Part shown: positions 1-64,000 of the stretch, in pieces
How positions within the stretch are numbered: position 1 is the stretch's first letter
Layout: each line of letters starts with the position of its first letter
DNA from: Candidatus Saccharimonadota bacterium
Lineage (GTDB): Bacteria; Patescibacteriota; Saccharimonadia; Saccharimonadales; Saccharimonadaceae
Direction: 5' to 3'
Assembly (NCBI GenBank): GCA_017511925.1
Contig: JAFWHS010000014.1
Location: forward strand, 1-64,000
DNA: 64,000 nucleotides
Program-made: the position numbers and the translations under genes
The notes under the pieces: generated by a model
What the model was told of the DNA's origin: nothing
Databases searched by the model: none
What the model saw: the letters and a program-made list of their open reading frames with translations, nothing else

Positions 1-1
1 A

Positions 2-316
2 CTCGTCAAAGAGCAAATGAATGAATGTCGCGACGCGATAGCCGCTTTGCAAGCTGAACGCGACGATATTAGCGCCAAAATCTACGATCCTGACCAAGTT
101 CGAGAAATTCTGGAAGAACTTACGAACCAGCTAGATTCCCTTGCTGACAAGATGAAAAGTGCCGACTCGTGGCAAAAGGACCAGTTAGTACGAAAATTGG
201 TTACGAACCTAGAAATTAACAACAAAAATGAGGTCTCCTTCAGATGGAAGAAACCTCTTGAAAACGTCTTTAACCAGGCTCTTAAGAACAGAACTAGGTT
301 TGGTGCGCCTGACTAG
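2..316 (+). CDS. C-terminal end of a probable serine recombinase (partial)
   Basis: The frame is open from the window edge (an internal ATG lies at 17), so this is the tail of a gene that begins upstream. The visible ~104 residues are a charged coiled coil followed by the pattern LVRKLVTNLEINNKNEVSFR, which resembles the short beta-rich end of large serine recombinases (resolvase/invertase type). The catalytic domain is not in the window, so the family is inferred from the tail alone. The last codons (…GAPD, stop) lie inside the 3' end of the convergent tRNA-Leu gene. That is what one expects of an integrase gene sitting at the attachment site of an element integrated in a tRNA. It could instead be an unrelated coiled-coil protein. 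Confidence 0.5.
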   Translation, partial: LVKEQMNECRDAIAALQAERDDISAKIYDPDQVREILEELTNQLDSLADKMKSADSWQKDQLVRKLVTNLEINNKNEVSFRWKKPLENVFNQALKNRTRFGAPD

Positions 317-391
317 ACTCGAACTAGCACAGCCGTAAATGTGGCCACTACCACCTCAAGGTAGCGTGTCTACCAATTCCACCACAGGCGC
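301..391 (-). tRNA. tRNA-Leu (anticodon GAG)
   Basis: On the minus strand the acceptor GCGCCTG pairs with CAGGCGC. The anticodon stem CTACC/GGTAG encloses loop TTGAGGT (anticodon GAG), and there is a long class II variable arm. The T arm is GCTAG-TTCGAGT-CTAGT. A 3' CCA is encoded (301-303). The 3' end overlaps the stop and last codons of the convergent recombinase fragment. Confidence 0.93.
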
Positions 392-432
392 ATATCTACA
401 TTATAACACATTTCCGCGAAAATAGTGAGTAT

Positions 433-2169
433 TTAAGGAGTCTTGTTCTTAGTACCTTTTACCGCCGCCCACGTATCCACATCGCCAAAACGATCTAAAG
501 CCGTCACTAAATGCACCTCGTCTCCGTATGCCCGTACATTCTTGTTGTAAATGTAGGTCAAATTCGCTTGGTATAGACCGATCGCCGGCACATCGCTCAC
601 CCAGTGTTCTAGGAAAGTCTCATATTTTTTCGCGCGTAAAGCTGTATCTAGCGTCGCTCTGCCGGCTACTAACAGATCATCCACTAAAGCATTTCGGTAA
701 TTCGACAAATTCAAGCCTGCCGCAGTCGCTTGCGATGAATGATAATATGGCAACGGATCCGGATCTGCGCCTAACTCTACTTCATAAAGCAATATGTCGT
801 AATTTCTTCTCGACACTACGTTTGTTACAAAGTCTTGATTTTCTTCATATAGCGTAACATTCGCCTCTAACCCTAGTGCTTTTAGCTCTTCTTTTAATTT
901 TTCTGCTACGCGTGGCAAATACCCAGAATTTACAGTGGCAATATTAAGTTGCACAGCATTCCCGCCGGTCATTTCCCCAATCTTAACTTTTGCTGCCTCA
1001 AAATCCTCAGCTGGTATTTGTGGATAGTTTGACAAACGTATTTGCGAATCTATCAACGGGTAGCTCAGTTCCGATGCGTTTGCTGCTTCGGCCATTAGCT
1101 CGCTAATATTTATACCTTGACGAATTGCTGCTCGGAAATCCCGATCTTTTGTATAGGCATTATTAAGATTAAAAAACATAAATACGCCGGCATTGATATT
1201 GGTATTACGCTTTTCTAAGGCGCCGGAAGTTATCTTGTCTGCATCTAAGCCGGATAATTCCGCCGTAGCTGTAACCGAACCAGCGTTTACTGCTGATATC
1301 AAAGATTCCTTATCTCCAAAAGTGCGCACTGCAAAACTACTAAGCATCGGTTTGCCCAGATAGTAGTTCGGGTTCGCTGACAAATAAATAGTCTCACTGT
1401 CGTCAGAAGCTGAGATCTGCAGAGCGTTTAAATTGAATGCCCCAGAAGTGACTGGTGCGTTCGAAAACTCGTCTTCCACCAAAGTTTTAAGTGCCGCATC
1501 CTTCAGTTTATGTTTTGGCACTATCGGGAATTCAAGAGCTGTCGCAAAATCAGCATAAGCAGAAGATAATTCAAAAACTATTTCGCCATTTTCATTTTCT
1601 GATACTTTCACACCCTCCAAGCTGTAGTCGTAAATAGAATTCACTATCGGATTTTTTATCAAACTTACAGTAAACATCACATCTTCATTGGTGATCGGTT
1701 CGCCGTCGGACCACACCAGACCTTCGCGTAGTTTTATGGTCCATATCCTGCCGTCTTCACTATAAGAAATACTTTTTGCTAGCCCTGGGCCAGGATTACC
1801 AGAATAGTCTACTTTTATTAGTGTCGCAAACATCAATCTACTCAAAACTTTTTCGCTACTGGTGGTTGCAAACAGTGGGTTCATTGAGCTCACGCGGCCA
1901 ATCGTGGCCTCGGTATAGCTTCCGCCGTCCACAAAAACATCTTCTGCATAAGATCCCCCAAACCAAAATGCCTGAATTGTTGCCACCATCACCAGTGCTA
2001 GCACCAAAAGTATCCACTCAAAAATCAAGAGCCTCACATTGCGTGCATGAGAAATCCGCCCGATTAAGTTTTCTTTTAAGTGCTCCTTGCCGTCCGCACT
2101 AGCCTTCACAGAGGCTTTAGAAAACTTCCTAACAAATTTTTGCCCACGCTTTTTGAGAGAATTTACCAT
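433..2169 (-). CDS. ABC transporter substrate-binding protein, family 5 (oligopeptide/dipeptide type)
   Basis: This 578-aa protein has a basic cytoplasmic N-tail of ~45 residues, one hydrophobic segment (about 47-69) and a large extracellular domain. That domain carries family 5 solute-binding features near 85-540: WTIKLREGLVWSDGEPITNEDV, PIVPKHK, RAAIRQGIN and YDILLYEVELGADPDP. It is membrane-anchored and not a lipoprotein: the first hydrophobic helix has no lipobox cysteine. The family delivers peptides to Opp/Dpp-type permeases, but no permease or ATPase lies beside it. It starts 1 bp after secG and is probably cotranscribed with it, downstream of uvrC. The peptide ligand is inferred from the family. 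Confidence 0.85.
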   Translation of the reverse strand: MVNSLKKRGQKFVRKFSKASVKASADGKEHLKENLIGRISHARNVRLLIFEWILLVLALVMVATIQAFWFGGSYAEDVFVDGGSYTEATIGRVSSMNPLFATTSSEKVLSRLMFATLIKVDYSGNPGPGLAKSISYSEDGRIWTIKLREGLVWSDGEPITNEDVMFTVSLIKNPIVNSIYDYSLEGVKVSENENGEIVFELSSAYADFATALEFPIVPKHKLKDAALKTLVEDEFSNAPVTSGAFNLNALQISASDDSETIYLSANPNYYLGKPMLSSFAVRTFGDKESLISAVNAGSVTATAELSGLDADKITSGALEKRNTNINAGVFMFFNLNNAYTKDRDFRAAIRQGINISELMAEAANASELSYPLIDSQIRLSNYPQIPAEDFEAAKVKIGEMTGGNAVQLNIATVNSGYLPRVAEKLKEELKALGLEANVTLYEENQDFVTNVVSRRNYDILLYEVELGADPDPLPYYHSSQATAAGLNLSNYRNALVDDLLVAGRATLDTALRAKKYETFLEHWVSDVPAIGLYQANLTYIYNKNVRAYGDEVHLVTALDRFGDVDTWAAVKGTKNKTP

Positions 2170-2170
2170 A

Positions 2171-2398
2171 TTAAGCCGGAATTAAAAGTAGTCCCAAAAT
2201 TGAAACGACGAACACGACCGAAGAAACAATCGTCGTCACGAATAAAGATTTTTCTAGTCCGCGCCTAGTGGTGTATAACTCGCCAGAACTTCCAAAGCCC
2301 GCACCTAGCGACGCCCCTCTTTGCTGCAATAGAATCAATAATATCGTAAGAAAAGCCGATATAAACGTAACCCCTTCTAAAAAGCTTCCTATCTGCAT
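2171..2398 (-). CDS. secG: Preprotein translocase subunit SecG
   Basis: This 75-aa protein has two membrane helices (about 8-25 and 50-72) flanking the SecG loop with LLQQRGASLGAGFGSSGELY. That is the typical LQ(R)-G-x-G-x-x-F-G-S pattern followed by TRRGLEK. SecG assists SecYE in the plasma membrane during protein export. It lies between uvrC (16 bp upstream) and the binding-protein gene (1 bp downstream). Confidence 0.92.
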   Translation of the reverse strand: MQIGSFLEGVTFISAFLTILLILLQQRGASLGAGFGSSGELYTTRRGLEKSLFVTTIVSSVVFVVSILGLLLIPA

Positions 2399-2414
2399 AT
2401 AACTCCTTATATGT

Positions 2415-3671
2415 CTACTTTAGCATATTTTTTCTTTTGAGTAAAGAATGATAAGTTATGGCAAAGCGATGCGACTCTTCATCAATCCTGGCGATTAATC
2501 TCGCAACATGGGAGCCCTTAGATAGTTCAATTGTGTTATGATTTTGTGTAACTATTTTTACACTTGCCGATTTTGAGTGGTCGCCAGATTTGTCACGTCC
2601 AATCACCGGGATACCATAAGGCTCCGTGAGCGAGCTCACCGCATTTACTTGTGTAATCCCGCCATCTAGCACGATCAAATCCGGGTAATCCCACTCTGTA
2701 TGCTTCAAACGTCTAGTTATCACTTCTTGCATACTTTTTAAATCATCATTTGTAGACGAACGAATCTTAAACTTACGATATTCGCTTCTCGCCGCCGCTC
2801 CGTTTATGAATACCACCATACTAGCTACTGTGTTTTCTCCAGATTGATGTGAAATATCATACCCCTCAATTCTTCGTGGTGGTTTTTCTAATCCGAGCAT
2901 CATTTGCAGCTGTTTTAAGGCCTGGTCAGACGATATATCTAAAAACTCTTTATCAGAAAATACGATCTTCCTTTTTAATTCTTTGAGCCCGGCCAGCTGA
3001 TCTCTTGCTTCAGCCGCTAGTTCATAATTTCCTTTTGCGGCCTCATCATACATCGTTTTTTCTAAATCTTTTAACAACTTTTCGCGACCACCTTCGAGAT
3101 ATTTAATTAATTTGCGCAAATTTCTCTTGTAATCCTGTGGGGTAGTCTTGCCAATTTCTATCCCAGGGGTCAGCCCGAGATCTGTATCTAAAGTTTTTTT
3201 ACCGCCATAAGGCTTCGTATAATAAGGAAAAATCCGCCTTAGCATCCGCACGGCTTTTTCTACTGCGGTCTTACCATAAAATGGCCCCACATATGTAGCC
3301 TTATCGTCCATTGGTGTACGCGTAAAAGAAACATACGGCACCGCGTCCTGCATAGAAATGCGGACATAAGACACGGTCTTGTCATCGCGTAGCAGTATAT
3401 TCCATTTCGGCATATATCGCTTGATCATTTCTGACTCCAAAAACAGTGCATCCATCTCTGTATCCACCACGATCCAATCAGTATCTGCAATTTCACGCAC
3501 CAGAGCTTCGGTTTTTATGTCTTTTTGTACCTTTTGAAAGTATTGCCTTACACGATTTTTGAGTACCGCGGCTTTCCCTACATAGATTATTTCGCCTGCC
3601 GCGTTTTTATGAAAATAAACTCCCGGACTAGCCGGGAGCTTAGAAAGTTTCTGTTTCAGCAAGGCATCCAT
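2415..3671 (-). CDS. uvrC: UvrABC excinuclease subunit C, short form
   Basis: UvrC makes both incisions in nucleotide excision repair. The order visible is a GIY-YIG nuclease domain (about 10-90, with PGVYFHK and IIYVGKA), a UVR motif (about 197-232) and the RNase H-like endonuclease domain. The last keeps YDISH, LIVLDGG and HRFAITYH, which hold the metal-binding Asp/Asp/His residues. It ends at 418 aa, just after that domain. Usual UvrC is ~600 aa and ends in a tandem helix-hairpin-helix that binds the DNA junction, and this part is absent. No frameshift is visible after the stop, so the short form looks native. Confidence 0.93.
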   Translation of the reverse strand: MDALLKQKLSKLPASPGVYFHKNAAGEIIYVGKAAVLKNRVRQYFQKVQKDIKTEALVREIADTDWIVVDTEMDALFLESEMIKRYMPKWNILLRDDKTVSYVRISMQDAVPYVSFTRTPMDDKATYVGPFYGKTAVEKAVRMLRRIFPYYTKPYGGKKTLDTDLGLTPGIEIGKTTPQDYKRNLRKLIKYLEGGREKLLKDLEKTMYDEAAKGNYELAAEARDQLAGLKELKRKIVFSDKEFLDISSDQALKQLQMMLGLEKPPRRIEGYDISHQSGENTVASMVVFINGAAARSEYRKFKIRSSTNDDLKSMQEVITRRLKHTEWDYPDLIVLDGGITQVNAVSSLTEPYGIPVIGRDKSGDHSKSASVKIVTQNHNTIELSKGSHVARLIARIDEESHRFAITYHSLLKRKNMLK

Positions 3672-3718
3672 ACCTTAATTATATCACAAAATGCCAAAAA
3701 TGTAAATACCACTAGCGC

Positions 3719-5206
3719 TTACTCAGCGATTTCTACCTCATATTCTGGCGTCGTTTCATAATCCGTGATATCTACGCCATAAAATTGAGAAAATACGATA
3801 TTTAGCACATCTGTGTAATCCAAATATTCTTCTGGTGCCTCTACTACTACAGCAGCAGTCGGGTAGCTAAATGATAGATCTGCCGTAATATTGGCGCCAA
3901 CCTCATTGCTATTACCATTTAGATATACGCGAGTGAAGTTGTTATCCTCATCAATCTCTACGTAGATTTGTGGCAAAACGCTAACGATCTCAGCCAACTC
4001 GTCGCCGTCTACGCTTACGTTGGTAGCAAAGCCGCCAGTACAGGCCAACATCTCATTCATAAACCCAGAATTTGTCATTGAGTTGATGAAATTCGCAAAC
4101 TTCCCTGAATTTATAGAAAGACGATACAAATCATTTTTCTTTTTTGCAATTTTGAGATTTTCGGTAGAATACTCAATGAAAGGATTTGCTTCATACATCG
4201 ATGCGAAATTGCTACCATATTCGCCCAAATTGCCAGCCGCATCGATTAGGCACTGCGCTGTGGTGCCCATACCGCTTAGATCGCTAATATTACTAAAATC
4301 ACTGCTTGGGATACGAATCCATTCATCATCAATTACTTCAAATAAGCCAATTGAGCTAAGAACGGAGATTAAATCCTCGCTAGATTCAGAAGTGGTAATC
4401 TGTTCTGTAGAAACGCAGTTCATGTATACCTCTTCTTCATCGTCGCTAGCGTCATACTCACCGCTATACAAACAATTATCTGTCACACTCAAACCATTAT
4501 TGGCATAATTAGTAAGAGCATCACTTACGCCGCTAAGCTTCATATATAAATCACCATCTTTTGTGTGCACTTCATCTGCCGTAAACGTAAAATCTGACCC
4601 GTTTGTAAAGTTGGCTACAATTGTAGCATTTGCAGCATTTTCTTGGTTCGCGTTATCTATATTTGAACCGAAAGTTACTTCAAGTGAGTTTACGAATGAA
4701 GAATCAGACTCTACTTTGATCGTGCCATTCATATTGACGTACTGAGGGATATCGCCGCTCATTAGTTTTGCGATTGCCTCTGGCACTGCATCTTGCTTCT
4801 TATTAAATACTGTTACCATCAAAATCGCTGCTACTGCGCACCCGATTGCTGCCAAAGACAAAATTACTGCAAAAATAAATGCGCCTTTTTTCTTTGGTTT
4901 CTTGACTGGCTCTACGATAGAATCTTTTGCGGCCGGCATCTCTTCTGCGGTTGGCTGAACCGGTTGCATTGGCTCCAAGGGCTCAGAAACTGATTCGCTA
5001 ATAACGGACTCTGCTACAACGGTATCCATCGTAAGCGGACGATTATTTGGTGGTTGCGGCGGAACCATCTGTGGTACAGGCTCTGGCGAAGCAATCGGCT
5101 CCTGTGGAGCTATTTGCTCTGGCTGTGCCACCGGTGTTTCAGGCGGCATCTCCACCCCAGGATTTGGGTTGAGAGGATTCGGCGTCCCCTCTGGATTTTC
5201 ATTCAT
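3719..5206 (-). CDS. Membrane-anchored extracellular protein with proline-rich N-terminus, unknown function
   Basis: This 495-aa protein has three parts: a Pro/Glu-rich cytoplasmic tail (1-~105, repeated PEP/PQP), one membrane helix (~108-134) and a ~360-aa extracellular part rich in Asn, Ser, Thr and Asp with acidic clusters. I recognise no family; the beta-rich extracellular part loosely recalls LppX/LolA-like lipid-binding folds but no motif supports that. It is first in a minus-strand run leading to uvrC, secG and the peptide-binding protein. An SD-like AAGGAG lies upstream. It shares a back-to-back promoter region with eno and carries the ACATAAG 5' motif. Confidence 0.7.
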   Translation of the reverse strand: MNENPEGTPNPLNPNPGVEMPPETPVAQPEQIAPQEPIASPEPVPQMVPPQPPNNRPLTMDTVVAESVISESVSEPLEPMQPVQPTAEEMPAAKDSIVEPVKKPKKKGAFIFAVILSLAAIGCAVAAILMVTVFNKKQDAVPEAIAKLMSGDIPQYVNMNGTIKVESDSSFVNSLEVTFGSNIDNANQENAANATIVANFTNGSDFTFTADEVHTKDGDLYMKLSGVSDALTNYANNGLSVTDNCLYSGEYDASDDEEEVYMNCVSTEQITTSESSEDLISVLSSIGLFEVIDDEWIRIPSSDFSNISDLSGMGTTAQCLIDAAGNLGEYGSNFASMYEANPFIEYSTENLKIAKKKNDLYRLSINSGKFANFINSMTNSGFMNEMLACTGGFATNVSVDGDELAEIVSVLPQIYVEIDEDNNFTRVYLNGNSNEVGANITADLSFSYPTAAVVVEAPEEYLDYTDVLNIVFSQFYGVDITDYETTPEYEVEIAE

Positions 5207-5226
5207 AAAAAACTCCTTAATTTTAA

Positions 5227-5265
5227 TAATGCTTATGTTAATTTTATCACGTTCGTGATAAGATT
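5227..5265. promoter_or_regulatory. Divergent promoter with dyad symmetry between the 5206 gene and eno
   Basis: An inverted repeat TTATCAC-GTTC-GTGATAA (5244-5261) contains or abuts two outward -10 boxes. TAAAAT on minus is at 5241-5246, and TAAGAT on plus begins at 5259. The plus -10 lies 7 nt before the eno ATG, so eno is probably leaderless. The minus transcript would begin near ACATAAGCATTA (5227-5238), two bases after its -10. The symmetry may be an operator or only the superposed -10 boxes. Confidence 0.5.
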
Positions 5266-5271
5266 GTAAAT

Positions 5272-6552
5272 ATGGATAATTTCACAATTTCAAAGATTAA
5301 AGCAAGACAAGTTTTAGATTCTAGGGGTAATCCTACCGTAGAAGCTGAAGTTTTTCTCGAAAATGGCGGTTTTGGTCGGGCCATTGTGCCTTCTGGGGCC
5401 TCTACCGGCGCCGGAGAGGCTTTGGAGCTTAGAGATAGTGACCCAGAGCGGTTTCGCGGTAAAGGCGTCTTAAAAGCTGTCTGGAATGTTAACTCTAAGA
5501 TAGCCGATGTCTTAGTTGGTAATTCTTCTGATCCATTCACCGTAGATCAAATGATGATTGAACTAGACGGCACCGAAAACAAATCTAATCTCGGTGCTAA
5601 CGCAATTCTTGCCGTTTCCCTGGCCAATGCCAAAGCCAATGCTCGTGCCTACAGGATGCCATTCTATGCTTATGTAGCAGAGCTTGCCGGCACTACGGAA
5701 CAAATGTCTATCCCGATGCCTATGATGAACGTCATGAATGGCGGCGAGCACGCTTCTTGGGCTACGGATTTTCAAGAATACATGATCGTCCCGCGTTCTG
5801 CTGGCAATATTGCCGACGCCGTACGTATGGGGGCCGAAGTGTTCCATGCCCTAAAAGACGTGCTAAAAGAACGCAATTACCCCACTACGGTTGGAGATGA
5901 AGGCGGTTATGCGCCAAAAGTCCGCGACGGCAACAATGAACCTCTCGAATGTATCAAATATGCCGTAGATAAAACTGGCTACGAGTTTGGCAAAGATATT
6001 GCTATTGCCATGGATATTGCCGCTAGCGAATTTTACGATAAAGATCATTATGTACTAAAAACCAACGGCGACTGGAAGTCTGCCGACGATCTCATTAACT
6101 GGTACACTTGGATTATAGATAATTATCCAGTAGTCTCTATCGAAGACGGCCTCGCTGAAAATGATTGGGCTAACTGGAAAATCATGACCGAACGCATTGG
6201 CGGCCGAGTGCAATTAGTGGGCGACGATTTATTTGTTACAAATGTTAAATTATTAGAGCGCGGCATCACCGAAAAAGCTGGCAATGCTATATTGATCAAG
6301 CCAAATCAGATTGGCACTTTGTCAGAAACTATAGATGCGGTACTACTCGCTAAGCGCGCTGGTTTCAATACCATTATGTCGCACCGCTCTGGCGAAACCG
6401 AAGATGTGTCTATTGCCCATCTCGCCGTTGGGCTCGGCACTGGTCAAATCAAGACTGGTTCTCTCTCCCGCTCTGAGCGTATCGCGAAGTATAATGAGCT
6501 GATCCGTATCGCCGAGACTAACTCTCGCCTTGGTCTGCACGACCCGTTCTAA
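5272..6552 (+). CDS. eno: Enolase
   Basis: Enolase converts 2-phosphoglycerate to phosphoenolpyruvate in the cytosol. At 426 aa it is normal length. The N-terminal signature SRGNPTVEAEV, the loop PSGASTGAGEALELRD, the metal ligands in AMDIAASEF, SIEDGL and VGDDLFVTN, the catalytic lysine in ILIKPNQIGT and the MSHRSGETED segment are all present. The start has no Shine-Dalgarno sequence and sits 7 nt after a -10 box. A strong bidirectional hairpin terminator follows. With the gap operon at 8.6-12.4 kb it supports at least the lower half of glycolysis. Confidence 0.97.
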   Translation: MDNFTISKIKARQVLDSRGNPTVEAEVFLENGGFGRAIVPSGASTGAGEALELRDSDPERFRGKGVLKAVWNVNSKIADVLVGNSSDPFTVDQMMIELDGTENKSNLGANAILAVSLANAKANARAYRMPFYAYVAELAGTTEQMSIPMPMMNVMNGGEHASWATDFQEYMIVPRSAGNIADAVRMGAEVFHALKDVLKERNYPTTVGDEGGYAPKVRDGNNEPLECIKYAVDKTGYEFGKDIAIAMDIAASEFYDKDHYVLKTNGDWKSADDLINWYTWIIDNYPVVSIEDGLAENDWANWKIMTERIGGRVQLVGDDLFVTNVKLLERGITEKAGNAILIKPNQIGTLSETIDAVLLAKRAGFNTIMSHRSGETEDVSIAHLAVGLGTGQIKTGSLSRSERIAKYNELIRIAETNSRLGLHDPF

Positions 6553-6565
6553 TATATTAACTATT

Positions 6566-6595
6566 AAAATAAGCCCCTACAGGGGCTTATTTTTG
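6566..6595. terminator. Bidirectional intrinsic terminator between eno and FISUMP paralog A
   Basis: The stem AAGCCCC/GGGGCTT with loop TACA is flanked by A-run and T-run (AAAAT … ATTTTT). It can end both the eno transcript and the convergent paralog A transcript. Confidence 0.9.
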
Positions 6596-6609
6596 TGACT
6601 TTGTGCGAT

Positions 6610-8307
6610 TTAATAATCAGACACGCATCGTATAGACCAGCCAAAAAACCTACTGTTGTTTGTTCCAGTAATAACAAGGTTACTACGAAAAACTAAGTAA
6701 TCAGCATTGGTGTCATTGTAAACAGTGCTGGACCAATAACTACCATTAAATCCCGCGAGATTTAGCTTGTTTGAACTTATGTTCCCAGACCTGGTCATAT
6801 AAACTGGCGCATTGAATAATCCCTGATCCGCTTTGTCGCTGTCGTGAATACTATTATATATATTATTTAATTTTGCAAAATCATTCTCGTCACCCGTGGC
6901 AGAAACTATCGGTAGCCTCCAGCCTCTAGGACAAATAGAATTTTTTGGGTTCTTGGTGGTGTCGTAATATGTAGATGTGGCAAAACTGCTTGAATTATTA
7001 GAGGCAATAGCAGCAGACCAATTGTAATAGTTCCCCACCTTACCATGACTACCATTAGAAGCAAAGGGAATTCTTTGAAAGTAATTTTGAGCAAAGGTAT
7101 TACTCGCTTTTAGATAGTTACAAGTCTGATCGTTGCTTGTGTTGCAAAGACTAGATTGAAAGTATGTGCCATTGGTATACCAGGAGGTAGATGCGTCGTT
7201 GCCTTCCGGGCTGAATGACCAGGGTGCAGTATTACTATTGTACCAACCATTAATTCCTCCACTAGTATTATCTATATCAGTAACGGTACGGCTGCTTGGA
7301 CTCCACACGATCGTATCTGGTCCATAAGGTTCCTGTATTAAGTAATAACCACCACTATCAGAATAAGCCACTGAATCCACACTATATTCATTTAGGTCTG
7401 TATTCATAGAAGTTATTTTTATGCTAGGATTTAGATCTAGATCCAAATTTTGTGTCATCCAAAGCGTAGAATCAGTACAACTGGCTTCCTTTTCTTGCCA
7501 GGTAGATCCGGCACCACTTGTACACATTCTGCGCACAGTATATGCTTTATTATCTCTAGAGTCATAAGCTGTAATTTCTTGTCCAACGGCAATGGTAGCC
7601 CCCCATTCGTTTACATCTTGCATATAATAATAATCCGGCCCCAAATTAGATGATGGGTGCACAAGTACATATTTCACTTGCCCCTCATAAACGCCAGCGG
7701 GTTGACCAAGGCTAATATAGGCAGCATATGTAGCAGTAAGATCTGTGCGTGGATCCGCGAAGTCTATATTAGGGTCTAGACTGGCTACTTTTGTATAGAC
7801 TTGCGGTATAATGCTGTAGTCGTCATATCCGTTCAATATATCGGGTTTATAGGTACCACTTATGATTGTGGCCGCTAATTTCATAGCCCAGCTTGAAGTG
7901 TCTCCTGAAGTAGTAATGCCAGTAGTTATATCATAAGTGCCACCTAGGGCATTACTGTGAAGTACCGTATTGGTTCCTGCAGCTACACCTACATCCCCAC
8001 CAGTATAGCCTATAGCGTATATTGCGTAACCATGATAATCATTACAAAGGGTTTGGATAGAAGTTAACCCTATATTTTCTTTATACTGCCCATTAATTAT
8101 AGTAGCTGTGTGCTCGTTGCCAGATTCTATGGTGGCGGTCATAGAACAAGTAGGTTTAACCGTGATGGTCGCGTCGGCTGTAGCAGCTTTAGCGTATGTT
8201 GTGGCCAATACTAAGTTGCTGTGGCACATACTGCTAAACAACATAATACTAACTGCACTAATACCAAGCAGTCCAAAAAATTTCTCTTTTTTCTTCATTG
8301 TGTGCAT
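6610..8307 (-). CDS. Secreted FISUMP-domain protein, paralog A
   Basis: This is a surface or secreted protein of about 565 aa. An N-terminal hydrophobic segment (KFFGLLGISAVSIMLFSS) works as signal or anchor. It is followed by a conserved ~200-aa region (CSMTATIESGNEHTAT, YAIYAIGYTGGD) and a C-terminal domain of the Fibrobacter succinogenes major paralogous type (LWMTQNLDLDL, CPRGWRLP, YWSSTVY, SIRCVSDY). That domain has a C-type-lectin-like fold in known members. Function is unknown; adhesion to a host cell is only an inference. The frame can begin at a GTG (8325), but AGAGGG lies just before ATG at 8307, and a further ATG (8298) matches the start of paralog C. It is preceded by the structured leader at 8351-8538. 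Confidence 0.85.
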   Translation of the reverse strand: MHTMKKKEKFFGLLGISAVSIMLFSSMCHSNLVLATTYAKAATADATITVKPTCSMTATIESGNEHTATIINGQYKENIGLTSIQTLCNDYHGYAIYAIGYTGGDVGVAAGTNTVLHSNALGGTYDITTGITTSGDTSSWAMKLAATIISGTYKPDILNGYDDYSIIPQVYTKVASLDPNIDFADPRTDLTATYAAYISLGQPAGVYEGQVKYVLVHPSSNLGPDYYYMQDVNEWGATIAVGQEITAYDSRDNKAYTVRRMCTSGAGSTWQEKEASCTDSTLWMTQNLDLDLNPSIKITSMNTDLNEYSVDSVAYSDSGGYYLIQEPYGPDTIVWSPSSRTVTDIDNTSGGINGWYNSNTAPWSFSPEGNDASTSWYTNGTYFQSSLCNTSNDQTCNYLKASNTFAQNYFQRIPFASNGSHGKVGNYYNWSAAIASNNSSSFATSTYYDTTKNPKNSICPRGWRLPIVSATGDENDFAKLNNIYNSIHDSDKADQGLFNAPVYMTRSGNISSNKLNLAGFNGSYWSSTVYNDTNADYLVFRSNLVITGTNNSRFFGWSIRCVSDY

Positions 8308-8350
8308 GATCCCTCTTTGCCTCACTTTAATTGTTGTTTTACTATTACGC

Positions 8351-8538
8351 CCCCTTGCGGTGCCACTTATTTTATTTATAGACCATGCGCAAAAAATGGC
8401 ACCGCAAGGGGTGCAACAATCTAATAACCTACATCAGAGTTCTGATCCAGTTAATGATAACCTTACGGTGCCATTGTTTAACTGGATAAAACTCCAATAT
8501 AAAAATTCTGATGTTTACGTTATTAAATTGTTGCACCC
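8351..8538 (-). ncRNA. Structured 5' leader of FISUMP paralog A (copy A)
   Basis: In transcript order there is first a long hairpin: P1 8519-8538 with 8409-8428, 20 nt with one G-U; P2 8507-8514 with 8431-8438; and P3 8478-8487 with 8445-8454. Its apical loop holds ATGGCACCGTAAGG (8461-8474). Next comes linker K, CCCCTTGCGGTGCCA (8397-8411), directly followed by six U. Then comes arm H, TGGCACCGCAAGGGG (8351-8365), a perfect 15-bp partner of K. K can instead pair with the apical loop through 14 bp with one U-G. The K-H loop holds GCAUGGUC, complementary to the GGAUCAUGC at the gene start. No known RNA family is recognised. Confidence 0.7.
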
Positions 8539-8540
8539 TC

Positions 8541-8569
8541 ATTATATCACAGGTGCTATTTTTGTGCAA
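8541..8569 (-). promoter_or_regulatory. Promoter of paralog A leader
   Basis: On the minus strand the -35 TTGCAC (8564-8569) and -10 TATAAT (8541-8546) are 17 bp apart. Transcription would start 6-7 nt later, at the base of leader helix P1. A short GTTTA/TAAAC hairpin with a T-run ends just upstream, after the LOG gene. Confidence 0.75.
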
Positions 8570-8587
8570 CAAAAAGTTTAAGGTAAA

Positions 8588-9292
8588 CTACATTAGTTTG
8601 CTGGCTTCACGAAAACCATCATAAAAGTTTTCAGAAATTTTTGGATGACCAATCTTGTTTGCCGCTTTCACTATTTCGTTTAAATCGTCAGTAATCTTAA
8701 AGATTTTTGTATCTGGCTTGGCGATCAATTTCAGGTCCAACATCTTCATAATAATTCTATCAAAATTCTTCCAAAAGCCCTTCCCTACTAAGAATACCGG
8801 CATTTTCGGCATTTTATCTTCTTGCATCAAACACAAGATCTCAGATAGTTCGTCCATCGTACCAAAACCTCCTGGGAAAAATACAAATACTTTTGCCGCC
8901 ATCGCAAGCGCTACTTTACGCGCAAAGAAATATTCAAAAGTCAAGCAATCAGTAAGATAAGGATTTGGAAATTGTTCATGTTTTAGCGTGATATTTAACC
9001 CAATTGTACGCCCACCAATCTCATATGCGCCATGTGAGGCGGCTTCCATGATGCCAGGCCCACCACCCGTTACTACGGTGTGCCCATTTTTGGCAAGTAA
9101 TCCGCCTAATTCAAAAGCCATCTTGGAGTACTTATGGTCTTGTGGCAACCTAGCCGATCCAAATACTGTCACCCCCTGCGGGAACGACCGTACAATTTGT
9201 AGGCCCTGCCCCAAGTCCTTGGCATAAGCATTGGCCCGTTCGAGATCTGCAATAGATAATTTTTTCAATAATTCCTGTTCAGTTTTTAACAT
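8588..9292 (-). CDS. LOG family protein (nucleotide 5'-monophosphate phosphoribohydrolase-like)
   Basis: This 234-aa protein has the two LOG signatures, GGGPGIMEAA and PGGFGTMDE, in a Rossmann-like fold, together with VTVFGSARLP near residue 43. Characterised members hydrolyse nucleoside 5'-monophosphates to base plus ribose 5-phosphate (LOG, PpnN). As last gene of the gap-rpiB-rpe-pfkB operon it could feed ribose 5-phosphate into the pentose phosphate enzymes next to it. The substrate cannot be read from the sequence; older annotations call such genes lysine decarboxylase, which the motifs do not support. Confidence 0.85.
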   Translation of the reverse strand: MLKTEQELLKKLSIADLERANAYAKDLGQGLQIVRSFPQGVTVFGSARLPQDHKYSKMAFELGGLLAKNGHTVVTGGGPGIMEAASHGAYEIGGRTIGLNITLKHEQFPNPYLTDCLTFEYFFARKVALAMAAKVFVFFPGGFGTMDELSEILCLMQEDKMPKMPVFLVGKGFWKNFDRIIMKMLDLKLIAKPDTKIFKITDDLNEIVKAANKIGHPKISENFYDGFREASKLM

Positions 9293-9301
9293 TCTATTTC
9301 C

Positions 9302-10264
9302 TTATATTTTTTGAATTGGCATTGGGTGCAAGATTGTGGTATCAAATAGAGCTCCCGTATTTGCTCCGACTTTACTTACTACCGATGTAGAATTCGCGGA
9401 AGCAAATATCAATGAATCTTTAAAACTGTATCCGTTAGCTAGTCGAGCCAGGAACCCGGCACCAAACGCATCGCCTGCGCCGGTGGCGTCCTTTACCTTA
9501 GTGTCTTCATAAATACCAAACCTGTAGATTTCTTTACGATCACTAGCAATCCCGCCCATCGGGCCGTCAGTAATAATTACGGTCTGCACATACCCATTTA
9601 AGTGGTACAAAAGCTCCAGAAGTACCTTGCCGAGTACTATTTTAGCCGCCTCTGACTTATTTACTAGCAAAACATCAACAAAAGATAATAATCTGATTAG
9701 TTTCTTATCCTGCTCTAATTCTTTTACACCTGGATTAAACATGATCTTAGTGTTTAGGGTTTTAGCTTTTTTGAAAAATTTTGCTAAAGTCTCCATGTCT
9801 CCACGCAATGTGGTTACGTATATCCAGTCTGGCTGAATCAAATCCAAATCCTCTTCACGGAAATTGTCAAACTTTTCACTTGCTCCACGATAAGTCAAGA
9901 TCGTGCGTTCTCCACCTTTTGAATCCAAAAGTATCACGGATGTGCCAGTGGTTTTGCGTTCCAAAAAATTCACATAGCTATTATCTACACCTTCACGATC
10001 TAAGACCCGCATTATGGCTTCACCTGCCGAATCACGCGCGATATTCCCTAAAAACACTACCTCGTGCCCACTTCTAGCGAAAGTAATTGCAGAATTTATC
10101 CCACCGCCACCTATACCGTAGTGCAATTTGTCTATATCTACTTTTGACCCGACTAGTACTTTGCCAAAAATTGCTTCTTCTCCAATTTTTGTCGGAGACA
10201 AATCATCATGATCTATTAAATATACATCTTGCAATGCCGAGCCCAAAGCCACCATTCTCGCCAT
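9302..10264 (-). CDS. PfkB-family sugar or nucleoside kinase
   Basis: This 320-aa ribokinase-family protein shows the N-terminal GGGGINSAITFARSG pattern and the C-terminal catalytic signature DATGAGDAFGAGFLARL with the general-base Asp. It phosphorylates a hydroxymethyl group of a sugar or nucleoside using ATP; the substrate is not evident. Ribose or adenosine would fit its setting between rpe and the LOG gene. Its start abuts the rpe stop (10264 shared). Confidence 0.88.
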   Translation of the reverse strand: MARMVALGSALQDVYLIDHDDLSPTKIGEEAIFGKVLVGSKVDIDKLHYGIGGGGINSAITFARSGHEVVFLGNIARDSAGEAIMRVLDREGVDNSYVNFLERKTTGTSVILLDSKGGERTILTYRGASEKFDNFREEDLDLIQPDWIYVTTLRGDMETLAKFFKKAKTLNTKIMFNPGVKELEQDKKLIRLLSFVDVLLVNKSEAAKIVLGKVLLELLYHLNGYVQTVIITDGPMGGIASDRKEIYRFGIYEDTKVKDATGAGDAFGAGFLARLANGYSFKDSLIFASANSTSVVSKVGANTGALFDTTILHPMPIQKI

Positions 10265-10920
10265 TATAGTACCACTCCATTCTTATCAATTTCTGCCACT
10301 AGTTCGTCAAACATATGTGCAGGATCCTCTGCCTGACTAATTGCCGAGCCTACATTTATCACGTCCAAATCTGCGTGCGCCAAAGCACGTACATTCTTTA
10401 AGTTTACTCCGCCATCCCATCCAATTTCTAGCTCTGGTTTCATATTGCGGATTAGTGCAATCTTTTCCATCTGCATCATATCAGCCGCTCCGCCTTGCTC
10501 GCCAAGCTGGCCAGCAAAGATCAATACATGATCTACTGCATCAATATAATTTTTTACATTTCCAGGATAGGTAGAAGGTAAAAGTGCCACACCGGTGCGT
10601 ATACCCTTTTCTTTTAACGTATCAAAAATCGGCAACAAATCCTCATCTGCTTCGGCGTGAAGTATGCAAAGTGAAGGCATAAGTTTTAAAATAGTATCCA
10701 AATTATCGGACGGCTTTCTTACCATTAGATGTAGATCCGTTACCCAGCCCTTTGGCCACCACACATTAGTAATGTCTATAGTTTCATTCTTTGCAAATAC
10801 GCCGTCTGTTATATCTATCTGTACGCGCCTCGTAAAAATATTAATTCTTTCTATTTGTGCGCGATATTCTACTTTGTTGTTCGTCAAAATTGTTGGTACT
10901 ATGGATACGGTTCTAAGCAT
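10264..10920 (-). CDS. rpe: Ribulose-phosphate 3-epimerase family protein
   Basis: This 218-aa TIM-barrel protein interconverts ribulose 5-phosphate and xylulose 5-phosphate. The visible motifs are VQIDITDGVF (metal-binding Asp and His region), DLHLMVRKP, EIGWDGGVNLKNV and VINVGSAIS (phosphate loop). It is somewhat divergent: the usual first-strand motif LSADF is IVPTILTN here. It overlaps rpiB by 8 bp, so translation is probably coupled. Confidence 0.85.
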   Translation of the reverse strand: MLRTVSIVPTILTNNKVEYRAQIERINIFTRRVQIDITDGVFAKNETIDITNVWWPKGWVTDLHLMVRKPSDNLDTILKLMPSLCILHAEADEDLLPIFDTLKEKGIRTGVALLPSTYPGNVKNYIDAVDHVLIFAGQLGEQGGAADMMQMEKIALIRNMKPELEIGWDGGVNLKNVRALAHADLDVINVGSAISQAEDPAHMFDELVAEIDKNGVVL

Positions 10921-11362
10921 AATCTTCCCTTTCGTCCAAGCGATTCATGCGTCTTACGCGACGTTCCAATGGTTCAAATTCTGTTTTTAAAAACAAGTCT
11001 ACTATTCTTACTGCTTCCTCGTCATTCACTCGGTCCGAAGACAAACATAGCACATTTGCGTCGTCATGTTTTTTGGCTGAGATTACAGAATCTGCAGAAT
11101 CGCAAAGTGTTGCGCGTATACCTTTGAAACGGTTGGCCTGGATCGTCATACCGTGACCAGATCCGCAAATCAATATTCCTAGAGCCCCGCGGTTTTCCCG
11201 GACGGCTTTAGCAACGGCCACAGCCGGATCATTAAAATCGTCGCCCTCGCGGTATTCATATACTCCAACATCAGTTACGTTATCATTGCTAGCAGCCAAA
11301 AACTGAAGAATCTTTTCTTTTTTTTCTAAGCCTTTGTAGTCTGCCCCAATGAAGATTTCCAT
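10913..11362 (-). CDS. rpiB: Ribose-5-phosphate isomerase B (RpiB/LacAB family)
   Basis: This 149-aa enzyme interconverts ribose 5-phosphate and ribulose 5-phosphate. It has IGADYKGLEKKEKI (usually GADHAG; His is Tyr here), ILICGSGHGMTIQANRFKGI with the catalytic-base Cys, and the KKHDDANVLCL segment with the ring-opening His. Its stop overlaps rpe, and its start overlaps the gap stop by one base. It forms the non-oxidative pentose phosphate pair with rpe. Confidence 0.9.
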   Translation of the reverse strand: MEIFIGADYKGLEKKEKILQFLAASNDNVTDVGVYEYREGDDFNDPAVAVAKAVRENRGALGILICGSGHGMTIQANRFKGIRATLCDSADSVISAKKHDDANVLCLSSDRVNDEEAVRIVDLFLKTEFEPLERRVRRMNRLDEREDYA

Positions 11363-12363
11363 TAATTCTCCTTTCCATAATCCACAGCTAGTTCTACCAA
11401 ACGATTAGAATATCCCCATTCGTTGTCGTACCAAGCTACCACCTTGATCATATCGCCGCCTACGACATCGATCAAAGGCAAATCTACGATACACGATCTT
11501 GGATCGCCGATAAAATCAGACGACACCAATTCTTCGTTCGTCACGCCGATTATCCCCTTATAACGTGGCTCTGCGGCCTTCTTTGTAAATAGCTCTACGA
11601 GCTCTTCCTTGGTGGTATCGCGTTTAATTATGGCGGTAATATCAGAAAGTGAAACTACAGGAGTTGGTACGCGTACTGACAAACCATTGAATTTACCCTG
11701 CAACGTTGGGATTGCGAGTGCCGCGGCTTTTGATGCGCCAGTCGTAGTAGGCACAATATTTTCTGCTGCCGAACGTGCTTCGCGGAGATCTTTAGCTGGA
11801 GCATCTAGGATTCTTTGAGATCCGGTATATGAATGTACCGTCGTCATCATTGCTTTATCGATACCAAACTCATCTTCAAGCACTTTCATAATTGGCGCAA
11901 TGCAGTTGGTGGTACAAGAAGCATTAGAAACAATTTCGTCACCAGAGTCGATCAATTCTTCATTTACGCCAAGCACGATGGTTTTAGCTCCTTCGCCTTT
12001 TGCTGGCGCTGAAATAATTACGCGTTTTGCTCCAGCTGTGATGTGTGCCTTGGCATCTTCTGGCTTAGTGAAGAACCCAGTAGATTCAATTACTACATCT
12101 ACACCCAAATCTTTCCAGGGCAAATTTGCTGGATCTTTTTCTGCAAAAATTGGAATCTCTTTTGAATCTACGATTATAGAATTTTCACCCGCAGCAACCG
12201 ATTTATTGTAAGTACCGTACGAAGAATCGTGTTTTAAAAGATGCGCCAAAGTCTTAGCGTCTGTAATATCGTTTATCGCCACTACCTCAACGTCTCCGCG
12301 CTCCATCAAAATCTTAAATGCGTTTCGGCCGATTCTGCCAAATCCGTTAATTGCAACTTTCAT
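11362..12363 (-). CDS. gap: Glyceraldehyde-3-phosphate dehydrogenase, type I
   Basis: This 333-aa enzyme oxidises glyceraldehyde 3-phosphate to 1,3-bisphosphoglycerate. It has NGFGRIGRNAF for NAD binding and the Asp of INDITD that favours NAD over NADP. The catalytic Cys150 lies in SNASCTTNC, followed by TVHSYTGSQ and WYDNEWGYSNR. The start has SD AGGAGG 4 nt upstream. It heads a five-gene operon (gap-rpiB-rpe-pfkB-LOG). Its promoter carries the ACATAAG motif two bases after the -10. Confidence 0.97.
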   Translation of the reverse strand: MKVAINGFGRIGRNAFKILMERGDVEVVAINDITDAKTLAHLLKHDSSYGTYNKSVAAGENSIIVDSKEIPIFAEKDPANLPWKDLGVDVVIESTGFFTKPEDAKAHITAGAKRVIISAPAKGEGAKTIVLGVNEELIDSGDEIVSNASCTTNCIAPIMKVLEDEFGIDKAMMTTVHSYTGSQRILDAPAKDLREARSAAENIVPTTTGASKAAALAIPTLQGKFNGLSVRVPTPVVSLSDITAIIKRDTTKEELVELFTKKAAEPRYKGIIGVTNEELVSSDFIGDPRSCIVDLPLIDVVGGDMIKVVAWYDNEWGYSNRLVELAVDYGKEN

Positions 12364-12375
12364 TTTACCTCCTAA

Positions 12376-12394
12376 TATACTTATGTTAATTATA
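12376..12394 (-). promoter_or_regulatory. gap operon -10 box and ACATAAG initial motif
   Basis: TATAAT (12389-12394, minus) is followed after two bases by ACATAAGTATA, then SD AGGAGG and the ATG. The same spacing and motif occur at the 5206 gene and at 42352-42371, and a variant upstream of pyrG. The -35 region lies within the preceding terminator. Confidence 0.55.
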
Positions 12395-12396
12395 TA

Positions 12397-12428
12397 TCAA
12401 AAAATCTCTTCTTGGAAGAGATTTTTTG
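12397..12428 (-). terminator. Terminator of the rpsL-rpsG operon
   Basis: The stem AAAAAATCTCTT/AAGAGATTTTTT with a short loop has T-runs on both strands. It separates rpsG from gap on the minus strand. Confidence 0.88.
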
Positions 12429-12439
12429 CTGCAATTATA

Positions 12440-12916
12440 TTATCTTGCAAAATGTGCGAATGCACGGTTCGCTTCAGCCATACGGTGGCAGTCTTCCTTC
12501 TTCTTGAAGGCTGCGCCGGTCTCATTGTAGGCATCTACGATTTCTGCTTCAAGACGCTTCGCATAAGGCATGCCACTGCGAGCGCGAGCTGCTTGTACCA
12601 TCCAGGTAAATGCAAAATGCATCTGCCTATGACCAGAAATTGGGAAAGGAATTTGATAGTTAGCACCACCTACACGGCGAGACTTTACTTCAAAATCCGG
12701 TGATACATTAGAAATGGCTTTCTCGAGTACTTCTACTGGATTCTCAGAATTCAATTTCTTAGCGGCGCCCTCAATTGCAGAATACACTGCGCGTTCGGCA
12801 ACTTGTTTTTTGCCGTCGAGCATCGACTTATTGATCAATCTTTGTACATAGATAGATTGATATTTGCGATCAGGATTAACTTTACGCTCTAAAGATTTAG
12901 TAGTTTTACGTGGCAT
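12440..12916 (-). CDS. rpsG: Small ribosomal subunit protein uS7
   Basis: This 158-aa protein nucleates the 30S head by binding the 3' domain of 16S rRNA. It has MPRKTTKSLERKVNPDRKYQ, KPxx-type helices, RRVGGANYQIPFP and the C-terminal RANRAFAHFAR. It lies 3 bp after rpsL, in the usual str operon order, but fusA and tuf do not follow; a terminator does. Confidence 0.96.
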   Translation of the reverse strand: MPRKTTKSLERKVNPDRKYQSIYVQRLINKSMLDGKKQVAERAVYSAIEGAAKKLNSENPVEVLEKAISNVSPDFEVKSRRVGGANYQIPFPISGHRQMHFAFTWMVQAARARSGMPYAKRLEAEIVDAYNETGAAFKKKEDCHRMAEANRAFAHFAR

Positions 12917-12919
12917 AAA

Positions 12920-13333
12920 TTACTTGCCCTCCTTCTTCGCGCCATATTTGGAACGACCTTGTTTGCGGCCCTGTACACCTTGGAGGTCCAAAGTGCCGCG
13001 TACGATATGATAACGCACACCAGGAAGATCTGGCACACGACCACCGCGCACTAGCACCACTGCGTGCTCCTGCAAGTTGTGACCTTCACCACCGATATAT
13101 GCCCAAACCTCTTGACCATTAGTTAGGCGCACACGGGCGACCTTACGCATAGCCGAGTTTGGCTTTTTTGGCGTCTTGGTTGTTACTTTAATACATACAC
13201 CACGCTTTAGAGGCGCAGCTTTTTCGTAGCGCTTAGTCTTCAAAGTATTCACAATGGAGCCAAGTGCTGGAGATTTCGACTTCTTCGCTAGCTTCTTGCG
13301 AGGCTTACGAATCAACTGATTAATAGTTGGCAT
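12920..13333 (-). CDS. rpsL: Small ribosomal subunit protein uS12
   Basis: This 137-aa decoding-centre protein begins [13 protein letters not shown] and contains [18 protein letters not shown] and the [10 protein letters not shown] loop. The lysine of TPKKPNS is the usual streptomycin position. It is first gene of a two-gene operon with a real 5' leader of ~70 nt containing a hairpin. Confidence 0.97.
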
Positions 13334-13365
13334 TAAAATTCCCTTATTATAGTTATTATTTGCCC

Positions 13366-13392
13366 CGTTTACAGTTACAGCAATAGTAAACG
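13366..13392 (-). promoter_or_regulatory. Hairpin in the rpsL leader
   Basis: CGTTTAC (13366-13372) pairs with GTAAACG (13386-13392) in the untranslated leader between the promoter and the rpsL start. It could be a site for autogenous control by S7 or S12, but no sequence match to a known leader is apparent. Confidence 0.4.
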
Positions 13393-13411
13393 AGATGAAA
13401 CTCTTCCCTCT

Positions 13412-13440
13412 ATTATACCACTATTTATTAACTTTTACAA
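13412..13440 (-). promoter_or_regulatory. Promoter of rpsL-rpsG
   Basis: The -35 TTGTAA (13435-13440) lies inside the last codons of tig. The -10 TATAAT (13412-13417) is 17 bp downstream. The start site would be near 13405, giving a ~70-nt leader. Confidence 0.7.
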
Positions 13441-14698
13441 GATAATCCAAGGTTTTCTCAATAATCATACGATTCTTGATATCCATCTTGACGTTCGGGT
13501 CTTTTAGATTTTTCAAAGCTTCTGGTGATTTTTTGTAAACATCTTTGAGTTCAGCGATCTTGGCATTCACTACATCGTCAGACACAGTAATCTTTTCGGC
13601 AATTGCCAAATTTTGCAAGGCCAAAGATCCTTTTACGCGCTGTTCGGCTACCTTGCGAGCTTGTTTCTCCCAATTTTCCATCGTCTCGCCAGCTCGCTTT
13701 AGATAATCCTCAAAGCTCATGCCAGCGCCAGCGGCGTTGCGATTGACGTCTTCGCGAATAATCTTCATTTGATCATCAATTAAGATCTCCGGTGCTGGTA
13801 TGGTGGATTTCTTTACCAAAGCTTCCACTAAGTCATTTTTGTACTTTTCAAGAAGCTGATGTTCGTTTTGGGCAGACAAATTTTTCTTAATATCTTCTTT
13901 TAACGCCTTCAAATCATCAAATGGGCCACATTTTTTAGCTAGCTCATCATTGATTTCTGGCTTAGTTACTTCATTGACTTGTTTTAGTAGTACTTCAAAT
14001 ACTGTCTTTGCGCCAGCTAGATCCTTTACGCCATAATCTTTCGGGAAAGTCAATTCAAGATCAAACTTATCGCCAGGTTCATGCCCTACGATACCATCTT
14101 CAAATCCTGGGATAAAACTTTGCGAGCCAAGCACCAAATGGTAATCCTTAGCTGAACCCCCTTCAAAAGCCTTACCGTCTTTTTTACCGACAAAATCAAT
14201 GATTACTTCATCGGTCAATTTTGCTGCCCTTTTTGCAACTTTTTTCTCTGCAAAAGAGCTAGCGATATTATTAAGCACACCTTCAATATCTTTTTCGGAT
14301 ACTTTTACCTCTTCTTTTTTGACGCCTAATTTTTTATAGTCGCCCAATTTTACTTCTGGAATAATATCGGCTGTGGCGGTATATTCGGCAGTTTCACCTG
14401 GTACATATTTTGTTACATTTACACTTGGCAACACCAATGGCGATTTCTTTTGTTCTATAAATGCATTAATCACTGTGGTGCGTACTGCGATATCTATTGC
14501 TTCAGCATTTAGATCATTTTCTGGGATAAACTTTTTTGCAACATCTGCTGGTACTTTGCCCTTACGGAACCCTTCCACACGGATTTCTTTTGATAATTTC
14601 TCAAGCGCCTTTTCTGTAGCGTTCTTTAGATCTTTTGCATCTAGTGTAACGGTAATCTCGACACGAGAATCCGAAAGCTTTTTAAGCTTAGTCTTCAT
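13421..14698 (-). CDS. tig: Trigger factor (peptidyl-prolyl isomerase chaperone)
   Basis: This 425-aa ribosome-associated chaperone has an N-terminal ribosome-binding domain with the signature VEGFRKGKVPADVAKKF (about 38-54). A central FKBP-type domain (about 150-240, KLTDEVIIDFVGKKDGKAFEGG) and a helical C-terminal chaperone domain follow. Length and order are normal. It is last in the minus-strand run that begins with the FAD oxidase. Confidence 0.95.
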   Translation of the reverse strand: MKTKLKKLSDSRVEITVTLDAKDLKNATEKALEKLSKEIRVEGFRKGKVPADVAKKFIPENDLNAEAIDIAVRTTVINAFIEQKKSPLVLPSVNVTKYVPGETAEYTATADIIPEVKLGDYKKLGVKKEEVKVSEKDIEGVLNNIASSFAEKKVAKRAAKLTDEVIIDFVGKKDGKAFEGGSAKDYHLVLGSQSFIPGFEDGIVGHEPGDKFDLELTFPKDYGVKDLAGAKTVFEVLLKQVNEVTKPEINDELAKKCGPFDDLKALKEDIKKNLSAQNEHQLLEKYKNDLVEALVKKSTIPAPEILIDDQMKIIREDVNRNAAGAGMSFEDYLKRAGETMENWEKQARKVAEQRVKGSLALQNLAIAEKITVSDDVVNAKIAELKDVYKKSPEALKNLKDPNVKMDIKNRMIIEKTLDYLVKVNK

Positions 14699-14722
14699 AA
14701 ATAACTCCTATAGTTTTGACTA

Positions 14723-16309
14723 TTATATCACAATTTTCGCTGAGCTTGTAGTGCGGAAGTGTCTCAGTATATATCTAAGGTCTACGTCTAATTTTACGCC
14801 AGGGTTCAAAATATCATAACGATCAAAAATGCCTTTAATTTCCAAGTACATTTGTTCTTCACCTTTGCCGAGTTCACCATCTAGGGCCGCAGCTTTCAAA
14901 CGCCCTTCTGGTGCACCACCAGTCAATGCGCCACCTTGTCTGTTTACGATAAATGCTCCGGTTCTTAGGAAAGTAATAATTTTTTTATTAAAATCTTCAT
15001 CTTCAGGATTAAATTTTGGCCTTAAACTATATGTCGAAGAAGAATATGACCCATATAGATCGAGTTCTAAGTTCATTTTTTGCTCAACAACCTTCATATC
15101 TTCAATGAAATTCGCTAAATTTCTTGCCGGCAAATAAAAGTTCGTCAATACTGGTACACGCTCGCCATCCTTAGTTTGATTCAAAAAACTCTCTAGCACG
15201 TTTTTGAATTCGTTTAACGTGATTTCATTTTTACGCGACTCAACTATAAGCTGGGTAGATTTCGGTAAAGCACTTCTTAGCCCCTCTATCTTTTTGAGCG
15301 CAGAATTTGCTTTGTCGTCAAAACATGCATACACCACAAAGCCATTTTCTAGTTTGCTAGTTACGGCGCTAAGCCTCTTACCGGCTTCTTTGGCGGATGT
15401 GACAATGTTTAAATCATATATGTTTAGTTCGCGGGGCTTCCAGTCGTTTACAAGATCAAGAAATTTTTGTGCCATCGTAATATCTTCAAAAGTCGCTACT
15501 ACCCGTTTAGTTTGCGATTTTATTGGTACAGCTCTCAAAATTACTTCGCTAATTATGCCAAGTGTGCCCTCTGCTCCAAAAAACAGTGGCATCAAATCGA
15601 TACTTTTATTACGCACGGCCTGCGCAATGGTCGGGTAGCCAGCCGAGCCTACTCCATTTTTGCGAATATTTTCAATTAAATCTTTATTCGCTTCGGCAAC
15701 TTTGGCGACTTTGCTATAAATTCCACCTTCCATTGTTTTTTCGTGCATTTTTCTTGTTAGGCTAGACTTGCTAATTCTGCTAGTTTGCAAAACATCACCA
15801 TTTTGTAATACTACTTCTATTTTTTCTACATAATTCATTATGCCACCATACTTGCCGGCATAACTATCTGTAGGGCAATTAGATATCAATCCGCCAATAG
15901 TCTCATTTTGGTGTCCACCAATTGGCACGGTCAGACCGTGCATTGAAAGCGCAGTGTTCAACTCTTTCAGAGTTATGCCGGCTTGTACGCGCACCAAACG
16001 CTCACGGCGGTCAGACTCCAGTAGCTTATTCAATTTTTCCATGGAAATAACTAGTCCACTACCAAGATCAGCACCCATTTCATCTGATCCGGCTCCACGC
16101 ACCGTTATTGGTACCTTCATGTCTTTAGTGGCCAATTGGTAACAAAATCGCATCAATCTACGAATATCTTCTGTCGACTCTGGCAAAGCAACGTATTTTG
16201 GCTTAATTTTTAATACTGACCTATCAGTAGAATAGGCTTCCAAGATATCCGGGGTATCAAAAACATTTCCAACAATCAACTGATTCAAATACCTCGTAAT
16301 TTTTCCCAT
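14723..16309 (-). CDS. FAD-linked oxidase (GlcD/D-lactate dehydrogenase type)
   Basis: This 528-aa protein has a PCMH-type FAD-binding domain: VPITVRGAGSDEMGADLGSGLVI, VRVQAGITLKELN, PIGGHQNETIGGLISN, and a long C-terminal substrate domain ending near NPGVKLD. Relatives oxidise D-2-hydroxy acids such as lactate or glycolate. No membrane segment or Fe-S partner (GlcF) is nearby, so the electron acceptor is unclear. Substrate is not determined. It lies 24 bp upstream of tig. Confidence 0.8.
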   Translation of the reverse strand: MGKITRYLNQLIVGNVFDTPDILEAYSTDRSVLKIKPKYVALPESTEDIRRLMRFCYQLATKDMKVPITVRGAGSDEMGADLGSGLVISMEKLNKLLESDRRERLVRVQAGITLKELNTALSMHGLTVPIGGHQNETIGGLISNCPTDSYAGKYGGIMNYVEKIEVVLQNGDVLQTSRISKSSLTRKMHEKTMEGGIYSKVAKVAEANKDLIENIRKNGVGSAGYPTIAQAVRNKSIDLMPLFFGAEGTLGIISEVILRAVPIKSQTKRVVATFEDITMAQKFLDLVNDWKPRELNIYDLNIVTSAKEAGKRLSAVTSKLENGFVVYACFDDKANSALKKIEGLRSALPKSTQLIVESRKNEITLNEFKNVLESFLNQTKDGERVPVLTNFYLPARNLANFIEDMKVVEQKMNLELDLYGSYSSSTYSLRPKFNPEDEDFNKKIITFLRTGAFIVNRQGGALTGGAPEGRLKAAALDGELGKGEEQMYLEIKGIFDRYDILNPGVKLDVDLRYILRHFRTTSSAKIVI

Positions 16310-16365
16310 CCCTTATCCTTCTTATGATTATAACACACGTCTTTCAAAAAGCATATATAATTCAT

Positions 16366-16394
16366 TTTAAAAATTGCCCCCTATAAAAGGGGGC
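16366..16394 (-). terminator. Terminator after the SPFH-like gene
   Basis: On minus, GCCCCC and GGGGGC form a 6-bp GC stem around a TTTTATA loop, followed by AATTTTT. It ends the 16416-16952 transcript. Confidence 0.85.
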
Positions 16395-16415
16395 GCGTGA
16401 GTTTTAAAATCTTTT

Positions 16416-16952
16416 TTATCGCGATACGATTTTAATTTTGTGCATATAAAGTTCAATTTTCATTCCCGTCTCTCTTGAATGTTCTGCGATACGATTTTCC
16501 ATCCTTTTTCTAACATCATTTATCCCCCTTCCTAAGCCTGCTGCATCTAGCGGCGTAATAACTGACCCCAATATATCATACACTAAATCTACCATTATCT
16601 CGCAGACATCGTCTGGGTAAAGATTGGCAAAGTTCCTCGCCGCTACTGGTATCAATTCCGGTATTGGTGAATAAGTGATGGACCAGGTGATAGTCGCAGT
16701 CGCGCCATCTACTAATTCAAATTCGTCAGAGATAAAATCCGAAGATCTTAGTCCAATATCCAAAATGGATATTCTTTGTATTATTGGTATTACTAAAACA
16801 CTTCGCCCGATTACTACTCGCGGTACTCCGTTGCGGTCGGTTGCTCCTAGTCCGGTTATGATAAAGGCTTCATCACTGAGTGGCGTATGTATGCTTAGTA
16901 TTAGAGCAAATACCAATGCAAACAGGCAGCATAGTATATATACGGCTATCAT
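16416..16952 (-). CDS. Short SPFH/band 7-like membrane protein
   Basis: This 178-aa protein has one N-terminal membrane helix (1-~22). It is followed by a compact SPFH-like domain (EAFIITGLGA, GVPRVVIGRSVLVIPIIQRISILDIG, VDGATATITWSITYS), as in flotillins and stomatin-like proteins. The long coiled-coil flotillin tail is missing, so it is much shorter than flotillin (~450 aa). Such proteins scaffold membrane microdomains. It appears to be a single-gene transcript with its own terminator. Confidence 0.65.
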   Translation of the reverse strand: MIAVYILCCLFALVFALILSIHTPLSDEAFIITGLGATDRNGVPRVVIGRSVLVIPIIQRISILDIGLRSSDFISDEFELVDGATATITWSITYSPIPELIPVAARNFANLYPDDVCEIMVDLVYDILGSVITPLDAAGLGRGINDVRKRMENRIAEHSRETGMKIELYMHKIKIVSR

Positions 16953-17108
16953 AATACCCCTCCTTTATCTATAAAAGCTAAAGTCTTAGGGAGAAACTTT
17001 GTAAAAAACTCACAAAATACAAATGTACACCCCCTATGTCATTTATTTTTATCATATAACTTAGGTTTTGTCACCAATGTTAATTTTATCCTTTGGTTCA
17101 TTTTTTGC

Positions 17109-17114
17109 TATAAT
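17109..17114 (+). promoter_or_regulatory. Extended -10 box of the ABC exporter operon
   Basis: TGCTATAAT ends 6 nt before the ATG at 17121, so transcription probably starts on or beside the A of the start codon (leaderless). No convincing -35 is seen. The rest of 16953-17108 holds no gene that I can see. Confidence 0.65.
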
Positions 17115-17120
17115 CATAAT

Positions 17121-17843
17121 ATGAATAATTTAGTAGAGGTAGAACATTTTCAGATGTCTTTCGACAGCAAAACCGTTATCAAAGATTTATCTTTTGCGGT
17201 CAAAAAGGGTGAAATTTTCGGCCTTCTTGGTGCCAACGGCTCTGGCAAAACTACTACCATAAGAGCATTATTGGGATTTTATAAACCCACCAGCGGCAAA
17301 CTTTTATTAAACGGCAAAAAATACAACCCAGAAAATACCAAATTAACCGTAGGATATTTGCCGGAAGAGCGCGGTCTTTATCGTAAGGAAACCGTCATCG
17401 ATACTATGGTATATTTTGGCAATCTCAAAGGCCTAAAAGACCCCCTTGCTTGGAGTCAAAAATATCTAAAACGCGTCGGCCTAGAAGACAAATCTAGCGA
17501 AAAAATCGAAAAACTATCCAGTGGCCAACAGCAAAAAATCCAACTTGGCATCACCATTATGAATGATCCAAAGCTATTAATTCTGGATGAACCAACCAAA
17601 GGTTTTGACCCAATGAATCGCCGACTTCTTATGGAGATCATTGAGGAGCTTCACGAAAAAGGTACTTCCATCATTATGATTACGCATTATATGGACGAAG
17701 TCGAACAGCTTTGTGATCGTGCGCTACTTCTAAAAGACGGCACAGTCAGAGCCTACGGTACAATCCCCGATATCAAAAAAGAATTTAAAAATAAAAGCCT
17801 TGATCAAATTTTTGTAGATATATATGGAGACAGCCATGAATAA
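17121..17843 (+). CDS. ABC transporter ATP-binding protein (NatA-like)
   Basis: This 240-aa nucleotide-binding subunit has Walker A GANGSGKTT, signature LSSGQQQKIQ, Walker B LLILDEPTKGFDP and H-loop MITHYMDE. The closest group is NatA/multidrug ABC-2 type. It is probably leaderless. Its stop overlaps the permease start (ATGAATAA), so the two are coupled. Confidence 0.9.
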   Translation: MNNLVEVEHFQMSFDSKTVIKDLSFAVKKGEIFGLLGANGSGKTTTIRALLGFYKPTSGKLLLNGKKYNPENTKLTVGYLPEERGLYRKETVIDTMVYFGNLKGLKDPLAWSQKYLKRVGLEDKSSEKIEKLSSGQQQKIQLGITIMNDPKLLILDEPTKGFDPMNRRLLMEIIEELHEKGTSIIMITHYMDEVEQLCDRALLLKDGTVRAYGTIPDIKKEFKNKSLDQIFVDIYGDSHE

Positions 17844-19023
17844 AAACACTTTAAAAGTTGCAAAATTTGAAATCATTCGCCAACTCAAAAAACCAGCTTT
17901 TTGGGCTGCGACTCTGCTTATTCCTCTGTTGATTGGTGTTATCTATTTCATTAGTTTCATTTCCGCTCAAAGTGTAGAGACTGAACCAACCTTTGACGAA
18001 AACACCAAGATCGCTATCACCGATGATGCTGGTGTTTTGTCTAGCAACGTACCATATCTCATTAACGGCGACAAAGATTACGGTATCGAAATGGTCAAAA
18101 ATGGTGAAGTGGATTTATATTTTTACATCCCAGCCGATTTTGCTGAAAGCAAAAAAGCTGACTTTTACCATATTTCTGAGGGCCTAGAAATTTTCAATAA
18201 TGATGGCAATATTCTAAAAATGATTTTATCGCAAGATTCTGCTAGCCGAGTAGATGAACTTGATGTGATTGCCCTAACCAGTGGCTATGAAATTGTAGAC
18301 AACAAACTCGCGAAAGACGGCGCCGACTCAAATGCTCTTGGCAGAGCCATTATACCTGGTTTTATCGGTGTCGTATTTTTCATGTTTATTGCACTTTGCG
18401 GCAATAGATTTTTGCTCACTGTAGTCGAAGAAAAAGAGAACCGCATTAGTGAAATGATTTTAACTTCTATTTCATCTAAGCATTTAATTGTCGGTAAAAT
18501 CATTGCTCTTCTTGCCTTGGGGCTGGTTCAAATTTTAGCACTCGTAATACCAATTCTGGCCATTGTATTCATTAAGCGTGACGATGCTTTTATATCATCT
18601 ATATTGTCAACGATCGAAATAGACCCGGTTCTGATCACATTAAGCGTCATTTTATTCATCGCTTCTGCAGTTTTATACGCCGGGGTTTGCGTTTTCGTCG
18701 GGTCATTAGTCTCCACCGCACGAGACGCCTCGTCATTTATCGGCCCAGCAATCATCTGTATGGTCTTTCCGCTTTATTTTATGCAAATGTTTATGGCTAC
18801 TGAACCAAATCTTATTGTTCAAATCTTCACCTACTTCCCACTTTCGGCGCCGATTGCCTTAATGCTCAGGAGCTGCTTTGGCACTATTGACACATTAGGA
18901 TTTTGCATTGGCATCGCGGTAGTGGCAGCTTCAGCAGTCGTTGCCATTTATCTCGCCATCAAAACTTTCCAGAAAAACGCTATTAATTTTAGCATAGCTA
19001 AGCCTAAATTCTTCAAGAAATAA
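17836..19023 (+). CDS. ABC-2 type permease (NatB-like)
   Basis: This ~395-aa partner of the preceding ATPase has an N-terminal membrane helix (LIPLLIGVIYFISFIS), a ~140-aa extracellular loop and five or six C-terminal helices. The motif GNRFLLTVVEEKENRISEMILTS is typical of the NatB/YhaP group, which exports Na+ or drugs; substrate not known. I place the start at ATG 17836, where GGAG lies 6 nt upstream, instead of the in-frame ATG at 17824. Confidence 0.85.
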   Translation: MNKNTLKVAKFEIIRQLKKPAFWAATLLIPLLIGVIYFISFISAQSVETEPTFDENTKIAITDDAGVLSSNVPYLINGDKDYGIEMVKNGEVDLYFYIPADFAESKKADFYHISEGLEIFNNDGNILKMILSQDSASRVDELDVIALTSGYEIVDNKLAKDGADSNALGRAIIPGFIGVVFFMFIALCGNRFLLTVVEEKENRISEMILTSISSKHLIVGKIIALLALGLVQILALVIPILAIVFIKRDDAFISSILSTIEIDPVLITLSVILFIASAVLYAGVCVFVGSLVSTARDASSFIGPAIICMVFPLYFMQMFMATEPNLIVQIFTYFPLSAPIALMLRSCFGTIDTLGFCIGIAVVAASAVVAIYLAIKTFQKNAINFSIAKPKFFKK

Positions 19024-19057
19024 AAAACACCATCATTCGATAGTGCACTCAATAGCG

Positions 19058-19142
19058 TGGTGCCCGAGACAGGACTTGAACCTGCACACCTAATGGCATA
19101 TGCTCCTAAGGCATACGTGTATACCAATTTCACCACTCGGGC
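19058..19142 (-). tRNA. tRNA-Leu (anticodon TAG)
   Basis: On the minus strand the acceptor GCCCGAG pairs with CTCGGGC. Anticodon stem TATGC/GCATA encloses CTTAGGA (anticodon TAG). There is a long variable arm, T loop TTCAAGT, and an encoded CCA (19058-19060). An extended -10, TGCTATAAT (TATAAT at 19152-19157), lies just upstream. Confidence 0.93.
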
Positions 19143-19167
19143 ATTAATAAGATTATAGCATAAAACA

Positions 19168-19198
19168 TCAAAAAAGGCGAACCGATTCGCCTTTTTTG
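19168..19198. terminator. Hairpin terminator between 19204 gene and tRNA-Leu
   Basis: The stem AGGCGAA/TTCGCCT is flanked by A6 and T6 runs. It ends the minus-strand 19204-19632 transcript; the tRNA promoter follows it. Confidence 0.88.
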
Positions 19199-19203
19199 TG
19201 AAA

Positions 19204-19632
19204 TTAAGCTTCGCGCTTTGCCATTACGGCTGCGGTTCCAAGCGCAGTGAGTATACCTAGAATAATAGCCACTGGCATCAAATCTTCAGGACCGGTATTT
19301 AGCAATTTAGAGCTACTGCTAGTAGCAGCTTGAGTTTTGTTTGTTGTAGCTGTAGTGCTAGAGGTGTTTGTATTATTTGTGGTATTAGAACTTTTTGTAG
19401 TTTCTTCCGAAGCGGTTGATTTCTTAGCTTCTTCGCTGGATTCTTCCTTCTCCTCACTTTTCTCTTCGATCACAAACGACGCATTGTCGTCTCCGCCGAG
19501 ATTTTTGCGAGCAGATTTACCAGTTGCTACCACCACAATTGCTACGATAAGCGCCAAGATCAAAATCACTGCCCCAGCAGCAAACAAGATTACCTTGCGA
19601 CGCTCCTTTTTCTCTGTATCGAGATTATACAT
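19204..19632 (-). CDS. Small Ser/Thr-rich surface protein with sorting-signal-like C-terminus
   Basis: This ~142-aa protein has a basic N-terminus, a membrane helix (VILFAAGAVILILALIVAIV), an acidic Glu/Lys stretch and a Ser/Thr/Asn-rich stalk. It ends LLNTGPEDLMP, a hydrophobic helix and KREA. The tripartite end (TG motif, hydrophobic segment, positive tail) resembles a sortase signal, with LLNTG in place of LPxTG. No sortase gene is in the window. I chose ATG 19632 because AAGGAG lies 8 nt upstream; the frame extends 11 codons further without an SD. Confidence 0.6.
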   Translation of the reverse strand: MYNLDTEKKERRKVILFAAGAVILILALIVAIVVVATGKSARKNLGGDDNASFVIEEKSEEKEESSEEAKKSTASEETTKSSNTTNNTNTSSTTATTNKTQAATSSSSKLLNTGPEDLMPVAIILGILTALGTAAVMAKREA

Positions 19633-19684
19633 AATAAAACTCCTTACATAACCATTATACCACACTTTGTCAAAAATGTCAATT

Positions 19685-19712
19685 GAAAAAAGGTCGGTGT
19701 GAGAACCGACCT
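19685..19712 (-). terminator. Terminator of luxS
   Basis: The minus-strand stem AGGTCGGT/ACCGACCT with a 6-nt loop is followed by T6. It overlaps the luxS stop codon. Confidence 0.88.
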
Positions 19713-20205
19713 AGTGAAACTCTGGAGTGCAGGGCCTTTTGTTTAGATACTTTAATCTTATTTGGTCCAAATACTTTTCTATATAATATTTCGCCAAATC
19801 CAGATTATGCTCTAAATAATTGCCGCATTCGGCTGGTCCCGCGCCTGGGATCTTGGTGGAATTCAAGATGTATCCGCACATACTTTCTACCAGCCTTACT
19901 ACTTCCATCTCTTCGAACTTTCCTCCCAGAATCAGATAAAATCCAGTCCTGCAGCCCATCGGCCCAAAATACACGATATTGTCTTTGTACCCAGTACGAT
20001 TTCTGAGATAAACTGCTCCCAGGTGCTCTATCGTATGCAAGGCCGACTGGTCAATGGGTGGCTCTCTGTTTGGTCTCGTAAAACGTAAATCGTAAGTCGT
20101 AACATATGCGCTACAAAATCCCTTACCGATCTTGTCTACGCGAGACTCATAGATGCCCGGCTCCAGCTTTTCGTGATCAATCTGAAAACTTCTGATAGTA
20201 TTCAT
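19711..20205 (-). CDS. luxS: S-ribosylhomocysteine lyase LuxS
   Basis: LuxS cleaves S-ribosylhomocysteine to homocysteine and DPD, the precursor of autoinducer-2. The metal-binding HTIEH, the catalytic Cys in GPMGCRTGFY and the second ligand Cys in AGPAECGNY are present in this ~164-aa protein, so it should be active. An SD AGGAGG lies 7 nt before ATG 20205 (an adjacent ATG is at 20208). It is a single-gene unit with its own terminator, with no methyl-cycle gene beside it. An AI-2E family membrane protein is encoded at 61.3-62.4 kb. Confidence 0.95.
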   Translation of the reverse strand: MNTIRSFQIDHEKLEPGIYESRVDKIGKGFCSAYVTTYDLRFTRPNREPPIDQSALHTIEHLGAVYLRNRTGYKDNIVYFGPMGCRTGFYLILGGKFEEMEVVRLVESMCGYILNSTKIPGAGPAECGNYLEHNLDLAKYYIEKYLDQIRLKYLNKRPCTPEFH

Positions 20206-20264
20206 CATGACACCTCCTAAAGTGCAAAATTTTGAGTAAACTCAATATTCAAAATATACAATAT

Positions 20265-20783
20265 TTAGGCACTTTTGTAAATACTAATTCTTGCTCCGGC
20301 GTATTGGCGAGATTTTAAAAACTCGAGTCCAGGTATCTCTGGAGCTTCACCAGGGTGAGATAATACCAATATTCCACCGCTAACCAAAAACTTTACTAGG
20401 TCTTTGATTTTATCAGCATCAAACTTGTCATATGGTGGGTCAGCCAAAATCAAATTAAACTTCTCTTTGGGCTGAAAATTAGCGATATCGGATGTAGCAA
20501 CTTCAGCTACGAGCTCTAGCTCGGATAGATTCTTTTTTATTACGCCAGCGGCAGCAGGAGATTTTTCTACAAATACTACTGATTTTGCTCCGCGGGATAA
20601 TGCCTCTATCCCTAGCGCGCCGCTTCCAGCGTAAGCATCTAAAACTGCAGCCTCCAGCACATACCCAGAAATCATATTAAATAGTGCCAATTTTTCCCTT
20701 GCCCCCATCGGGTGCGTGGCCCCACCGGGCGTTTTTAGTGTCCGTCCTCTATATTCTCCAGATGTAATTCTAACTATTTCCAT
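20265..20783 (-). CDS. rsmD: 16S rRNA (guanine-N2)-methyltransferase RsmD
   Basis: This 172-aa SAM-dependent enzyme methylates G966 of 16S rRNA in E. coli. SAM-binding LDAYAGSGALGIEALSRGA and the catalytic ILADPPYDKF (N-DPPY type) are visible. It lies 1 bp downstream of recG, an operon pairing often seen. Confidence 0.92.
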   Translation of the reverse strand: MEIVRITSGEYRGRTLKTPGGATHPMGAREKLALFNMISGYVLEAAVLDAYAGSGALGIEALSRGAKSVVFVEKSPAAAGVIKKNLSELELVAEVATSDIANFQPKEKFNLILADPPYDKFDADKIKDLVKFLVSGGILVLSHPGEAPEIPGLEFLKSRQYAGARISIYKSA

Positions 20784-20784
20784 A

Positions 20785-22800
20785 TTAATTTAAAGTCGTA
20801 ATTTGTTGATATTTCGAAATAATTCGCATTAATTCCTTATATTTTAACATATTTTCGTCATTTTGTAAAAATTTACCCACATCTACCTGTGCGCGGTGAA
20901 TAAGTTTTGTGTCGGAGAGTGATGCGATTCTAAGATCTAGCGCCCCGTGTTGTAATGCGCCATAAATTTCACCTGGCCCGCGTAATTTCAGATCTACTTC
21001 AGCAAGGTGAAATCCGTCGCACGATTTTTCTAGCTCTCTTAGTCTCCGCGACGGCTGAGCATCCCCAGTGGTCATAAGGTAGCAATAAGATTTTGCCGTG
21101 CCGCGCCCCACGCGCCCTCTCAACTGATGTAATTGCGCCAGGCCGTATCCTTCAGCATTTTCTATCACCATTAGCGTAGCATTCGGCACATCCACCCCTA
21201 CTTCTACCACCGTAGTAGATACCAAAATATCAATCTTGCCAGAAGAAAACCTCTCCATAATTTCATCTTTTTCGGCTGCCTTCATCCGCCCGTGTAAGAA
21301 TTCTATTCTAAATTTTGGCAACATTGCTTTTAGCTTTTCTGCGCGCATTTTTACAGAGGTAGTTTCGGTGCGCGGATTATCGTCTATCGCCTTACAAATC
21401 CAATAAACTTGTTGTTTTTTAGCTACTGTCTCACAGATTTTAGGATATAATTTAGCTTTTGACTCAATTTCTGGCAAAATAAAAGTTTCAATCGGTTGTC
21501 GCCCTTTTGGCAGTTCATTTAATATCGATACGTCAAGATCGCCAAAAATTGTAAGCTGTAAAGACCTCGGTATCGGCGTAGCTGTCATAGCTAGAAGATG
21601 TGGCGCCAGCCCATCAGGTGATTTTAACGCTAATTTTTGCCGCTGTTCCACTCCGAAACGGTGTTGCTCATCAATGATCACTAGCGTCAGATTTTTAAAC
21701 TCTGTATCGTCGGTGAGTAGTGCATGTGTCCCAATAATCAAATCAACTTCTCCAGAGGAAATCTGCTTTTTGAGCTGCATCTTACCTTTCGTCGCCCCAG
21801 TAAGAAGAGCTGTCTTTACGCCAAATTTCCCAAGTAGTGGCCCCATACTCTCATAATGTTGCGAAGCTAGTATCGCCGTCGGCGCGAGTAGAGCCACCTG
21901 TTTTTGCTCCATGATAGCTTCATAAGCCGCAAGCGCCGCTACCATCGTCTTGCCGGATCCTACATCTCCCTGAAGCAAACGATTCATCGGAGTGTCTAGT
22001 GCCATATTTTGGAAAATTTCCCAAGCCGCTAACCTCTGGGCATTGGTTAGCTTAAAAGGCAGATTCTCCACAAATTTTTTCACCTTTGCAGCGTCAAAAG
22101 GTACCGGGGTGGCTTTTAATTTTTCGTTTTCACGCCGGTTGAGTTTTGCCGCCAAAATCAGCTCAAATAATTCCTCATAAGCCAAATAATCTCGTGCATT
22201 TTCGGCAGATTTCAAGGAATTTGGGAAATGTGCCCTAAATAGAGCCTCTTTTCTTACTCCAGTCCTCACGGTAGGTAAAAGATCAGGTATTTCTGCAAAT
22301 TTATCGCGCGAATTATTAACCAACCTCTTAAAATCCGCCGAACGAATCGCCCCGTGGGCCACGTAGATAGGGTTTAGCGCCGACGATGGGTCGATATCGG
22401 ATACCAAGGCGGCAGACGGCGAAGTCAGCTGAAAACGGCCATTTTTTAGCTCGTAGGTTCCGGTAAAATAATATTCCTTATCTGGAGCAAACTGTCTAAG
22501 TCGGTAACTCTGGTTAAACCATACTACTTTTATTGAGCCAGTATTATCTCTTATCACTCCTTCAGTAATTGATAAATTGCGTTTCCTGGCTTTTCGGCTA
22601 GTCAAATTCTCGATCTTACCTCTAATCACTACCTTGCCTGGGCGCATAGCGGCTATAGAGGTAGCCGCCTGGTAGCTCTCATAATCTCTTGGCAAATTGT
22701 AAAAAAAGTCCCGCACCGTCTTGATACCAGCTTTTTTCAGTGTTTCAGCTGTTTTTGGGCCAATTCCCTTCAAATTTTCTACACTAGTAAATAAATCCAT
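20785..22800 (-). CDS. recG: ATP-dependent DNA helicase RecG
   Basis: This 671-aa protein regresses stalled forks and branch-migrates Holliday junctions. It has the N-terminal wedge/OB domain (VVIRGKIENLTSRKARK), Walker A LLQGDVGSGKTMVA, the DEQHRFGV motif II, ATPIPRSLQ motif III and VSTTVVEVGVDVPNA plus QLRGRVGRG. A TATAAT lies 8 nt before the ATG, so the mRNA is probably leaderless. Confidence 0.96.
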   Translation of the reverse strand: MDLFTSVENLKGIGPKTAETLKKAGIKTVRDFFYNLPRDYESYQAATSIAAMRPGKVVIRGKIENLTSRKARKRNLSITEGVIRDNTGSIKVVWFNQSYRLRQFAPDKEYYFTGTYELKNGRFQLTSPSAALVSDIDPSSALNPIYVAHGAIRSADFKRLVNNSRDKFAEIPDLLPTVRTGVRKEALFRAHFPNSLKSAENARDYLAYEELFELILAAKLNRRENEKLKATPVPFDAAKVKKFVENLPFKLTNAQRLAAWEIFQNMALDTPMNRLLQGDVGSGKTMVAALAAYEAIMEQKQVALLAPTAILASQHYESMGPLLGKFGVKTALLTGATKGKMQLKKQISSGEVDLIIGTHALLTDDTEFKNLTLVIIDEQHRFGVEQRQKLALKSPDGLAPHLLAMTATPIPRSLQLTIFGDLDVSILNELPKGRQPIETFILPEIESKAKLYPKICETVAKKQQVYWICKAIDDNPRTETTSVKMRAEKLKAMLPKFRIEFLHGRMKAAEKDEIMERFSSGKIDILVSTTVVEVGVDVPNATLMVIENAEGYGLAQLHQLRGRVGRGTAKSYCYLMTTGDAQPSRRLRELEKSCDGFHLAEVDLKLRGPGEIYGALQHGALDLRIASLSDTKLIHRAQVDVGKFLQNDENMLKYKELMRIISKYQQITTLN

Positions 22801-22831
22801 TATTACTAATTATAACACGCGCAAAAGATAC

Positions 22832-22862
22832 AAAAACAGGCCTCGGTCAGAAGCCTGTTTTA
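22832..22862 (-). terminator. Terminator of FISUMP paralog B
   Basis: Minus-strand AAAACAGGC … GCCTGTTTTT with an inner TTC/CGA-type extension forms a hairpin with a T-run just after the paralog B stop. Confidence 0.8.
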
Positions 22863-22877
22863 TTGGTTTGATGAACT

Positions 22878-24581
22878 TTAATAATCCGAGACGCAGCGCA
22901 CTGATAATAACCTACCCTTATCGCCACCACCTCCATATATGACATTATCACTACGAAAATACAGGTTATAAGCATTTGCCATATCATAAACGGTGCTAGA
23001 CCAATAAAAACCACTATAGCCAGAATAATAAAGGACGGCATCGCGCACAAAACCAGACCGGACCATATAAATAGGACTATTGATAAGTCCGGTACCGCTG
23101 CTGGTGCTGCCATTGCTGTTGTAGACTCCAGCTAATCTACCAAAATCAGCATAACCCCTCTGCGAAGATATCCTTGGCAATCTCCAACCTTTAGGGCAAA
23201 TAGAGTTTTGCGGATTATTCCTAACATCATTGTATGTGGACGACGTAAAGCCAAAGCCGGCGTCGTTAGAGGCAATAGCAGCACCCCAGTCATAATAGTT
23301 ACCTATCTTACCGTGATTACCATTGCCAGTGAATGGTGTATGGCTAAAGTAGATTGGAGCTACCGTGTTGTTGTTGTTGAGATAGTTACAGGTTCGGGTA
23401 TCAGAACTTACATAGCACAAATTAGAGTTATATACTTCACCAGTAGTATACCATGGATTATTCGGGTCGTCAGCGTCTGGGTCTGCAGATGCGACATTGC
23501 TATACGTCCAATTATAAAAAGCACCAGTGGACGAGTTGACGTTTGCGTTAGTTGAAGAGATTGGCACCCAGCTGATCATGCCTGATGGATCCTTGCTGTA
23601 ACCATTTTTGTAAGCTTTGTCATCCACCACATTCAGATCTGTATCTTCTGAGGTTAGCCCCATATTCTTATTCAAGTCCAAATCTAGGTTCTGCGTCATC
23701 CAAAGCATAGAATTTGTCACAGCACAATTAGCTTCCTTCTCTTGCCAGGTAGAACCATTCCCGTCCATACACATCCTCCTTACTGTATAGGACTTATTGT
23801 CACGAATGTCATAAGCGGTGACCTCCTGGCCTATAGCAATGGTTTGGCCCCATTCATCTACAGTTTGCATATAGTATGGGAAGGTATCAATATTGCTTGG
23901 GTTTACTAACACATATTTAACCGCCCCTCCATAAGTACCAGCATCTTGGGTAGGGCTAATGTATGCAGCATAAGTGGTGGTAAGTTTTGATCCTTGTCTA
24001 GTACTGGCTGGGTTATCTAGGTCTGTATTAGTATTAAAGCTAGCTACCTTAGTATAGCTTTGTGGTACTATATGATAATCACTGAATGACCCGCTGTCAT
24101 CACTTAGAATATCTGGTTTATATGTACCATCTACACTTGTTAGTTTCATAGCCCAGTTAGATATGTCTCCTGAAGTAGCAATGCCTGTTACTATATCATA
24201 GGTAGATCCTAGTGCTGCACTATGAAGTACTGTATTAGTTCCTGCAGCTACTCCTGCGTCTCCACCAGTATAGCCTATAGCATAGATTGCATAGCCATTA
24301 GGATCATTGCAGAAGGTTTGAATAGTAGTTAGTCCTATATCTTCCTTATACTGTCCATTGATCATAGTAGCTGTATGTTCATTACCAGAATCTATAGTAG
24401 CAGTCATAGAACAGGTGGATCTAACTCTTATTGCGGCGTTAGTGGAAGTGGTTTTAGTTTGAGTGGTAGCTGATACATTATTAATATAGCTATTAGTATA
24501 TATACTACCAAATGATATGATACTGACTATACTAATACCAAGCAGCCCAAAAAATTTCTCTTTTTTCTTCATTGTGTGCAT
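22878..24581 (-). CDS. Secreted FISUMP-domain protein, paralog B
   Basis: About 567 aa, close to paralog A in the signal segment (MHTMKKKEKFFGLLGIS) and in the conserved N-terminal region (CSMTATIDSGNEHTAT). The C-terminal domain (LWMTQNLDLDL, CPKGWRLP, YWSSTVYD, SVRCVSDY) has the same frame but different loops. Start alternatives mirror paralog A: GTG 24599, ATG 24581 (AGAGGG just upstream, chosen) and ATG 24572. It has its own leader, promoter and terminator. Loops near the end (after YWSST) are the most divergent part, as expected for a ligand face. Confidence 0.85.
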   Translation of the reverse strand: MHTMKKKEKFFGLLGISIVSIISFGSIYTNSYINNVSATTQTKTTSTNAAIRVRSTCSMTATIDSGNEHTATMINGQYKEDIGLTTIQTFCNDPNGYAIYAIGYTGGDAGVAAGTNTVLHSAALGSTYDIVTGIATSGDISNWAMKLTSVDGTYKPDILSDDSGSFSDYHIVPQSYTKVASFNTNTDLDNPASTRQGSKLTTTYAAYISPTQDAGTYGGAVKYVLVNPSNIDTFPYYMQTVDEWGQTIAIGQEVTAYDIRDNKSYTVRRMCMDGNGSTWQEKEANCAVTNSMLWMTQNLDLDLNKNMGLTSEDTDLNVVDDKAYKNGYSKDPSGMISWVPISSTNANVNSSTGAFYNWTYSNVASADPDADDPNNPWYTTGEVYNSNLCYVSSDTRTCNYLNNNNTVAPIYFSHTPFTGNGNHGKIGNYYDWGAAIASNDAGFGFTSSTYNDVRNNPQNSICPKGWRLPRISSQRGYADFGRLAGVYNSNGSTSSGTGLINSPIYMVRSGFVRDAVLYYSGYSGFYWSSTVYDMANAYNLYFRSDNVIYGGGGDKGRLLSVRCVSDY

Positions 24582-24624
24582 GATCCCTCTTTGCCTCACT
24601 TTAATTGTTGTTTTACTATTACGC

Positions 24625-24813
24625 CCCCTTGCGGTGCCACTTATTTTATTTATAGATCATGCGCAAAAATGGCACCGCAAGGGGTGCAATAGTTAAAAGC
24701 TCGTCCAGCATGTAGCGTTCGAACCCAAAACAGCCTTACGGTGCCATTGACGGACTCAAACGCTACACGATAAAAATACCATGCTGTTTATAACTAACTT
24801 TTAACTATTGCAC
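24625..24813 (-). ncRNA. Structured 5' leader of FISUMP paralog B (copy B)
   Basis: Same architecture as copy A. P1 pairs 24798-24813 with 24684-24699 (16 bp perfect). P2 pairs 24780-24786 with 24706-24712 (7 bp). P3 pairs 24752-24766 with 24712-24726 (15 bp with three G-U pairs). The loop carries ATGGCACCGTAAGG (24734-24747), linker K is 24670-24684 followed by five U, and arm H is 24625-24639 (15 bp with K). P2 and P3 sequences share nothing obvious with copy A or C, and P1 shares only its base, while loop, K, H and the start region are nearly identical. The K-H loop GCAUGAUC complements the GGAUCAUGC at the start codon. Confidence 0.72.
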
Positions 24814-24817
24814 TTTG

Positions 24818-24847
24818 ATTATAGCATAACTATAATTTTTATGTCAA
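24818..24847 (-). promoter_or_regulatory. Promoter of paralog B leader
   Basis: The -35 TTGACA (24842-24847) and -10 TATAAT (24818-24823) are 18 bp apart. The -10 is extended (TGCTATAAT). The -35 merges with the T-run of the upstream terminator, as in copy C. Confidence 0.85.
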
Positions 24848-24873
24848 AAAGGTGTTGTATTTTTTACAACACC
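24846..24873 (-). terminator. Terminator between trmD and the paralog B promoter
   Basis: Minus-strand GGTGTTGTA/TACAACACC with an A5 loop and T5 run. A near-identical hairpin precedes copy C, so it belongs to the duplicated unit. Confidence 0.85.
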
Positions 24874-24897
24874 TTTCTCTATTTTATATCTTATAAT

Positions 24898-25644
24898 TTA
24901 ATCCGCTACTTTTCCGCTGTGCGCTTCGCGCCACTTGGCAATTTCACCATGGTTGCCAGAGAGTAGTACATCTGGTACTTTCATCCCGCGAAACTCCGCC
25001 GGCTTTGTATATTGCGGGTATTCTAGATTATCTCCGTCCGAAAAAGATTCAATCTCCGCCGATTTTTCCCCGCCCAGTACGCCCGGTATTAGCCTGACGA
25101 TAGAATCAATCATGATTAATGCCGGCAACTCCCCACCTGTCAGCACATACTTCCCCAGTGATATCTTATAATCCACCACCGACAAAATCCTCTCATCGTA
25201 CCCCTCGTAATGTGGACACAAGATGATGTAGTGGGAATTTACGTTTTGATTCGGGGCATTTCGGAGCGCGGCAGCGCGAGAATTAGCGCCGTCCGCCCGT
25301 GGCGACGGGCCGGACGGACGCGGCCCCGAATGAAACGTGAATTCCCTAGCTATGCTTTGTGTCCATATTTCACCCACGGGGGTAGGTAGTATTACTTTTG
25401 CTTCCGGATCTTTCTCCTTTACTGACTCTATCGCCGCAAATACCGGTTCACACCTCAGCAACATCCCATCTCCACCGCCATACGGCGTATCGTCTACGCT
25501 CTTATGTGGGCCTAGCCCAAAATCCCGAAGATTCACAAAGTCAAACTCCGCGAGCCCCTTATCTACCGCTTTCCACATCATCGAAGACTTTAAATATGGC
25601 TCAATCGCTTCCCGAAACAGTGTAATAATAGTAAACTTAATCAT
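24898..25644 (-). CDS. trmD: tRNA (guanine37-N1)-methyltransferase TrmD with a palindromic insert
   Basis: TrmD methylates G37 of tRNAs next to the anticodon, using SAM in a trefoil knot. FTIITLFREAIEPYL, the DFGLGPHKSVDDTPYGGGDGM loop, CPHYEGYDERI, YVLTGGELPALIMID and YTKPAEFRG are visible. About 30 residues (FHSGPRPSGPSPRADGANSR and beyond) between AREF and the CPHYEG strand are extra; they are encoded by a GC-rich palindromic repeat. I start at ATG 25644 because family homology begins there and a TATAAT lies 6 nt upstream; the longer frame (to 25719) runs into a terminator hairpin and an ncRNA. Confidence 0.92.
   Translation of the reverse strand: MIKFTIITLFREAIEPYLKSSMMWKAVDKGLAEFDFVNLRDFGLGPHKSVDDTPYGGGDGMLLRCEPVFAAIESVKEKDPEAKVILPTPVGEIWTQSIAREFTFHSGPRPSGPSPRADGANSRAAALRNAPNQNVNSHYIILCPHYEGYDERILSVVDYKISLGKYVLTGGELPALIMIDSIVRLIPGVLGGEKSAEIESFSDGDNLEYPQYTKPAEFRGMKVPDVLLSGNHGEIAKWREAHSGKVAD
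25233..25346 (+). repeat. Palindromic coding insert, family 1 (in trmD)
   Basis: The 71-bp GC-rich core (25260-25330, starting TTCGGAGCGCGGCAGCGCG) matches the insert in queA at about 90%. It contains an inner dyad around CCCGTGGCGACGGG. The outer arms, GGGAATTTACGTTTT (from 25233) and AAACGTGAATTCCC (to 25346), are complementary to each other but unrelated to the queA arms. The element is in frame within trmD, which reads its minus strand. Confidence 0.85.
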
Positions 25645-25650
25645 ATCTAT

Positions 25651-25656
25651 ATTATA
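25651..25656 (-). promoter_or_regulatory. -10 box of leaderless trmD
   Basis: TATAAT on minus ends 6 nt before the trmD ATG. The T-run of the ncRNA terminator lies immediately upstream. Confidence 0.65.
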
Positions 25657-25660
25657 ACAT

Positions 25661-25816
25661 AAAAAAGCCAGTCTTGCGACTGGCTCTCGCGCTGATGCGC
25701 GCCCACCCTTGGGGCACATTGGTTTGTTTTAATCCGCTGTTTGTTTTTGATTATTAATGTAAGTCTCCACACTCCACTAACTAATCAGTGGAACCCCTGT
25801 GAAGCGTATCAGCTTA
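25661..25816 (-). ncRNA. Candidate independent small RNA (~155 nt), unknown family
   Basis: A consensus promoter drives a non-coding stretch ending in a strong intrinsic terminator (stem AGCCAGTC/GACTGGCT, loop GCAA, T6; 25661-25685). The 5' part folds as nested helices GTAAG/CTTAC, CTTCACA/TGTGGAG and CCACT/AGTGG. An A-rich single-stranded linker and a CGCGC-ATCA-GCGCG hairpin follow before the terminator. It is not tmRNA, SRP RNA or RNase P RNA as far as I can see. 6S RNA was considered for size but the fold does not match end to end. Confidence 0.6.
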
Positions 25817-25821
25817 CTACC

Positions 25822-25850
25822 ATAATAAAGCATAAGCACTCACGTGTCAA
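25822..25850 (-). promoter_or_regulatory. Strong promoter of the candidate small RNA
   Basis: The -35 TTGACA (25845-25850), a 17-bp spacer and -10 TATTAT (25822-25827) are all near consensus. No start codon with an SD follows. Confidence 0.8.
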
Positions 25851-25863
25851 GACATTTTTCACG

Positions 25864-25892
25864 AAAAATCCCCCGACTTTGCAGCCGAGGGC
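25864..25892 (-). terminator. Terminator of the 25926-26948 gene
   Basis: On minus, CCCTCGGCT pairs with AGTCGGGGG (two G-U) around GCAA, followed by ATTTTT. Confidence 0.85.
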
Positions 25893-25925
25893 TTTTCTAA
25901 GGAGGTGCCAAGTGTAAGATAAATG

Positions 25926-26948
25926 CTAATTAAATTTTTGAAGCTTTTCAGCCTCTGTGACATATCGCGATAAAGTTTCTTTAAAACATTCTTTATCAGC
26001 AGGATTTAGTTGAGTTACGTCTACGCTTTCGGCGAACTTATCGAAGCTTATTGCTGCCAAACCGCCACCACGTTCGACGATTATCAAAAGTACAAAAGCA
26101 TCCGCGTAATCTTTTGGATACCCTATCTCCTTGATAAATTTCACAGCTAACTTATCCATATCGCCACAGTTTTTCTCAAAGTTATAGATAAACTCCGGTC
26201 CACCGTCGTCTATGATCTTGCGCATTGGGATATGCTTTATGAAAGTATTCATGTTTATCCAGTTTGGCAATGGTTTGGCTGTAGAATTCGCCAAATGATC
26301 ATAGCCATAGCGTTTTAGATATGCTTCTGTAAAATCGCGTATATCTATCCCAAAACTCTTCAATACTTTCGCATATCCAGTGCTATACTTCAAAATTTCA
26401 AAGCAATTTTCCTTCAATCTGTCAGATAGCCATTTTTTTACGATCTTTTGTTCAAGCCCGTAGCCAATAAAGAAGCTAAGCGCTCTAAATAATTCTACCG
26501 GGTCTTCCGTTAGATCTCTTAAAAAAGCATCTGCGAGAAGGAAAATAGTTTTAGCCTTAACTCCGTGACAGATAAGACGGAAGAAGAAATCTTCTGCGGA
26601 ATTTTCTTCACATATTTCACGAAACGAATCGCAATCGTATACCTCTGTCAGGAGTTCGTCTGCCTTGGTTGTTATTGTGAGAAAAGTATCCAGGTTTTCA
26701 TAAACGAAGTCACCGCCCAGATTCTTGGCTAACTCGCACAAATTAATATATGCTCCGTGCTCAGCGAGGGTGTCATAGTTGTAAAACACTCCTTCATTGC
26801 TAAGCATGTCCATAATCGGTTTTAATTCTATGCCAGCTCTCAGAAATTCCTCAAGTCTCTCTTCTAATTCTTCTCTTACACCTTTGCATCCAGCATCGGA
26901 CAAATGCGCCAAAAACAGAAATTGCTTCTGTAAAGCAGCTTTATCCAT
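25926..26948 (-). CDS. Unknown helical cytoplasmic protein
   Basis: This ~340-aa protein has no signal, no membrane segment and no recognised motif. It is acidic and predicted mostly helical, with repeated Leu/Phe-rich helices of ~35 residues (for example AHLSDAGCKGVREELEERLE, KLAVKFIKEIGYPKDYADAF), perhaps a helical-repeat scaffold. AGAGGTGA lies 5 nt before ATG 26948, which I prefer over the GTG at 26957. It has its own terminator. Function unknown. Confidence 0.7.
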   Translation of the reverse strand: MDKAALQKQFLFLAHLSDAGCKGVREELEERLEEFLRAGIELKPIMDMLSNEGVFYNYDTLAEHGAYINLCELAKNLGGDFVYENLDTFLTITTKADELLTEVYDCDSFREICEENSAEDFFFRLICHGVKAKTIFLLADAFLRDLTEDPVELFRALSFFIGYGLEQKIVKKWLSDRLKENCFEILKYSTGYAKVLKSFGIDIRDFTEAYLKRYGYDHLANSTAKPLPNWINMNTFIKHIPMRKIIDDGGPEFIYNFEKNCGDMDKLAVKFIKEIGYPKDYADAFVLLIIVERGGGLAAISFDKFAESVDVTQLNPADKECFKETLSRYVTEAEKLQKFN

Positions 26949-27046
26949 ATCAATCACCTCTTTGTAAAAAATTCAATGCCCTTTTGTGAGCATCTATCTT
27001 CTAATTATATCACACTAATGCAAAAAAGTCAAGAAAACGTGAGTTT

Positions 27047-28438
<1,392 letters not shown>

Positions 28439-28477
28439 TTAATTATATCATTTTTCTTTCAAAAAATCAAGATCATG

Positions 28478-29557
28478 CTAATGGATATACCAGAAATTAC
28501 CAACGGCACTAGCTGGGATGGTCGAATCAATCACCATATATGTACGATAGTTGTAATTCATCTCTGAAACCCGAATAGAACCATCCGGGTTGACGCCTTC
28601 TACGTAGCCCACATGACCATACCATCCAGAAGAAGTTTGGAATATTGCTCCTGCAGATGGTATACGGTTTACTGTATATCCTAAAGCTGCTGCACGGCTG
28701 GCCCAAGAATTAGCGTTCCCCAAGCTGCTGGGTAAATCTTGGCGATTGTACCAAGCCCACTGTGTACACTGACCCGCCCCGTATGGCCCACCGAGTCCAT
28801 AAAAGAATCCACGTATCGTGACATCTTGACGCTCGGAAGTACTACCAAGGTAAGTATAACTATAAGTGTAAGTTCTCACTACTGGAGCCACATATTCTGG
28901 GCGCTCCTTTTCTGGTAACGTACCGTCCTTAATTAAAATTTTCATCCCCTCAGAAATACCAGATACTTCAAGGTCGTTTAGGGCTATAATCTCGGCCGCA
29001 TTACCGCCGTATTTAGATACGATGCTTTCCACAGTATCATCGGCTTTTACGGTATAAACAATACCACTTTTACTTGGTATATATAATAGATCGCCAGCAT
29101 TTACATCGGTGTTTTTTCGGTTGTTGGACCAGCGAATTTGGTCTGTAGAGATGCCGTATTTGGCCGCTATGGATGCCATTGTTTCACCCTCAGCTACCAC
29201 ATATTCTACTACGCCACGCGAACCGGAAATATTTGTGATGTTCGGCTTCTCTAGTTTGCCAGTAGAAGTTTGGCCAGCCTCATACATAGAAGTAGTTACC
29301 ACGTAGTTTGACGCTACATCAGATGCACTCGCGAGGCCCAAAGCGTCGGACAAATCTGCCACCACATATAGCTCAGAAAGCTGATCTACCGATATCTTGT
29401 AGTTGTCTTCGGCAAATGCATTGAGACTCAAACTTACATCTGAATTATGCTTCTCTAACGACCCCAAAAATACCACGGTCAAAATAGAAATTCCAGCCAA
29501 AAAATAAGGCAAAATCTGCTTAAAACGCTCTAAATTAAACTTTTTTCCTCTTGTCAT
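28478..29557 (-). CDS. Membrane-anchored LysM-CHAP peptidoglycan hydrolase
   Basis: This 359-aa protein has an N-terminal membrane helix (about 13-30). Two LysM repeats follow (VVAEGETMASIAAKYGIS… and YTVKADDTVESIVSKYGG…), and then a CHAP amidase/endopeptidase domain at the C-terminus. GAGQCTQWAWYNR holds the catalytic Cys and WYGHVGYVEG the His. LysM binds peptidoglycan; CHAP cleaves amide or peptide cross-bridge bonds. Its start overlaps the stop of the upstream ruvX-mltG gene by 4 bp, so cell-wall remodelling genes are coupled. It could act on its own wall or on a bacterial host wall. Confidence 0.88.
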   Translation of the reverse strand: MTRGKKFNLERFKQILPYFLAGISILTVVFLGSLEKHNSDVSLSLNAFAEDNYKISVDQLSELYVVADLSDALGLASASDVASNYVVTTSMYEAGQTSTGKLEKPNITNISGSRGVVEYVVAEGETMASIAAKYGISTDQIRWSNNRKNTDVNAGDLLYIPSKSGIVYTVKADDTVESIVSKYGGNAAEIIALNDLEVSGISEGMKILIKDGTLPEKERPEYVAPVVRTYTYSYTYLGSTSERQDVTIRGFFYGLGGPYGAGQCTQWAWYNRQDLPSSLGNANSWASRAAALGYTVNRIPSAGAIFQTSSGWYGHVGYVEGVNPDGSIRVSEMNYNYRTYMVIDSTIPASAVGNFWYIH

Positions 29558-30939
29558 AACGATATATTACAGAGGCTTTGGCAATGTAGGTAAGTGTTCT
29601 GGTTATGCTCTGCCTCTGTATAACTATAATACATCATACCGTCGTCGCCTGTCAAGAAAAAGAGGTAAGCAGTATCGCTGGGCTCTGCCACCGCAAGTAG
29701 CGCCGAAAGACCAGGGTTTGATATTGGCCCACACGGTAAACCAACATAAATTCGCGTATTATAGCAAGAATTTATCGTAAGTGCAGATTGATTATCTTGG
29801 TACATCGTGCGATTAGGGTCTACTACGTCCAATGCGTATGTTACCGTCACGTCACTTCCTAATCTCCAGCCATAATTCAGACGACTCAAAAACACTTGCG
29901 CCACTGTAGGTTGCTCTGAAGATTTCGCCTCTTTTTGCACAACAGAAGCAAGAGTAACCCCTTCAAATAAAGTCAACCCCTGATCGGCATATTTTGCTGT
30001 TAAATTATTTTGCTCGATTACTGTACCCATCCCCCTCAGGAATGTCTCAATAATTTCTTTCACTGGCGTATCTTTATAAAATTCATGGGTCTCGCCATAC
30101 AAGTACCCTTCAAGAGTCGCTCCAGCTGGACGATCCTTCAAAAAGTCAAAATCATAGTCAGCGCCAAATGCTTCCGCCACTTCCGCTTCGCTATACCCCA
30201 TTTCGATTAACTTTTTCTCAATATCAAAAATTGTTTCTCCGGGTAGAATTGTAAAATTGAAAACAGCAGGCTCCATTTCTGCCTCTAATTGTGCAAAATA
30301 TTCCTCGCGTTCTTTTAGTTGTTGCTTCCTCCAAAGCATTGCCCCAACCACTGCGATAATTATCGCCATTAATATAAGGGGGGAAATCGTCAAAGTCTTT
30401 TTCAATGTATTATGTGCCTTTCTGGTATTAAGTGCTACTTTCTTGCCCTGCTTTTCTGCTATATTTTTAGTATTTTCAGCCAAAGCTTCTACGCTAGATT
30501 TGGCCGGCTCCTCATCGCTAGCCTTAGTCTCCGTTGTCGGCTGAAAACTTTCTATAAAATCCTGCAAAATTATAGAAGCAGCTTCGGCATCAATATCGCC
30601 TTTTTCGTATTTTTTCTTACGTTTTTTAAGGCGAGATTCTGCTTCTACGGAGGTAAGAGATTCGTCCTGAAAACGCACTCTGGCCTCGGGCAATTTCTCG
30701 GTCAGTATTCTGGCGAAATTTCTTACATAAAGCGTCTGTGCCGTCTCGTTACCTTCATTACTGCGCGGCAATCCAAGTACAAACAAATTTGTACTATTTA
30801 GTCTCGCTAACCTAGCAATCTCTTGCCACTCTGTCCCATCTGCATTGATAAACCCTACCGGTATTGCAATTTTAGTATCAGAATCAGCTCTTGCTACACC
30901 AATACGCTTTTCCCCTACATCAAGCCCCAAAATTCGCAT
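29554..30939 (-). CDS. Fusion of RuvX/YqgF resolvase-like domain and MltG transglycosylase
   Basis: Residues 1-~130 are a complete YqgF domain: ILGLDVGEKRIGVA with the first metal Asp, LFVLGLPRS, RFQDESLTS and the final Asp in KGDIDAEAASIIL. YqgF acts in 16S rRNA 5' processing or as a putative resolvase. After a charged linker and a membrane helix (~190-210) comes an MltG/YceG domain. Its LEGYLYGETHEF, TLASVVQKEA with the conserved Glu, and LGSDVTVTYAL are characteristic. MltG cleaves nascent glycan strands outside the membrane. The fusion topology is plausible: YqgF in the cytoplasm, MltG outside. No frameshift or internal stop separates the two. Confidence 0.9.
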   Translation of the reverse strand: MRILGLDVGEKRIGVARADSDTKIAIPVGFINADGTEWQEIARLARLNSTNLFVLGLPRSNEGNETAQTLYVRNFARILTEKLPEARVRFQDESLTSVEAESRLKKRKKKYEKGDIDAEAASIILQDFIESFQPTTETKASDEEPAKSSVEALAENTKNIAEKQGKKVALNTRKAHNTLKKTLTISPLILMAIIIAVVGAMLWRKQQLKEREEYFAQLEAEMEPAVFNFTILPGETIFDIEKKLIEMGYSEAEVAEAFGADYDFDFLKDRPAGATLEGYLYGETHEFYKDTPVKEIIETFLRGMGTVIEQNNLTAKYADQGLTLFEGVTLASVVQKEAKSSEQPTVAQVFLSRLNYGWRLGSDVTVTYALDVVDPNRTMYQDNQSALTINSCYNTRIYVGLPCGPISNPGLSALLAVAEPSDTAYLFFLTGDDGMMYYSYTEAEHNQNTYLHCQSLCNISL

Positions 30940-30941
30940 CT

Positions 30942-32642
30942 TTATTCCTCTACTTCAATGATGACAGTGATTTTGTTGGGATCTCCAGGTATAGACATCA
31001 CCCAAGGGTATGAAACGTCGATTTTGATAGTCCCTACACCGTCTATCTCTTTCAAGTCGTGCTGAGCTACGCCTAGGCCCTTACCTTTTATGATCTCAAT
31101 GATATCATTTTCGGTTACTTTAGGACCGGAGACATAAGAGGTCTTTAATTTTCCGGTATATCCAGAGCCGGTATTCATGAAGTTCTCGATAAATGGATCA
31201 TTCATCTTGTAGATTTTGTAATTATCCGCCAACTTCGCTTTTTCTGAGATGAATTCTTCAACTTTAGTCTTATCTATAATGTAAATAGAGTCTGTAGTTA
31301 CTACGGTTAACTTAGCTTTGCCGTCCGCTGCTTCCTCATTAACTGCCGGAGTAGAAATTACGTTACCCACGGTTTGTTTAAATGAAGAATCAATCACAAA
31401 TGCATCTTCGCCGATTGTCGCCAGTAACTTTTCTTTGCTTGCAGATTCATCCTCACTCGATAGACTCTCTTTAGCTTTTTCAATATCAGATTGTTGTACT
31501 ACGGTGACCATCTTGTCAGTGCCGCCGCTCATGGCTGAATCGGAATAGACACTTACGCGAGCATTGGTAGACCAACCAGCACTTGAGGCTGCAATATTAT
31601 ATTTTTCGCCAGGCGCTGCCGCCGTAACGGATACGTGCTCATAGATTAGACACCCAGAAGTAAACGAAGAAGCTTCCCCAGTGTTTTTACATTCATTCGG
31701 ATCTTGGTTCCAAGACAAGGTGACATTATTATCTAGTACATAAGAAAGCCCATTAATTGTAAAGGTAGAGCCGGCGCTAATGGCGACGTCGCCTTGTTCT
31801 CTAAAGTAAGTATAAATTACTACTTGGCCAGTGGCCTTCTCTCCATCATTTCTACTACCAGTAGCTGTAAACTCAACTTCTTTCTTTGATTCGATTTTCT
31901 TTTCTTCTAAGTAAAATTTCCCTTCATTTACATTTTCTTCCGAAAGGTTATCCGTGAAAGTCACGCCTTGCGAAAAATTATTCTCTACCGTACGTACACC
32001 AACTGTCACTGTAGCCGCCGGAGCTATCGCAAAAGCCCAAATTGCTATGAGAATCAAAACTACCAAGCCAATTCCACAACCAATTGAGATTTTCTTGTGC
32101 TCTTTTATCCAGTCGATAAATTTATTTCCGGATGCCGATTTTTTATCTGAGCTCCGTTTCTTTTTCTCTGCTTTTTCGCCATTATCAGAATTTTCATCGC
32201 CAGCTTCTTCTTCGTCTACTTTCTCTGCATTTTCATCATCTTCTGAATCTTCATCCGCTGATTCTACGGTAATTTCTTTCACGATTACCTTTTCGGCTTT
32301 ATCTTTGCCGCTTGCCTCAATTACTTCTTCTTTAGTCACAGCCTCAGTGTCCGACTCCTCGTCTAACTTCGGCATCACTGGTGCCGATTGTAGATTCTTG
32401 GTTACTGGCAACTTAGTGACCGCTGCCAACTTAATGATGGACGGATCGGTTGTCACTAGCACAATAGTCTTCTCGGCATTTATGCCGGCTTTGGTGATTA
32501 ATTTTATGTTTACGATGCTTCGAAACACACCAGCCTTTTTGGGTGGTACCAATGCTACGATTTTTTCCTTTGAGTTTTCAATTTTAGTAATGATATCAGT
32601 GATATCATCCTCCGGCTCGATATAGATCACATCTTTATTCAT
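30942..32642 (-). CDS. Membrane protein with acidic linker and large extracellular beta-rich domain
   Basis: This 566-aa protein has an N-terminal ~95-residue domain (VIYIEPEDDITDIITKIENS) that looks like a small alpha/beta fold. A ~90-residue acidic stretch, one membrane helix (GCGIGLVVLILIAIWAFAIA) and ~350 extracellular residues follow. Comparable CPR proteins are often labelled baseplate J-like; I see TATGSRNDGEKATGQVVIYT, which fits, but this is weak. It is divergent from the histidine kinase operon and shares its palindromic promoter. Start: ATG 6 nt after a TAAAAT box. Confidence 0.65.
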   Translation of the reverse strand: MNKDVIYIEPEDDITDIITKIENSKEKIVALVPPKKAGVFRSIVNIKLITKAGINAEKTIVLVTTDPSIIKLAAVTKLPVTKNLQSAPVMPKLDEESDTEAVTKEEVIEASGKDKAEKVIVKEITVESADEDSEDDENAEKVDEEEAGDENSDNGEKAEKKKRSSDKKSASGNKFIDWIKEHKKISIGCGIGLVVLILIAIWAFAIAPAATVTVGVRTVENNFSQGVTFTDNLSEENVNEGKFYLEEKKIESKKEVEFTATGSRNDGEKATGQVVIYTYFREQGDVAISAGSTFTINGLSYVLDNNVTLSWNQDPNECKNTGEASSFTSGCLIYEHVSVTAAAPGEKYNIAASSAGWSTNARVSVYSDSAMSGGTDKMVTVVQQSDIEKAKESLSSEDESASKEKLLATIGEDAFVIDSSFKQTVGNVISTPAVNEEAADGKAKLTVVTTDSIYIIDKTKVEEFISEKAKLADNYKIYKMNDPFIENFMNTGSGYTGKLKTSYVSGPKVTENDIIEIIKGKGLGVAQHDLKEIDGVGTIKIDVSYPWVMSIPGDPNKITVIIEVEE

Positions 32643-32645
32643 GAA

Positions 32646-32685
32646 TTAATTTTAACACATTTCGTAAAGCTTGTGTTAAAATTAA
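32646..32685. promoter_or_regulatory. Palindromic divergent promoter of the 32642 gene and the kinase operon
   Basis: A perfect 14-bp inverted repeat (TTAATTTTAACACA at 32646-32659, TGTGTTAAAATTAA at 32672-32685) has a 12-bp spacer. Each arm holds a TAAAAT -10 box pointing outward, 6 nt (minus) and 9 nt (plus) from the start codons, so both genes look leaderless. The arms could also bind a dimeric regulator. Confidence 0.65.
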
Positions 32686-32691
32686 GTTAAG

Positions 32692-33915
32692 ATGAGCTTT
32701 TTCAGTAAAAAAGAAAACCCGGCCCCTGTAGCCCAAACCCCACCAGTGCAAAACGCCACTAGCCCATTGGCTGAGATGGTGCTCGCCAACATCCACGACG
32801 GAGTTATTATTACAGATCGCGCCGGCACTGTGCAGTTTATTAACCCTGCTGCAGTCACTATGATAGATTGTGGCTCTGCCCAAAACGCCATCGGTCTAGA
32901 CTACGGCCTATTGATGAAAATAGAATCCAAAGAGGGGCGCGAATATCCCGCAGAAGAAAACCCTCTCATCCAGGCTATGAACTCAAACCAATATCTAGAT
33001 AATTGCGAAGTTTGTCTCATTGTTGGCCAGTCTGGCAAGCGTGTCCCAATTGCGGTTTCTGTTATCCCAGTCTCAGGACACGCCAATAAAGTTATCACTT
33101 TTCGCGATATAGCCAAGGAGTTGGCTGAAGAAGGCGAGCAGACTGAGTTTATCTCTACTGCTTCTCACGAAATGCGTACCCCAGTTGCTTCTATTGAGGG
33201 CTACTTATCTCTAGCACTAAATCCTCAAACTGCCACGATAGACGAGCGTGCGCGTGGCTATCTAAATGCCGCCCATGCTGCTTCGCAACATCTTGGTAAG
33301 CTTTTTCACGACCTACTCGATGTCACTAAGTTAGACGACAATCGCTTGCGTCCTCATTTTGAGCCAGTCGAGATGGTGGGGCTGGTTAAACAGATTTCTG
33401 ATGGCTATATTGTTCCAGCCAAAAATGCTCGTATCAACTATCAATTTGGCTCCAATAAATCAAATTCCGTCAGCGAAGTACGTCGCTTAGACCAAGTAGT
33501 GTATGGCTATGTTGATGTCAACTTTATGCGTGAAATTATGGATAATCTCATAGATAATGCTATCAAGTATACTCCAGCCGGCGGCTCTATTTACGTCAAT
33601 GTTTTAGGTGATGGCGACCGAGTACTTATAAATGTTACAGATACTGGTATGGGTATATCGTCAGACGACCTCCAACATATTTTCCAAAAATTCTATCGCT
33701 CCGATAATTCAGATACCCGCACTATTGGTGGAACTGGCCTTGGCTTATATTTGGTCAAGCAACGCGTCGAGGCTATGGGTGGTCGCGTCTGGGCTGAATC
33801 TGCCTTCGGCGAAGGGTCCACTTTTTATGTATCTCTGCCACGCATTACTGGTGAAGAATACGAAAAACGTATGATTGCATTTCAAAATAATTTTAATCAA
33901 GGAGTAATACAATGA
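32692..33915 (+). CDS. Cytoplasmic PAS sensor histidine kinase
   Basis: This 407-aa protein has no membrane helix. A PAS domain (about 25-140, ANIHDGVIITDRAGTVQFINPAA) is followed by HisKA with the phospho-accepting His in FISTASHEMRTPVASIEGY. The HATPase domain holds N box NLIDNAIKYTP, G1 DTGMGIS and G2 GGTGLGLYLVKQ. It overlaps the response regulator by 4 bp, so they form a cognate pair. The signal is unknown; the soluble layout points to an internal cue. Confidence 0.93.
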   Translation: MSFFSKKENPAPVAQTPPVQNATSPLAEMVLANIHDGVIITDRAGTVQFINPAAVTMIDCGSAQNAIGLDYGLLMKIESKEGREYPAEENPLIQAMNSNQYLDNCEVCLIVGQSGKRVPIAVSVIPVSGHANKVITFRDIAKELAEEGEQTEFISTASHEMRTPVASIEGYLSLALNPQTATIDERARGYLNAAHAASQHLGKLFHDLLDVTKLDDNRLRPHFEPVEMVGLVKQISDGYIVPAKNARINYQFGSNKSNSVSEVRRLDQVVYGYVDVNFMREIMDNLIDNAIKYTPAGGSIYVNVLGDGDRVLINVTDTGMGISSDDLQHIFQKFYRSDNSDTRTIGGTGLGLYLVKQRVEAMGGRVWAESAFGEGSTFYVSLPRITGEEYEKRMIAFQNNFNQGVIQ

Positions 33916-34412
33916 GCAAAGTAATGGTAGTAGAAGATGATGCGGCTCTTCGCGAAATTTACAGCATCCGCATTACCGCAGAGGGATATGATGTTGTCTC
34001 AGCCGGCGACGGTGAAGAAGCGCTAGCCGTAGCTGTACGCGAGCGCCCAGATTTGATTTTAGCAGATGTTATGATGCCAAAAATTTCCGGTTTTGATATG
34101 CTAGACATCCTTCGTAACACCCCAGAAACTGCCAACATCAAAGTAATTATGATGACCGCATTGTCGGGTGATGATCAGCGTGCTCGTGGAGAAAGGCTTG
34201 GCTGCGATAAATACCTCGTCAAATCTCAAGTGGGTATCGAGGATGTAGTAAATGCCGTACACGAAGTATTGGGTGATCGTCCAGCCCAACCCGCTCCAAC
34301 TCCAACTCCAGAGCCTGCTCCAGTAGCTCCAGCTCCGACAACTTCACAACCTGCCCCTCAACCTCAACCAGCCCCAGAGCCAACAAATTATGGAACAACT
34401 CAGGCTCAATAA
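33912..34412 (+). CDS. Response regulator, receiver domain with Pro/Ala/Gln-rich tail
   Basis: This 166-aa protein has a receiver domain (1-~120): VVEDDAALREI, phospho-Asp in LILADVMMPKISGFD, Thr/Ala in MMTAL and the conserved Lys in KYLVKSQ. The last ~42 residues are almost only Pro, Ala, Thr, Gln and Glu, with no DNA-binding or enzymatic output domain. It may act by protein-protein contact, as CheY or Spo0F do. Its end overlaps the next gene by 23 bp. Confidence 0.92.
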   Translation: MSKVMVVEDDAALREIYSIRITAEGYDVVSAGDGEEALAVAVRERPDLILADVMMPKISGFDMLDILRNTPETANIKVIMMTALSGDDQRARGERLGCDKYLVKSQVGIEDVVNAVHEVLGDRPAQPAPTPTPEPAPVAPAPTTSQPAPQPQPAPEPTNYGTTQAQ

Positions 34413-35130
34413 ATTTCTTGCCGAAAGAATTGGCGTTTCGCGTCGTGAAGCCGACGATTTGATTACTAGTGGCAAAATTACCGTAAATGACGCAAAGGCT
34501 GTCCTCGGAGCTAGGATTGACAAAAATGACAAAGTGTGCTATAATAAAGATATAGTCCCATTTGAGACAAATTTCTTGTATCTAGCCTTCAACAAACCAG
34601 TAGGTTATGTTTGTTCGCGTCGTTCCCAGGGGAATACTCCTACTCTATATGAGTTATTACCGCAAGAATATCATCAACTTAAAACCGTCGGTCGTCTAGA
34701 TAAAGATTCCTCAGGTCTAATTTTGCTCACTAATGATGGTGATTTTGCCTACCAAATGACTCACCCAAAATTTCACAAAGAAAAAATTTATGAAGTAGAG
34801 CTAGATCGGCCACTCGAGCCACTTCATCAACAGATGATTTCCGACTATGGTATCATGCTCGATGACGGTCCTTCAAAATTCACGGTAGTGAAGAAACTTG
34901 CTGATTTGTCTTTTGAGGACCGTAAGCTTGGGCGAGCGCCCTTGAGCGTGTCCGAAAAAGACAATCAGCAAGTTGATTATGTCGTTACTCTTTCTGAGGG
35001 TCGCAATCGCCAAATTCGTCGTACTTTTGCTGCCCTTGGCTACACCGTTACCAAACTTCATCGTACCAAGTTTGGTAAATACCAACTATCTGGATTAAAA
35101 TCTGGGGCATATGCTATAATAAAACCATGA
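34390..35130 (+). CDS. RsuA/RluB-family rRNA pseudouridine synthase with a palindromic insert
   Basis: This 246-aa protein has an N-terminal S4 domain (LRLNKFLAERIGVSRREADD) and a catalytic domain with Asp in VGRLDKDSSGLILLTNDG. ITVNDAKAVLGARI and EGRNRQIRRTFAALGY are further markers. It isomerises a uridine in ribosomal RNA (RluB/RluE/RsuA group; target not determinable). Residues encoded by 34895-34974 (LSFEDRKLGRAPLSVSEKDN) come from a palindromic repeat also present in mnmA. It overlaps the response regulator and the next gene (ATGA). Confidence 0.9.
   Translation: MEQLRLNKFLAERIGVSRREADDLITSGKITVNDAKAVLGARIDKNDKVCYNKDIVPFETNFLYLAFNKPVGYVCSRRSQGNTPTLYELLPQEYHQLKTVGRLDKDSSGLILLTNDGDFAYQMTHPKFHKEKIYEVELDRPLEPLHQQMISDYGIMLDDGPSKFTVVKKLADLSFEDRKLGRAPLSVSEKDNQQVDYVVTLSEGRNRQIRRTFAALGYTVTKLHRTKFGKYQLSGLKSGAYAIIKP
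34895..34974 (+). repeat. Palindromic coding insert, family 2 (in the pseudouridine synthase gene)
   Basis: The 55-bp core (34908-34962, containing GTAAGCTTGGGCGAGCGCCC) matches the mnmA insert at 52 of 55 positions. Outer arms AACTTGCTGATT (34895-34906) and AATCAGCAAGTT (34963-34974) are perfectly complementary. The inner arms GTCTTTT/AAAAGAC continue the stem after one bulged T. The outer arms differ from those in mnmA. Confidence 0.88.
35115..35120 (+). promoter_or_regulatory. Internal extended -10 upstream of the FtsA/PilM-like gene
   Basis: TGCTATAAT inside the end of the pseudouridine synthase gene ends 6 nt before the ATG at 35127. It may give an additional leaderless transcript. Confidence 0.5.
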
Positions 35131-36350
35131 ACACTATCCTAGGTCTCGACATCGGTACAGAATTCATCAAAGCCGTTTTAGCCAAACCCGGCAAAAAGGG
35201 TAATCTTGAAATTTTGGGCGTTGGCAAGGCCAAACAGGAAGAAGGTAGTATGTATGCTGGGGCGGTAGCGGATATTCCTGCCGTTGTAGCTTCCTGTGAA
35301 GAGGCACTTATTAGCGCCGAAACCCAAGCTGGTCAGCGCGCTGACCTTACCGTAGTAGGTATTGCCGGCGAGCTAATTCAAGGTAACACTACTACTGTTC
35401 ATTACGCCAGAAAAGATTCCAACAAACCGATTACCGAAGTCGAGATGAATGAAATCATCAAAAGGGTTCAACAAAAAGCTGGCGAAGTTGCTCGTAAAAC
35501 AGTAGCCTTAGAGACCGACAACGATAACGTCGAAGTCCGCCTTATCAATTCTGCTATCGTAGCGCTCACTATTGACGGTTACAAGATTAGTAATCCCATC
35601 GGTTTTAAAGGTTCGGATGTTATGATTCAGTTTTACACTGCTTTTGCTCCCTTGATTCATGTCGCCGCTATCGAGAAAGTCTGCGCAGAGCTAAATCTTG
35701 ATTTGCTTACCGTGGCCGTGGAGCCATTTGCGGTCTGTCGCGCATGCCTTGGTGATGAATTAGATTCCGCCTTTTCTGGCATCGTTATGGATATCGGTGG
35801 TGGTACTACAGATATTGCCGTAGTCGAAGACGGCGGTATTGAGGGCACCAAGATGTTCTCTATCGGCGGCCGTAGTTTTACTCATCAGGTAGAAGAAGCT
35901 CTCGGCGTAGATTTTGAAACTGCCGAAAAATACAAATTAGCCTTTGACTCCGGCAAACTAGATGACGCCCTGAAGCAAAAAGTCGAAACCGCCCTCTCTC
36001 GCAATCTATCAGTTTGGCTTACTGGTGTAGAGGTTGCCCTCGAAGATTTTGGCGAAGACGGCTCTTTGCCTCGTAATGTCCTTTTGTGTGGTGGCGGCGC
36101 AAGTCTTAGTGTTTTACAAGAAAAACTAGCCCTATCCGACTGGTATCAAAATCTTCCTTTCTCTCGTCGTCCAGTCATCCACTTGCTCGAAATTGCCGAA
36201 TTACCAAATCTCACCGTCAAAGACAACGTGGATTTGGATCATTCTTTTGCTACTGCTCTCGGGCTTTTGAGGGTTGGTGTTGATACACTTGCTGGTGCTC
36301 CTGAAGAGAACAAAGTCAAGGCTCACCTTGCGAAACTCTTACAAAACTAG
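35127..36350 (+). CDS. FtsA/PilM-like actin-fold ATPase
   Basis: This 407-aa protein has ILGLDIGTEFIKAVLA (phosphate 1) and an SHS2-like insert region (TDLTVVGIAGELIQG). GIVMDIGGGTTDIAVVEDG (phosphate 2) and LLCGGGASL (adenosine) complete the actin-fold signature. PilM works in type IV pilus assembly at the inner membrane, FtsA at the division septum; the sequence alone does not separate them. No amphipathic C-terminal FtsA helix is obvious. No other pilus genes lie nearby. Confidence 0.75.
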   Translation: MNTILGLDIGTEFIKAVLAKPGKKGNLEILGVGKAKQEEGSMYAGAVADIPAVVASCEEALISAETQAGQRADLTVVGIAGELIQGNTTTVHYARKDSNKPITEVEMNEIIKRVQQKAGEVARKTVALETDNDNVEVRLINSAIVALTIDGYKISNPIGFKGSDVMIQFYTAFAPLIHVAAIEKVCAELNLDLLTVAVEPFAVCRACLGDELDSAFSGIVMDIGGGTTDIAVVEDGGIEGTKMFSIGGRSFTHQVEEALGVDFETAEKYKLAFDSGKLDDALKQKVETALSRNLSVWLTGVEVALEDFGEDGSLPRNVLLCGGGASLSVLQEKLALSDWYQNLPFSRRPVIHLLEIAELPNLTVKDNVDLDHSFATALGLLRVGVDTLAGAPEENKVKAHLAKLLQN

Positions 36351-36356
36351 TATAAT
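36351..36356 (+). promoter_or_regulatory. -10 box of alaS
   Basis: TATAAT lies in the 12-bp gap before alaS and ends 6 nt before the ATG, consistent with a leaderless mRNA. Confidence 0.6.
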
Positions 36357-36362
36357 TTCCCT

Positions 36363-38246
36363 ATGAATGCAAATGAAGTTCGTCAAAAATTTTTAGATTT
36401 TCAAGTTAAACATGGTCACAAAATCATCCAGCCAGCACCACTCGTGCTGGAAGATGACCCAACCACTCTCTTTACTGGCTCTGGCATGCAGCCGCTACTC
36501 CCATATTTACTTGGCAAGCCGCACAAAGACGGCACTAGACTTACAGATTCTCAGCCATGTGTTCGTTTGCAGGATATCGAAGATGTCGGCGATCCCCGCC
36601 ATACCACTGTTTTTGAAATGCTTGGCAACTGGTCGCTCGGTGATTATTTCAAAAAAGAACAAATTCGCAACTTTTTTGAATTTTTGACCAAAGAGATTGG
36701 CCTTGATCCAAACAAAATTTTCGTCACCTGCTTTATCGGTGACGAAAAATATGGCATTCCAAAAGATACCGAAGCCGCCGAAATCTGGCAAGAGGTATTT
36801 AGCGAAGCTGGTGTTGAAGCAAAAATTGCCGAAATTGGCTCTGCTAAGCATGGCGATGAACGCGGCATCAAAGACGGCGAACGCATTTTCTTTTACGATG
36901 ATCACGAAAACTGGTGGAGCCGTGGCGGCGGTATCGAGTCTACGCCACTTGGCGACCCATGCGGTCCCGACTCTGAAGTCTTTTATGATTTTGGCGAAGA
37001 CAAACAAGATGTCGAAAAATACGGCAAATCTCACCCAGCCTCAGACGGTGCTCGTTTCATGGAGATCGGCAATCAAGTATTTATGCAATATCGTCGCAAG
37101 GAAGACGGCACTTTTGAAGAACTTGAAAAGAAAAACGTTGACTTTGGCGGTGGCTTAGAGCGTATCACGGCTGCATCTATTGGTAGTTTTGATGTATTCA
37201 AAATTTCCCTCATGAAGCCAATCATAGATAAACTCGAAGAAATTTCCGGCAAAAATTACGACAACAATACCGACGAAATGCGTGTCATTGCCGACCATAT
37301 CCGTGGCGCATACCTACTGGCCGCGCAAGGCCTTACGCCATCCAACAAAACCCAAGGTTATGCCATGCGTCGCTTGGTGCGTCGTGCAATTCTTCGCGCC
37401 CTTGATCTTGGTATTTCTGCCAACTTCCTTTCTGAAATTATCCCAATCGTTGCCGAAAATTATCGCGAATTGCCAGATAGTATCCTCACTCATCGCGAAT
37501 CCGCTCTCGATGTTTTATTAAAAGAAGAGCGCACTTTCCGCTTCACTTTAAATAAAGGCCTAAAAGAGCTAGACAAGATTGCTCATAAGACAGATAATTT
37601 ATTATCTGGCTACGATTTATTTAAGTTACAAGATACCTATGGATTCCCGCTGGAGTTATCTATCGAAGAGTGTTATCGTAAAGATATTAAACTTACCGAA
37701 AATTACCGCGAGGAATTTGAAAAAGCCTTGAAAGAACAGCGCGAGCGTTCGCAAACTGCCTCGAAGGGCATGTTTAAGGGTGGTCTCGAAGATCATGGTG
37801 AACAAACCGTCAAATATCATACAGCCTGCCATTTATTACTTGCCGCTTTGCAAAAACACATCAGTCCTGATATCGTGCAAAAAGGCTCCAATATTACTGC
37901 CGACCGCGTCCGCTTTGACTTCAATCTAGATCACAAAATGACACCTGAAGAATTAGAAAAAGTTGAAAATCAAGTCAATGAATGGATTTCTGACAATTTA
38001 CCGGTAGTACACGACGAATATGATAAGACTTACGCTCGCGACACTCTGCATGCCCATGGTCAGTTCTGGGATAAATATCCGGAGCAGCTCACGGTTTATA
38101 CTATTGGCGATTTTGATAGTCCAATCTCTCGCGAAGTTTGTGGTGGTCCGCATGTTGAAAACACTGGCGTTCTTGGTAAATTCAAGATCACTAAAGAAGA
38201 ATCCAGTTCTGCCGGCGTTCGTCGCATTAAGGCAATTTTAGAATAA
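36363..38246 (+). CDS. alaS: Alanyl-tRNA synthetase, short form
   Basis: AlaS charges tRNA-Ala. The class II catalytic core (GSGMQPLLPYLLG, RHTTVFEMLGNWSLGDYFKKE, GGGLERITA) and the tRNA-binding region (HIRGAYLLAAQGL, GYAMRRLVRRAI) are present. The editing domain has its zinc motif HTACHLL … CGGPHV. It ends at 627 aa directly after the editing domain (EESSSAGVRRIKAIL). The C-terminal dimerising C-Ala (DHHA1) domain of ~250 residues found in most bacteria is missing, with no continuation in another frame. Confidence 0.94.
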   Translation: MNANEVRQKFLDFQVKHGHKIIQPAPLVLEDDPTTLFTGSGMQPLLPYLLGKPHKDGTRLTDSQPCVRLQDIEDVGDPRHTTVFEMLGNWSLGDYFKKEQIRNFFEFLTKEIGLDPNKIFVTCFIGDEKYGIPKDTEAAEIWQEVFSEAGVEAKIAEIGSAKHGDERGIKDGERIFFYDDHENWWSRGGGIESTPLGDPCGPDSEVFYDFGEDKQDVEKYGKSHPASDGARFMEIGNQVFMQYRRKEDGTFEELEKKNVDFGGGLERITAASIGSFDVFKISLMKPIIDKLEEISGKNYDNNTDEMRVIADHIRGAYLLAAQGLTPSNKTQGYAMRRLVRRAILRALDLGISANFLSEIIPIVAENYRELPDSILTHRESALDVLLKEERTFRFTLNKGLKELDKIAHKTDNLLSGYDLFKLQDTYGFPLELSIEECYRKDIKLTENYREEFEKALKEQRERSQTASKGMFKGGLEDHGEQTVKYHTACHLLLAALQKHISPDIVQKGSNITADRVRFDFNLDHKMTPEELEKVENQVNEWISDNLPVVHDEYDKTYARDTLHAHGQFWDKYPEQLTVYTIGDFDSPISREVCGGPHVENTGVLGKFKITKEESSSAGVRRIKAILE

Positions 38247-38291
38247 TTATTTATACATCTAGCGCCAAGAAATCATGCTAAAATAATAAGT

Positions 38292-41200
38292 ATGAGCGAA
38301 ATCCTTAATGGTTCTAAAACTCCCGCAGTTAATGACGAGTGGGATAGTTTGGCTGATTTTGATCGCGAAAGTAATGAACGTGAAATTTTTAAAGAGCGAC
38401 TCGAAAAGATTTCCCAAGATTACAAAGATAAATTTATTAAAGAATCGGGTGGCGAAGAACAATATCGTAAAGAATTAGAGCAAGTCCTAGAGGAATTAGC
38501 CGAAGATGGCATAAAGGACGTAGATGAAACATTATTACTAGGCTTGGCGGCGGTTGATGAAAAAATCGGAGAAACCAGGATCGAGAATGTTCAAAAAGAC
38601 GACATTGTTTTTGCTCTCATGGTGGAGCAAGAATTTAAAAAAAGAAATGGCCAAGACACAAACATTAGAATGATAGATTTGCCAAGTTCTATGATCTTGA
38701 GTGGCTCTGGTGGCTATGAAAAATTAACCAGTATCGCAGAGGATAGCGACGACGAAATATCTGACTTGATTAAGAATTCAATTACTGAAGCACAAAAAAT
38801 AGAACGGCGCAAAATCGAAGAAACCGTCTCATCATACAATAAAATCGGATCAGAGCACGGGTATTATTTATTTAATGATCATCCCGATATCGAGAATGCT
38901 TTGTTGTCTGCTGCGCGCTATGGTCTTGACACTAAGGCTGAAGTTATAGACAAAATTAGCCGCAATGGTCAATTGGAATTATTACAATATAAGATGCGCA
39001 GAATAGAAGACGGCCTCACATATAATGACGATTTTTCGTCCTACAGCCATCAAGAATTTGACGCAATGTGGAAGACTATAGGTGAAATTAAGCCCAGTGA
39101 AGACGATCGGATCGGTAATTTTTGGTATCAAAAACAGCAAGAAGACGGCAAGGACCACTTCACCGAATTTTACAATAATGTAAACAGCAGTTTTGAAAAC
39201 ACGCATTCTCGAGGAGACATTACCGACTTCATCAAATCACTAGTAAAAGACGAAGATTTTAGTACGCTCGATACGGTTGTAGAAAAAGGATTTAGCCGAG
39301 AGACCGCCGAAAAAGCTTTCGCTAAGGGAAATTTATTTATTACAAAAGAAATTTTAGACAAAATTCCTGACAAAGAAAAATCACATGCCGAAAGAATCGA
39401 ATCAAAATTGGCCGATCTCTACGGTGAAGCCATGGATCAAGACCGATATTCAAAAGGCCCAAATTTTCGGCGTTTTATTGAAAGCAACAAAGATTATCTC
39501 CTAAAGGCTAAAAGCTTAAAAAATTTCGATAGATTACCGCAATTTATGTATCTTAGCCGAGATGCGGAAAAATATTTAGCAATTATGATAGACGATCTTC
39601 CCGAAGACGACAAAAAAGTAAAAGAAAACGCCAAGGCTATGGCAGATTTATCCGACCATATTCGCAGAGGGCTTCTAGACGATTTAATGATCAGGACAGA
39701 ACTTGCAAAATTTAGTACTTTAAGCGAATCAGATAGATATATCTTTGCCGGTAGCTTAGCCTCAATGGCTAATAGTTTAATTGGCGACGGTGTTTTTGGT
39801 GGTGATGAATGGCTACGCGAATGTGAAGAGTATGCGGCCAAAAATATCAGCACGATTTTAGATGAATCGGAGCGCGTTCTTGGTTACCGCAACGCAGAAG
39901 AATATATAAGGAGAAACCCAACTAATAATCCAGCCTCCAAAATGATCGAAAATTTCTACAATGCTATGCTTAAAAAATACGGTAAAGACGATTTTGTAGA
40001 GAGCGCACGTTTAATCGCTGAAACATTTTCTTACGATCCAGAAATGGTTAAGGATAAAACTTTTCCAGAGGCGATCAATGATATTCTGTCTCAGCCAATT
40101 TACGATGAAAAGAATATTAAAAGATATGCAAAACTAGTTCAATATATCAAGAATTCAAATGCCGAAGAACTTGTGAAATGCGAAAAAACCTTAACTCGGC
40201 AATTAATCACTACGATGGCTGGGCAACCGATGTCGGACGAAAGTTATGAAGAAGCTAAGAAAAAGGTCGAGAGAATTGAGCAGATTTTCCTGAAGAACAA
40301 TCTTCCCTATGTGGGAAAAGTTTTTCAAACTTTTAATATTTTGTCTGCCAATAGTCCGGCTTTAGCTGGCGCCATGAGTAGGGGTGCCTTGGGTAAATTA
40401 CCAGAATATGGCGCAAGAAGCAAAGAAGCAGTTTTATTTGCCGATCTTCTAAGGGCGGCAGCCGGTTCAAATAACTTATCTTTAAAAAATTATTTAAAAA
40501 ATCTAAAAATCGGCCAAAATTTAACGGAAAAAATTTTAGCCAATGATATTAGTATGGATGATTTATCGCCAGAAGACCAGTCCACGCTCGAAACTTATAC
40601 CAATCATCTTGAAACTCTATATCACAATCTCAAAAAAGGCAAAGACGCACCTAAAATTAAGTCTAACAATTTGATCGAGAAAGTCAAAAAATTAGGTCAA
40701 CTTTTTGACGCCGATGAAAGAAAAAGTATCCCGGATCAAGTTGTAAGGAATTTTGCTTATCTTTTAGGCTATCATTCCCTAGCCGAATTTAGAGACAGTA
40801 TAACATATAAGACCAGAGGGGCCGACCTTAGAAATCGCGATAGGCTCAGGCGTGGCGATTTCAAACTAGAGCCAGGCGACCTGGTGAAATCCACTGGTAT
40901 AGAATATATTGGCGAGATTCTCCAAAATGGCTGCGTCAGTAAAGAGTTTTTAAATGGCCAAAGCGAGACCGATGCTACGCCACTAGATACTGATGTTGGG
41001 GTTATCCCAGATCGTTTAAAAGATAAAACATTCCCAGAGACAATTGAATGGAAAAACAGCAGCACTGCTTTTGGCCGGATGCACTTAATGATGGTTTTAA
41101 AAGGTGACCAAAATAGTGGACGCTCGAGATTCCAATTTGAAAATCCTCAAAATAGATTCGATAAAACTAAATACGAAATTTGGGACAATTCACGCGGTGG

Positions 41201-42314
41201 CTCCAACGGAGATAATTACGGCGTCAGGGTCGGCTTTCCTAGTTCCGAAATAGACTTTCTAATTTATGATGATTTTGGTCAATCCGATACGCATGGTGAT
41301 TTAAACAGAATTAAATTCGAAGTCGCAAAAAATGGCTTTTTCATTCCTATCGTAGACAAAGAAGGCAACCCTGTCTTTTCAGAAAAAGAATATGGCGAGC
41401 TAAGAAAAAGAATGGGCGGCCTAAAACATTATGATAGTGGCGAATATAATTTCTCAGAATTATTAGATGGTGGCAGCAGCCCAGAAATTTCAAGGATTAT
41501 GGCTGAGTTACCAGAAAATGAAGCCGAAAACGCAACAAAACGAGGTCTAATCATGGAAAAATTCGCTGATGTTTTCAGACGATTTGAATTAGAGATTAAA
41601 GAACATATAGACGGTGATATTAGTGGCGGATCCGTAGAAGTCTTAAACACCGGATCTACTGGTAGAGATAGTAACGTGCGTGGTGATGGCGACTTTGATT
41701 TTATTGTCAGATTAAACCGTTCCGACTATGTCAATCCAGAAAAGAAACGCGAAATATTGAGTGCCATAGCGTCAACATTTGGCCAAGAATATTCCGAAAA
41801 TCCGAGGTGGAAAAATGTACAAATTGGCGATGGTGAAACGGTTGATCTAGAAATATCCTATGTGATCAAAATGAATAGAGTGGGATACGGCACCGAAGAA
41901 GCCCTCAAAGAATATTACGACTCTATGAAACGACAATCTCCAGAAAAATACCAAGAAGTTCTCGCCAATATTATTTATGCCAAACAAATATTAAAAAACG
42001 CTGAAGTTTATGGAAAAGGCCCTCATAAGCAAGGTGGACTTGGTGGTGCTGGAGTCGAAAACTGGATTATTCAAAACGGTGGTTCTTTTGAAGCGGCAAG
42101 AAAAGGATTTTTGGACGCCGCCATTGATAAAGATACTGGTAAAATAGTGCCATTTGAAGTTTTCCGTTCAAAATACGCTATATTTGATTTTGGCGAAAAT
42201 CATTATATCGAGAAGATTGGGCAAGGCGCAAATCTCCACGATAACTTTATCGTCGGCAATCTTACCGCAGCTGGCTATGAAAAAATGGTACATGTTTTAT
42301 CTGAAATGGCATAA
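38292..42314 (+). CDS. Giant protein with C-terminal class I nucleotidyltransferase-like module
   Basis: This 1340-aa protein has no signal or membrane helix. The first ~840 residues are acidic, helical and unrecognised. A middle part (~860-1060, EPGDLVKSTGIEYIGEILQN, YGVRVGFPSSEIDFLIYDDF) is alpha/beta with a fold I cannot name. From ~1100 there is a polymerase-beta-type nucleotidyltransferase: G1121-S1122 … D1134/D1136 in GSTGRDSNVRGDGDFDFIV, and a third carboxylate D1185 in ETVDLEISYV. A helical segment (QILKNAEVYGKGPHKQGGLG … WIIQNGGSF) recalls archaeal-type CCA-adding enzymes and OAS/CD-NTases. It is probably leaderless. Substrate and role are unknown. Confidence 0.8.
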   Translation: MSEILNGSKTPAVNDEWDSLADFDRESNEREIFKERLEKISQDYKDKFIKESGGEEQYRKELEQVLEELAEDGIKDVDETLLLGLAAVDEKIGETRIENVQKDDIVFALMVEQEFKKRNGQDTNIRMIDLPSSMILSGSGGYEKLTSIAEDSDDEISDLIKNSITEAQKIERRKIEETVSSYNKIGSEHGYYLFNDHPDIENALLSAARYGLDTKAEVIDKISRNGQLELLQYKMRRIEDGLTYNDDFSSYSHQEFDAMWKTIGEIKPSEDDRIGNFWYQKQQEDGKDHFTEFYNNVNSSFENTHSRGDITDFIKSLVKDEDFSTLDTVVEKGFSRETAEKAFAKGNLFITKEILDKIPDKEKSHAERIESKLADLYGEAMDQDRYSKGPNFRRFIESNKDYLLKAKSLKNFDRLPQFMYLSRDAEKYLAIMIDDLPEDDKKVKENAKAMADLSDHIRRGLLDDLMIRTELAKFSTLSESDRYIFAGSLASMANSLIGDGVFGGDEWLRECEEYAAKNISTILDESERVLGYRNAEEYIRRNPTNNPASKMIENFYNAMLKKYGKDDFVESARLIAETFSYDPEMVKDKTFPEAINDILSQPIYDEKNIKRYAKLVQYIKNSNAEELVKCEKTLTRQLITTMAGQPMSDESYEEAKKKVERIEQIFLKNNLPYVGKVFQTFNILSANSPALAGAMSRGALGKLPEYGARSKEAVLFADLLRAAAGSNNLSLKNYLKNLKIGQNLTEKILANDISMDDLSPEDQSTLETYTNHLETLYHNLKKGKDAPKIKSNNLIEKVKKLGQLFDADERKSIPDQVVRNFAYLLGYHSLAEFRDSITYKTRGADLRNRDRLRRGDFKLEPGDLVKSTGIEYIGEILQNGCVSKEFLNGQSETDATPLDTDVGVIPDRLKDKTFPETIEWKNSSTAFGRMHLMMVLKGDQNSGRSRFQFENPQNRFDKTKYEIWDNSRGGSNGDNYGVRVGFPSSEIDFLIYDDFGQSDTHGDLNRIKFEVAKNGFFIPIVDKEGNPVFSEKEYGELRKRMGGLKHYDSGEYNFSELLDGGSSPEISRIMAELPENEAENATKRGLIMEKFADVFRRFELEIKEHIDGDISGGSVEVLNTGSTGRDSNVRGDGDFDFIVRLNRSDYVNPEKKREILSAIASTFGQEYSENPRWKNVQIGDGETVDLEISYVIKMNRVGYGTEEALKEYYDSMKRQSPEKYQEVLANIIYAKQILKNAEVYGKGPHKQGGLGGAGVENWIIQNGGSFEAARKGFLDAAIDKDTGKIVPFEVFRSKYAIFDFGENHYIEKIGQGANLHDNFIVGNLTAAGYEKMVHVLSEMA

Positions 42315-42351
42315 AACCCAAAACACTTTAGACATTTTTCAAAAAGTATGA

Positions 42352-42371
42352 TAAAATAAACATAAGCATTA
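42352..42371 (+). promoter_or_regulatory. Promoter -10 and ACATAAG motif of the 42386 gene
   Basis: TAAAAT (42352-42357) is followed after two bases by ACATAAGCATTA (42360-42371), then AAAGGA and the ATG. A TTAGAC 18 bp upstream may be the -35. Confidence 0.55.
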
Positions 42372-42385
42372 AAAAAGGATAAACT

Positions 42386-42592
42386 ATGCCACAGGCAAAA
42401 AAGAAAACTGCGACCAAAACTGCAAAAAAGACCACCGCTAAGAAATGCGCTCAGCGGTCAACTCATGCTGCAGCTGCACGTCGCACACAAAAAGTAAGCA
42501 ATGCAGATAGGAATCATATCTATCTCATCACGGCTATGAGCATCATTACGGCCGTATTGCTTTGCGCAAACATCGCTATGATGACTGTCTAG
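42386..42592 (+). CDS. Small basic Lys/Ala-rich protein with C-terminal membrane helix
   Basis: In this 68-aa protein residues 1-~42 are Lys, Thr, Ala and Arg rich (KKKTATKTAKKTTAKK, AAAARRTQK), like histone H1/Hc1-type tails. Residues 45-67 form one hydrophobic helix (IYLITAMSIITAVLLCANIA). It has its own promoter, SD and terminator, so it is a real transcription unit. A membrane-tethered nucleic-acid-binding role is an inference; it could instead bind acidic wall polymers if oriented outward. Confidence 0.7.
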   Translation: MPQAKKKTATKTAKKTTAKKCAQRSTHAAAARRTQKVSNADRNHIYLITAMSIITAVLLCANIAMMTV

Positions 42593-42601
42593 CAAAATAT
42601 C

Positions 42602-42633
42602 AAAAATTGCCACTTTAAAGTGGCAATTTTTTT
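42602..42633. terminator. Bidirectional terminator between the 42386 gene and mnmA
   Basis: The stem AAATTGCCACTTT/AAAGTGGCAATTT has T7 on plus and an A-run on the other side, usable from both strands. Confidence 0.9.
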
Positions 42634-43753
42634 ATGCTATAATCCCGCCGCCAATACAAATTTCGTCATTATACAATACGGCGGATTGTCCGGATGCAGG
42701 CCGTTTGATTTTTTGTTCAAATTTCAATGTATTACCGTCAAATATTGCCGGGATAAGCGGGGCTCGATGCCTCAACCGCACCAAGACCTCGTGATTATCA
42801 TCCGATCTTAGCGCTACATCTTTTAGATGCAATTCATCCGCCCAGATATTTTCGTCATTCAAATTTTTCGATACATATACAATATTTTTTTCTATGTCTT
42901 TCTTTACTACATAATATGGCAAACCGTCATTAATCTCTCCAGCTACACCATTAAGATATAACCCATGCCTTTGTCCGATCGTATAAAACACGGCGCCCTC
43001 GTGATATCCAAGCACTTTTTCGCTTTCAATTTCACGAATTTCGCCAGGCTTTATATCTATGTATTCTTTCAAAAAATCCTTCATTCCCACTTCGCCAACA
43101 AAACACACACCCATAGATTCTTTTTTGTAGGCATTATGTAATCCATTTTCCTCAGCAAGCTTTTTTACGTCCGGTTTCATCATGTCGCCAATTGGGAAAA
43201 TTGTATGTGCCAAAGCTTCATCAGAAATCCGATAGAGAAAATATGTCTGATCCTTATTTTCGTCAACTGCTCGCATCAAAGATGGACCCGCTGGCAATAC
43301 TCTCGCATAATGACCCGTAGCAATAAAATCAGCTCCAGCCGCCATTGCTTTTTCATAAAATAACTTAAATTTAATTTCCTGGTTACACATTACGTCCGGA
43401 TTTGGCGTGTTCCCTTTGCGAAATTCTGACAGCATATATTCTACTACTTTTTCGCGATAGGCCTCTTCAAAATCCCACACCTCAAATGGTATACCAAGTT
43501 TCACGGCTACTCTCTTTGCGTCCGCCAAATCTTCCGCCCAAGGACATTTCATTCCGGGAAGGTCTTTCGACCAGTTCTTCATGTAAACACCAATCACATT
43601 ATAGCCCTGCTCTTTTAGTAGCAAAGCCGAAACGCTCGAATCCACCCCGCCACTCATGCCAACGAATACGGTGCGCTTTGGGATGAACCGGTCTTTCGAG
43701 GACCGTAAGCTTGGGCGAGCGCCCTTGAGCGTGTCCGAGGAAGACTGGTTCAT
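42632..43753 (-). CDS. mnmA: tRNA-specific 2-thiouridylase MnmA with repeat-derived N-terminus
   Basis: MnmA makes 2-thiouridine at U34 of Lys, Glu and Gln tRNAs. The P-loop FVGMSGGVDSSVSALLL, the catalytic Cys in NPDVMCNQEIKF, the second Cys in MGVCFVGE and the GQRHGLYL segment are present. The first ~30 residues (NQSSSDTLKGARPSLRSSKD) are encoded by a palindromic repeat and precede the usual start region (KRTVFVGMSGG). The start overlaps the nifS stop (ATGA), so sulfur donor and thiouridylase are coupled. Confidence 0.94.
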   Translation of the reverse strand: MNQSSSDTLKGARPSLRSSKDRFIPKRTVFVGMSGGVDSSVSALLLKEQGYNVIGVYMKNWSKDLPGMKCPWAEDLADAKRVAVKLGIPFEVWDFEEAYREKVVEYMLSEFRKGNTPNPDVMCNQEIKFKLFYEKAMAAGADFIATGHYARVLPAGPSLMRAVDENKDQTYFLYRISDEALAHTIFPIGDMMKPDVKKLAEENGLHNAYKKESMGVCFVGEVGMKDFLKEYIDIKPGEIREIESEKVLGYHEGAVFYTIGQRHGLYLNGVAGEINDGLPYYVVKKDIEKNIVYVSKNLNDENIWADELHLKDVALRSDDNHEVLVRLRHRAPLIPAIFDGNTLKFEQKIKRPASGQSAVLYNDEICIGGGIIA

Positions 43754-43756
43754 CCC
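43680..43756 (+). repeat. Palindromic coding insert, family 2 (in mnmA)
   Basis: The core 43691-43745 is 52/55 identical to that at 34908-34962. Arms GGGATGAACC (43680-43689) and GGTTCATCCC (43747-43756) are perfectly complementary, with GTCTT/AAGAC continuing inward. mnmA reads the strand opposite to the one read in the pseudouridine synthase gene. The arm contains the mnmA start codon and the nifS stop. Confidence 0.88.
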
Positions 43757-44880
43757 ATTATTCTCCTGTATTCTTTAGCGACGGCGTCGTTAATGATTCT
43801 CGCAGCCTCATGAATCTGCTCTTCAGTATTGGTTTCACCAAAAGTAATCCTGAGCGACCCTGCAATTTGCTCATCCGATAGCCCAATAGCTTTCAAAACA
43901 TGCGACCTTACTCCCTTGCTTGCCGCGCAGGCTGCACCAGTCGCCACATATATCCCCTGATCTTCAAGTAAAAAGATTAACCTCTCTGCATCTATACCAT
44001 TATAGCACAAAACGACAAAATTGTCAAGAGTATGCTTTTTGTTGATCAGTTCATACCCCTGTAATTCTTGCAATAGCATCTTTCGCCAAGAGGCATATTT
44101 TTTACGATTTCCGTTAATATGATCTTTTGCCCTAGAAATTGCCTCAGCAAATCCTATTACGCCGGGCACATTTTCCGTACCAGAGCGTAGTCCGTTTTCC
44201 TGCCCGCCACCAACACTAATTGGAGAAAGTCTTACATCGTGTGATACATAAAGCGCTCCCACGCCCTTCGGTCCATAAACTTTCGCCGCGTTGATAGTTA
44301 GTAAATCTACGCCCAATCTAGCAACGTTAATATCTAGTAAATTTATCGCCTGCGAAGCGTCAGAGTGCAAATACAGCGGCATTTTTACCCCACGTTTTAA
44401 TCTGTCGATTTTTACTTCACGGATCAATGCCGATATCTCGGCTAGTGGCTGTATTGTCCCCAGCTCATTATTAGCTAGTGCCACTGAAATTAACTGCACA
44501 TCGTCATTTAATTTGCCTTTCAGATCGGCCAAATCTATCACGCCACTTGGCAAAACTTTCACCGCTTCCCCACCATATTTTTCAGCCACCGCCCGCACCG
44601 AAGCATGCTCAGTTATAAGATATAAGACTTTTCCTTGTCCCAGGCATGAAAATGCCAAATTATTCGCTTCGGTTGCCCCGGCTGTTATTACAAGATCTGA
44701 ACTTTTTGCGCCAATCGCATGCGCGATCACGCCTTTTGCTGTTTCGTAATTAGCCGCCACTTTTTTAGCCGGTAAATACGCTGCGGATGGATTAAAAAAA
44801 TCCACCGTAAAATACGGCTCCATTGCTTTTAGTACCTTTTCGGAAACCGGTGTTGCCGCTGCGTGATCAAGATATATCAT
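43750..44880 (-). CDS. Cysteine desulfurase (NifS/IscS family)
   Basis: This ~376-aa PLP enzyme takes sulfur from cysteine. YLDHAAATPVSEKVL, LHSDASQAINL, the PLP-Lys segment LLTINAAKVYGPKG and the active Cys loop (GAACAASKGVRSHVL) are visible. It is coupled to mnmA, so its likely job is tRNA thiolation; no iron-sulfur scaffold gene is nearby. I start at ATG 44880, where the family begins and TATAAT lies 4 nt upstream; the longer frame starts at 44898. Confidence 0.92.
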   Translation of the reverse strand: MIYLDHAAATPVSEKVLKAMEPYFTVDFFNPSAAYLPAKKVAANYETAKGVIAHAIGAKSSDLVITAGATEANNLAFSCLGQGKVLYLITEHASVRAVAEKYGGEAVKVLPSGVIDLADLKGKLNDDVQLISVALANNELGTIQPLAEISALIREVKIDRLKRGVKMPLYLHSDASQAINLLDINVARLGVDLLTINAAKVYGPKGVGALYVSHDVRLSPISVGGGQENGLRSGTENVPGVIGFAEAISRAKDHINGNRKKYASWRKMLLQELQGYELINKKHTLDNFVVLCYNGIDAERLIFLLEDQGIYVATGAACAASKGVRSHVLKAIGLSDEQIAGSLRITFGETNTEEQIHEAARIINDAVAKEYRRIMG

Positions 44881-44950
44881 AAATATATTATAACACATTT
44901 TTTGCGATAATAAAAATCAACAAAATTCAACTTTCTTATTTAGTTTATGT

Positions 44951-45000
44951 TAAAATAGAAACAATAAGCATAATAATAACGGGTGGGAGGAGGTCCCCAC
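44951..45000 (+). promoter_or_regulatory. pyrG leader with SD inside a hairpin loop
   Basis: TAAAAT (44951-44956) and a variant ACAATAAGCATA motif precede a short hairpin, GTGGG (44983-44987) with CCCAC (44996-45000). Its loop shows the AGGAGG SD directly before the ATG at 45001. The hairpin could adjust pyrG translation. Confidence 0.5.
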
Positions 45001-46632
45001 ATGCAAGTTAGCATGAAAAAAAGAAAACAAAAACCATGTAAGTATATTTTTGTTACTGGTGGCGTATTGTCTGGTGTAGGAAAAGGCATCACGGCTGCTT
45101 CAATGGGTGCCATTTTGAAAGCCAAAGGTTACAGGGTAACTATGCAAAAATGCGACCCATATCTCAACGTGGACGCGGGACTTTTAAATCCAGTTGAGCA
45201 TGGTGAATGTTATGTTACTCACGATGGCGTCGAGACAGATTTAGACCTAGGCCATTATGAGCGCTTTCTTGATTTTGAAACATCAAAATATTCAATCACG
45301 CTATCGGGCTCTATCTACAAAGAGCTAATCGAACGTGAGCGTTCCGGTGGTTTTCATGGTAAGACCGTACAGCTTGTCCCGCATTTTACCAACTTAGTCT
45401 GTGAAAAAATCGAAAAAGCTTCTGCGGATTCAGATATCCATATTGTTGAGATTGGTGGCACCATCGGCGACTATGAGGGTTTGCCTTTCGTGGAGGCCAT
45501 CCGTCTTTTTGCTAATAAAGTTGGCCGCGAAAATTGTCTCTATGTCAGCGTAGTTTATGTGCCATTTATTCATACTTCAAATGAGCTCAAAACCAAACCG
45601 GCTCAAAATGCCCTCAAAGACCTCCGAGGGTTCGGCATCATACCAGACGTCGTCTGCGTTCGCACCGAAGAGCCTTGTTCTCGTGCGATTTGTGAAAAAA
45701 TCGCCGCCTTTTCTGGTATTTCAGCCGATGCGGTGCTTAATCTCCCAGACATTAGTTCTGTCTACGACGTCCCATTTAATGTTCTAAAATCGGGTGTCCT
45801 TACTATTTTAAATCGTTTCGTAAACGATGATTCTCAACCAGATATGTCAAAATGGAAAGATTTTTCTCGTCGTCGTGCAAAAACTTACACCAAGACAGTA
45901 AAAGTCGGGCTTGTCGCTAAATACGTTGGCAATGATGACACTTACATCTGTGTAACAGAGGCCTTAAAAGCTGCCGCCGCTTGGAATAATGTCAACTTGG
46001 ATCTTGTTTGGATCAATGCCGAGGATGTTACTAAAAAAGATTTAGATTCCGTTGACGGTATTGTTGTGCCAGGTGGCTTTGGGGCGCGTGGTGTTGAAGG
46101 CAAGATTGCCGCCGCTGCCTATGCACTAAAAAATGACAAGCCATACCTTGGTCTTTGTTTGGGGCTTCAGGTGGCCTGTATCGCTGCAGCTCGACTCGGC
46201 GGAGTTACTAAGGCAAATTCCGAAGAGTTTGGCGCCAGCAATACTGATAAAAATAATGTCATTTATATAATGGAGGGCCAAAAAGGCAAAGAGTCCACTG
46301 GTGGCACTATGCGGCTAGGTGATTATTCGGCGATTTTGGCAGACGGATCCAAAACCTTAAAATTGTACCGCAAATATAATTGGTGTAATTCTGATAGCAA
46401 TAAAATTATAGAACGTCACCGTCATCGTTATGAAGTCAATCAGGAATTCCTTCCACAAATGATCGAAGGTGGCATTAAAGTTTCTGGCACTTCAGAAAAT
46501 GGTAAGCTCGTTGAATTTATTGAAGCACCAAAATGCAAATTCTTCGTTGCTACTCAAGCACACCCAGAGTTTAAATCTCGCCCCCTCAGTACGCACCCAC
46601 TATTTATGGAATTTATTCGCTCTCTGAAGTAG
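45001..46632 (+). CDS. pyrG: CTP synthase
   Basis: This ~543-aa enzyme makes CTP from UTP, ATP and glutamine. The synthetase domain (FVTGGVLSGVGKGITAAS, DPYLNVDAGLLNPVEHGE, EIGGTIGDYEG) and the class I glutaminase domain with Cys in YLGLCLGLQ and the final His/Glu in QAHPEF are complete. I start at ATG 45001, behind AGGAGG; a GTG at 44983 in frame is inside the hairpin. Confidence 0.97.
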   Translation: MQVSMKKRKQKPCKYIFVTGGVLSGVGKGITAASMGAILKAKGYRVTMQKCDPYLNVDAGLLNPVEHGECYVTHDGVETDLDLGHYERFLDFETSKYSITLSGSIYKELIERERSGGFHGKTVQLVPHFTNLVCEKIEKASADSDIHIVEIGGTIGDYEGLPFVEAIRLFANKVGRENCLYVSVVYVPFIHTSNELKTKPAQNALKDLRGFGIIPDVVCVRTEEPCSRAICEKIAAFSGISADAVLNLPDISSVYDVPFNVLKSGVLTILNRFVNDDSQPDMSKWKDFSRRRAKTYTKTVKVGLVAKYVGNDDTYICVTEALKAAAAWNNVNLDLVWINAEDVTKKDLDSVDGIVVPGGFGARGVEGKIAAAAYALKNDKPYLGLCLGLQVACIAAARLGGVTKANSEEFGASNTDKNNVIYIMEGQKGKESTGGTMRLGDYSAILADGSKTLKLYRKYNWCNSDSNKIIERHRHRYEVNQEFLPQMIEGGIKVSGTSENGKLVEFIEAPKCKFFVATQAHPEFKSRPLSTHPLFMEFIRSLK

Positions 46633-47059
46633 CCGGTACAAAAGTCCAGCTCTCATCACCACTTGTCAAAATCAAAGTATTACTATTTTGATCCAACTTG
46701 TAATCATATTTATCATCTAACTTATATAGCCAGTCGGTCTCAATTTTGAGCTCACTGTCTTCCATTGCCCAAATGAATTCGTAGTCATTTTCGTGATTAT
46801 TTGTCGTCAGCGTACCTTTTCCGATCTCCGTAAAATTCCAAATCACCCCTGGCTCCGCAGTCCATTCTCCTACAGATACCACATATTCCGCATCGCGCAT
46901 TCCAGGTTCTGCAAAAATATTTAATAACAAAAACACTAATCCACCCACGAGCGTTGCAATACCGATAATAAATACGACGATCGCAGCAGTCTTCTTTTTG
47001 TCTCCTGATTTTTTTATTTTTTTCTCTTTTTTATTGGTATTTAGCTCATTATTATCCAT
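46613..47059 (-). CDS. Small single-pass membrane protein, unknown
   Basis: This 148-aa protein has a Lys/Asn-rich cytoplasmic start, one membrane helix (AAIVVFIIGIATLVGGLVFL) and a ~95-residue extracellular part. That part is rich in Trp, Asp, Glu and beta-strand pattern (VSVGEWTAEPGVIWNFTEIG) and may be a small beta-barrel or lipocalin-like fold. Its 3' end overlaps the pyrG 3' end by 20 bp (convergent). No family recognised. Confidence 0.65.
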   Translation of the reverse strand: MDNNELNTNKKEKKIKKSGDKKKTAAIVVFIIGIATLVGGLVFLLLNIFAEPGMRDAEYVVSVGEWTAEPGVIWNFTEIGKGTLTTNNHENDYEFIWAMEDSELKIETDWLYKLDDKYDYKLDQNSNTLILTSGDESWTFVPATSESE

Positions 47060-47068
47060 GAGCTTATT

Positions 47069-47422
47069 TTAACAATAAAGTTTCGATTTCACAAGTTTAG
47101 AATAAGAGCGCACTGCTTCGCAAAAATTATCCAATTCTTTGCCTTCGAGTTTTTCATATTTTCTGCCCGCCACGCCCTTAAATACGCCATCTGGCCGCAC
47201 TTCGTAGCGAATAGTCATACCGTTCGCTACACCATTCGCATCCATCCAGCCTTCATACCAAATCCAAACGTTATTTTTGTGTTTAAAAAATTCTCTCTGA
47301 TATCCAGCCGGTATTGGTCCAAAAAGTGTTCGTCCTAGCTCACTCTCGGCGCTCATCAAATCGTCGTAACTTGGCCTGCTTGAATAATTGCCGCCAAAAC
47401 CTAACAATTCCTTAAGCGACAT
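47069..47422 (-). CDS. Conserved-looking cytoplasmic protein, unknown
   Basis: This 117-aa protein has no signal or membrane helix. It has a WIWYEGWMDANG segment and GMTIRYEVRPDGVFKGVAG, suggesting a small beta-sheet fold binding something through aromatic residues. GAGGAG lies 9 nt upstream of the ATG. It is 9 bp from the next membrane protein and overlaps the small frame 47401-47550. Function not known. Confidence 0.65.
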   Translation of the reverse strand: MSLKELLGFGGNYSSRPSYDDLMSAESELGRTLFGPIPAGYQREFFKHKNNVWIWYEGWMDANGVANGMTIRYEVRPDGVFKGVAGRKYEKLEGKELDNFCEAVRSYSKLVKSKLYC

Positions 47423-47550
47423 TGCTCAATCTCCTCGGATATCTGATTTAATTCTTGATATAACTCGAAAGTTTCTTTTGTGGCTTCAAAATTATAAGCT
47501 TCACGCTTTGCAAATGACGGTATCTGGAAAGTTGAATAATTGTCTGGCAT
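47401..47550 (-). CDS. Possible 49-aa protein overlapping tatD and the 47069 gene
   Basis: ATG 47550 opens a 49-codon frame (MPDNYSTFQIPSFAKREAYN, then an acidic helix FELYQELNQISEEIEQC). It overlaps the tatD 3' end in another frame and the start of the 117-aa gene. The 78-bp gap between those genes would otherwise be empty, and the composition looks protein-like. The SD is weak (AAAGGG 12 nt away). It may be a small coupled protein or chance. Confidence 0.4.
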   Translation of the reverse strand: MPDNYSTFQIPSFAKREAYNFEATKETFELYQELNQISEEIEQCRLRNC

Positions 47551-48265
47551 TTTTTGTTGTTTCCCTTTCTACAATCTCAAGGTCCACCCCGTTTACACCA
47601 CTTAGCCACTTGGCTATATTATAAACATAGCCCGGTTCGTTAATCATACCACGAAATGGCACAGGAGTCAAGAATGGCGCGTCAGTTTCTAGTAGAATTC
47701 TCTCTAGTGGTGGCAACGGCAAAGTTGAATATGTAGCAAGTCCGTTTACTCCTACATAAAAATTCGTCGTTTCTAATATTTTTCGCAATGTTTTTTTGCT
47801 ATCTGTAAAAGAATGTACCACTCCTCGCACTGTCGGAAAATTTTCCACCACCGGGAAAAAGTCATCGAACGCATTTCTTACATGGAAAGATACCGGTAAA
47901 TCATTATCTGTAGCCAGTTGTAGCATTTCTTCAAATAATTTTATCTGCGCCACTCGGTCGTATCCAGGATAATGATAGTCCAGCCCCACTTCGCCTATAG
48001 CTATAGGCGATGGGCCGACCGGACGCGCCCCCGAGCGGGATTCTAATTCTGCGGCCTCGGGATGTATGCCATAAGTCCAATAAACTCCCTCATGGCTAGA
48101 CGCAAATTCTTTTGCTGCCATTGAATCTTCATGCGATGTTCCTATACAAATAATTTTCTTTACGCCATTTTCATTTGCCCGCTTAATCATCTCTTCTGCT
48201 TGCTCGTCAGAAAAGAATTCCCTATCGTGCAGATGACAATGTGTATCAATTAGCACGGTTTTCAC
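47501..48265 (-). CDS. tatD: TatD-family metal-dependent DNase
   Basis: This 254-aa TIM-barrel hydrolase has metal ligands in IDTHCHLHD, Glu in IAIGEVGLDYHYPG, His in PVSFHVRNA and VVHSFTDS, and the Asp of LLETDAPFL. Relatives degrade DNA or act in tRNA and DNA quality control. The segment SRSGARPVGPSP before AIGE is encoded by part of a family 1 palindromic repeat. It overlaps typA by 20 bp. Confidence 0.92.
   Translation of the reverse strand: MKTVLIDTHCHLHDREFFSDEQAEEMIKRANENGVKKIICIGTSHEDSMAAKEFASSHEGVYWTYGIHPEAAELESRSGARPVGPSPIAIGEVGLDYHYPGYDRVAQIKLFEEMLQLATDNDLPVSFHVRNAFDDFFPVVENFPTVRGVVHSFTDSKKTLRKILETTNFYVGVNGLATYSTLPLPPLERILLETDAPFLTPVPFRGMINEPGYVYNIAKWLSGVNGVDLEIVERETTKNARQLFNFPDTVICKA
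47985..48035 (+). repeat. Partial family 1 repeat and palindrome inside tatD
   Basis: Positions 48006-48035 (GGCGATGGGCCGACCGGACG and on) match the 3' third of the family 1 core in queA with about three differences. The left half is replaced by a palindrome, CGCCTATAG/CTATAGGCG (47992-48009). It looks like a truncated or rearranged copy. Confidence 0.6.
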
Positions 48266-50063
48266 GCTTTCTTTTTATTGGATCAAGTTGGCGCTTACGC
48301 AACCGAAGCGATTGTGGTGTCACCTCAAGCAACTCATCGTCTAACAAAAAGTCCAAACATTGCTCGAGCGACAACTGCGTATATGGAGTCAGCTGAATTG
48401 CGCCGTCCGAAGCGTGTGTGCGCATATTTGTGAGTTGCTTTTCACGGCATATATTAATATCGAGATCATCTTTTTTATTTGAAAGCCCGACAATCATACC
48501 TTGATACACCGCTACTCCAGGCGGAATATACAAAATACCACGTGCCTGAGCTGTATCAAGTGCATAAGCCGTGGAAGTGCCGCTTTCAAATGCCACCAAA
48601 GCACCGTTTCTTTCTGGCTTATACTTTCCTTCTACTGGGCGATAACCACTTGGCAAGCTGGACATAATTACAGTGCCTTTAGTTGCCGTAAGCAAATTAT
48701 TACGCAAACCAATCAAAGCCGCAGTGGAAATTTCGTAGACAAATCTTGTCGTACCGGAAGTTGTAATTTCTTGAGTTTTTAATTCGGCCTTACGAATCCC
48801 GAGTTCTTGTGAAACTGCACCTACAAACTCTGGAGAGACTTCTATTGTTAAATCTTCAATCGGCTCGCATTTTTGCCCGTCAATCTCGCGATAAACTACC
48901 TCTGGTCTCCCAGCCTCAAGCTCGTAGCCTTCGCGTCGCATCGTTTCAATCAAAACCGACAAATGCAATTCTCCGCGCCCCGAAACCTTATAGCCTAGGC
49001 CGTCTGGCTGAATCTTGAGTGCGATATTTGTCTCCAGCTCACGCTCCAATCTCTCAGCGATCTGGCGCGAAGTAGTAAATTCACCTTCTTTACCCTTGAG
49101 CGGTGAAGTGTTTGGCCCAATATATATAGATAAAGTCGGAGCTTCTAATTCTATAGTCGGTAAAGCCTCCGGGTTGTCGCCGGTTGCAATGGTGTCACCA
49201 ATGTTGGCCTCAGATACACCGGTAATTGCCACGATATCCCCAGCAATCGCTTCCTGCACCTCTTCCTTCCCAAGCCCTTTATAAATAAACAAATTTTCAA
49301 TCTTTGCGGTCTTAGTAATATCGTTACGCAAAATCTTTACAGTTTGTCCTTTTTTGAGCTTCCCACGGAAGATTTTACCGATGCAATATTTTCCAAGATA
49401 ATTATCCGCCGCAAGCGCCGCCACGAGTAGCTGTGCGCTGTCAGAATTTTCATCAACCGATGGCGCCGGAATGTCATTTATAATAGACTCAAAAATCACA
49501 TGCAAATCATTATCTAGCTCCGGTGTCTTTCCGGCCTTTCCCTCACGTGCAATTGCATAATATACCGGGTAATTTAGCTGTGACTCATCGGTCGCTAGCT
49601 CCAAAAACAGACTTTCTATTTCGCTCAAAACTTCATCGATCCTCGCTGCTGGCTTATCAATTTTGTTGATAATCACTACTGGCTTCAGGCCTAGTCCCAA
49701 AGCCTTTGAGAGCACGAACTTTGTCTGTGGCATTGGGCCTTCTTGCGCGTCCACAATCAATAGAACCCCGTCCGCCATATTCAGAGTGCGCTCCACCTCA
49801 CCCGAAAAATCAGCGTGCCCCGGCGTATCGATAATATTTATTTTGTAGCCGTCATAATATACGCAGGTTTGCTTAGCAGTAATCGTGATGCCGCGCTCGT
49901 GTTCCTGATCCATCGAATCCATGATCAGGGTTTGGTTCATCTCGGCTTGGTTGTCACGAAAAGTATGCGATTGCTTAAGCAGCCCGTCCACCAAAGTAGT
50001 TTTACCATGGTCCACGTGCGCAATAATCGCCACATTACGAATTAAATTTTTATTCAAAGTCAT
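48246..50063 (-). CDS. typA: Ribosome-associated GTPase TypA/BipA
   Basis: This ~605-aa translational GTPase has G1 [15 protein letters not shown], switch [13 protein letters not shown]3 [15 protein letters not shown]4 INKIDKP, then elongation-factor-like domains and the BipA C-terminal domain. It acts in 50S assembly under stress. I start at ATG 50063 ([19 protein letters not shown]), 7 nt after TATAAT; the frame runs on to 50168 but that part overlaps the divergent promoter and gene. Confidence 0.95.
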
Positions 50064-50110
50064 AAATATAATTATATCATAATTTTGAAATAAAAACAAC
50101 AGAGGTAAAC

Positions 50111-50139
50111 TTGACATTATCTTGAATCTGTGATATAAC
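50111..50139 (+). promoter_or_regulatory. Consensus promoter of the 50148 small gene
   Basis: TTGACA (50111-50116), 17 bp, then TATAAC (50134-50139), 8 nt before the ATG; leaderless by position. Confidence 0.8.
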
Positions 50140-50147
50140 GAAAATAT

Positions 50148-50354
50148 ATGGCTAACCGAAACAAACACTTAAATCCAAATCAGTCTTACGATCCGCCTCG
50201 CTGTTGGGTCGGCGATTCTCATAAAATTTGCTACAAAACTCGCGAAGAAGCCGAGCTTGCGGCTCGTGTCGCTGAATATGATCATCACATCAGCGCGAAG
50301 CTTAGCGTATACAAATGCGAATATGGCGACCACTGGCACCTCAGCTCTAATTAA
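50148..50354 (+). CDS. Small Cys/His protein, possible degenerate zinc ribbon
   Basis: This 68-aa protein contains CWVGDSHKICYKTREEAELA and then LSVYKCEYGDHWHLSS. The paired Cys/His clusters with a connecting helix recall the small YxCxxCxxWHLT-type proteins found in actinobacteria and phages, though the second Cys is replaced. A strong promoter suggests an abundant product. Role unknown; nucleic-acid binding is a guess. Confidence 0.65.
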   Translation: MANRNKHLNPNQSYDPPRCWVGDSHKICYKTREEAELAARVAEYDHHISAKLSVYKCEYGDHWHLSSN

Positions 50355-52062
50355 GTTTCCCAGTATCTGGCGCTTTTGGCACAAAAACCGTGCCACTATT
50401 TTTCATCTCCAAAACCACACTCACTCCTTCTCCACGTATATCATCTCCTAGTGGTACCAAAGTTAATACATTCTCTACTCCAGCGTCTAGCCCGCTCAAT
50501 GTTACCAAAACATCATCCGTCACTCCTAGCACTGTGTCATTCAAAATCACCATCGTTCGCACACCATTGGTCGTAAACTCCACCGTCATTTCTGCCTCTC
50601 CACTTTGCTGCACTGAGTCTATCTCAAGTATCGGCCGCTCCATCGCTTCGTTCTCTTCCACCCGCGGCAATGAATCATACCTCTCCATAATATAATCCGT
50701 CAACAAACTTAGCTCATCAAAATTCGTCACTACCTTGCCGTCAGTCGCTGCCGCCAAATCTCCGTAATAATATTCGTTAAACGGCTTAGTGATAATATAA
50801 AAATTCACCGGGTCGATAGTCTTGCTGAGCGCCACCACCTCGTCAAAAGTCATCCCATCCCTATCTGGCGACAAAAAATTCGCATCCGTCAGCACTACTA
50901 GAGATTTTGTCGATCCATATTTCCATTTAAGGGTCTTCATCGCATGCCAAGAGGCCGAGAGCAAAGATTCCGGCGTGTCCCCACCGCCACTAATCTCAAT
51001 TTTCGCAAGCTCATCTTCAAACACCTCTAGCGTACACGTTTCAAAATTGCAATGCTCTACTTCTCTATAAGGATCATCAAGATCACGATAATCATACAGC
51101 GCCACTCGGCCTCCAGCCGCCAAAGTCTCTTTTGCGAGTCTCAGCGCCTCTGCCTTATACGTGTCGATCATCCCCGCCATCGACCCAGTCGAATCTATCA
51201 AAAACGCCGTATCGTGTGGCGAAGATATATGATTTTCTATTCCAAAGTACTTTGTAATTTTATCAAATATCACTCGTGAGGCATCCTCATATAGCGCATC
51301 TGCGACATAGCTCACATGATCGCTCACATTTAGATGCGAGCTACAAAAAATATCTCGCTTATTGCACCAAGTACCAACTTTTCCAGCGTATTTAGACGGC
51401 TCGTAAGGAATATATGCGCCGAGCAGTCCTTTATAAGCTTGACAATCCGGCACATACATACGATAGTCTGATAAATTCTCACCCTTACAGGCCGCAGGTA
51501 TGATCCCGGCCCCCTCCGGCAAATAAATTTTTGGATCGCCAAAAGTCGCCGCATAAATTATCCTATTAGAATCCAGACCGGATAATGCCTTTGATACTAC
51601 CATCGCACCTTGCGAATATCCGCCTATCACATATTGCGTATTAGCGCACTTTTCGTTATTTATCATCTTCTTTAAATTTTTCACGCCAGTATTTACGCTC
51701 TCCCCAAATTCATACGCGTCACCAGACCCAAACGCCGCCCCGAGCGTCACCTCCGGGCTATCAAACCCCACCCCCACTGCCGGGTAATCTAAATCTATAA
51801 ATTCATAGCTTAAATCTATAGTTTTCAATTTTGTTTCTATCGTAGATTTGAATTCCAGATAATCATCAGTCAGATTACGCTCCCCTCCTGACCCTCTCGC
51901 AAACACTATTTTTAAATCCGGGCAGCTCTCGGCGCGCACAGTTGTATGTGATCCCCATATCATTACGCCCAGCATCAAAGCTAGCCCTAGGTATCGAATT
52001 TTAATTTTTCGTGGCCTACCACTAATTTTCCTTAAACGAATTTTTCGCAGTTTTTGTTGCAT
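50347..52062 (-). CDS. Secreted cutinase-like hydrolase with von Willebrand A domain
   Basis: This 571-aa protein has a basic start and signal segment (~24-44), then a cutinase-type alpha/beta hydrolase (~47-265). FARGSGGERN, nucleophile Ser in VIGGYSQGAMVVSKAL, Asp in CNKRDIFC and His in SDHVSYVADAL make a complete triad. A vWA domain (from ~282, TAFLIDSTGSMAGMID) with a MIDAS-like motif and a C-terminal beta domain with Ile/Val strands follow. Cutinases cleave esters and are common in actinobacteria with mycolic lipids. The pairing suggests a lytic or adhesive factor acting on a host envelope (inference). Confidence 0.85.
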   Translation of the reverse strand: MQQKLRKIRLRKISGRPRKIKIRYLGLALMLGVMIWGSHTTVRAESCPDLKIVFARGSGGERNLTDDYLEFKSTIETKLKTIDLSYEFIDLDYPAVGVGFDSPEVTLGAAFGSGDAYEFGESVNTGVKNLKKMINNEKCANTQYVIGGYSQGAMVVSKALSGLDSNRIIYAATFGDPKIYLPEGAGIIPAACKGENLSDYRMYVPDCQAYKGLLGAYIPYEPSKYAGKVGTWCNKRDIFCSSHLNVSDHVSYVADALYEDASRVIFDKITKYFGIENHISSPHDTAFLIDSTGSMAGMIDTYKAEALRLAKETLAAGGRVALYDYRDLDDPYREVEHCNFETCTLEVFEDELAKIEISGGGDTPESLLSASWHAMKTLKWKYGSTKSLVVLTDANFLSPDRDGMTFDEVVALSKTIDPVNFYIITKPFNEYYYGDLAAATDGKVVTNFDELSLLTDYIMERYDSLPRVEENEAMERPILEIDSVQQSGEAEMTVEFTTNGVRTMVILNDTVLGVTDDVLVTLSGLDAGVENVLTLVPLGDDIRGEGVSVVLEMKNSGTVFVPKAPDTGKLN

Positions 52063-52156
52063 AATTTCTCCCGTTTATAATTTTCAGGATTATATACATA
52101 GCGCATTCAAAATTACAACCCCCTACCTATAAACCATGCTATAATAAATAATAATT

Positions 52157-52702
52157 ATGAGTAAACAATCTGAATGGGATGAATATTTTATGCAGATCGC
52201 TGAGACTGTGGCGACCAAAAGCAAAGACCCATCTTCTAAAATGGGTTGCGTAATCGTAGATCAAAATAAGCGCGTCGTATCGCTCGGCTATAATGGTATG
52301 CTCCAGGGTGCCGACGAGTCTAAAATGACTCTCTCTGAGCGCCCCATGAAATACTATTTTGCCATCCATTCCGAAATGAACGCAATTTTGTTTGCCCACC
52401 AAGATCTCACTGGTTGTACGATTTACAATCGCGTCGCCACTTGTGAAAATTGTCTCAAATATTGTCTTCAGGCCGGCATCAAACGCTTTGTCTATAAAGA
52501 ACTTCGTGTTCATTCCCACTCTACCGACCCCAAAAAATCTATGACTAATGTCGAGACGGACGAAGCCGTCATCCGCCTACTTGCCTCCATGCCAGAAGTG
52601 GAGACTCTAAATATCTCAAACGGTAAGACTTACACCGAAGATATCCTCGACTCCTACGCCAAGGATTCCCCGGAATATGCTAGACTCTCGCGGTGGGTTT
52701 AA
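52157..52702 (+). CDS. dCMP/cytidine deaminase family protein
   Basis: This 181-aa zinc deaminase has HSEMNAILFA with zinc His and catalytic Glu, and TCENCLKYC with the two zinc Cys (Pro of the usual PCxxC is Thr). MGCVIVDQNKRVVSLGYNGM matches deoxycytidylate deaminases. It would supply dUMP for thymidylate, with tdk and tmk encoded at 55.4-56.7 kb. An extended -10 (TGCTATAAT) lies 11 nt upstream. Confidence 0.88.
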   Translation: MSKQSEWDEYFMQIAETVATKSKDPSSKMGCVIVDQNKRVVSLGYNGMLQGADESKMTLSERPMKYYFAIHSEMNAILFAHQDLTGCTIYNRVATCENCLKYCLQAGIKRFVYKELRVHSHSTDPKKSMTNVETDEAVIRLLASMPEVETLNISNGKTYTEDILDSYAKDSPEYARLSRWV

Positions 52703-52711
52703 GTTATGCTC

Positions 52712-54409
52712 TTAATATTCAGATACGCAGCGCACTGACCTCCCATAGATCCTATTATTGACAAGAGCGGGAGAAACGAGATTACCGCGGAAGAGAAAGT
52801 AGAACGCGTCGTAAGCAGTGCTTACTGTACTAGACCAGTAGTAGCCGCTGTATCCTGCTTCATTAAGGGCACCATTATTGATGGTGCCGGACCATACCAT
52901 ATAAACGGGGCTCCTTACAAAGTCGTGGCCATTGGATGCAGAATTACCATTATATACATCGTTAAGCTGGGCAAACTCGCTCTTAATAGCTATACTAGAT
53001 ATGGTGGGAAGTCTCCATCCTCTAGGGCAAATAGAGTTCTGTGGATTATTAGCTACGTTATTATATGTAGAAGAAGTAAGACTGCTAGAATTATTAGAAG
53101 CTATGGCTGCGGACCAGTTGTAGTAGTTACCTACCTTACCATGACTGCCGTTGGTTGTAAATGGGGCTCTTTGGAAGAGTTTATGAGCTGTAGCATTATT
53201 GGCGACTAGGTAATTACAGGCTTGGTTATTATTGTATAGACATTTGTTATCGTAGGTATTCGGATCACCAGTGGCATACCATGTACTATCTGGACTCCCG
53301 GCATCTGGATCAGCGGAGTAAGCGACGTTGTTATTATTTGTCCAACCATTAAATCTACCATCGTAAGCGTCAATACTGGTAATAGTTGTTGTGGCGGGCG
53401 TCCAGTGGATTACGCCATTATCATCAATGGAATAGCCATTAGTATATGCTCTGGAAGTTATGTCATTAAGGTCCGTGTTCACAGAATTAAGCGAAGTGGA
53501 AGAACTTAGGTCTAGATCTAAATTTTGCGTCATCCAAAGCATGGAACTGGTACAGTTAGCTTCCTTTTGTTGCCAGGCATTGCCTGTACCTTCCATGCAC
53601 ATTCTTCTTACACTGTAAGACTTTCCGTCTCTAAGATCATCCGCGGTGACTTCCTCGCCTATGGCAATGGTTGGCCCCCATTCATCTACGTTTTGCATAT
53701 TGAAGTTTGGACTTAGACTATTGCTAGGATGCACTAGTACATACTTTACTTGTCCCTCATAAGTTCCTGCTGGCTGAGTAGAACTAATGTATGTGGCATA
53801 GGTAGTAGTTAAGGATGATCCTATAGTAGCATCAGTGTTAGTATTAAATTTGGCTACTTTAGTATAGTTTTGTGGTACTATATGATAATCACTATAAGGT
53901 CCGTCATCATCACTTAGGATAGTTGGTTCATAAGTACCTGGTACACTAGATACTTTCATGGCCCAGTTAGATATGTCTCCTGATGTGGCAATACCAGTGA
54001 CTATATCATAGTTAGATCCTAGTGCATTACTATGCAGGACTGTATTGGTCCCTTCTGCTACTCCTTCATCTCCACCAGTATAGCCTATAGCATAGATAGC
54101 ATAGCCATTAGGATCATTGCAGAAGGTTTGAATAGTAGTCTTACCAATATCTGATTGGTATTGTCCACCTATTAGTGTAGCACTATGTTCTTCTCCTGGT
54201 TGTATATTAGCCGTCATAGAACAGAAGTTACTGACTCTAACGGAAGCGGTAGCAGTAGTAGTTTGAGTGAGAGCTGATGTAGAACCATTAACGCTTATTC
54301 CTGGGAAGATAGGTATATTGCATGATAATAACATACCAGCTAATACTGTAATACCTACAATACTCATAGTAATATAGGTTAGTGGTTGATAACTATGCTT
54401 GATCTTCAT
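52712..54409 (-). CDS. Secreted FISUMP-domain protein, paralog C
   Basis: This 565-aa protein has the same layout as paralogs A and B: signal segment (~12-32), conserved region with CSMTANIQPGEEHSATLIGG, and a C-terminal FISUMP domain (LWMTQNLDLDL, CPRGWRLP, YWSSTVS, SVRCVSEY). It is more diverged at the N-terminus (MKIKHSYQPLT). The start has GTGAGG 9 nt upstream. Its loops after YWSST differ from both other copies. Leader copy C precedes it. Confidence 0.87.
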   Translation of the reverse strand: MKIKHSYQPLTYITMSIVGITVLAGMLLSCNIPIFPGISVNGSTSALTQTTTATASVRVSNFCSMTANIQPGEEHSATLIGGQYQSDIGKTTIQTFCNDPNGYAIYAIGYTGGDEGVAEGTNTVLHSNALGSNYDIVTGIATSGDISNWAMKVSSVPGTYEPTILSDDDGPYSDYHIVPQNYTKVAKFNTNTDATIGSSLTTTYATYISSTQPAGTYEGQVKYVLVHPSNSLSPNFNMQNVDEWGPTIAIGEEVTADDLRDGKSYSVRRMCMEGTGNAWQQKEANCTSSMLWMTQNLDLDLSSSTSLNSVNTDLNDITSRAYTNGYSIDDNGVIHWTPATTTITSIDAYDGRFNGWTNNNNVAYSADPDAGSPDSTWYATGDPNTYDNKCLYNNNQACNYLVANNATAHKLFQRAPFTTNGSHGKVGNYYNWSAAIASNNSSSLTSSTYNNVANNPQNSICPRGWRLPTISSIAIKSEFAQLNDVYNGNSASNGHDFVRSPVYMVWSGTINNGALNEAGYSGYYWSSTVSTAYDAFYFLFRGNLVSPALVNNRIYGRSVRCVSEY

Positions 54410-54455
54410 GTTGTGGCTACCTCACTTATATCTCACTTTAGAGTTTTACTATGTC

Positions 54456-54662
54456 CCCCTTGCGGTGCCACCATTATAGGATCATGCACAAGTTATAAAA
54501 ATGGCACCGCAAGGGGTGCAACAGCTTAATGCTTTAACTCCAATCTAGAACCAAAGTATTTAGGCTACCTTACGATGCCATTGCTTTACTTTGATTAACT
54601 AGAAAATAAATTACATATAAAATATATTGGAGTATATTTTATAAAACATTAAACTGTTGCAC
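54456..54662 (-). ncRNA. Structured 5' leader of FISUMP paralog C (copy C)
   Basis: P1 pairs 54647-54662 with 54516-54531 (16 bp, one U-G). P2 pairs 54626-54633 with 54537-54544 (8 bp). P3 pairs 54587-54594 with 54551-54558 (8 bp, one U-G) plus CTAG/CTAG. The loop holds ATGGCATCGTAAGG (54568-54581). Linker K (54502-54516) is followed by five U, and arm H is 54456-54470. The C-to-T change in the loop relative to copies A and B turns a G-C pair with K into G-U, keeping the alternative helix. The K-H loop retains GTGCATGATCC although the start region it would match in A and B has changed. Confidence 0.72.
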
Positions 54663-54666
54663 TACA

Positions 54667-54696
54667 ATTATAGCATAACCACAGTGCTTGTGTCAA
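54667..54696 (-). promoter_or_regulatory. Promoter of paralog C leader
   Basis: TTGACA (54691-54696), 18 bp, extended -10 TGCTATAAT (TATAAT 54667-54672). Nearly the same module as in copy B. Confidence 0.85.
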
Positions 54697-54720
54697 AAAA
54701 GTGTTGTATTTTTTACAACA
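54695..54720 (-). terminator. Terminator between ung and the paralog C promoter
   Basis: Minus-strand TGTTGTA/TACAACA with A5 loop and T6; its T-run leads into the -35. The ung stop is 2 bp away. Confidence 0.82.
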
Positions 54721-54722
54721 AA

Positions 54723-55370
54723 TTACCAAATAATTTCTTCCAAACCACAATCCCTCAAAAACTCATTGCATCTTGAAAAATGATGATTCCCAAAAAATCC
54801 CGCATGTGCTGACAAAGGCGATGGATGCGGCGACTCTAATACTAAGTGCCGAGAAGCATCAATTAAGGCTTTCTTATTCCTCGCATCTCTTCCCCACAGA
54901 ATAAACACAAGATGTGGGCGCGATTCATTTAGGTATTTTATCACTTCTGTCGTAAAAATTTCCCAACCCTTGCCGCGATGCGACCCAGCCCTATGTGCCT
55001 CCACTGTCAGCACAGTGTTCAACAACAATACTCCTTGCTTCTGCCAATTTCTCAGGCTTCCAGTTCGGTTTGCGTGGCTCCCGATATCTGCATCTATTTC
55101 TTTATATATATTAATCAGAGATGGCGGAATTGGTTGCGAGCTTGGCACCGAAAACGCCAAACCCTCCGCTGCGCCCGGCGTATGATACGGATCCTGGCCA
55201 AGTATCACGACCTTCACATCGTTCAAATCTGTAGCAAAAGCCGAAAACACCAATGATTTTTTAGGAAAGATCACTTTATGTTCGTATTCATCATGCAAAA
55301 ACTCCGCCAATTCTTTAAAGTATGGCTTTCCGAATTCGCTATTTAAAAACGGCCTCCAACTCTCATGCAT
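54723..55370 (-). CDS. ung: Uracil-DNA glycosylase, family 1
   Basis: This 215-aa enzyme removes uracil from DNA. It has the catalytic motif VVILGQDPYHTPGAAEGLAFS with the water-activating Asp, the Pro/Ser loop IPPSLINIYKEI, and the C-terminal HPSPLSAHAGFFG with the catalytic His. Confidence 0.96.
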   Translation of the reverse strand: MHESWRPFLNSEFGKPYFKELAEFLHDEYEHKVIFPKKSLVFSAFATDLNDVKVVILGQDPYHTPGAAEGLAFSVPSSQPIPPSLINIYKEIDADIGSHANRTGSLRNWQKQGVLLLNTVLTVEAHRAGSHRGKGWEIFTTEVIKYLNESRPHLVFILWGRDARNKKALIDASRHLVLESPHPSPLSAHAGFFGNHHFSRCNEFLRDCGLEEIIW

Positions 55371-55411
55371 ATAAGTAATATTATATGATATAATTACGAA
55401 AAGAGGTAAAA

Positions 55412-55999
55412 ATGGCGAAGTTATATTTCCGTTACGGAGCTATGGGGTGTGGCAAAACAATGCAACTTTTGCAAGTCGCCTTTAATTATGAAGAGCGCGG
55501 CCATAAAGTTTGCGTCATCAAGCCCGCTACCGATACCAAGAACGGCACCAAGCTTTTAACTCGCATTGGCCCAGAGCGCGAAACGGATTTTTGTTTCGAC
55601 CGTAAAACTGACTTATTCAAGAAAATTTCTCAAAAGTACAAAGATGTTCACTGCGTCTTAGTGGACGAATCTCAGTTTTTAACTCCAAAACAAGTAGATC
55701 AGCTAGAGCTTGTCGCGATCAAACTCAATATTCCGGTTATTGCCTACGGTCTAAGGATTAATTTCCGCCAAGATTCCGGCGGTTTCGAAGGTTCCACTAG
55801 GCTGTTACAAATAGCAGAAGATATTGAAGAGATCAAAACCATTTGCGAATGTGGTCGCAAAGCTACGCGCAATACCCGCTTCTTAAATGATAAACTCGTG
55901 ATAGAAGGCCCAGATATTTTAATAGACGATGGCTCTAGTAAAATAGAATATCGCGCTCTGTGTTCGGCTTGTTATCAAAAATACCTGGAGGAAAAATAA
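55412..55999 (+). CDS. tdk: Thymidine kinase (type II)
   Basis: This 195-aa enzyme phosphorylates thymidine. P-loop RYGAMGCGKTMQLLQ, Walker B-like VLVDESQFL, the lasso region YGLRINFRQDSGG, and zinc Cys pairs CECG and CSAC are present. SD GAGG precedes the ATG. It overlaps tmk by one base (TAATG). The pair converts thymidine to dTDP. Confidence 0.95.
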   Translation: MAKLYFRYGAMGCGKTMQLLQVAFNYEERGHKVCVIKPATDTKNGTKLLTRIGPERETDFCFDRKTDLFKKISQKYKDVHCVLVDESQFLTPKQVDQLELVAIKLNIPVIAYGLRINFRQDSGGFEGSTRLLQIAEDIEEIKTICECGRKATRNTRFLNDKLVIEGPDILIDDGSSKIEYRALCSACYQKYLEEK

Positions 56000-56700
56000 T
56001 GTATATAGTAATAGAAGGACAAGACGGCACCGGCAAAGATACTCAAGCAAAAAAGCTCAAAGAATATTTTGAATCACAAGGCAAAAAAGTGGTTGCTTAC
56101 GCTGAATCTGGCACTGCTAGCGAAGATGAGTTTATTTCGGAAATTGCCAAACTAAATTACGGTTCCAAGCAGGACATCGATCATCGCACTCGTGTGCTAC
56201 TCTATCTAGTTAATCGCTACGAACAATGGCGCAAGCTTGCGGAACCAGCACTAAAAAATGGCGACATAGTTATCACTACACGCTGTTGGTTTTCAACTTT
56301 AATTTATGAAGGATATGGCGGAGGTGTCAGCAAATCTCTTATCACTAAGTTACACAAGACTGTTATGCCTGGCTCATATTTTAACCCGGATAAAATAATC
56401 CTACTCACTATACCTGAAGCAGAGCAGCAGAAACGCCTTGGTACGCAAACCGACAAAAAATGGGATCGCAAACAAGAGGTTTGGAAATCTAAAGGTAACG
56501 AATTCCAGCGAAAGATTAATGCGGCTTATCTCAAGATCGCGAAAGAATATGACATCAAACCAGTTGACGCTTCCGGCACTATTGAAGAAGTATTTAACAA
56601 AATACTAGAGCAACTAGAGCCACATTTTTTGGCGACATACGCAGCCAACGATTCATCAGAAAAAGATGATCTAGTTCTCGGCGAATTGCGAGTTGTATAA
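55999..56700 (+). CDS. tmk: Thymidylate kinase
   Basis: This ~233-aa dTMP kinase has P-loop VIEGQDGTGKDTQAKKL, the RCWFSTLIYEGYG segment and a LID region with EAEQQKRL. I start at ATG 55999, which overlaps the tdk stop behind GGAGG; the frame opens 13 codons earlier inside tdk. It is convergent with the ABC exporter gene and overlaps it by 30 bp. Confidence 0.92.
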   Translation: MYIVIEGQDGTGKDTQAKKLKEYFESQGKKVVAYAESGTASEDEFISEIAKLNYGSKQDIDHRTRVLLYLVNRYEQWRKLAEPALKNGDIVITTRCWFSTLIYEGYGGGVSKSLITKLHKTVMPGSYFNPDKIILLTIPEAEQQKRLGTQTDKKWDRKQEVWKSKGNEFQRKINAAYLKIAKEYDIKPVDASGTIEEVFNKILEQLEPHFLATYAANDSSEKDDLVLGELRVV

Positions 56701-58449
56701 TTCCGCATAAAATCCATTCGCGGCCAAAAGCTCCTTATGGTTCCCTTGCTCCACAATTTCGCCATCGCGCATCACTAGAATCAAATCAGAGTTACGAATC
56801 GTAGATAATCTATGCGCAATCACAAACGACGTTCTGCCGTTGGTAGACTTTTCAAGTGAATCTTGGATCAGTTGCTCAGTCCTAGTATCCACATTGGAAG
56901 TCGCTTCATCCAAAATCATCATTGGTGGATTTGCGATCATTGCTCGCGTGATTGTAAGTAGTTGCTTCTCTCCTGCCGAAATATTATCTGAATCTTCCGA
57001 AATCTCCGACCGATAACTTTTCGGCAATGCCTCAATCACATGCTCCACATTGCTAAACTCCGCTGCTTTTTTAATTTCATCCAGCGTCGCTCCGCGTCTC
57101 CCATAACGCAGATTATCTTCTACTGTACCAGAAAACAGCCAAGTATCCTGAAGCACCATACCAAACATAGCCCTCACATCTGATCTTTTCATTTCCCGAA
57201 TTGGCGTTCCGTCCACCGTAATGTATCCAGAGTCTGGCTCATAGAATCGCATCAGTAAATTAATAATAGTCGTTTTACCAGCACCAGTCGGTCCCACGAT
57301 TGCTACATTTGTGCCGGGCGCCACTTTTACGGAAAAATTACGAATGATCGGCGTCTTGCCATCATACGAAAAACACACATCATGAAATTCTACTTCACCC
57401 CTCACTTCTGGTATCGTAAGTGCTGGCTCAGCGTCTGGCTCTTCTTCTGACTCAGACAAAAACTCAAAAATCCGCTCACTCGCTGCGAGCAAAGCCTGTA
57501 TCGTCGCGGTAGTCGAGGCGATTTCGGTAATCGGGCGGTTAAACCTCGAAACATATTGTATAAATGCCTGAATGTTACCGATATTTACTCGTCCTTCAAT
57601 TACAAACATACCGCCTAGTACACAAATCGCAATATAACCGAGATTTGTAAAAACATGTGTTACCGGAAATGACAAAGACGAAAACACTTGCGCCAAAGTC
57701 GCTGCCCGTGTTAATTTCTGGTTCGTTTCATCAAAACTTGCAGTCGCCGTAGCTTCATAAGAATTTGATTTAATAATTATATGTCCGGCGTAGTCTTCTT
57801 CAATTTTGCTATTTAAGACACCAAGCGTTGCCTGTTGCTCGCGGAAATATTTTTGCGCAAAGCCCGTAATTTTACCCACCACAATTACCGAAATCGGCAC
57901 TACTATAAATGCCACCAAAGACAAAGGCACTGAAATCGTTAACATTAATATCATTACGCCAACCAGTGTTGTTAGGCTTAGTGAAATGTCTGCAATCTCT
58001 TGTGACATAGACGTAATCAAAACATCAATATCATTAGTCATTCGCGACAGCGTATCACCATATTTATGCTTATCAAAATACGAAATCGGTAGCCTGCCAA
58101 TTTTGTCTATAATCTTACCACGTAGATCTTTTGTATAATGTGCTGCCACTACTGCCAAAATAAAAGCTTGCACATAGTTCAAAATTGCCGCTACACAAAA
58201 TAGCACGATCACTAAAATAGCTTTGCCAGAAATTGTACCCCAATCGATATCTGGATAAGAGTTCACTGCAATATTAGTCATATCGCCGAGTAATTTTGGT
58301 ATAAATAAACCAGACAAAGCAGAACCTATTGCCAAGAATATCGACGTAATGATCGGTGGCAAGTATGGCTTAATCGAGTGTCTAAATTCGCGCCATGCAA
58401 ACTTTGCATTTTTTACTTTGCCAGTACCATTATTACCTTGCGGCCCCAT
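56671..58449 (-). CDS. ABC exporter half-transporter, canonical ATP site
   Basis: This ~592-aa protein has six membrane helices (~30-310) and a nucleotide-binding domain: Walker A VGPTGAGKTT, signature SAGEKQ, Walker B MILDEATSNVD with the catalytic Glu, H-loop IAHRLSTI. It pairs with the upstream half-transporter as in heterodimeric multidrug exporters of the LmrCD/TmrAB type. The start is ATG 58449 with AAAGGAG close by, inside the end of the partner gene. Confidence 0.9.
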   Translation of the reverse strand: MGPQGNNGTGKVKNAKFAWREFRHSIKPYLPPIITSIFLAIGSALSGLFIPKLLGDMTNIAVNSYPDIDWGTISGKAILVIVLFCVAAILNYVQAFILAVVAAHYTKDLRGKIIDKIGRLPISYFDKHKYGDTLSRMTNDIDVLITSMSQEIADISLSLTTLVGVMILMLTISVPLSLVAFIVVPISVIVVGKITGFAQKYFREQQATLGVLNSKIEEDYAGHIIIKSNSYEATATASFDETNQKLTRAATLAQVFSSLSFPVTHVFTNLGYIAICVLGGMFVIEGRVNIGNIQAFIQYVSRFNRPITEIASTTATIQALLAASERIFEFLSESEEEPDAEPALTIPEVRGEVEFHDVCFSYDGKTPIIRNFSVKVAPGTNVAIVGPTGAGKTTIINLLMRFYEPDSGYITVDGTPIREMKRSDVRAMFGMVLQDTWLFSGTVEDNLRYGRRGATLDEIKKAAEFSNVEHVIEALPKSYRSEISEDSDNISAGEKQLLTITRAMIANPPMMILDEATSNVDTRTEQLIQDSLEKSTNGRTSFVIAHRLSTIRNSDLILVMRDGEIVEQGNHKELLAANGFYAELYNSQFAEN

Positions 58450-60184
58450 GCATCTCCTTTCTCCACTCAGCATCCGAAAGTTGTGACTTCACAATCGATT
58501 GATAAACTTCGCAGTCTCTCAGCAATTCTTTGTGTGTTCCTCGTCCTACCATTTTGCCCTTGTCTAGTACTATAATTTGGTCAGCATCTTTAATCGTTGA
58601 AACACGCTGCGCCACGATTAAAACTACTGCGTCTGATACGATTGGTTTTAAGGCTTCGCGTAGTTTCGCGTCAGTCTTCATATCTAGTGCCGAAAAAGAA
58701 TCGTCGAATATAAATATATCTGGATTTTTACAAATTGCTCGCGCGATCGACAACCGCTGTTTTTGCCCACCAGAAACATTTGTACCGCCCTGCGCGATAT
58801 GTGCCGAAAATCCGCCAGGCATCTTTTCAATAAACTTTGTAGCCTGAGCTACTTCAGCAGCTTTTCTAACTTGTTCGTCCGTAGCATTTGGTGCTCCAAA
58901 TTTAATATTCGACCTCACCGTTCCGGCAAATAGGACTCCATGTTGCGGCACTAGACCGATTCTCCGCATTAAATCTTCTTTTGAGTAATCACGTATATTT
59001 AGTCCATCAATCAAAATTTCTCCCTTTGTCGCCTCGTAAAATCTCGGCACTAAATTAATTAGCGTAGATTTACCAGACCCAGTTGAGCCAATGAAGGCTG
59101 TCGTTTTACCAACCTCTGCCTTAAATGATATATTGTCTAATACTTTTTCCGCTGCATCTGGATAAGCAAAATCAACCTTGCGAAATTCCACTGACGGAAC
59201 TTTATCCGGCACACCTTTAGTGTCTTTTAGCCAACGGATCTTATCTTTTGTTGTTAATATTTCATGAATTCTATTTGCTGATACATTGGCGCGCGGGAAC
59301 ATCACAAATAATATAGATAGCATCAAGAACGACATCATTACAAAAGTTACATATTCCGCAAAAGCCGTCATGTTGCCGAGATATGCAAAATTTTGATTGA
59401 GTAGAGAAATTCCAACCCACGAACAAAGTAGCGACGTGCCATTAAATATAATATTTATCATCGGATTTTGCAATTCCAATATACAATCAATAAAGATCAA
59501 CAATTTTGTCAATTCTTTATTAGTTTTGCCAAATTTCTTCTTTTCAATATCTTCGTTATTAAATGCACGAATCACTTTTAGTCCCGTAAGGTTTTCGCGT
59601 GTGATCAAAGTTATCCGATCTATCAAACTTTGGAAAATTCTGAACTTCGGCGCCACGATTGACAAAATCACTGCTGCCGAAACCACCACTGCCGTAATGC
59701 CCACTACGATGATCCAGCTCATCTCAGGAGCCGTCTTTATTGCCATCACAAGTCCCATAATACAAAACATTGGTGCTCTGAGCATTAAAGAAAGCATCAT
59801 TGTAATTATCATTTGTATTTGGTTTACGTCATTTGTCGTTCGTGTGATGAGGCTAGCAGTACTATAATTTTTCATGTCTATCATATTAAACTCGAGAATT
59901 TTCTGGAAAATCGCCGCCCGAAGATCGCGTGAAAAATAAGCTCCCACTCTCGCCGAAAAATAACTAGACACAAATGATGTAATCGCTGAAATCGCTGCAA
60001 GTAGCAACATCCAGCCACCATCCTGCCAAACCCTGTCCATATCGCCAGGCACGATACCATTATTTATGATATCAGCCATTAAGGCTGGTAGCTGCAAAGT
60101 AGCAAAAACCTGTGCGCCGGTAGAAACCAAAATCAAGGCAACTTGCCACCAGTATGGTTTTAGATATTTAAAAAGTTTAAACAT
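58433..60184 (-). CDS. ABC exporter half-transporter, degenerate ATP site
   Basis: This 583-aa protein has six membrane helices and an ATPase domain. Walker A (IGSTGSGKST) and signature (VSGGQKQRLSIARA) are intact. Walker B reads IFIFDDSFSALD (Asp for catalytic Glu) and the switch His is Gln (IVAQRVSTI). This is the usual sign that one of two ATP sites in a heterodimer is non-hydrolytic. It overlaps both neighbours, so the four-gene run 62359-56671 is one operon. Confidence 0.9.
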   Translation of the reverse strand: MFKLFKYLKPYWWQVALILVSTGAQVFATLQLPALMADIINNGIVPGDMDRVWQDGGWMLLLAAISAITSFVSSYFSARVGAYFSRDLRAAIFQKILEFNMIDMKNYSTASLITRTTNDVNQIQMIITMMLSLMLRAPMFCIMGLVMAIKTAPEMSWIIVVGITAVVVSAAVILSIVAPKFRIFQSLIDRITLITRENLTGLKVIRAFNNEDIEKKKFGKTNKELTKLLIFIDCILELQNPMINIIFNGTSLLCSWVGISLLNQNFAYLGNMTAFAEYVTFVMMSFLMLSILFVMFPRANVSANRIHEILTTKDKIRWLKDTKGVPDKVPSVEFRKVDFAYPDAAEKVLDNISFKAEVGKTTAFIGSTGSGKSTLINLVPRFYEATKGEILIDGLNIRDYSKEDLMRRIGLVPQHGVLFAGTVRSNIKFGAPNATDEQVRKAAEVAQATKFIEKMPGGFSAHIAQGGTNVSGGQKQRLSIARAICKNPDIFIFDDSFSALDMKTDAKLREALKPIVSDAVVLIVAQRVSTIKDADQIIVLDKGKMVGRGTHKELLRDCEVYQSIVKSQLSDAEWRKEMHGAAR

Positions 60185-61238
60185 GAGATTTTATTATACC
60201 ACCTTTTTTCTCTAAATGCATCCTGAAATATATCACTAATCCTATTATTATATATATATAATATGAGAAAAATCGCCATATTAGCATTGCCCAAAATACA
60301 TAGCCAGAAGAAAGTGCCGAAAACACCAAGAAGAATGCACCTTCTGCTGCACCAGCGTTACCTGGCGTAGGCACAAAATATACAGCGCTCATTACCGCCA
60401 TTGTCATAGCGAAACATTCTAAAAAGCCTACTTCGCCACCAAATGCAGTCAACACAAAAAACGGAATCATCGCAGTGAGCGCGCTAAATATTGTGGCCAG
60501 TACAGTAAGCTTAGCTAATAATCCTTTTGTCTTCGCGATGGTTTTTATAGAATTTGCATATTCTATTACATTATTTTCAACTTTATCTAATGTTTTCTTG
60601 CGATTTTTGATAATTTTTAGCTTCGCCAAAATCTTCACGCAAGATTGTAAAAATCTTGTCGTGGCTTTTGGAAAAAAACTAATTCCGGCAATCAGAACAG
60701 GCCAAAAAGCATAAAATAGTAGTCCAACCCAGGCCGGTATACCAAGCACTGGATTCTTGATCAATACATTGCTAAATACGAAACAAAGGATTGCCAAAAT
60801 CAAAAACCCTACTTGCCCCACTATCATACCTACTATTGGTATAGATGTTGCATGACCGCTAGATAGTTTGCTATTCTTGTGCATGTAGTAAATTTGGAAC
60901 GGTTGCCCACCAATCGCTGCTGGTGTCACATTGTCGTAGTATTTGCCCAACATCAACACTCGCCATGCAGTCTTCCAAATAAATTTATTATCGGGTTTTT
61001 CTTTTTTGTCATAAGACGCCTTTATCATCAAAACATATTTATATGTATTTGCCAAAGTTGCTAGCAAAAAACAAATCACTGCAGGAATCAATAACCACCA
61101 AATAATTCTTACTTCTGAAAGCTCCGAAGCCTCACTAGAATTACCAAACTCTGACATAGCCGTAGCGGTAATAACCACAGCGTTTAGTAATACGAAAGCA
61201 ATTACTCCAAAAATTTTTCTTTTATCTTTTTTCGTCAT
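60177..61238 (-). CDS. Flippase-like integral membrane protein (LPG synthase TM / UPF0104 family)
   Basis: This 353-aa protein has about eight membrane helices. It contains the family features YDNVTPAAIGGQPFQIYYMHK (N-x-x-P-x-x-x-G-G-x-x) and YFVPTPGNAGAAEGAFFLVF (P-x-P-G-G/N-x-G-x-x-E). The family includes the membrane half of MprF and AglD-like proteins that move lipid-linked substrates. No catalytic GNAT half is attached. It overlaps the exporter gene by 8 bp. Confidence 0.85.
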   Translation of the reverse strand: MTKKDKRKIFGVIAFVLLNAVVITATAMSEFGNSSEASELSEVRIIWWLLIPAVICFLLATLANTYKYVLMIKASYDKKEKPDNKFIWKTAWRVLMLGKYYDNVTPAAIGGQPFQIYYMHKNSKLSSGHATSIPIVGMIVGQVGFLILAILCFVFSNVLIKNPVLGIPAWVGLLFYAFWPVLIAGISFFPKATTRFLQSCVKILAKLKIIKNRKKTLDKVENNVIEYANSIKTIAKTKGLLAKLTVLATIFSALTAMIPFFVLTAFGGEVGFLECFAMTMAVMSAVYFVPTPGNAGAAEGAFFLVFSALSSGYVFWAMLIWRFFSYYIYIIIGLVIYFRMHLEKKGGIIKSHV

Positions 61239-61252
61239 AAATATCTTAAACT

Positions 61253-62359
61253 TTATTTTTGTGCATTTTTGATATTTGGATATTCATCTACTAAAACTCT
61301 AATGCATCCAGCAATTGGCACTGCAATAATCGCACCAAGTAGACCAAACATATACATACCAATGACGATAGCCACAAGTATCATTACTACTGGCAGATTT
61401 AATGCGTCGCCTTGAATCTTCGGTGCTATCACATTGTTCTCTACTTGTGCATACAATATATATATTACTGCAAAAATTGCTGCGGCTATTGGGCTAGAGA
61501 ATAGTAATATTACAGTCACTAGCGTGCCACCGATAAATTGTCCAAACATCGGAATTAGGTAAAACGACATCGTCGTCATACCCATTGGTATTGCTAAAGT
61601 TGGCGAGATGCCAAGGAAGAGTGAAAGACAAAACACGATTAATCCAGATGCTACGCCATCCAGTATGGCTACGATGACCTGGCGTGATACATAAGTAGAA
61701 ACCACGTTGGCCATAGAAGATACAATCTTTTTGGCTACTTTTACCGGCTTTTTGTTGTCTTCGCCAGAGCTAATTTTGCCCCAAAAATCATTAGCAATCT
61801 TCGGCCCTTCAAGTAAGAATAGGAGTGTCAATACCAGTACTAATACTACTTTCATGATGACATCTGCAATCCCACTCACGCCAGAAACTAAATTATTTCC
61901 GATTACGCCGAGTAAGTTATTTGATAAGCTGGTTACAGCATTGATAATTTCTGTATGTAGATCTTCTACGCCGAAGGTTTTGCCAATATTATTAACTCCG
62001 TCCCAGCCGCCAAAAGATTCTTCGAAAGTTTTTGGAAAGTTTTGGACAAATTTAGCCGTTTCGTTTACTACCACTGGCCCAATTACGGCAATAACGCCGC
62101 CGATCACTGCTACTACCAACAAATATGCTAATACGGCTGAGGCTGTCTGATGCTTCTTTTGCGCCCCAAAAAGTTTATCGAAAAACCCATTTACTTTCCT
62201 TACCAACGGCCTTAACGCAAGCGCCAAAAAGATTGAAAGCCCGATAATTATAAGACCAGTTTTTGCCGAATACAAAAACATCAAGAGTAAACCAATACCA
62301 ATCGGCACCAACCAAAACTTAATAAAAGTTTTCAAATCCGTCTCAATTACTTTCGACAT
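61253..62359 (-). CDS. AI-2E family transporter
   Basis: This 368-aa protein has eight or so membrane helices and a central extracytoplasmic region. Its C-terminal half holds the family block GISPTLAIPMGMTTMSFYLIP, PMFGQFIGG and VENNVIAPKIQGDALNLPVV. Members such as TqsA export autoinducer-2, while others carry Na+/H+ exchange. A luxS gene at 19.7 kb makes AI-2 export possible, but the operon (lipid flippase and ABC exporter) does not prove it. AGGAGG precedes the start. Confidence 0.88.
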   Translation of the reverse strand: MSKVIETDLKTFIKFWLVPIGIGLLLMFLYSAKTGLIIIGLSIFLALALRPLVRKVNGFFDKLFGAQKKHQTASAVLAYLLVVAVIGGVIAVIGPVVVNETAKFVQNFPKTFEESFGGWDGVNNIGKTFGVEDLHTEIINAVTSLSNNLLGVIGNNLVSGVSGIADVIMKVVLVLVLTLLFLLEGPKIANDFWGKISSGEDNKKPVKVAKKIVSSMANVVSTYVSRQVIVAILDGVASGLIVFCLSLFLGISPTLAIPMGMTTMSFYLIPMFGQFIGGTLVTVILLFSSPIAAAIFAVIYILYAQVENNVIAPKIQGDALNLPVVMILVAIVIGMYMFGLLGAIIAVPIAGCIRVLVDEYPNIKNAQK

Positions 62360-62408
62360 AAACCTCCTTTTATAGATTTATTGTAGCATAAATGGTATAA
62401 TTATGTAA

Positions 62409-62987
62409 ATGAAATTATTAATGCATACTTGTTGCGCACCGTGTAGCGTTTATTGTATTGATGCCCTTCGTGCTGAAGATATTGAACCGACGCTTTTTTG
62501 GTACAATCCAAATATCCATCCATATATAGAATATAAAACTCGTCGTGATTGTCTTAAAGATTATGCGGATCAAGTTAGCGTGAAATTAATTATCGATGAA
62601 GACTACGGTCTGGATGAGTTTTGCAAAAATGTCGTGAGTGATATACCAAATCGTTGTGTCAATTATTGTTACAAAAAACGTCTTACTGAGACAGTACGTT
62701 ATGCCGCCAAAAATGGTTACGACGCTTTTACGACCACGCTTTTGGTTTCGCCATATCAAAAACACGAAGAATTGAAACAAGCTTGCGAAGAACTTGCCAA
62801 GCTTTCTGGTGTTGAATTTGTCTATCGTGATTTTCGTGTTGGTTTCCGCGAAGGTCAAGCCAAAGCTCGCGAACTCGGCCTCTACATGCAAAAATATTGC
62901 GGTTGTATTTTCTCCGAAGAAGACCGCTACAAAAAACAGATTATGCGTGACCTAGATTCTTGCGAAATAGCCAAAAATAGTATATAA
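62409..62987 (+). CDS. queH: Epoxyqueuosine reductase QueH
   Basis: This 192-aa protein carries HTCCAPCSVYC at the N-terminus and CGCIFSEEDRY near the end, the adjacent-cysteine signature of QueH (DUF208). It reduces epoxyqueuosine to queuosine in tRNA without the cobalamin used by QueG. TATAAT lies 7 nt before the start (leaderless). It is followed 9 bp later by queA, which makes its substrate. Confidence 0.92.
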   Translation: MKLLMHTCCAPCSVYCIDALRAEDIEPTLFWYNPNIHPYIEYKTRRDCLKDYADQVSVKLIIDEDYGLDEFCKNVVSDIPNRCVNYCYKKRLTETVRYAAKNGYDAFTTTLLVSPYQKHEELKQACEELAKLSGVEFVYRDFRVGFREGQAKARELGLYMQKYCGCIFSEEDRYKKQIMRDLDSCEIAKNSI

Positions 62988-62996
62988 TATATAGAA

Positions 62997-64000
62997 ATGT
63001 TAGTATCAGACTATAGTTACAACTTACCAGAAGATCGGATCGCGAAATTCCCACCTAAAGAGCGTGGGACTACTCGCCTTTTAGTGCTTAACCGCAATGA
63101 CGGTAAAATTGTCGATTCTTATTACCGCGATCTTGCTGACTTTTTAAATCCGGGCGATGTGCTGATCTTAAATGATACTCGTGTTATGCAGTCGCGTTTG
63201 TTTTGTGAGCTTCCGGATGGTCGCGAGCGCGAGCTGGTGGTTTTAGAAAAACATGGCGACGAACCTCAGCGCGTCATGTATCGCGGAAAACTCCATGACG
63301 GAGATGTGCTTTTTGTCAAATCTGAGGGGATTCGGAGCGCGGCAGCGCGAGAACGAGCGCCGGTCGCCCGTGGCGACGGGCCGGCCGGACGCGCCCCGAA
63401 GATTGATGAAAAGCACATCACTATCACGCGTGTTTTAGGCAACGGCATCGCCGAAGTAGAGTCCGCTACGCCGCTAGCTGACCTTGCCGAAAAATACGGT
63501 ACCGTTCCCTTGCCACCTTATCTTCATCGTGACGCTACGGAGGATGACAAAAAACGCTATCAAACTGTTTGGGCGCGCCACATGGGTTCCGCAGCTGCTC
63601 CTACTGCTAGCCTCAACATGACAGACGACCTACTAGATCGCCTCAAACAAAAAGGTGTTATTGTAAAATACCTAACTCTCCACGTCGGCCTCGGCACCTT
63701 TCTACCCATCCGTTCCGACAATATCGAAGAACACAAAATGCATTCCGAATGGTTCAATATTCCAGACGATACCCTCGCAGCGATAGAAAAAGTAAAAGCC
63801 GCTCAAAATCGCGTTGTTGCTCTCGGCACCACAGTGGCTCGCACTCTCGAATATTATGCCAAAACCGGCAAAACTTCTGGCGAGGATGATATTTTTATTT
63901 ATCCAGGCTTTGAATTCAAAATTGTCGATGCCCTTTTGACAAATTTTCACGCGCCAAAATCCACGGTTTTGATGCTCGCGGCGGCTTTCACTGGTTGGGA
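62997..64000 (+). CDS. queA: S-adenosylmethionine:tRNA ribosyltransferase-isomerase QueA (partial, with insert)
   Basis: QueA adds the epoxycyclopentane ring to preQ1 in tRNA. The open frame runs past the window end. Motifs: ILNDTRVMQSRL, GTVPLPPYLHRD, SAAAPTASLNMTDDLLDRL, LHVGLGTFLPIR and NFHAPKSTVLML. About 24 residues (EGIRSAAARERAPVARGDGP and on) between KSE and KIDEKH come from a family 1 palindromic repeat, in frame. TATAAT lies 8 nt before ATG 62997, so a leaderless start is likely. Confidence 0.93.
   Translation, partial: MLVSDYSYNLPEDRIAKFPPKERGTTRLLVLNRNDGKIVDSYYRDLADFLNPGDVLILNDTRVMQSRLFCELPDGRERELVVLEKHGDEPQRVMYRGKLHDGDVLFVKSEGIRSAAARERAPVARGDGPAGRAPKIDEKHITITRVLGNGIAEVESATPLADLAEKYGTVPLPPYLHRDATEDDKKRYQTVWARHMGSAAAPTASLNMTDDLLDRLKQKGVIVKYLTLHVGLGTFLPIRSDNIEEHKMHSEWFNIPDDTLAAIEKVKAAQNRVVALGTTVARTLEYYAKTGKTSGEDDIFIYPGFEFKIVDALLTNFHAPKSTVLMLAAAFTGW
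63303..63419 (+). repeat. Palindromic coding insert, family 1 (in queA)
   Basis: The core 63331-63400 matches the trmD core at 25260-25330 with about five substitutions and one indel. Flanking arms GATGTGCTTTTTGTCAA (from 63303) and TTGATGAAAAGCACATC (to 63419) are complementary to each other apart from two adjacent positions. They are unrelated to the trmD arms. queA reads the plus strand; trmD reads the other. Confidence 0.87.

Follow-up and report, generated by a model that had tools for sequence, protein, structure and literature searches.

A candidate family of structured leader RNAs upstream of surface-protein and accessory genes in Saccharibacteria

The 64,000-nucleotide stretch of DNA analysed here, referred to as the window, comes from a Saccharimonadota genome of 832,473 bases and carries three genes for FISUMP-like secreted proteins, each preceded by one copy of a long structured element. 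The initial annotation had described copies A, B and C of this element with the order promoter, three-helix hairpin (P1, P2 and P3), loop, strand K with a U-run, arm H and gene start, and all three were found at the places given and in this order, on the minus strand (Table 1). Its total of three was too low: the genome holds 11 copies of one type and one copy of a second type, three being the share of the window. The GTG starts listed for the three genes also lie too far upstream, and SD sequences with ATG codons place the starts at 8307, 24581 and 54409.

Table 1. Positions of the elements and their downstream genes in the window, with the second-type copy of the genome
Feature	Position	Strand	Remark
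Copy A -10 box TATAAT	8541..8546	-	3-4 nt before P1
Copy A P1 5' arm	8519..8537	-	
Copy A apical loop strand L (ATGGCACCGTAAGG)	8461..8474	-	
Copy A P1 3' arm	8410..8428	-	final GCACC doubles as 5' strand of hairpin T
Copy A hub strand K (CCTTGCGGTGCCAT)	8396..8409	-	
Copy A terminator-like hairpin T (GCACC-CCTTGC-GGTGC)	8399..8414	-	T-run just after
Copy A U-run	8391..8396	-	
Copy A strand M (GCGCATGGTC)	8381..8390	-	complement of start region
Copy A strand H (GTGGCACCGCAAGG)	8353..8366	-	complement of K
Copy A M' (GATCATGCAC)	8302..8311	-	over ATG 8307-8305, adjoins SD
Copy A downstream gene, FISUMP-like secreted protein	6610..8307	-	
Copy B -10 box TATAAT	24818..24823	-	
Copy B P1-P2-P3 hairpin	24684..24813	-	
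Copy B L	24734..24747	-	
Copy B K	24669..24682	-	
Copy B U-run	24665..24669	-	
Copy B M (GCGCATGATC)	24655..24664	-	
Copy B H	24627..24640	-	
Copy B M' (GATCATGCAC)	24576..24585	-	over ATG at 24581
Copy B downstream gene, FISUMP-like secreted protein	22878..24581	-	
Copy C -10 box TATAAT	54667..54672	-	
Copy C P1-P2-P3 hairpin	54515..54662	-	
Copy C L (ATGGCATCGTAAGG)	54568..54581	-	
Copy C K	54501..54514	-	
Copy C U-run	54497..54501	-	
Copy C H	54458..54471	-	
Copy C downstream gene, FISUMP-like secreted protein	52712..54409	-	
Second-type copy	C4:47032-47156		in front of TM2-like membrane protein gene

The FISUMP matches of the three window proteins (20.4, 25.2 and 18.5 bits) stay below the Pfam cut-off of 33.9, which many relatives exceed. 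Among the PF09603 matches of the genome, two are without a leader and two others run off contig ends. The -35 region of the leader promoter in copies B and C coincides in part with a terminator that lies upstream (TGTTGTAAAAAATACAACA followed by a T-run; 24835-24875 and 54690-54725). The segment from K to H contains short upstream ORFs (e.g. ATG ATC TAT AAA TAA), which were recognized by eye and vary between subgroups of copies.

All three window copies fold far better than their dinucleotide shuffles, with z-scores of -8.35 (A), -8.15 (B) and -6.80 (C). The hairpin arms are unrelated between copies, as the initial annotation had stated (global identity 0.48-0.65). Within each of two subgroups of copies the block from K to the gene start is 0.95-0.99 identical, and the arms stay at background identity. 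Such near-identical blocks are found in the window at 24669-24585 and 8396-8308, at L010 and L013, and also at L009, L011 and L012; from this pattern we infer gene conversion that would halt at the unrelated arms.

The position of the promoter was followed over 170 copies. A TATAAT box with at most one mismatch lies no more than 20 nt upstream of P1 in 168 of them, and its distance to P1 is most often 4-7 nt; a control stretch has such a box in 40 of the 170. The -10 boxes adjoin P1 on the upstream side and are not found downstream of the hairpin, a position which implies that P1 very probably starts no more than a few bases from the predicted 5' end of the mRNA.

The K motif is present in 59 of 147 genomes of the genus, with up to about 25 copies per genome. 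Whole-genome loci and a scan of named genomes together delivered 183 distinct copies from the genus, for which the register of P1 was set from Watson-Crick pairs only. The covariation proposed from three copies extends to many further ones: P1 pairs at 17.0 of 18 positions with its own arms and at 7.8 of 18 with arms swapped between copies. P3 consists of 10 bp and is separated from the loop strand by about 4 nt on the 5' side and 7 nt on the 3' side. All ten positions are paired in 108 of 170 copies, but in only 1 of 170 after each 5' side has been combined with the 3' side of a different copy. The registers of P1 and P3 were picked by pairing, which biases toward structure, and the swapped-arm controls answer this bias. 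In a 41-sequence alignment, 95.6% of the cells in P1, P3 and the loop-K helix are paired and 28 pairs are altered on both sides, with a covariation score of 0.698 compared to 0.198 for shuffled alignments and at most 0.127 with the partner slid.

The non-Watson-Crick pairs of P1 in the 183 copies comprise 266 G.U and 32 A.C on the sense strand. This ratio is reversed on the other strand, and it is therefore the mRNA-sense strand that is under selection, so that the earlier remark on sense-strand G-U pairs holds at scale. The wobbles of P1 in the genus copies are also one-sided (in copy A, P1 spans 8519-8537/8410-8428): the arrangement with U on the 5' arm and G on the 3' arm occurs 234 times, the opposite one 21 times. 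At one position of P1, U.G is the commonest pair (21 of 41 sequences), and in P3 the asymmetry is weak (109 vs 74). Our guesses are C-to-T change in the strand that would be open at the promoter, or a recognition feature. In some lineages (L019, L029, L172, L190, L193) a second long hairpin lies within the first 30 codons, e.g. TTTCGGTGCCA...TGGCACCGAA; it yields peptide motifs such as GSILLPLAPKW.

The shuffle z-scores, the covariation and the position of the -10 box agree with the structured leader RNA that the initial annotation had placed upstream of the genes. A promoter lies just upstream, the structure follows, then an SD sequence and a gene start, and compensatory changes conserve the pairing of the sense-strand RNA. 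With high confidence the element can be classified as a structured cis-regulatory leader RNA.

A DNA-level element (a recombination, transposition or attC-like site, or a mobile-hairpin repeat) is most improbable. It would account for the multiple copies, for the 95-99% identity of the K-to-start blocks within subgroups and for the frequent contig ends at the element, but not for the one-strand excess of G.U over A.C, nor for a promoter that almost always precedes and a gene that usually follows; in addition, the viral contigs are without any hit and the arms of copy A have no other match in the genome. A DNA palindrome or mobile hairpin was rejected on the strand bias of the wobbles and the unique arms of copy A. 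Selection for folding of a DNA strand, as in an integron attC or other single-stranded DNA recombination site, does not agree with the excess of G.U pairs on the mRNA-sense strand. A phage origin was considered as well; an exact match was absent from the viral contigs searched.

It is likewise improbable that the element is a separate small RNA acting in trans, located upstream of genes only by position and ended by the terminator-like hairpin T described below. The element does possess its own promoter and a terminator-like end, and in a few cases (L018, L025) the next gene is distant. Against this, most copies have an SD sequence and a start codon some 30-110 nt further on, and the sequence after the U-run is complementary to the start region.

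K adjoins the 3' end of P1 and is followed by the U-run. It has three possible partners: the base of P1, with which it forms hairpin T; the apical loop strand L, with which it forms a pseudoknot; and the downstream strand H. The initial annotation had called the loop invariant and complementary to K. The complementarity stands, with 94.9% of the cells of the L-K helix paired in this genus; the loop is not invariant, and loop-K is itself a covarying helix. Its versions differ across the other genera yet stay complementary, as in the lineage-specific L/K pairs GGGGCATCGCC/GGCGGTGTCCC and GGGCGACTCGC/GCGGGTCGTCC. Lineages in this set were required to have 13 of 14 pairs, so their level of pairing is partly given by construction, the differences in sequence not. 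For arm H, complementarity to K was confirmed in the window copies, but H is not universal and several lineages are without it. The K-H pairing has a mean z of -1.43 against dinucleotide shuffles (70 copies, p about 3e-12), and the K-H duplex of copy A reaches -36 kcal/mol.

Two features had been overlooked in the earlier reading. The first is hairpin T, made up of K, the base of P1 and the U-run, which in copy A reads GCACC-CCTTGC-GGTGC-CA-TTTTTT. Of the copies from other genera, 48 of 55 have a T stem of at least 5 bp with a loop of 3-8 nt just before the U-run, as have 106 of 132 from this genus, leaving 7 and 26 copies, respectively, without it. Its versions covary (GACACC/GGTGTC, GACAACC/GGTTGTC, GACGACC/GGTCGTC). 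Between T and the P1 base there is near balance in the other genera (0.37 and 0.39), and in this genus P1 prevails (0.20 and 0.65). Here T is short (5 bp, with a 2-nt gap to U5), and it scores no better than with a permuted K because both strands are conserved. The U-run has 5 or 6 residues in most copies and is broken in some (UUUCU, UAUUUU). In outline the element thus resembles a transcription attenuator, with a short GC-rich stem that adjoins the U-run and competes with a second fold. The L-K helix also adjoins the U-run, so it might itself be the terminator stem.

The second feature is a strand after the U-run that is complementary to the ribosome-binding region. Its pairing energy in this genus is -13.1 kcal/mol compared to -10.7 for permuted sequences (62 clusters), and in 22 copies, nearly all from other genera, -10.6 compared to -8.6, in both sets below every permutation. 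By sequence pairing this provides the RBS-sequestering strand typical of a translational switch; in copies A and B, GCGCATGRTC pairs with GATCATGCAC, covering the start codon. Strand M, located after the U-run, overlaps H in many lineages. In 27 of 57 copies from other genera one and the same 10-nt stretch can pair with K as well as with the RBS at a strength of no less than 6 kcal/mol (mean z 0.90, p = 7e-5), a layout that would suit competition between K and the ribosome site for a single strand. When K is freed in a simple folding calculation, the opening of the ribosome site changes by -0.02 in the other genera, like with a shuffled K, and by +0.05 in this genus, where a shuffled K gives -0.04.

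Three simpler readings were weighed against these pairings. In an attenuator only, P1 together with the L-K pseudoknot would act as antiterminator and the hairpin of K with the P1 base, followed by the U-run, as terminator, the downstream pairings being incidental. The geometry and covariation of T, its near balance with the P1 base in other genera and the prevailing U-run length agree with this, but in two sets the post-U-run strand pairs with the ribosome site better than permuted controls do, part of this genus has a weak T stem or none, and some U-runs are broken; we regard this reading as unlikely. We are equally doubtful of a translational switch only, in which K and L decide if H or M shuts the RBS and the U-run is just a spacer, paired to the A-rich sequence around the start. 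Such pairing of the U-run with the start region was seen in several copies and, like the RBS pairing, the K-H pairing and the dual-pairing stretch, speaks for it; the recurrence of a terminator shape exactly at the U-run would go unexplained, and freeing K changes accessibility little. The third reading takes the element as an mRNA stabilizer, a 5'-terminal stem against 5'-end-dependent decay without any switching. P1 is indeed a long, nearly perfect stem of free sequence a few nucleotides from the predicted start in nearly all copies. This reading has little probability in our view, leaving unexplained the covarying L-K helix, the constant U-run, the K-H pairing and the RBS pairing.

We lean slightly towards a cis-acting conformational switch built around hub strand K, as suggested by the arrangement of complementary strands. 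The transcript would begin at the foot of P1, which would lock the 5' end of the mRNA, and P1, P2 and P3 would present L; the L-K pseudoknot would leave P1 closed. In the OFF state hairpin T may form and terminate transcription, or, alternatively, L may hold K while the downstream strand closes the ribosome site. In the ON state P1 would stay closed, with K taking H or trapping M in its loop. A ligand, protein or RNA binding to the P1-P3/L domain would shift the balance. The small or absent opening of the ribosome site on freeing K, and the position of L-K next to the U-run, speak against a simple version of this switch.

The taxonomic range was surveyed with two covariance models, R1 built from the copies of this genus and R2 from the relatives that R1 found. 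Of the 61 genera sampled from the family, 17 had relatives by R1, a number that rose to 33 with R2; R1 also detected relatives in other families of the order, to which R2 added further ones. Scattered matches occur elsewhere in the class and phylum, and the range of the element possibly reaches beyond the order Saccharimonadales. Named records with the element are mostly Candidatus Saccharibacteria from gut and rumen. The form in other genera has the P1 base TGTCTTA/TAAGACA with K = CCTTGCGGTGTCGTTTTT and L = AAACGGCACCGCATAAGC.

The leader was also observed on contigs labelled Oscillospiraceae or Clostridia, originating from the 'Lapin' rabbit MAGs (L168, L172, L180, L190, L193). A spread into Clostridia was rejected, as those Lapin contigs with enough sequence carry the FISUMP genes of this group; the five contigs are probably misbinned Saccharibacteria.

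The association with FISUMP genes proposed by the initial annotation is valid for this genus, where the sampled products are mostly FISUMP proteins and 137 of 148 downstream products contain a hydrophobic stretch near the N terminus. It does not extend to the Saccharibacteria-wide element, which precedes other gene types elsewhere. Products in other genera include two T4SS pilins, two weak OmpA matches, a radical SAM protein, a DUF4352 protein, NHL repeats and TM2-like small membrane proteins, the latter recognized by eye. At least five restriction-modification genes follow the leader in other genera (L309, L317, L350, L357, L370), comprising an EcoRI-type methylase, two C5 methylases, an N6/N4 methylase and a Tsp45I-type restriction enzyme; this link was unexpected. 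No common metabolic pathway was seen among the sampled products, and the common theme, judged from the predicted products, is one of surface and accessory functions. Tentatively, and with less than even confidence, we propose a new class of RNA that would sense a signal throughout the Saccharibacteria: its hub strand would pick the terminator, the pseudoknot with the 5'-terminal hairpin, or a downstream strand that opens or shuts the ribosome site, and the class would jointly control host-contact surface proteins, secretion pilins and restriction-modification genes.

On the element no Rfam 15 covariance model scored over its gathering threshold, and relaxed scans gave only sub-threshold matches there, in agreement with the initial annotation, which had recognized no known riboswitch or leader class. 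The element is not described in the literature searched, which covered only a minority of subscription papers. It looks like an undescribed family of folded RNA that would provide a common on/off control for its Saccharibacteria genes. Gene regulation in Patescibacteria, organisms with few genes, is almost unexplored, and from sequence alone a candidate Saccharibacteria-wide regulon of surface proteins, secretion pilins, restriction enzymes and methylases emerges, whose surface proteins may contact the host. The many paralogous leaders per genome, with unrelated but nearly perfectly paired arms, also represent an unusually clean natural experiment in RNA evolution.

With the T-box leader (RF00230) the element shares a complementary strand followed by U's. 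In this genome H contains GUGGCACCGC, which resembles the T-box core, and L resembles it likewise. The bases after UGG vary in L, unlike in the T-box, and a T-box riboswitch was rejected: there was no RF00230 match, a Stem I or specifier loop was not recognized, and key bases vary. The LOOT RNA (RF03000) is, like the element, a structured RNA of Saccharibacteria, but its structure and place differ and the element itself has no LOOT match. One LOOT RNA (74 bits) was observed at L336:2744-2861, about 1.1 kb from a copy of the element and upstream of another membrane-protein gene. Attenuator leaders of the trp type work by mutually exclusive strands, with pairings 1:2 and 3:4 opposed to 2:3. With attenuator riboswitches and leaders the element has in common a strand shared by competing helices, a terminator shape with a U-run and an RBS-sequestering strand; it differs from attenuator leaders in that K has three look-alike partners, that K, in one of these pairings, forms a pseudoknot with the loop at the apex of the 5'-terminal hairpin, and that the arms are free in sequence.
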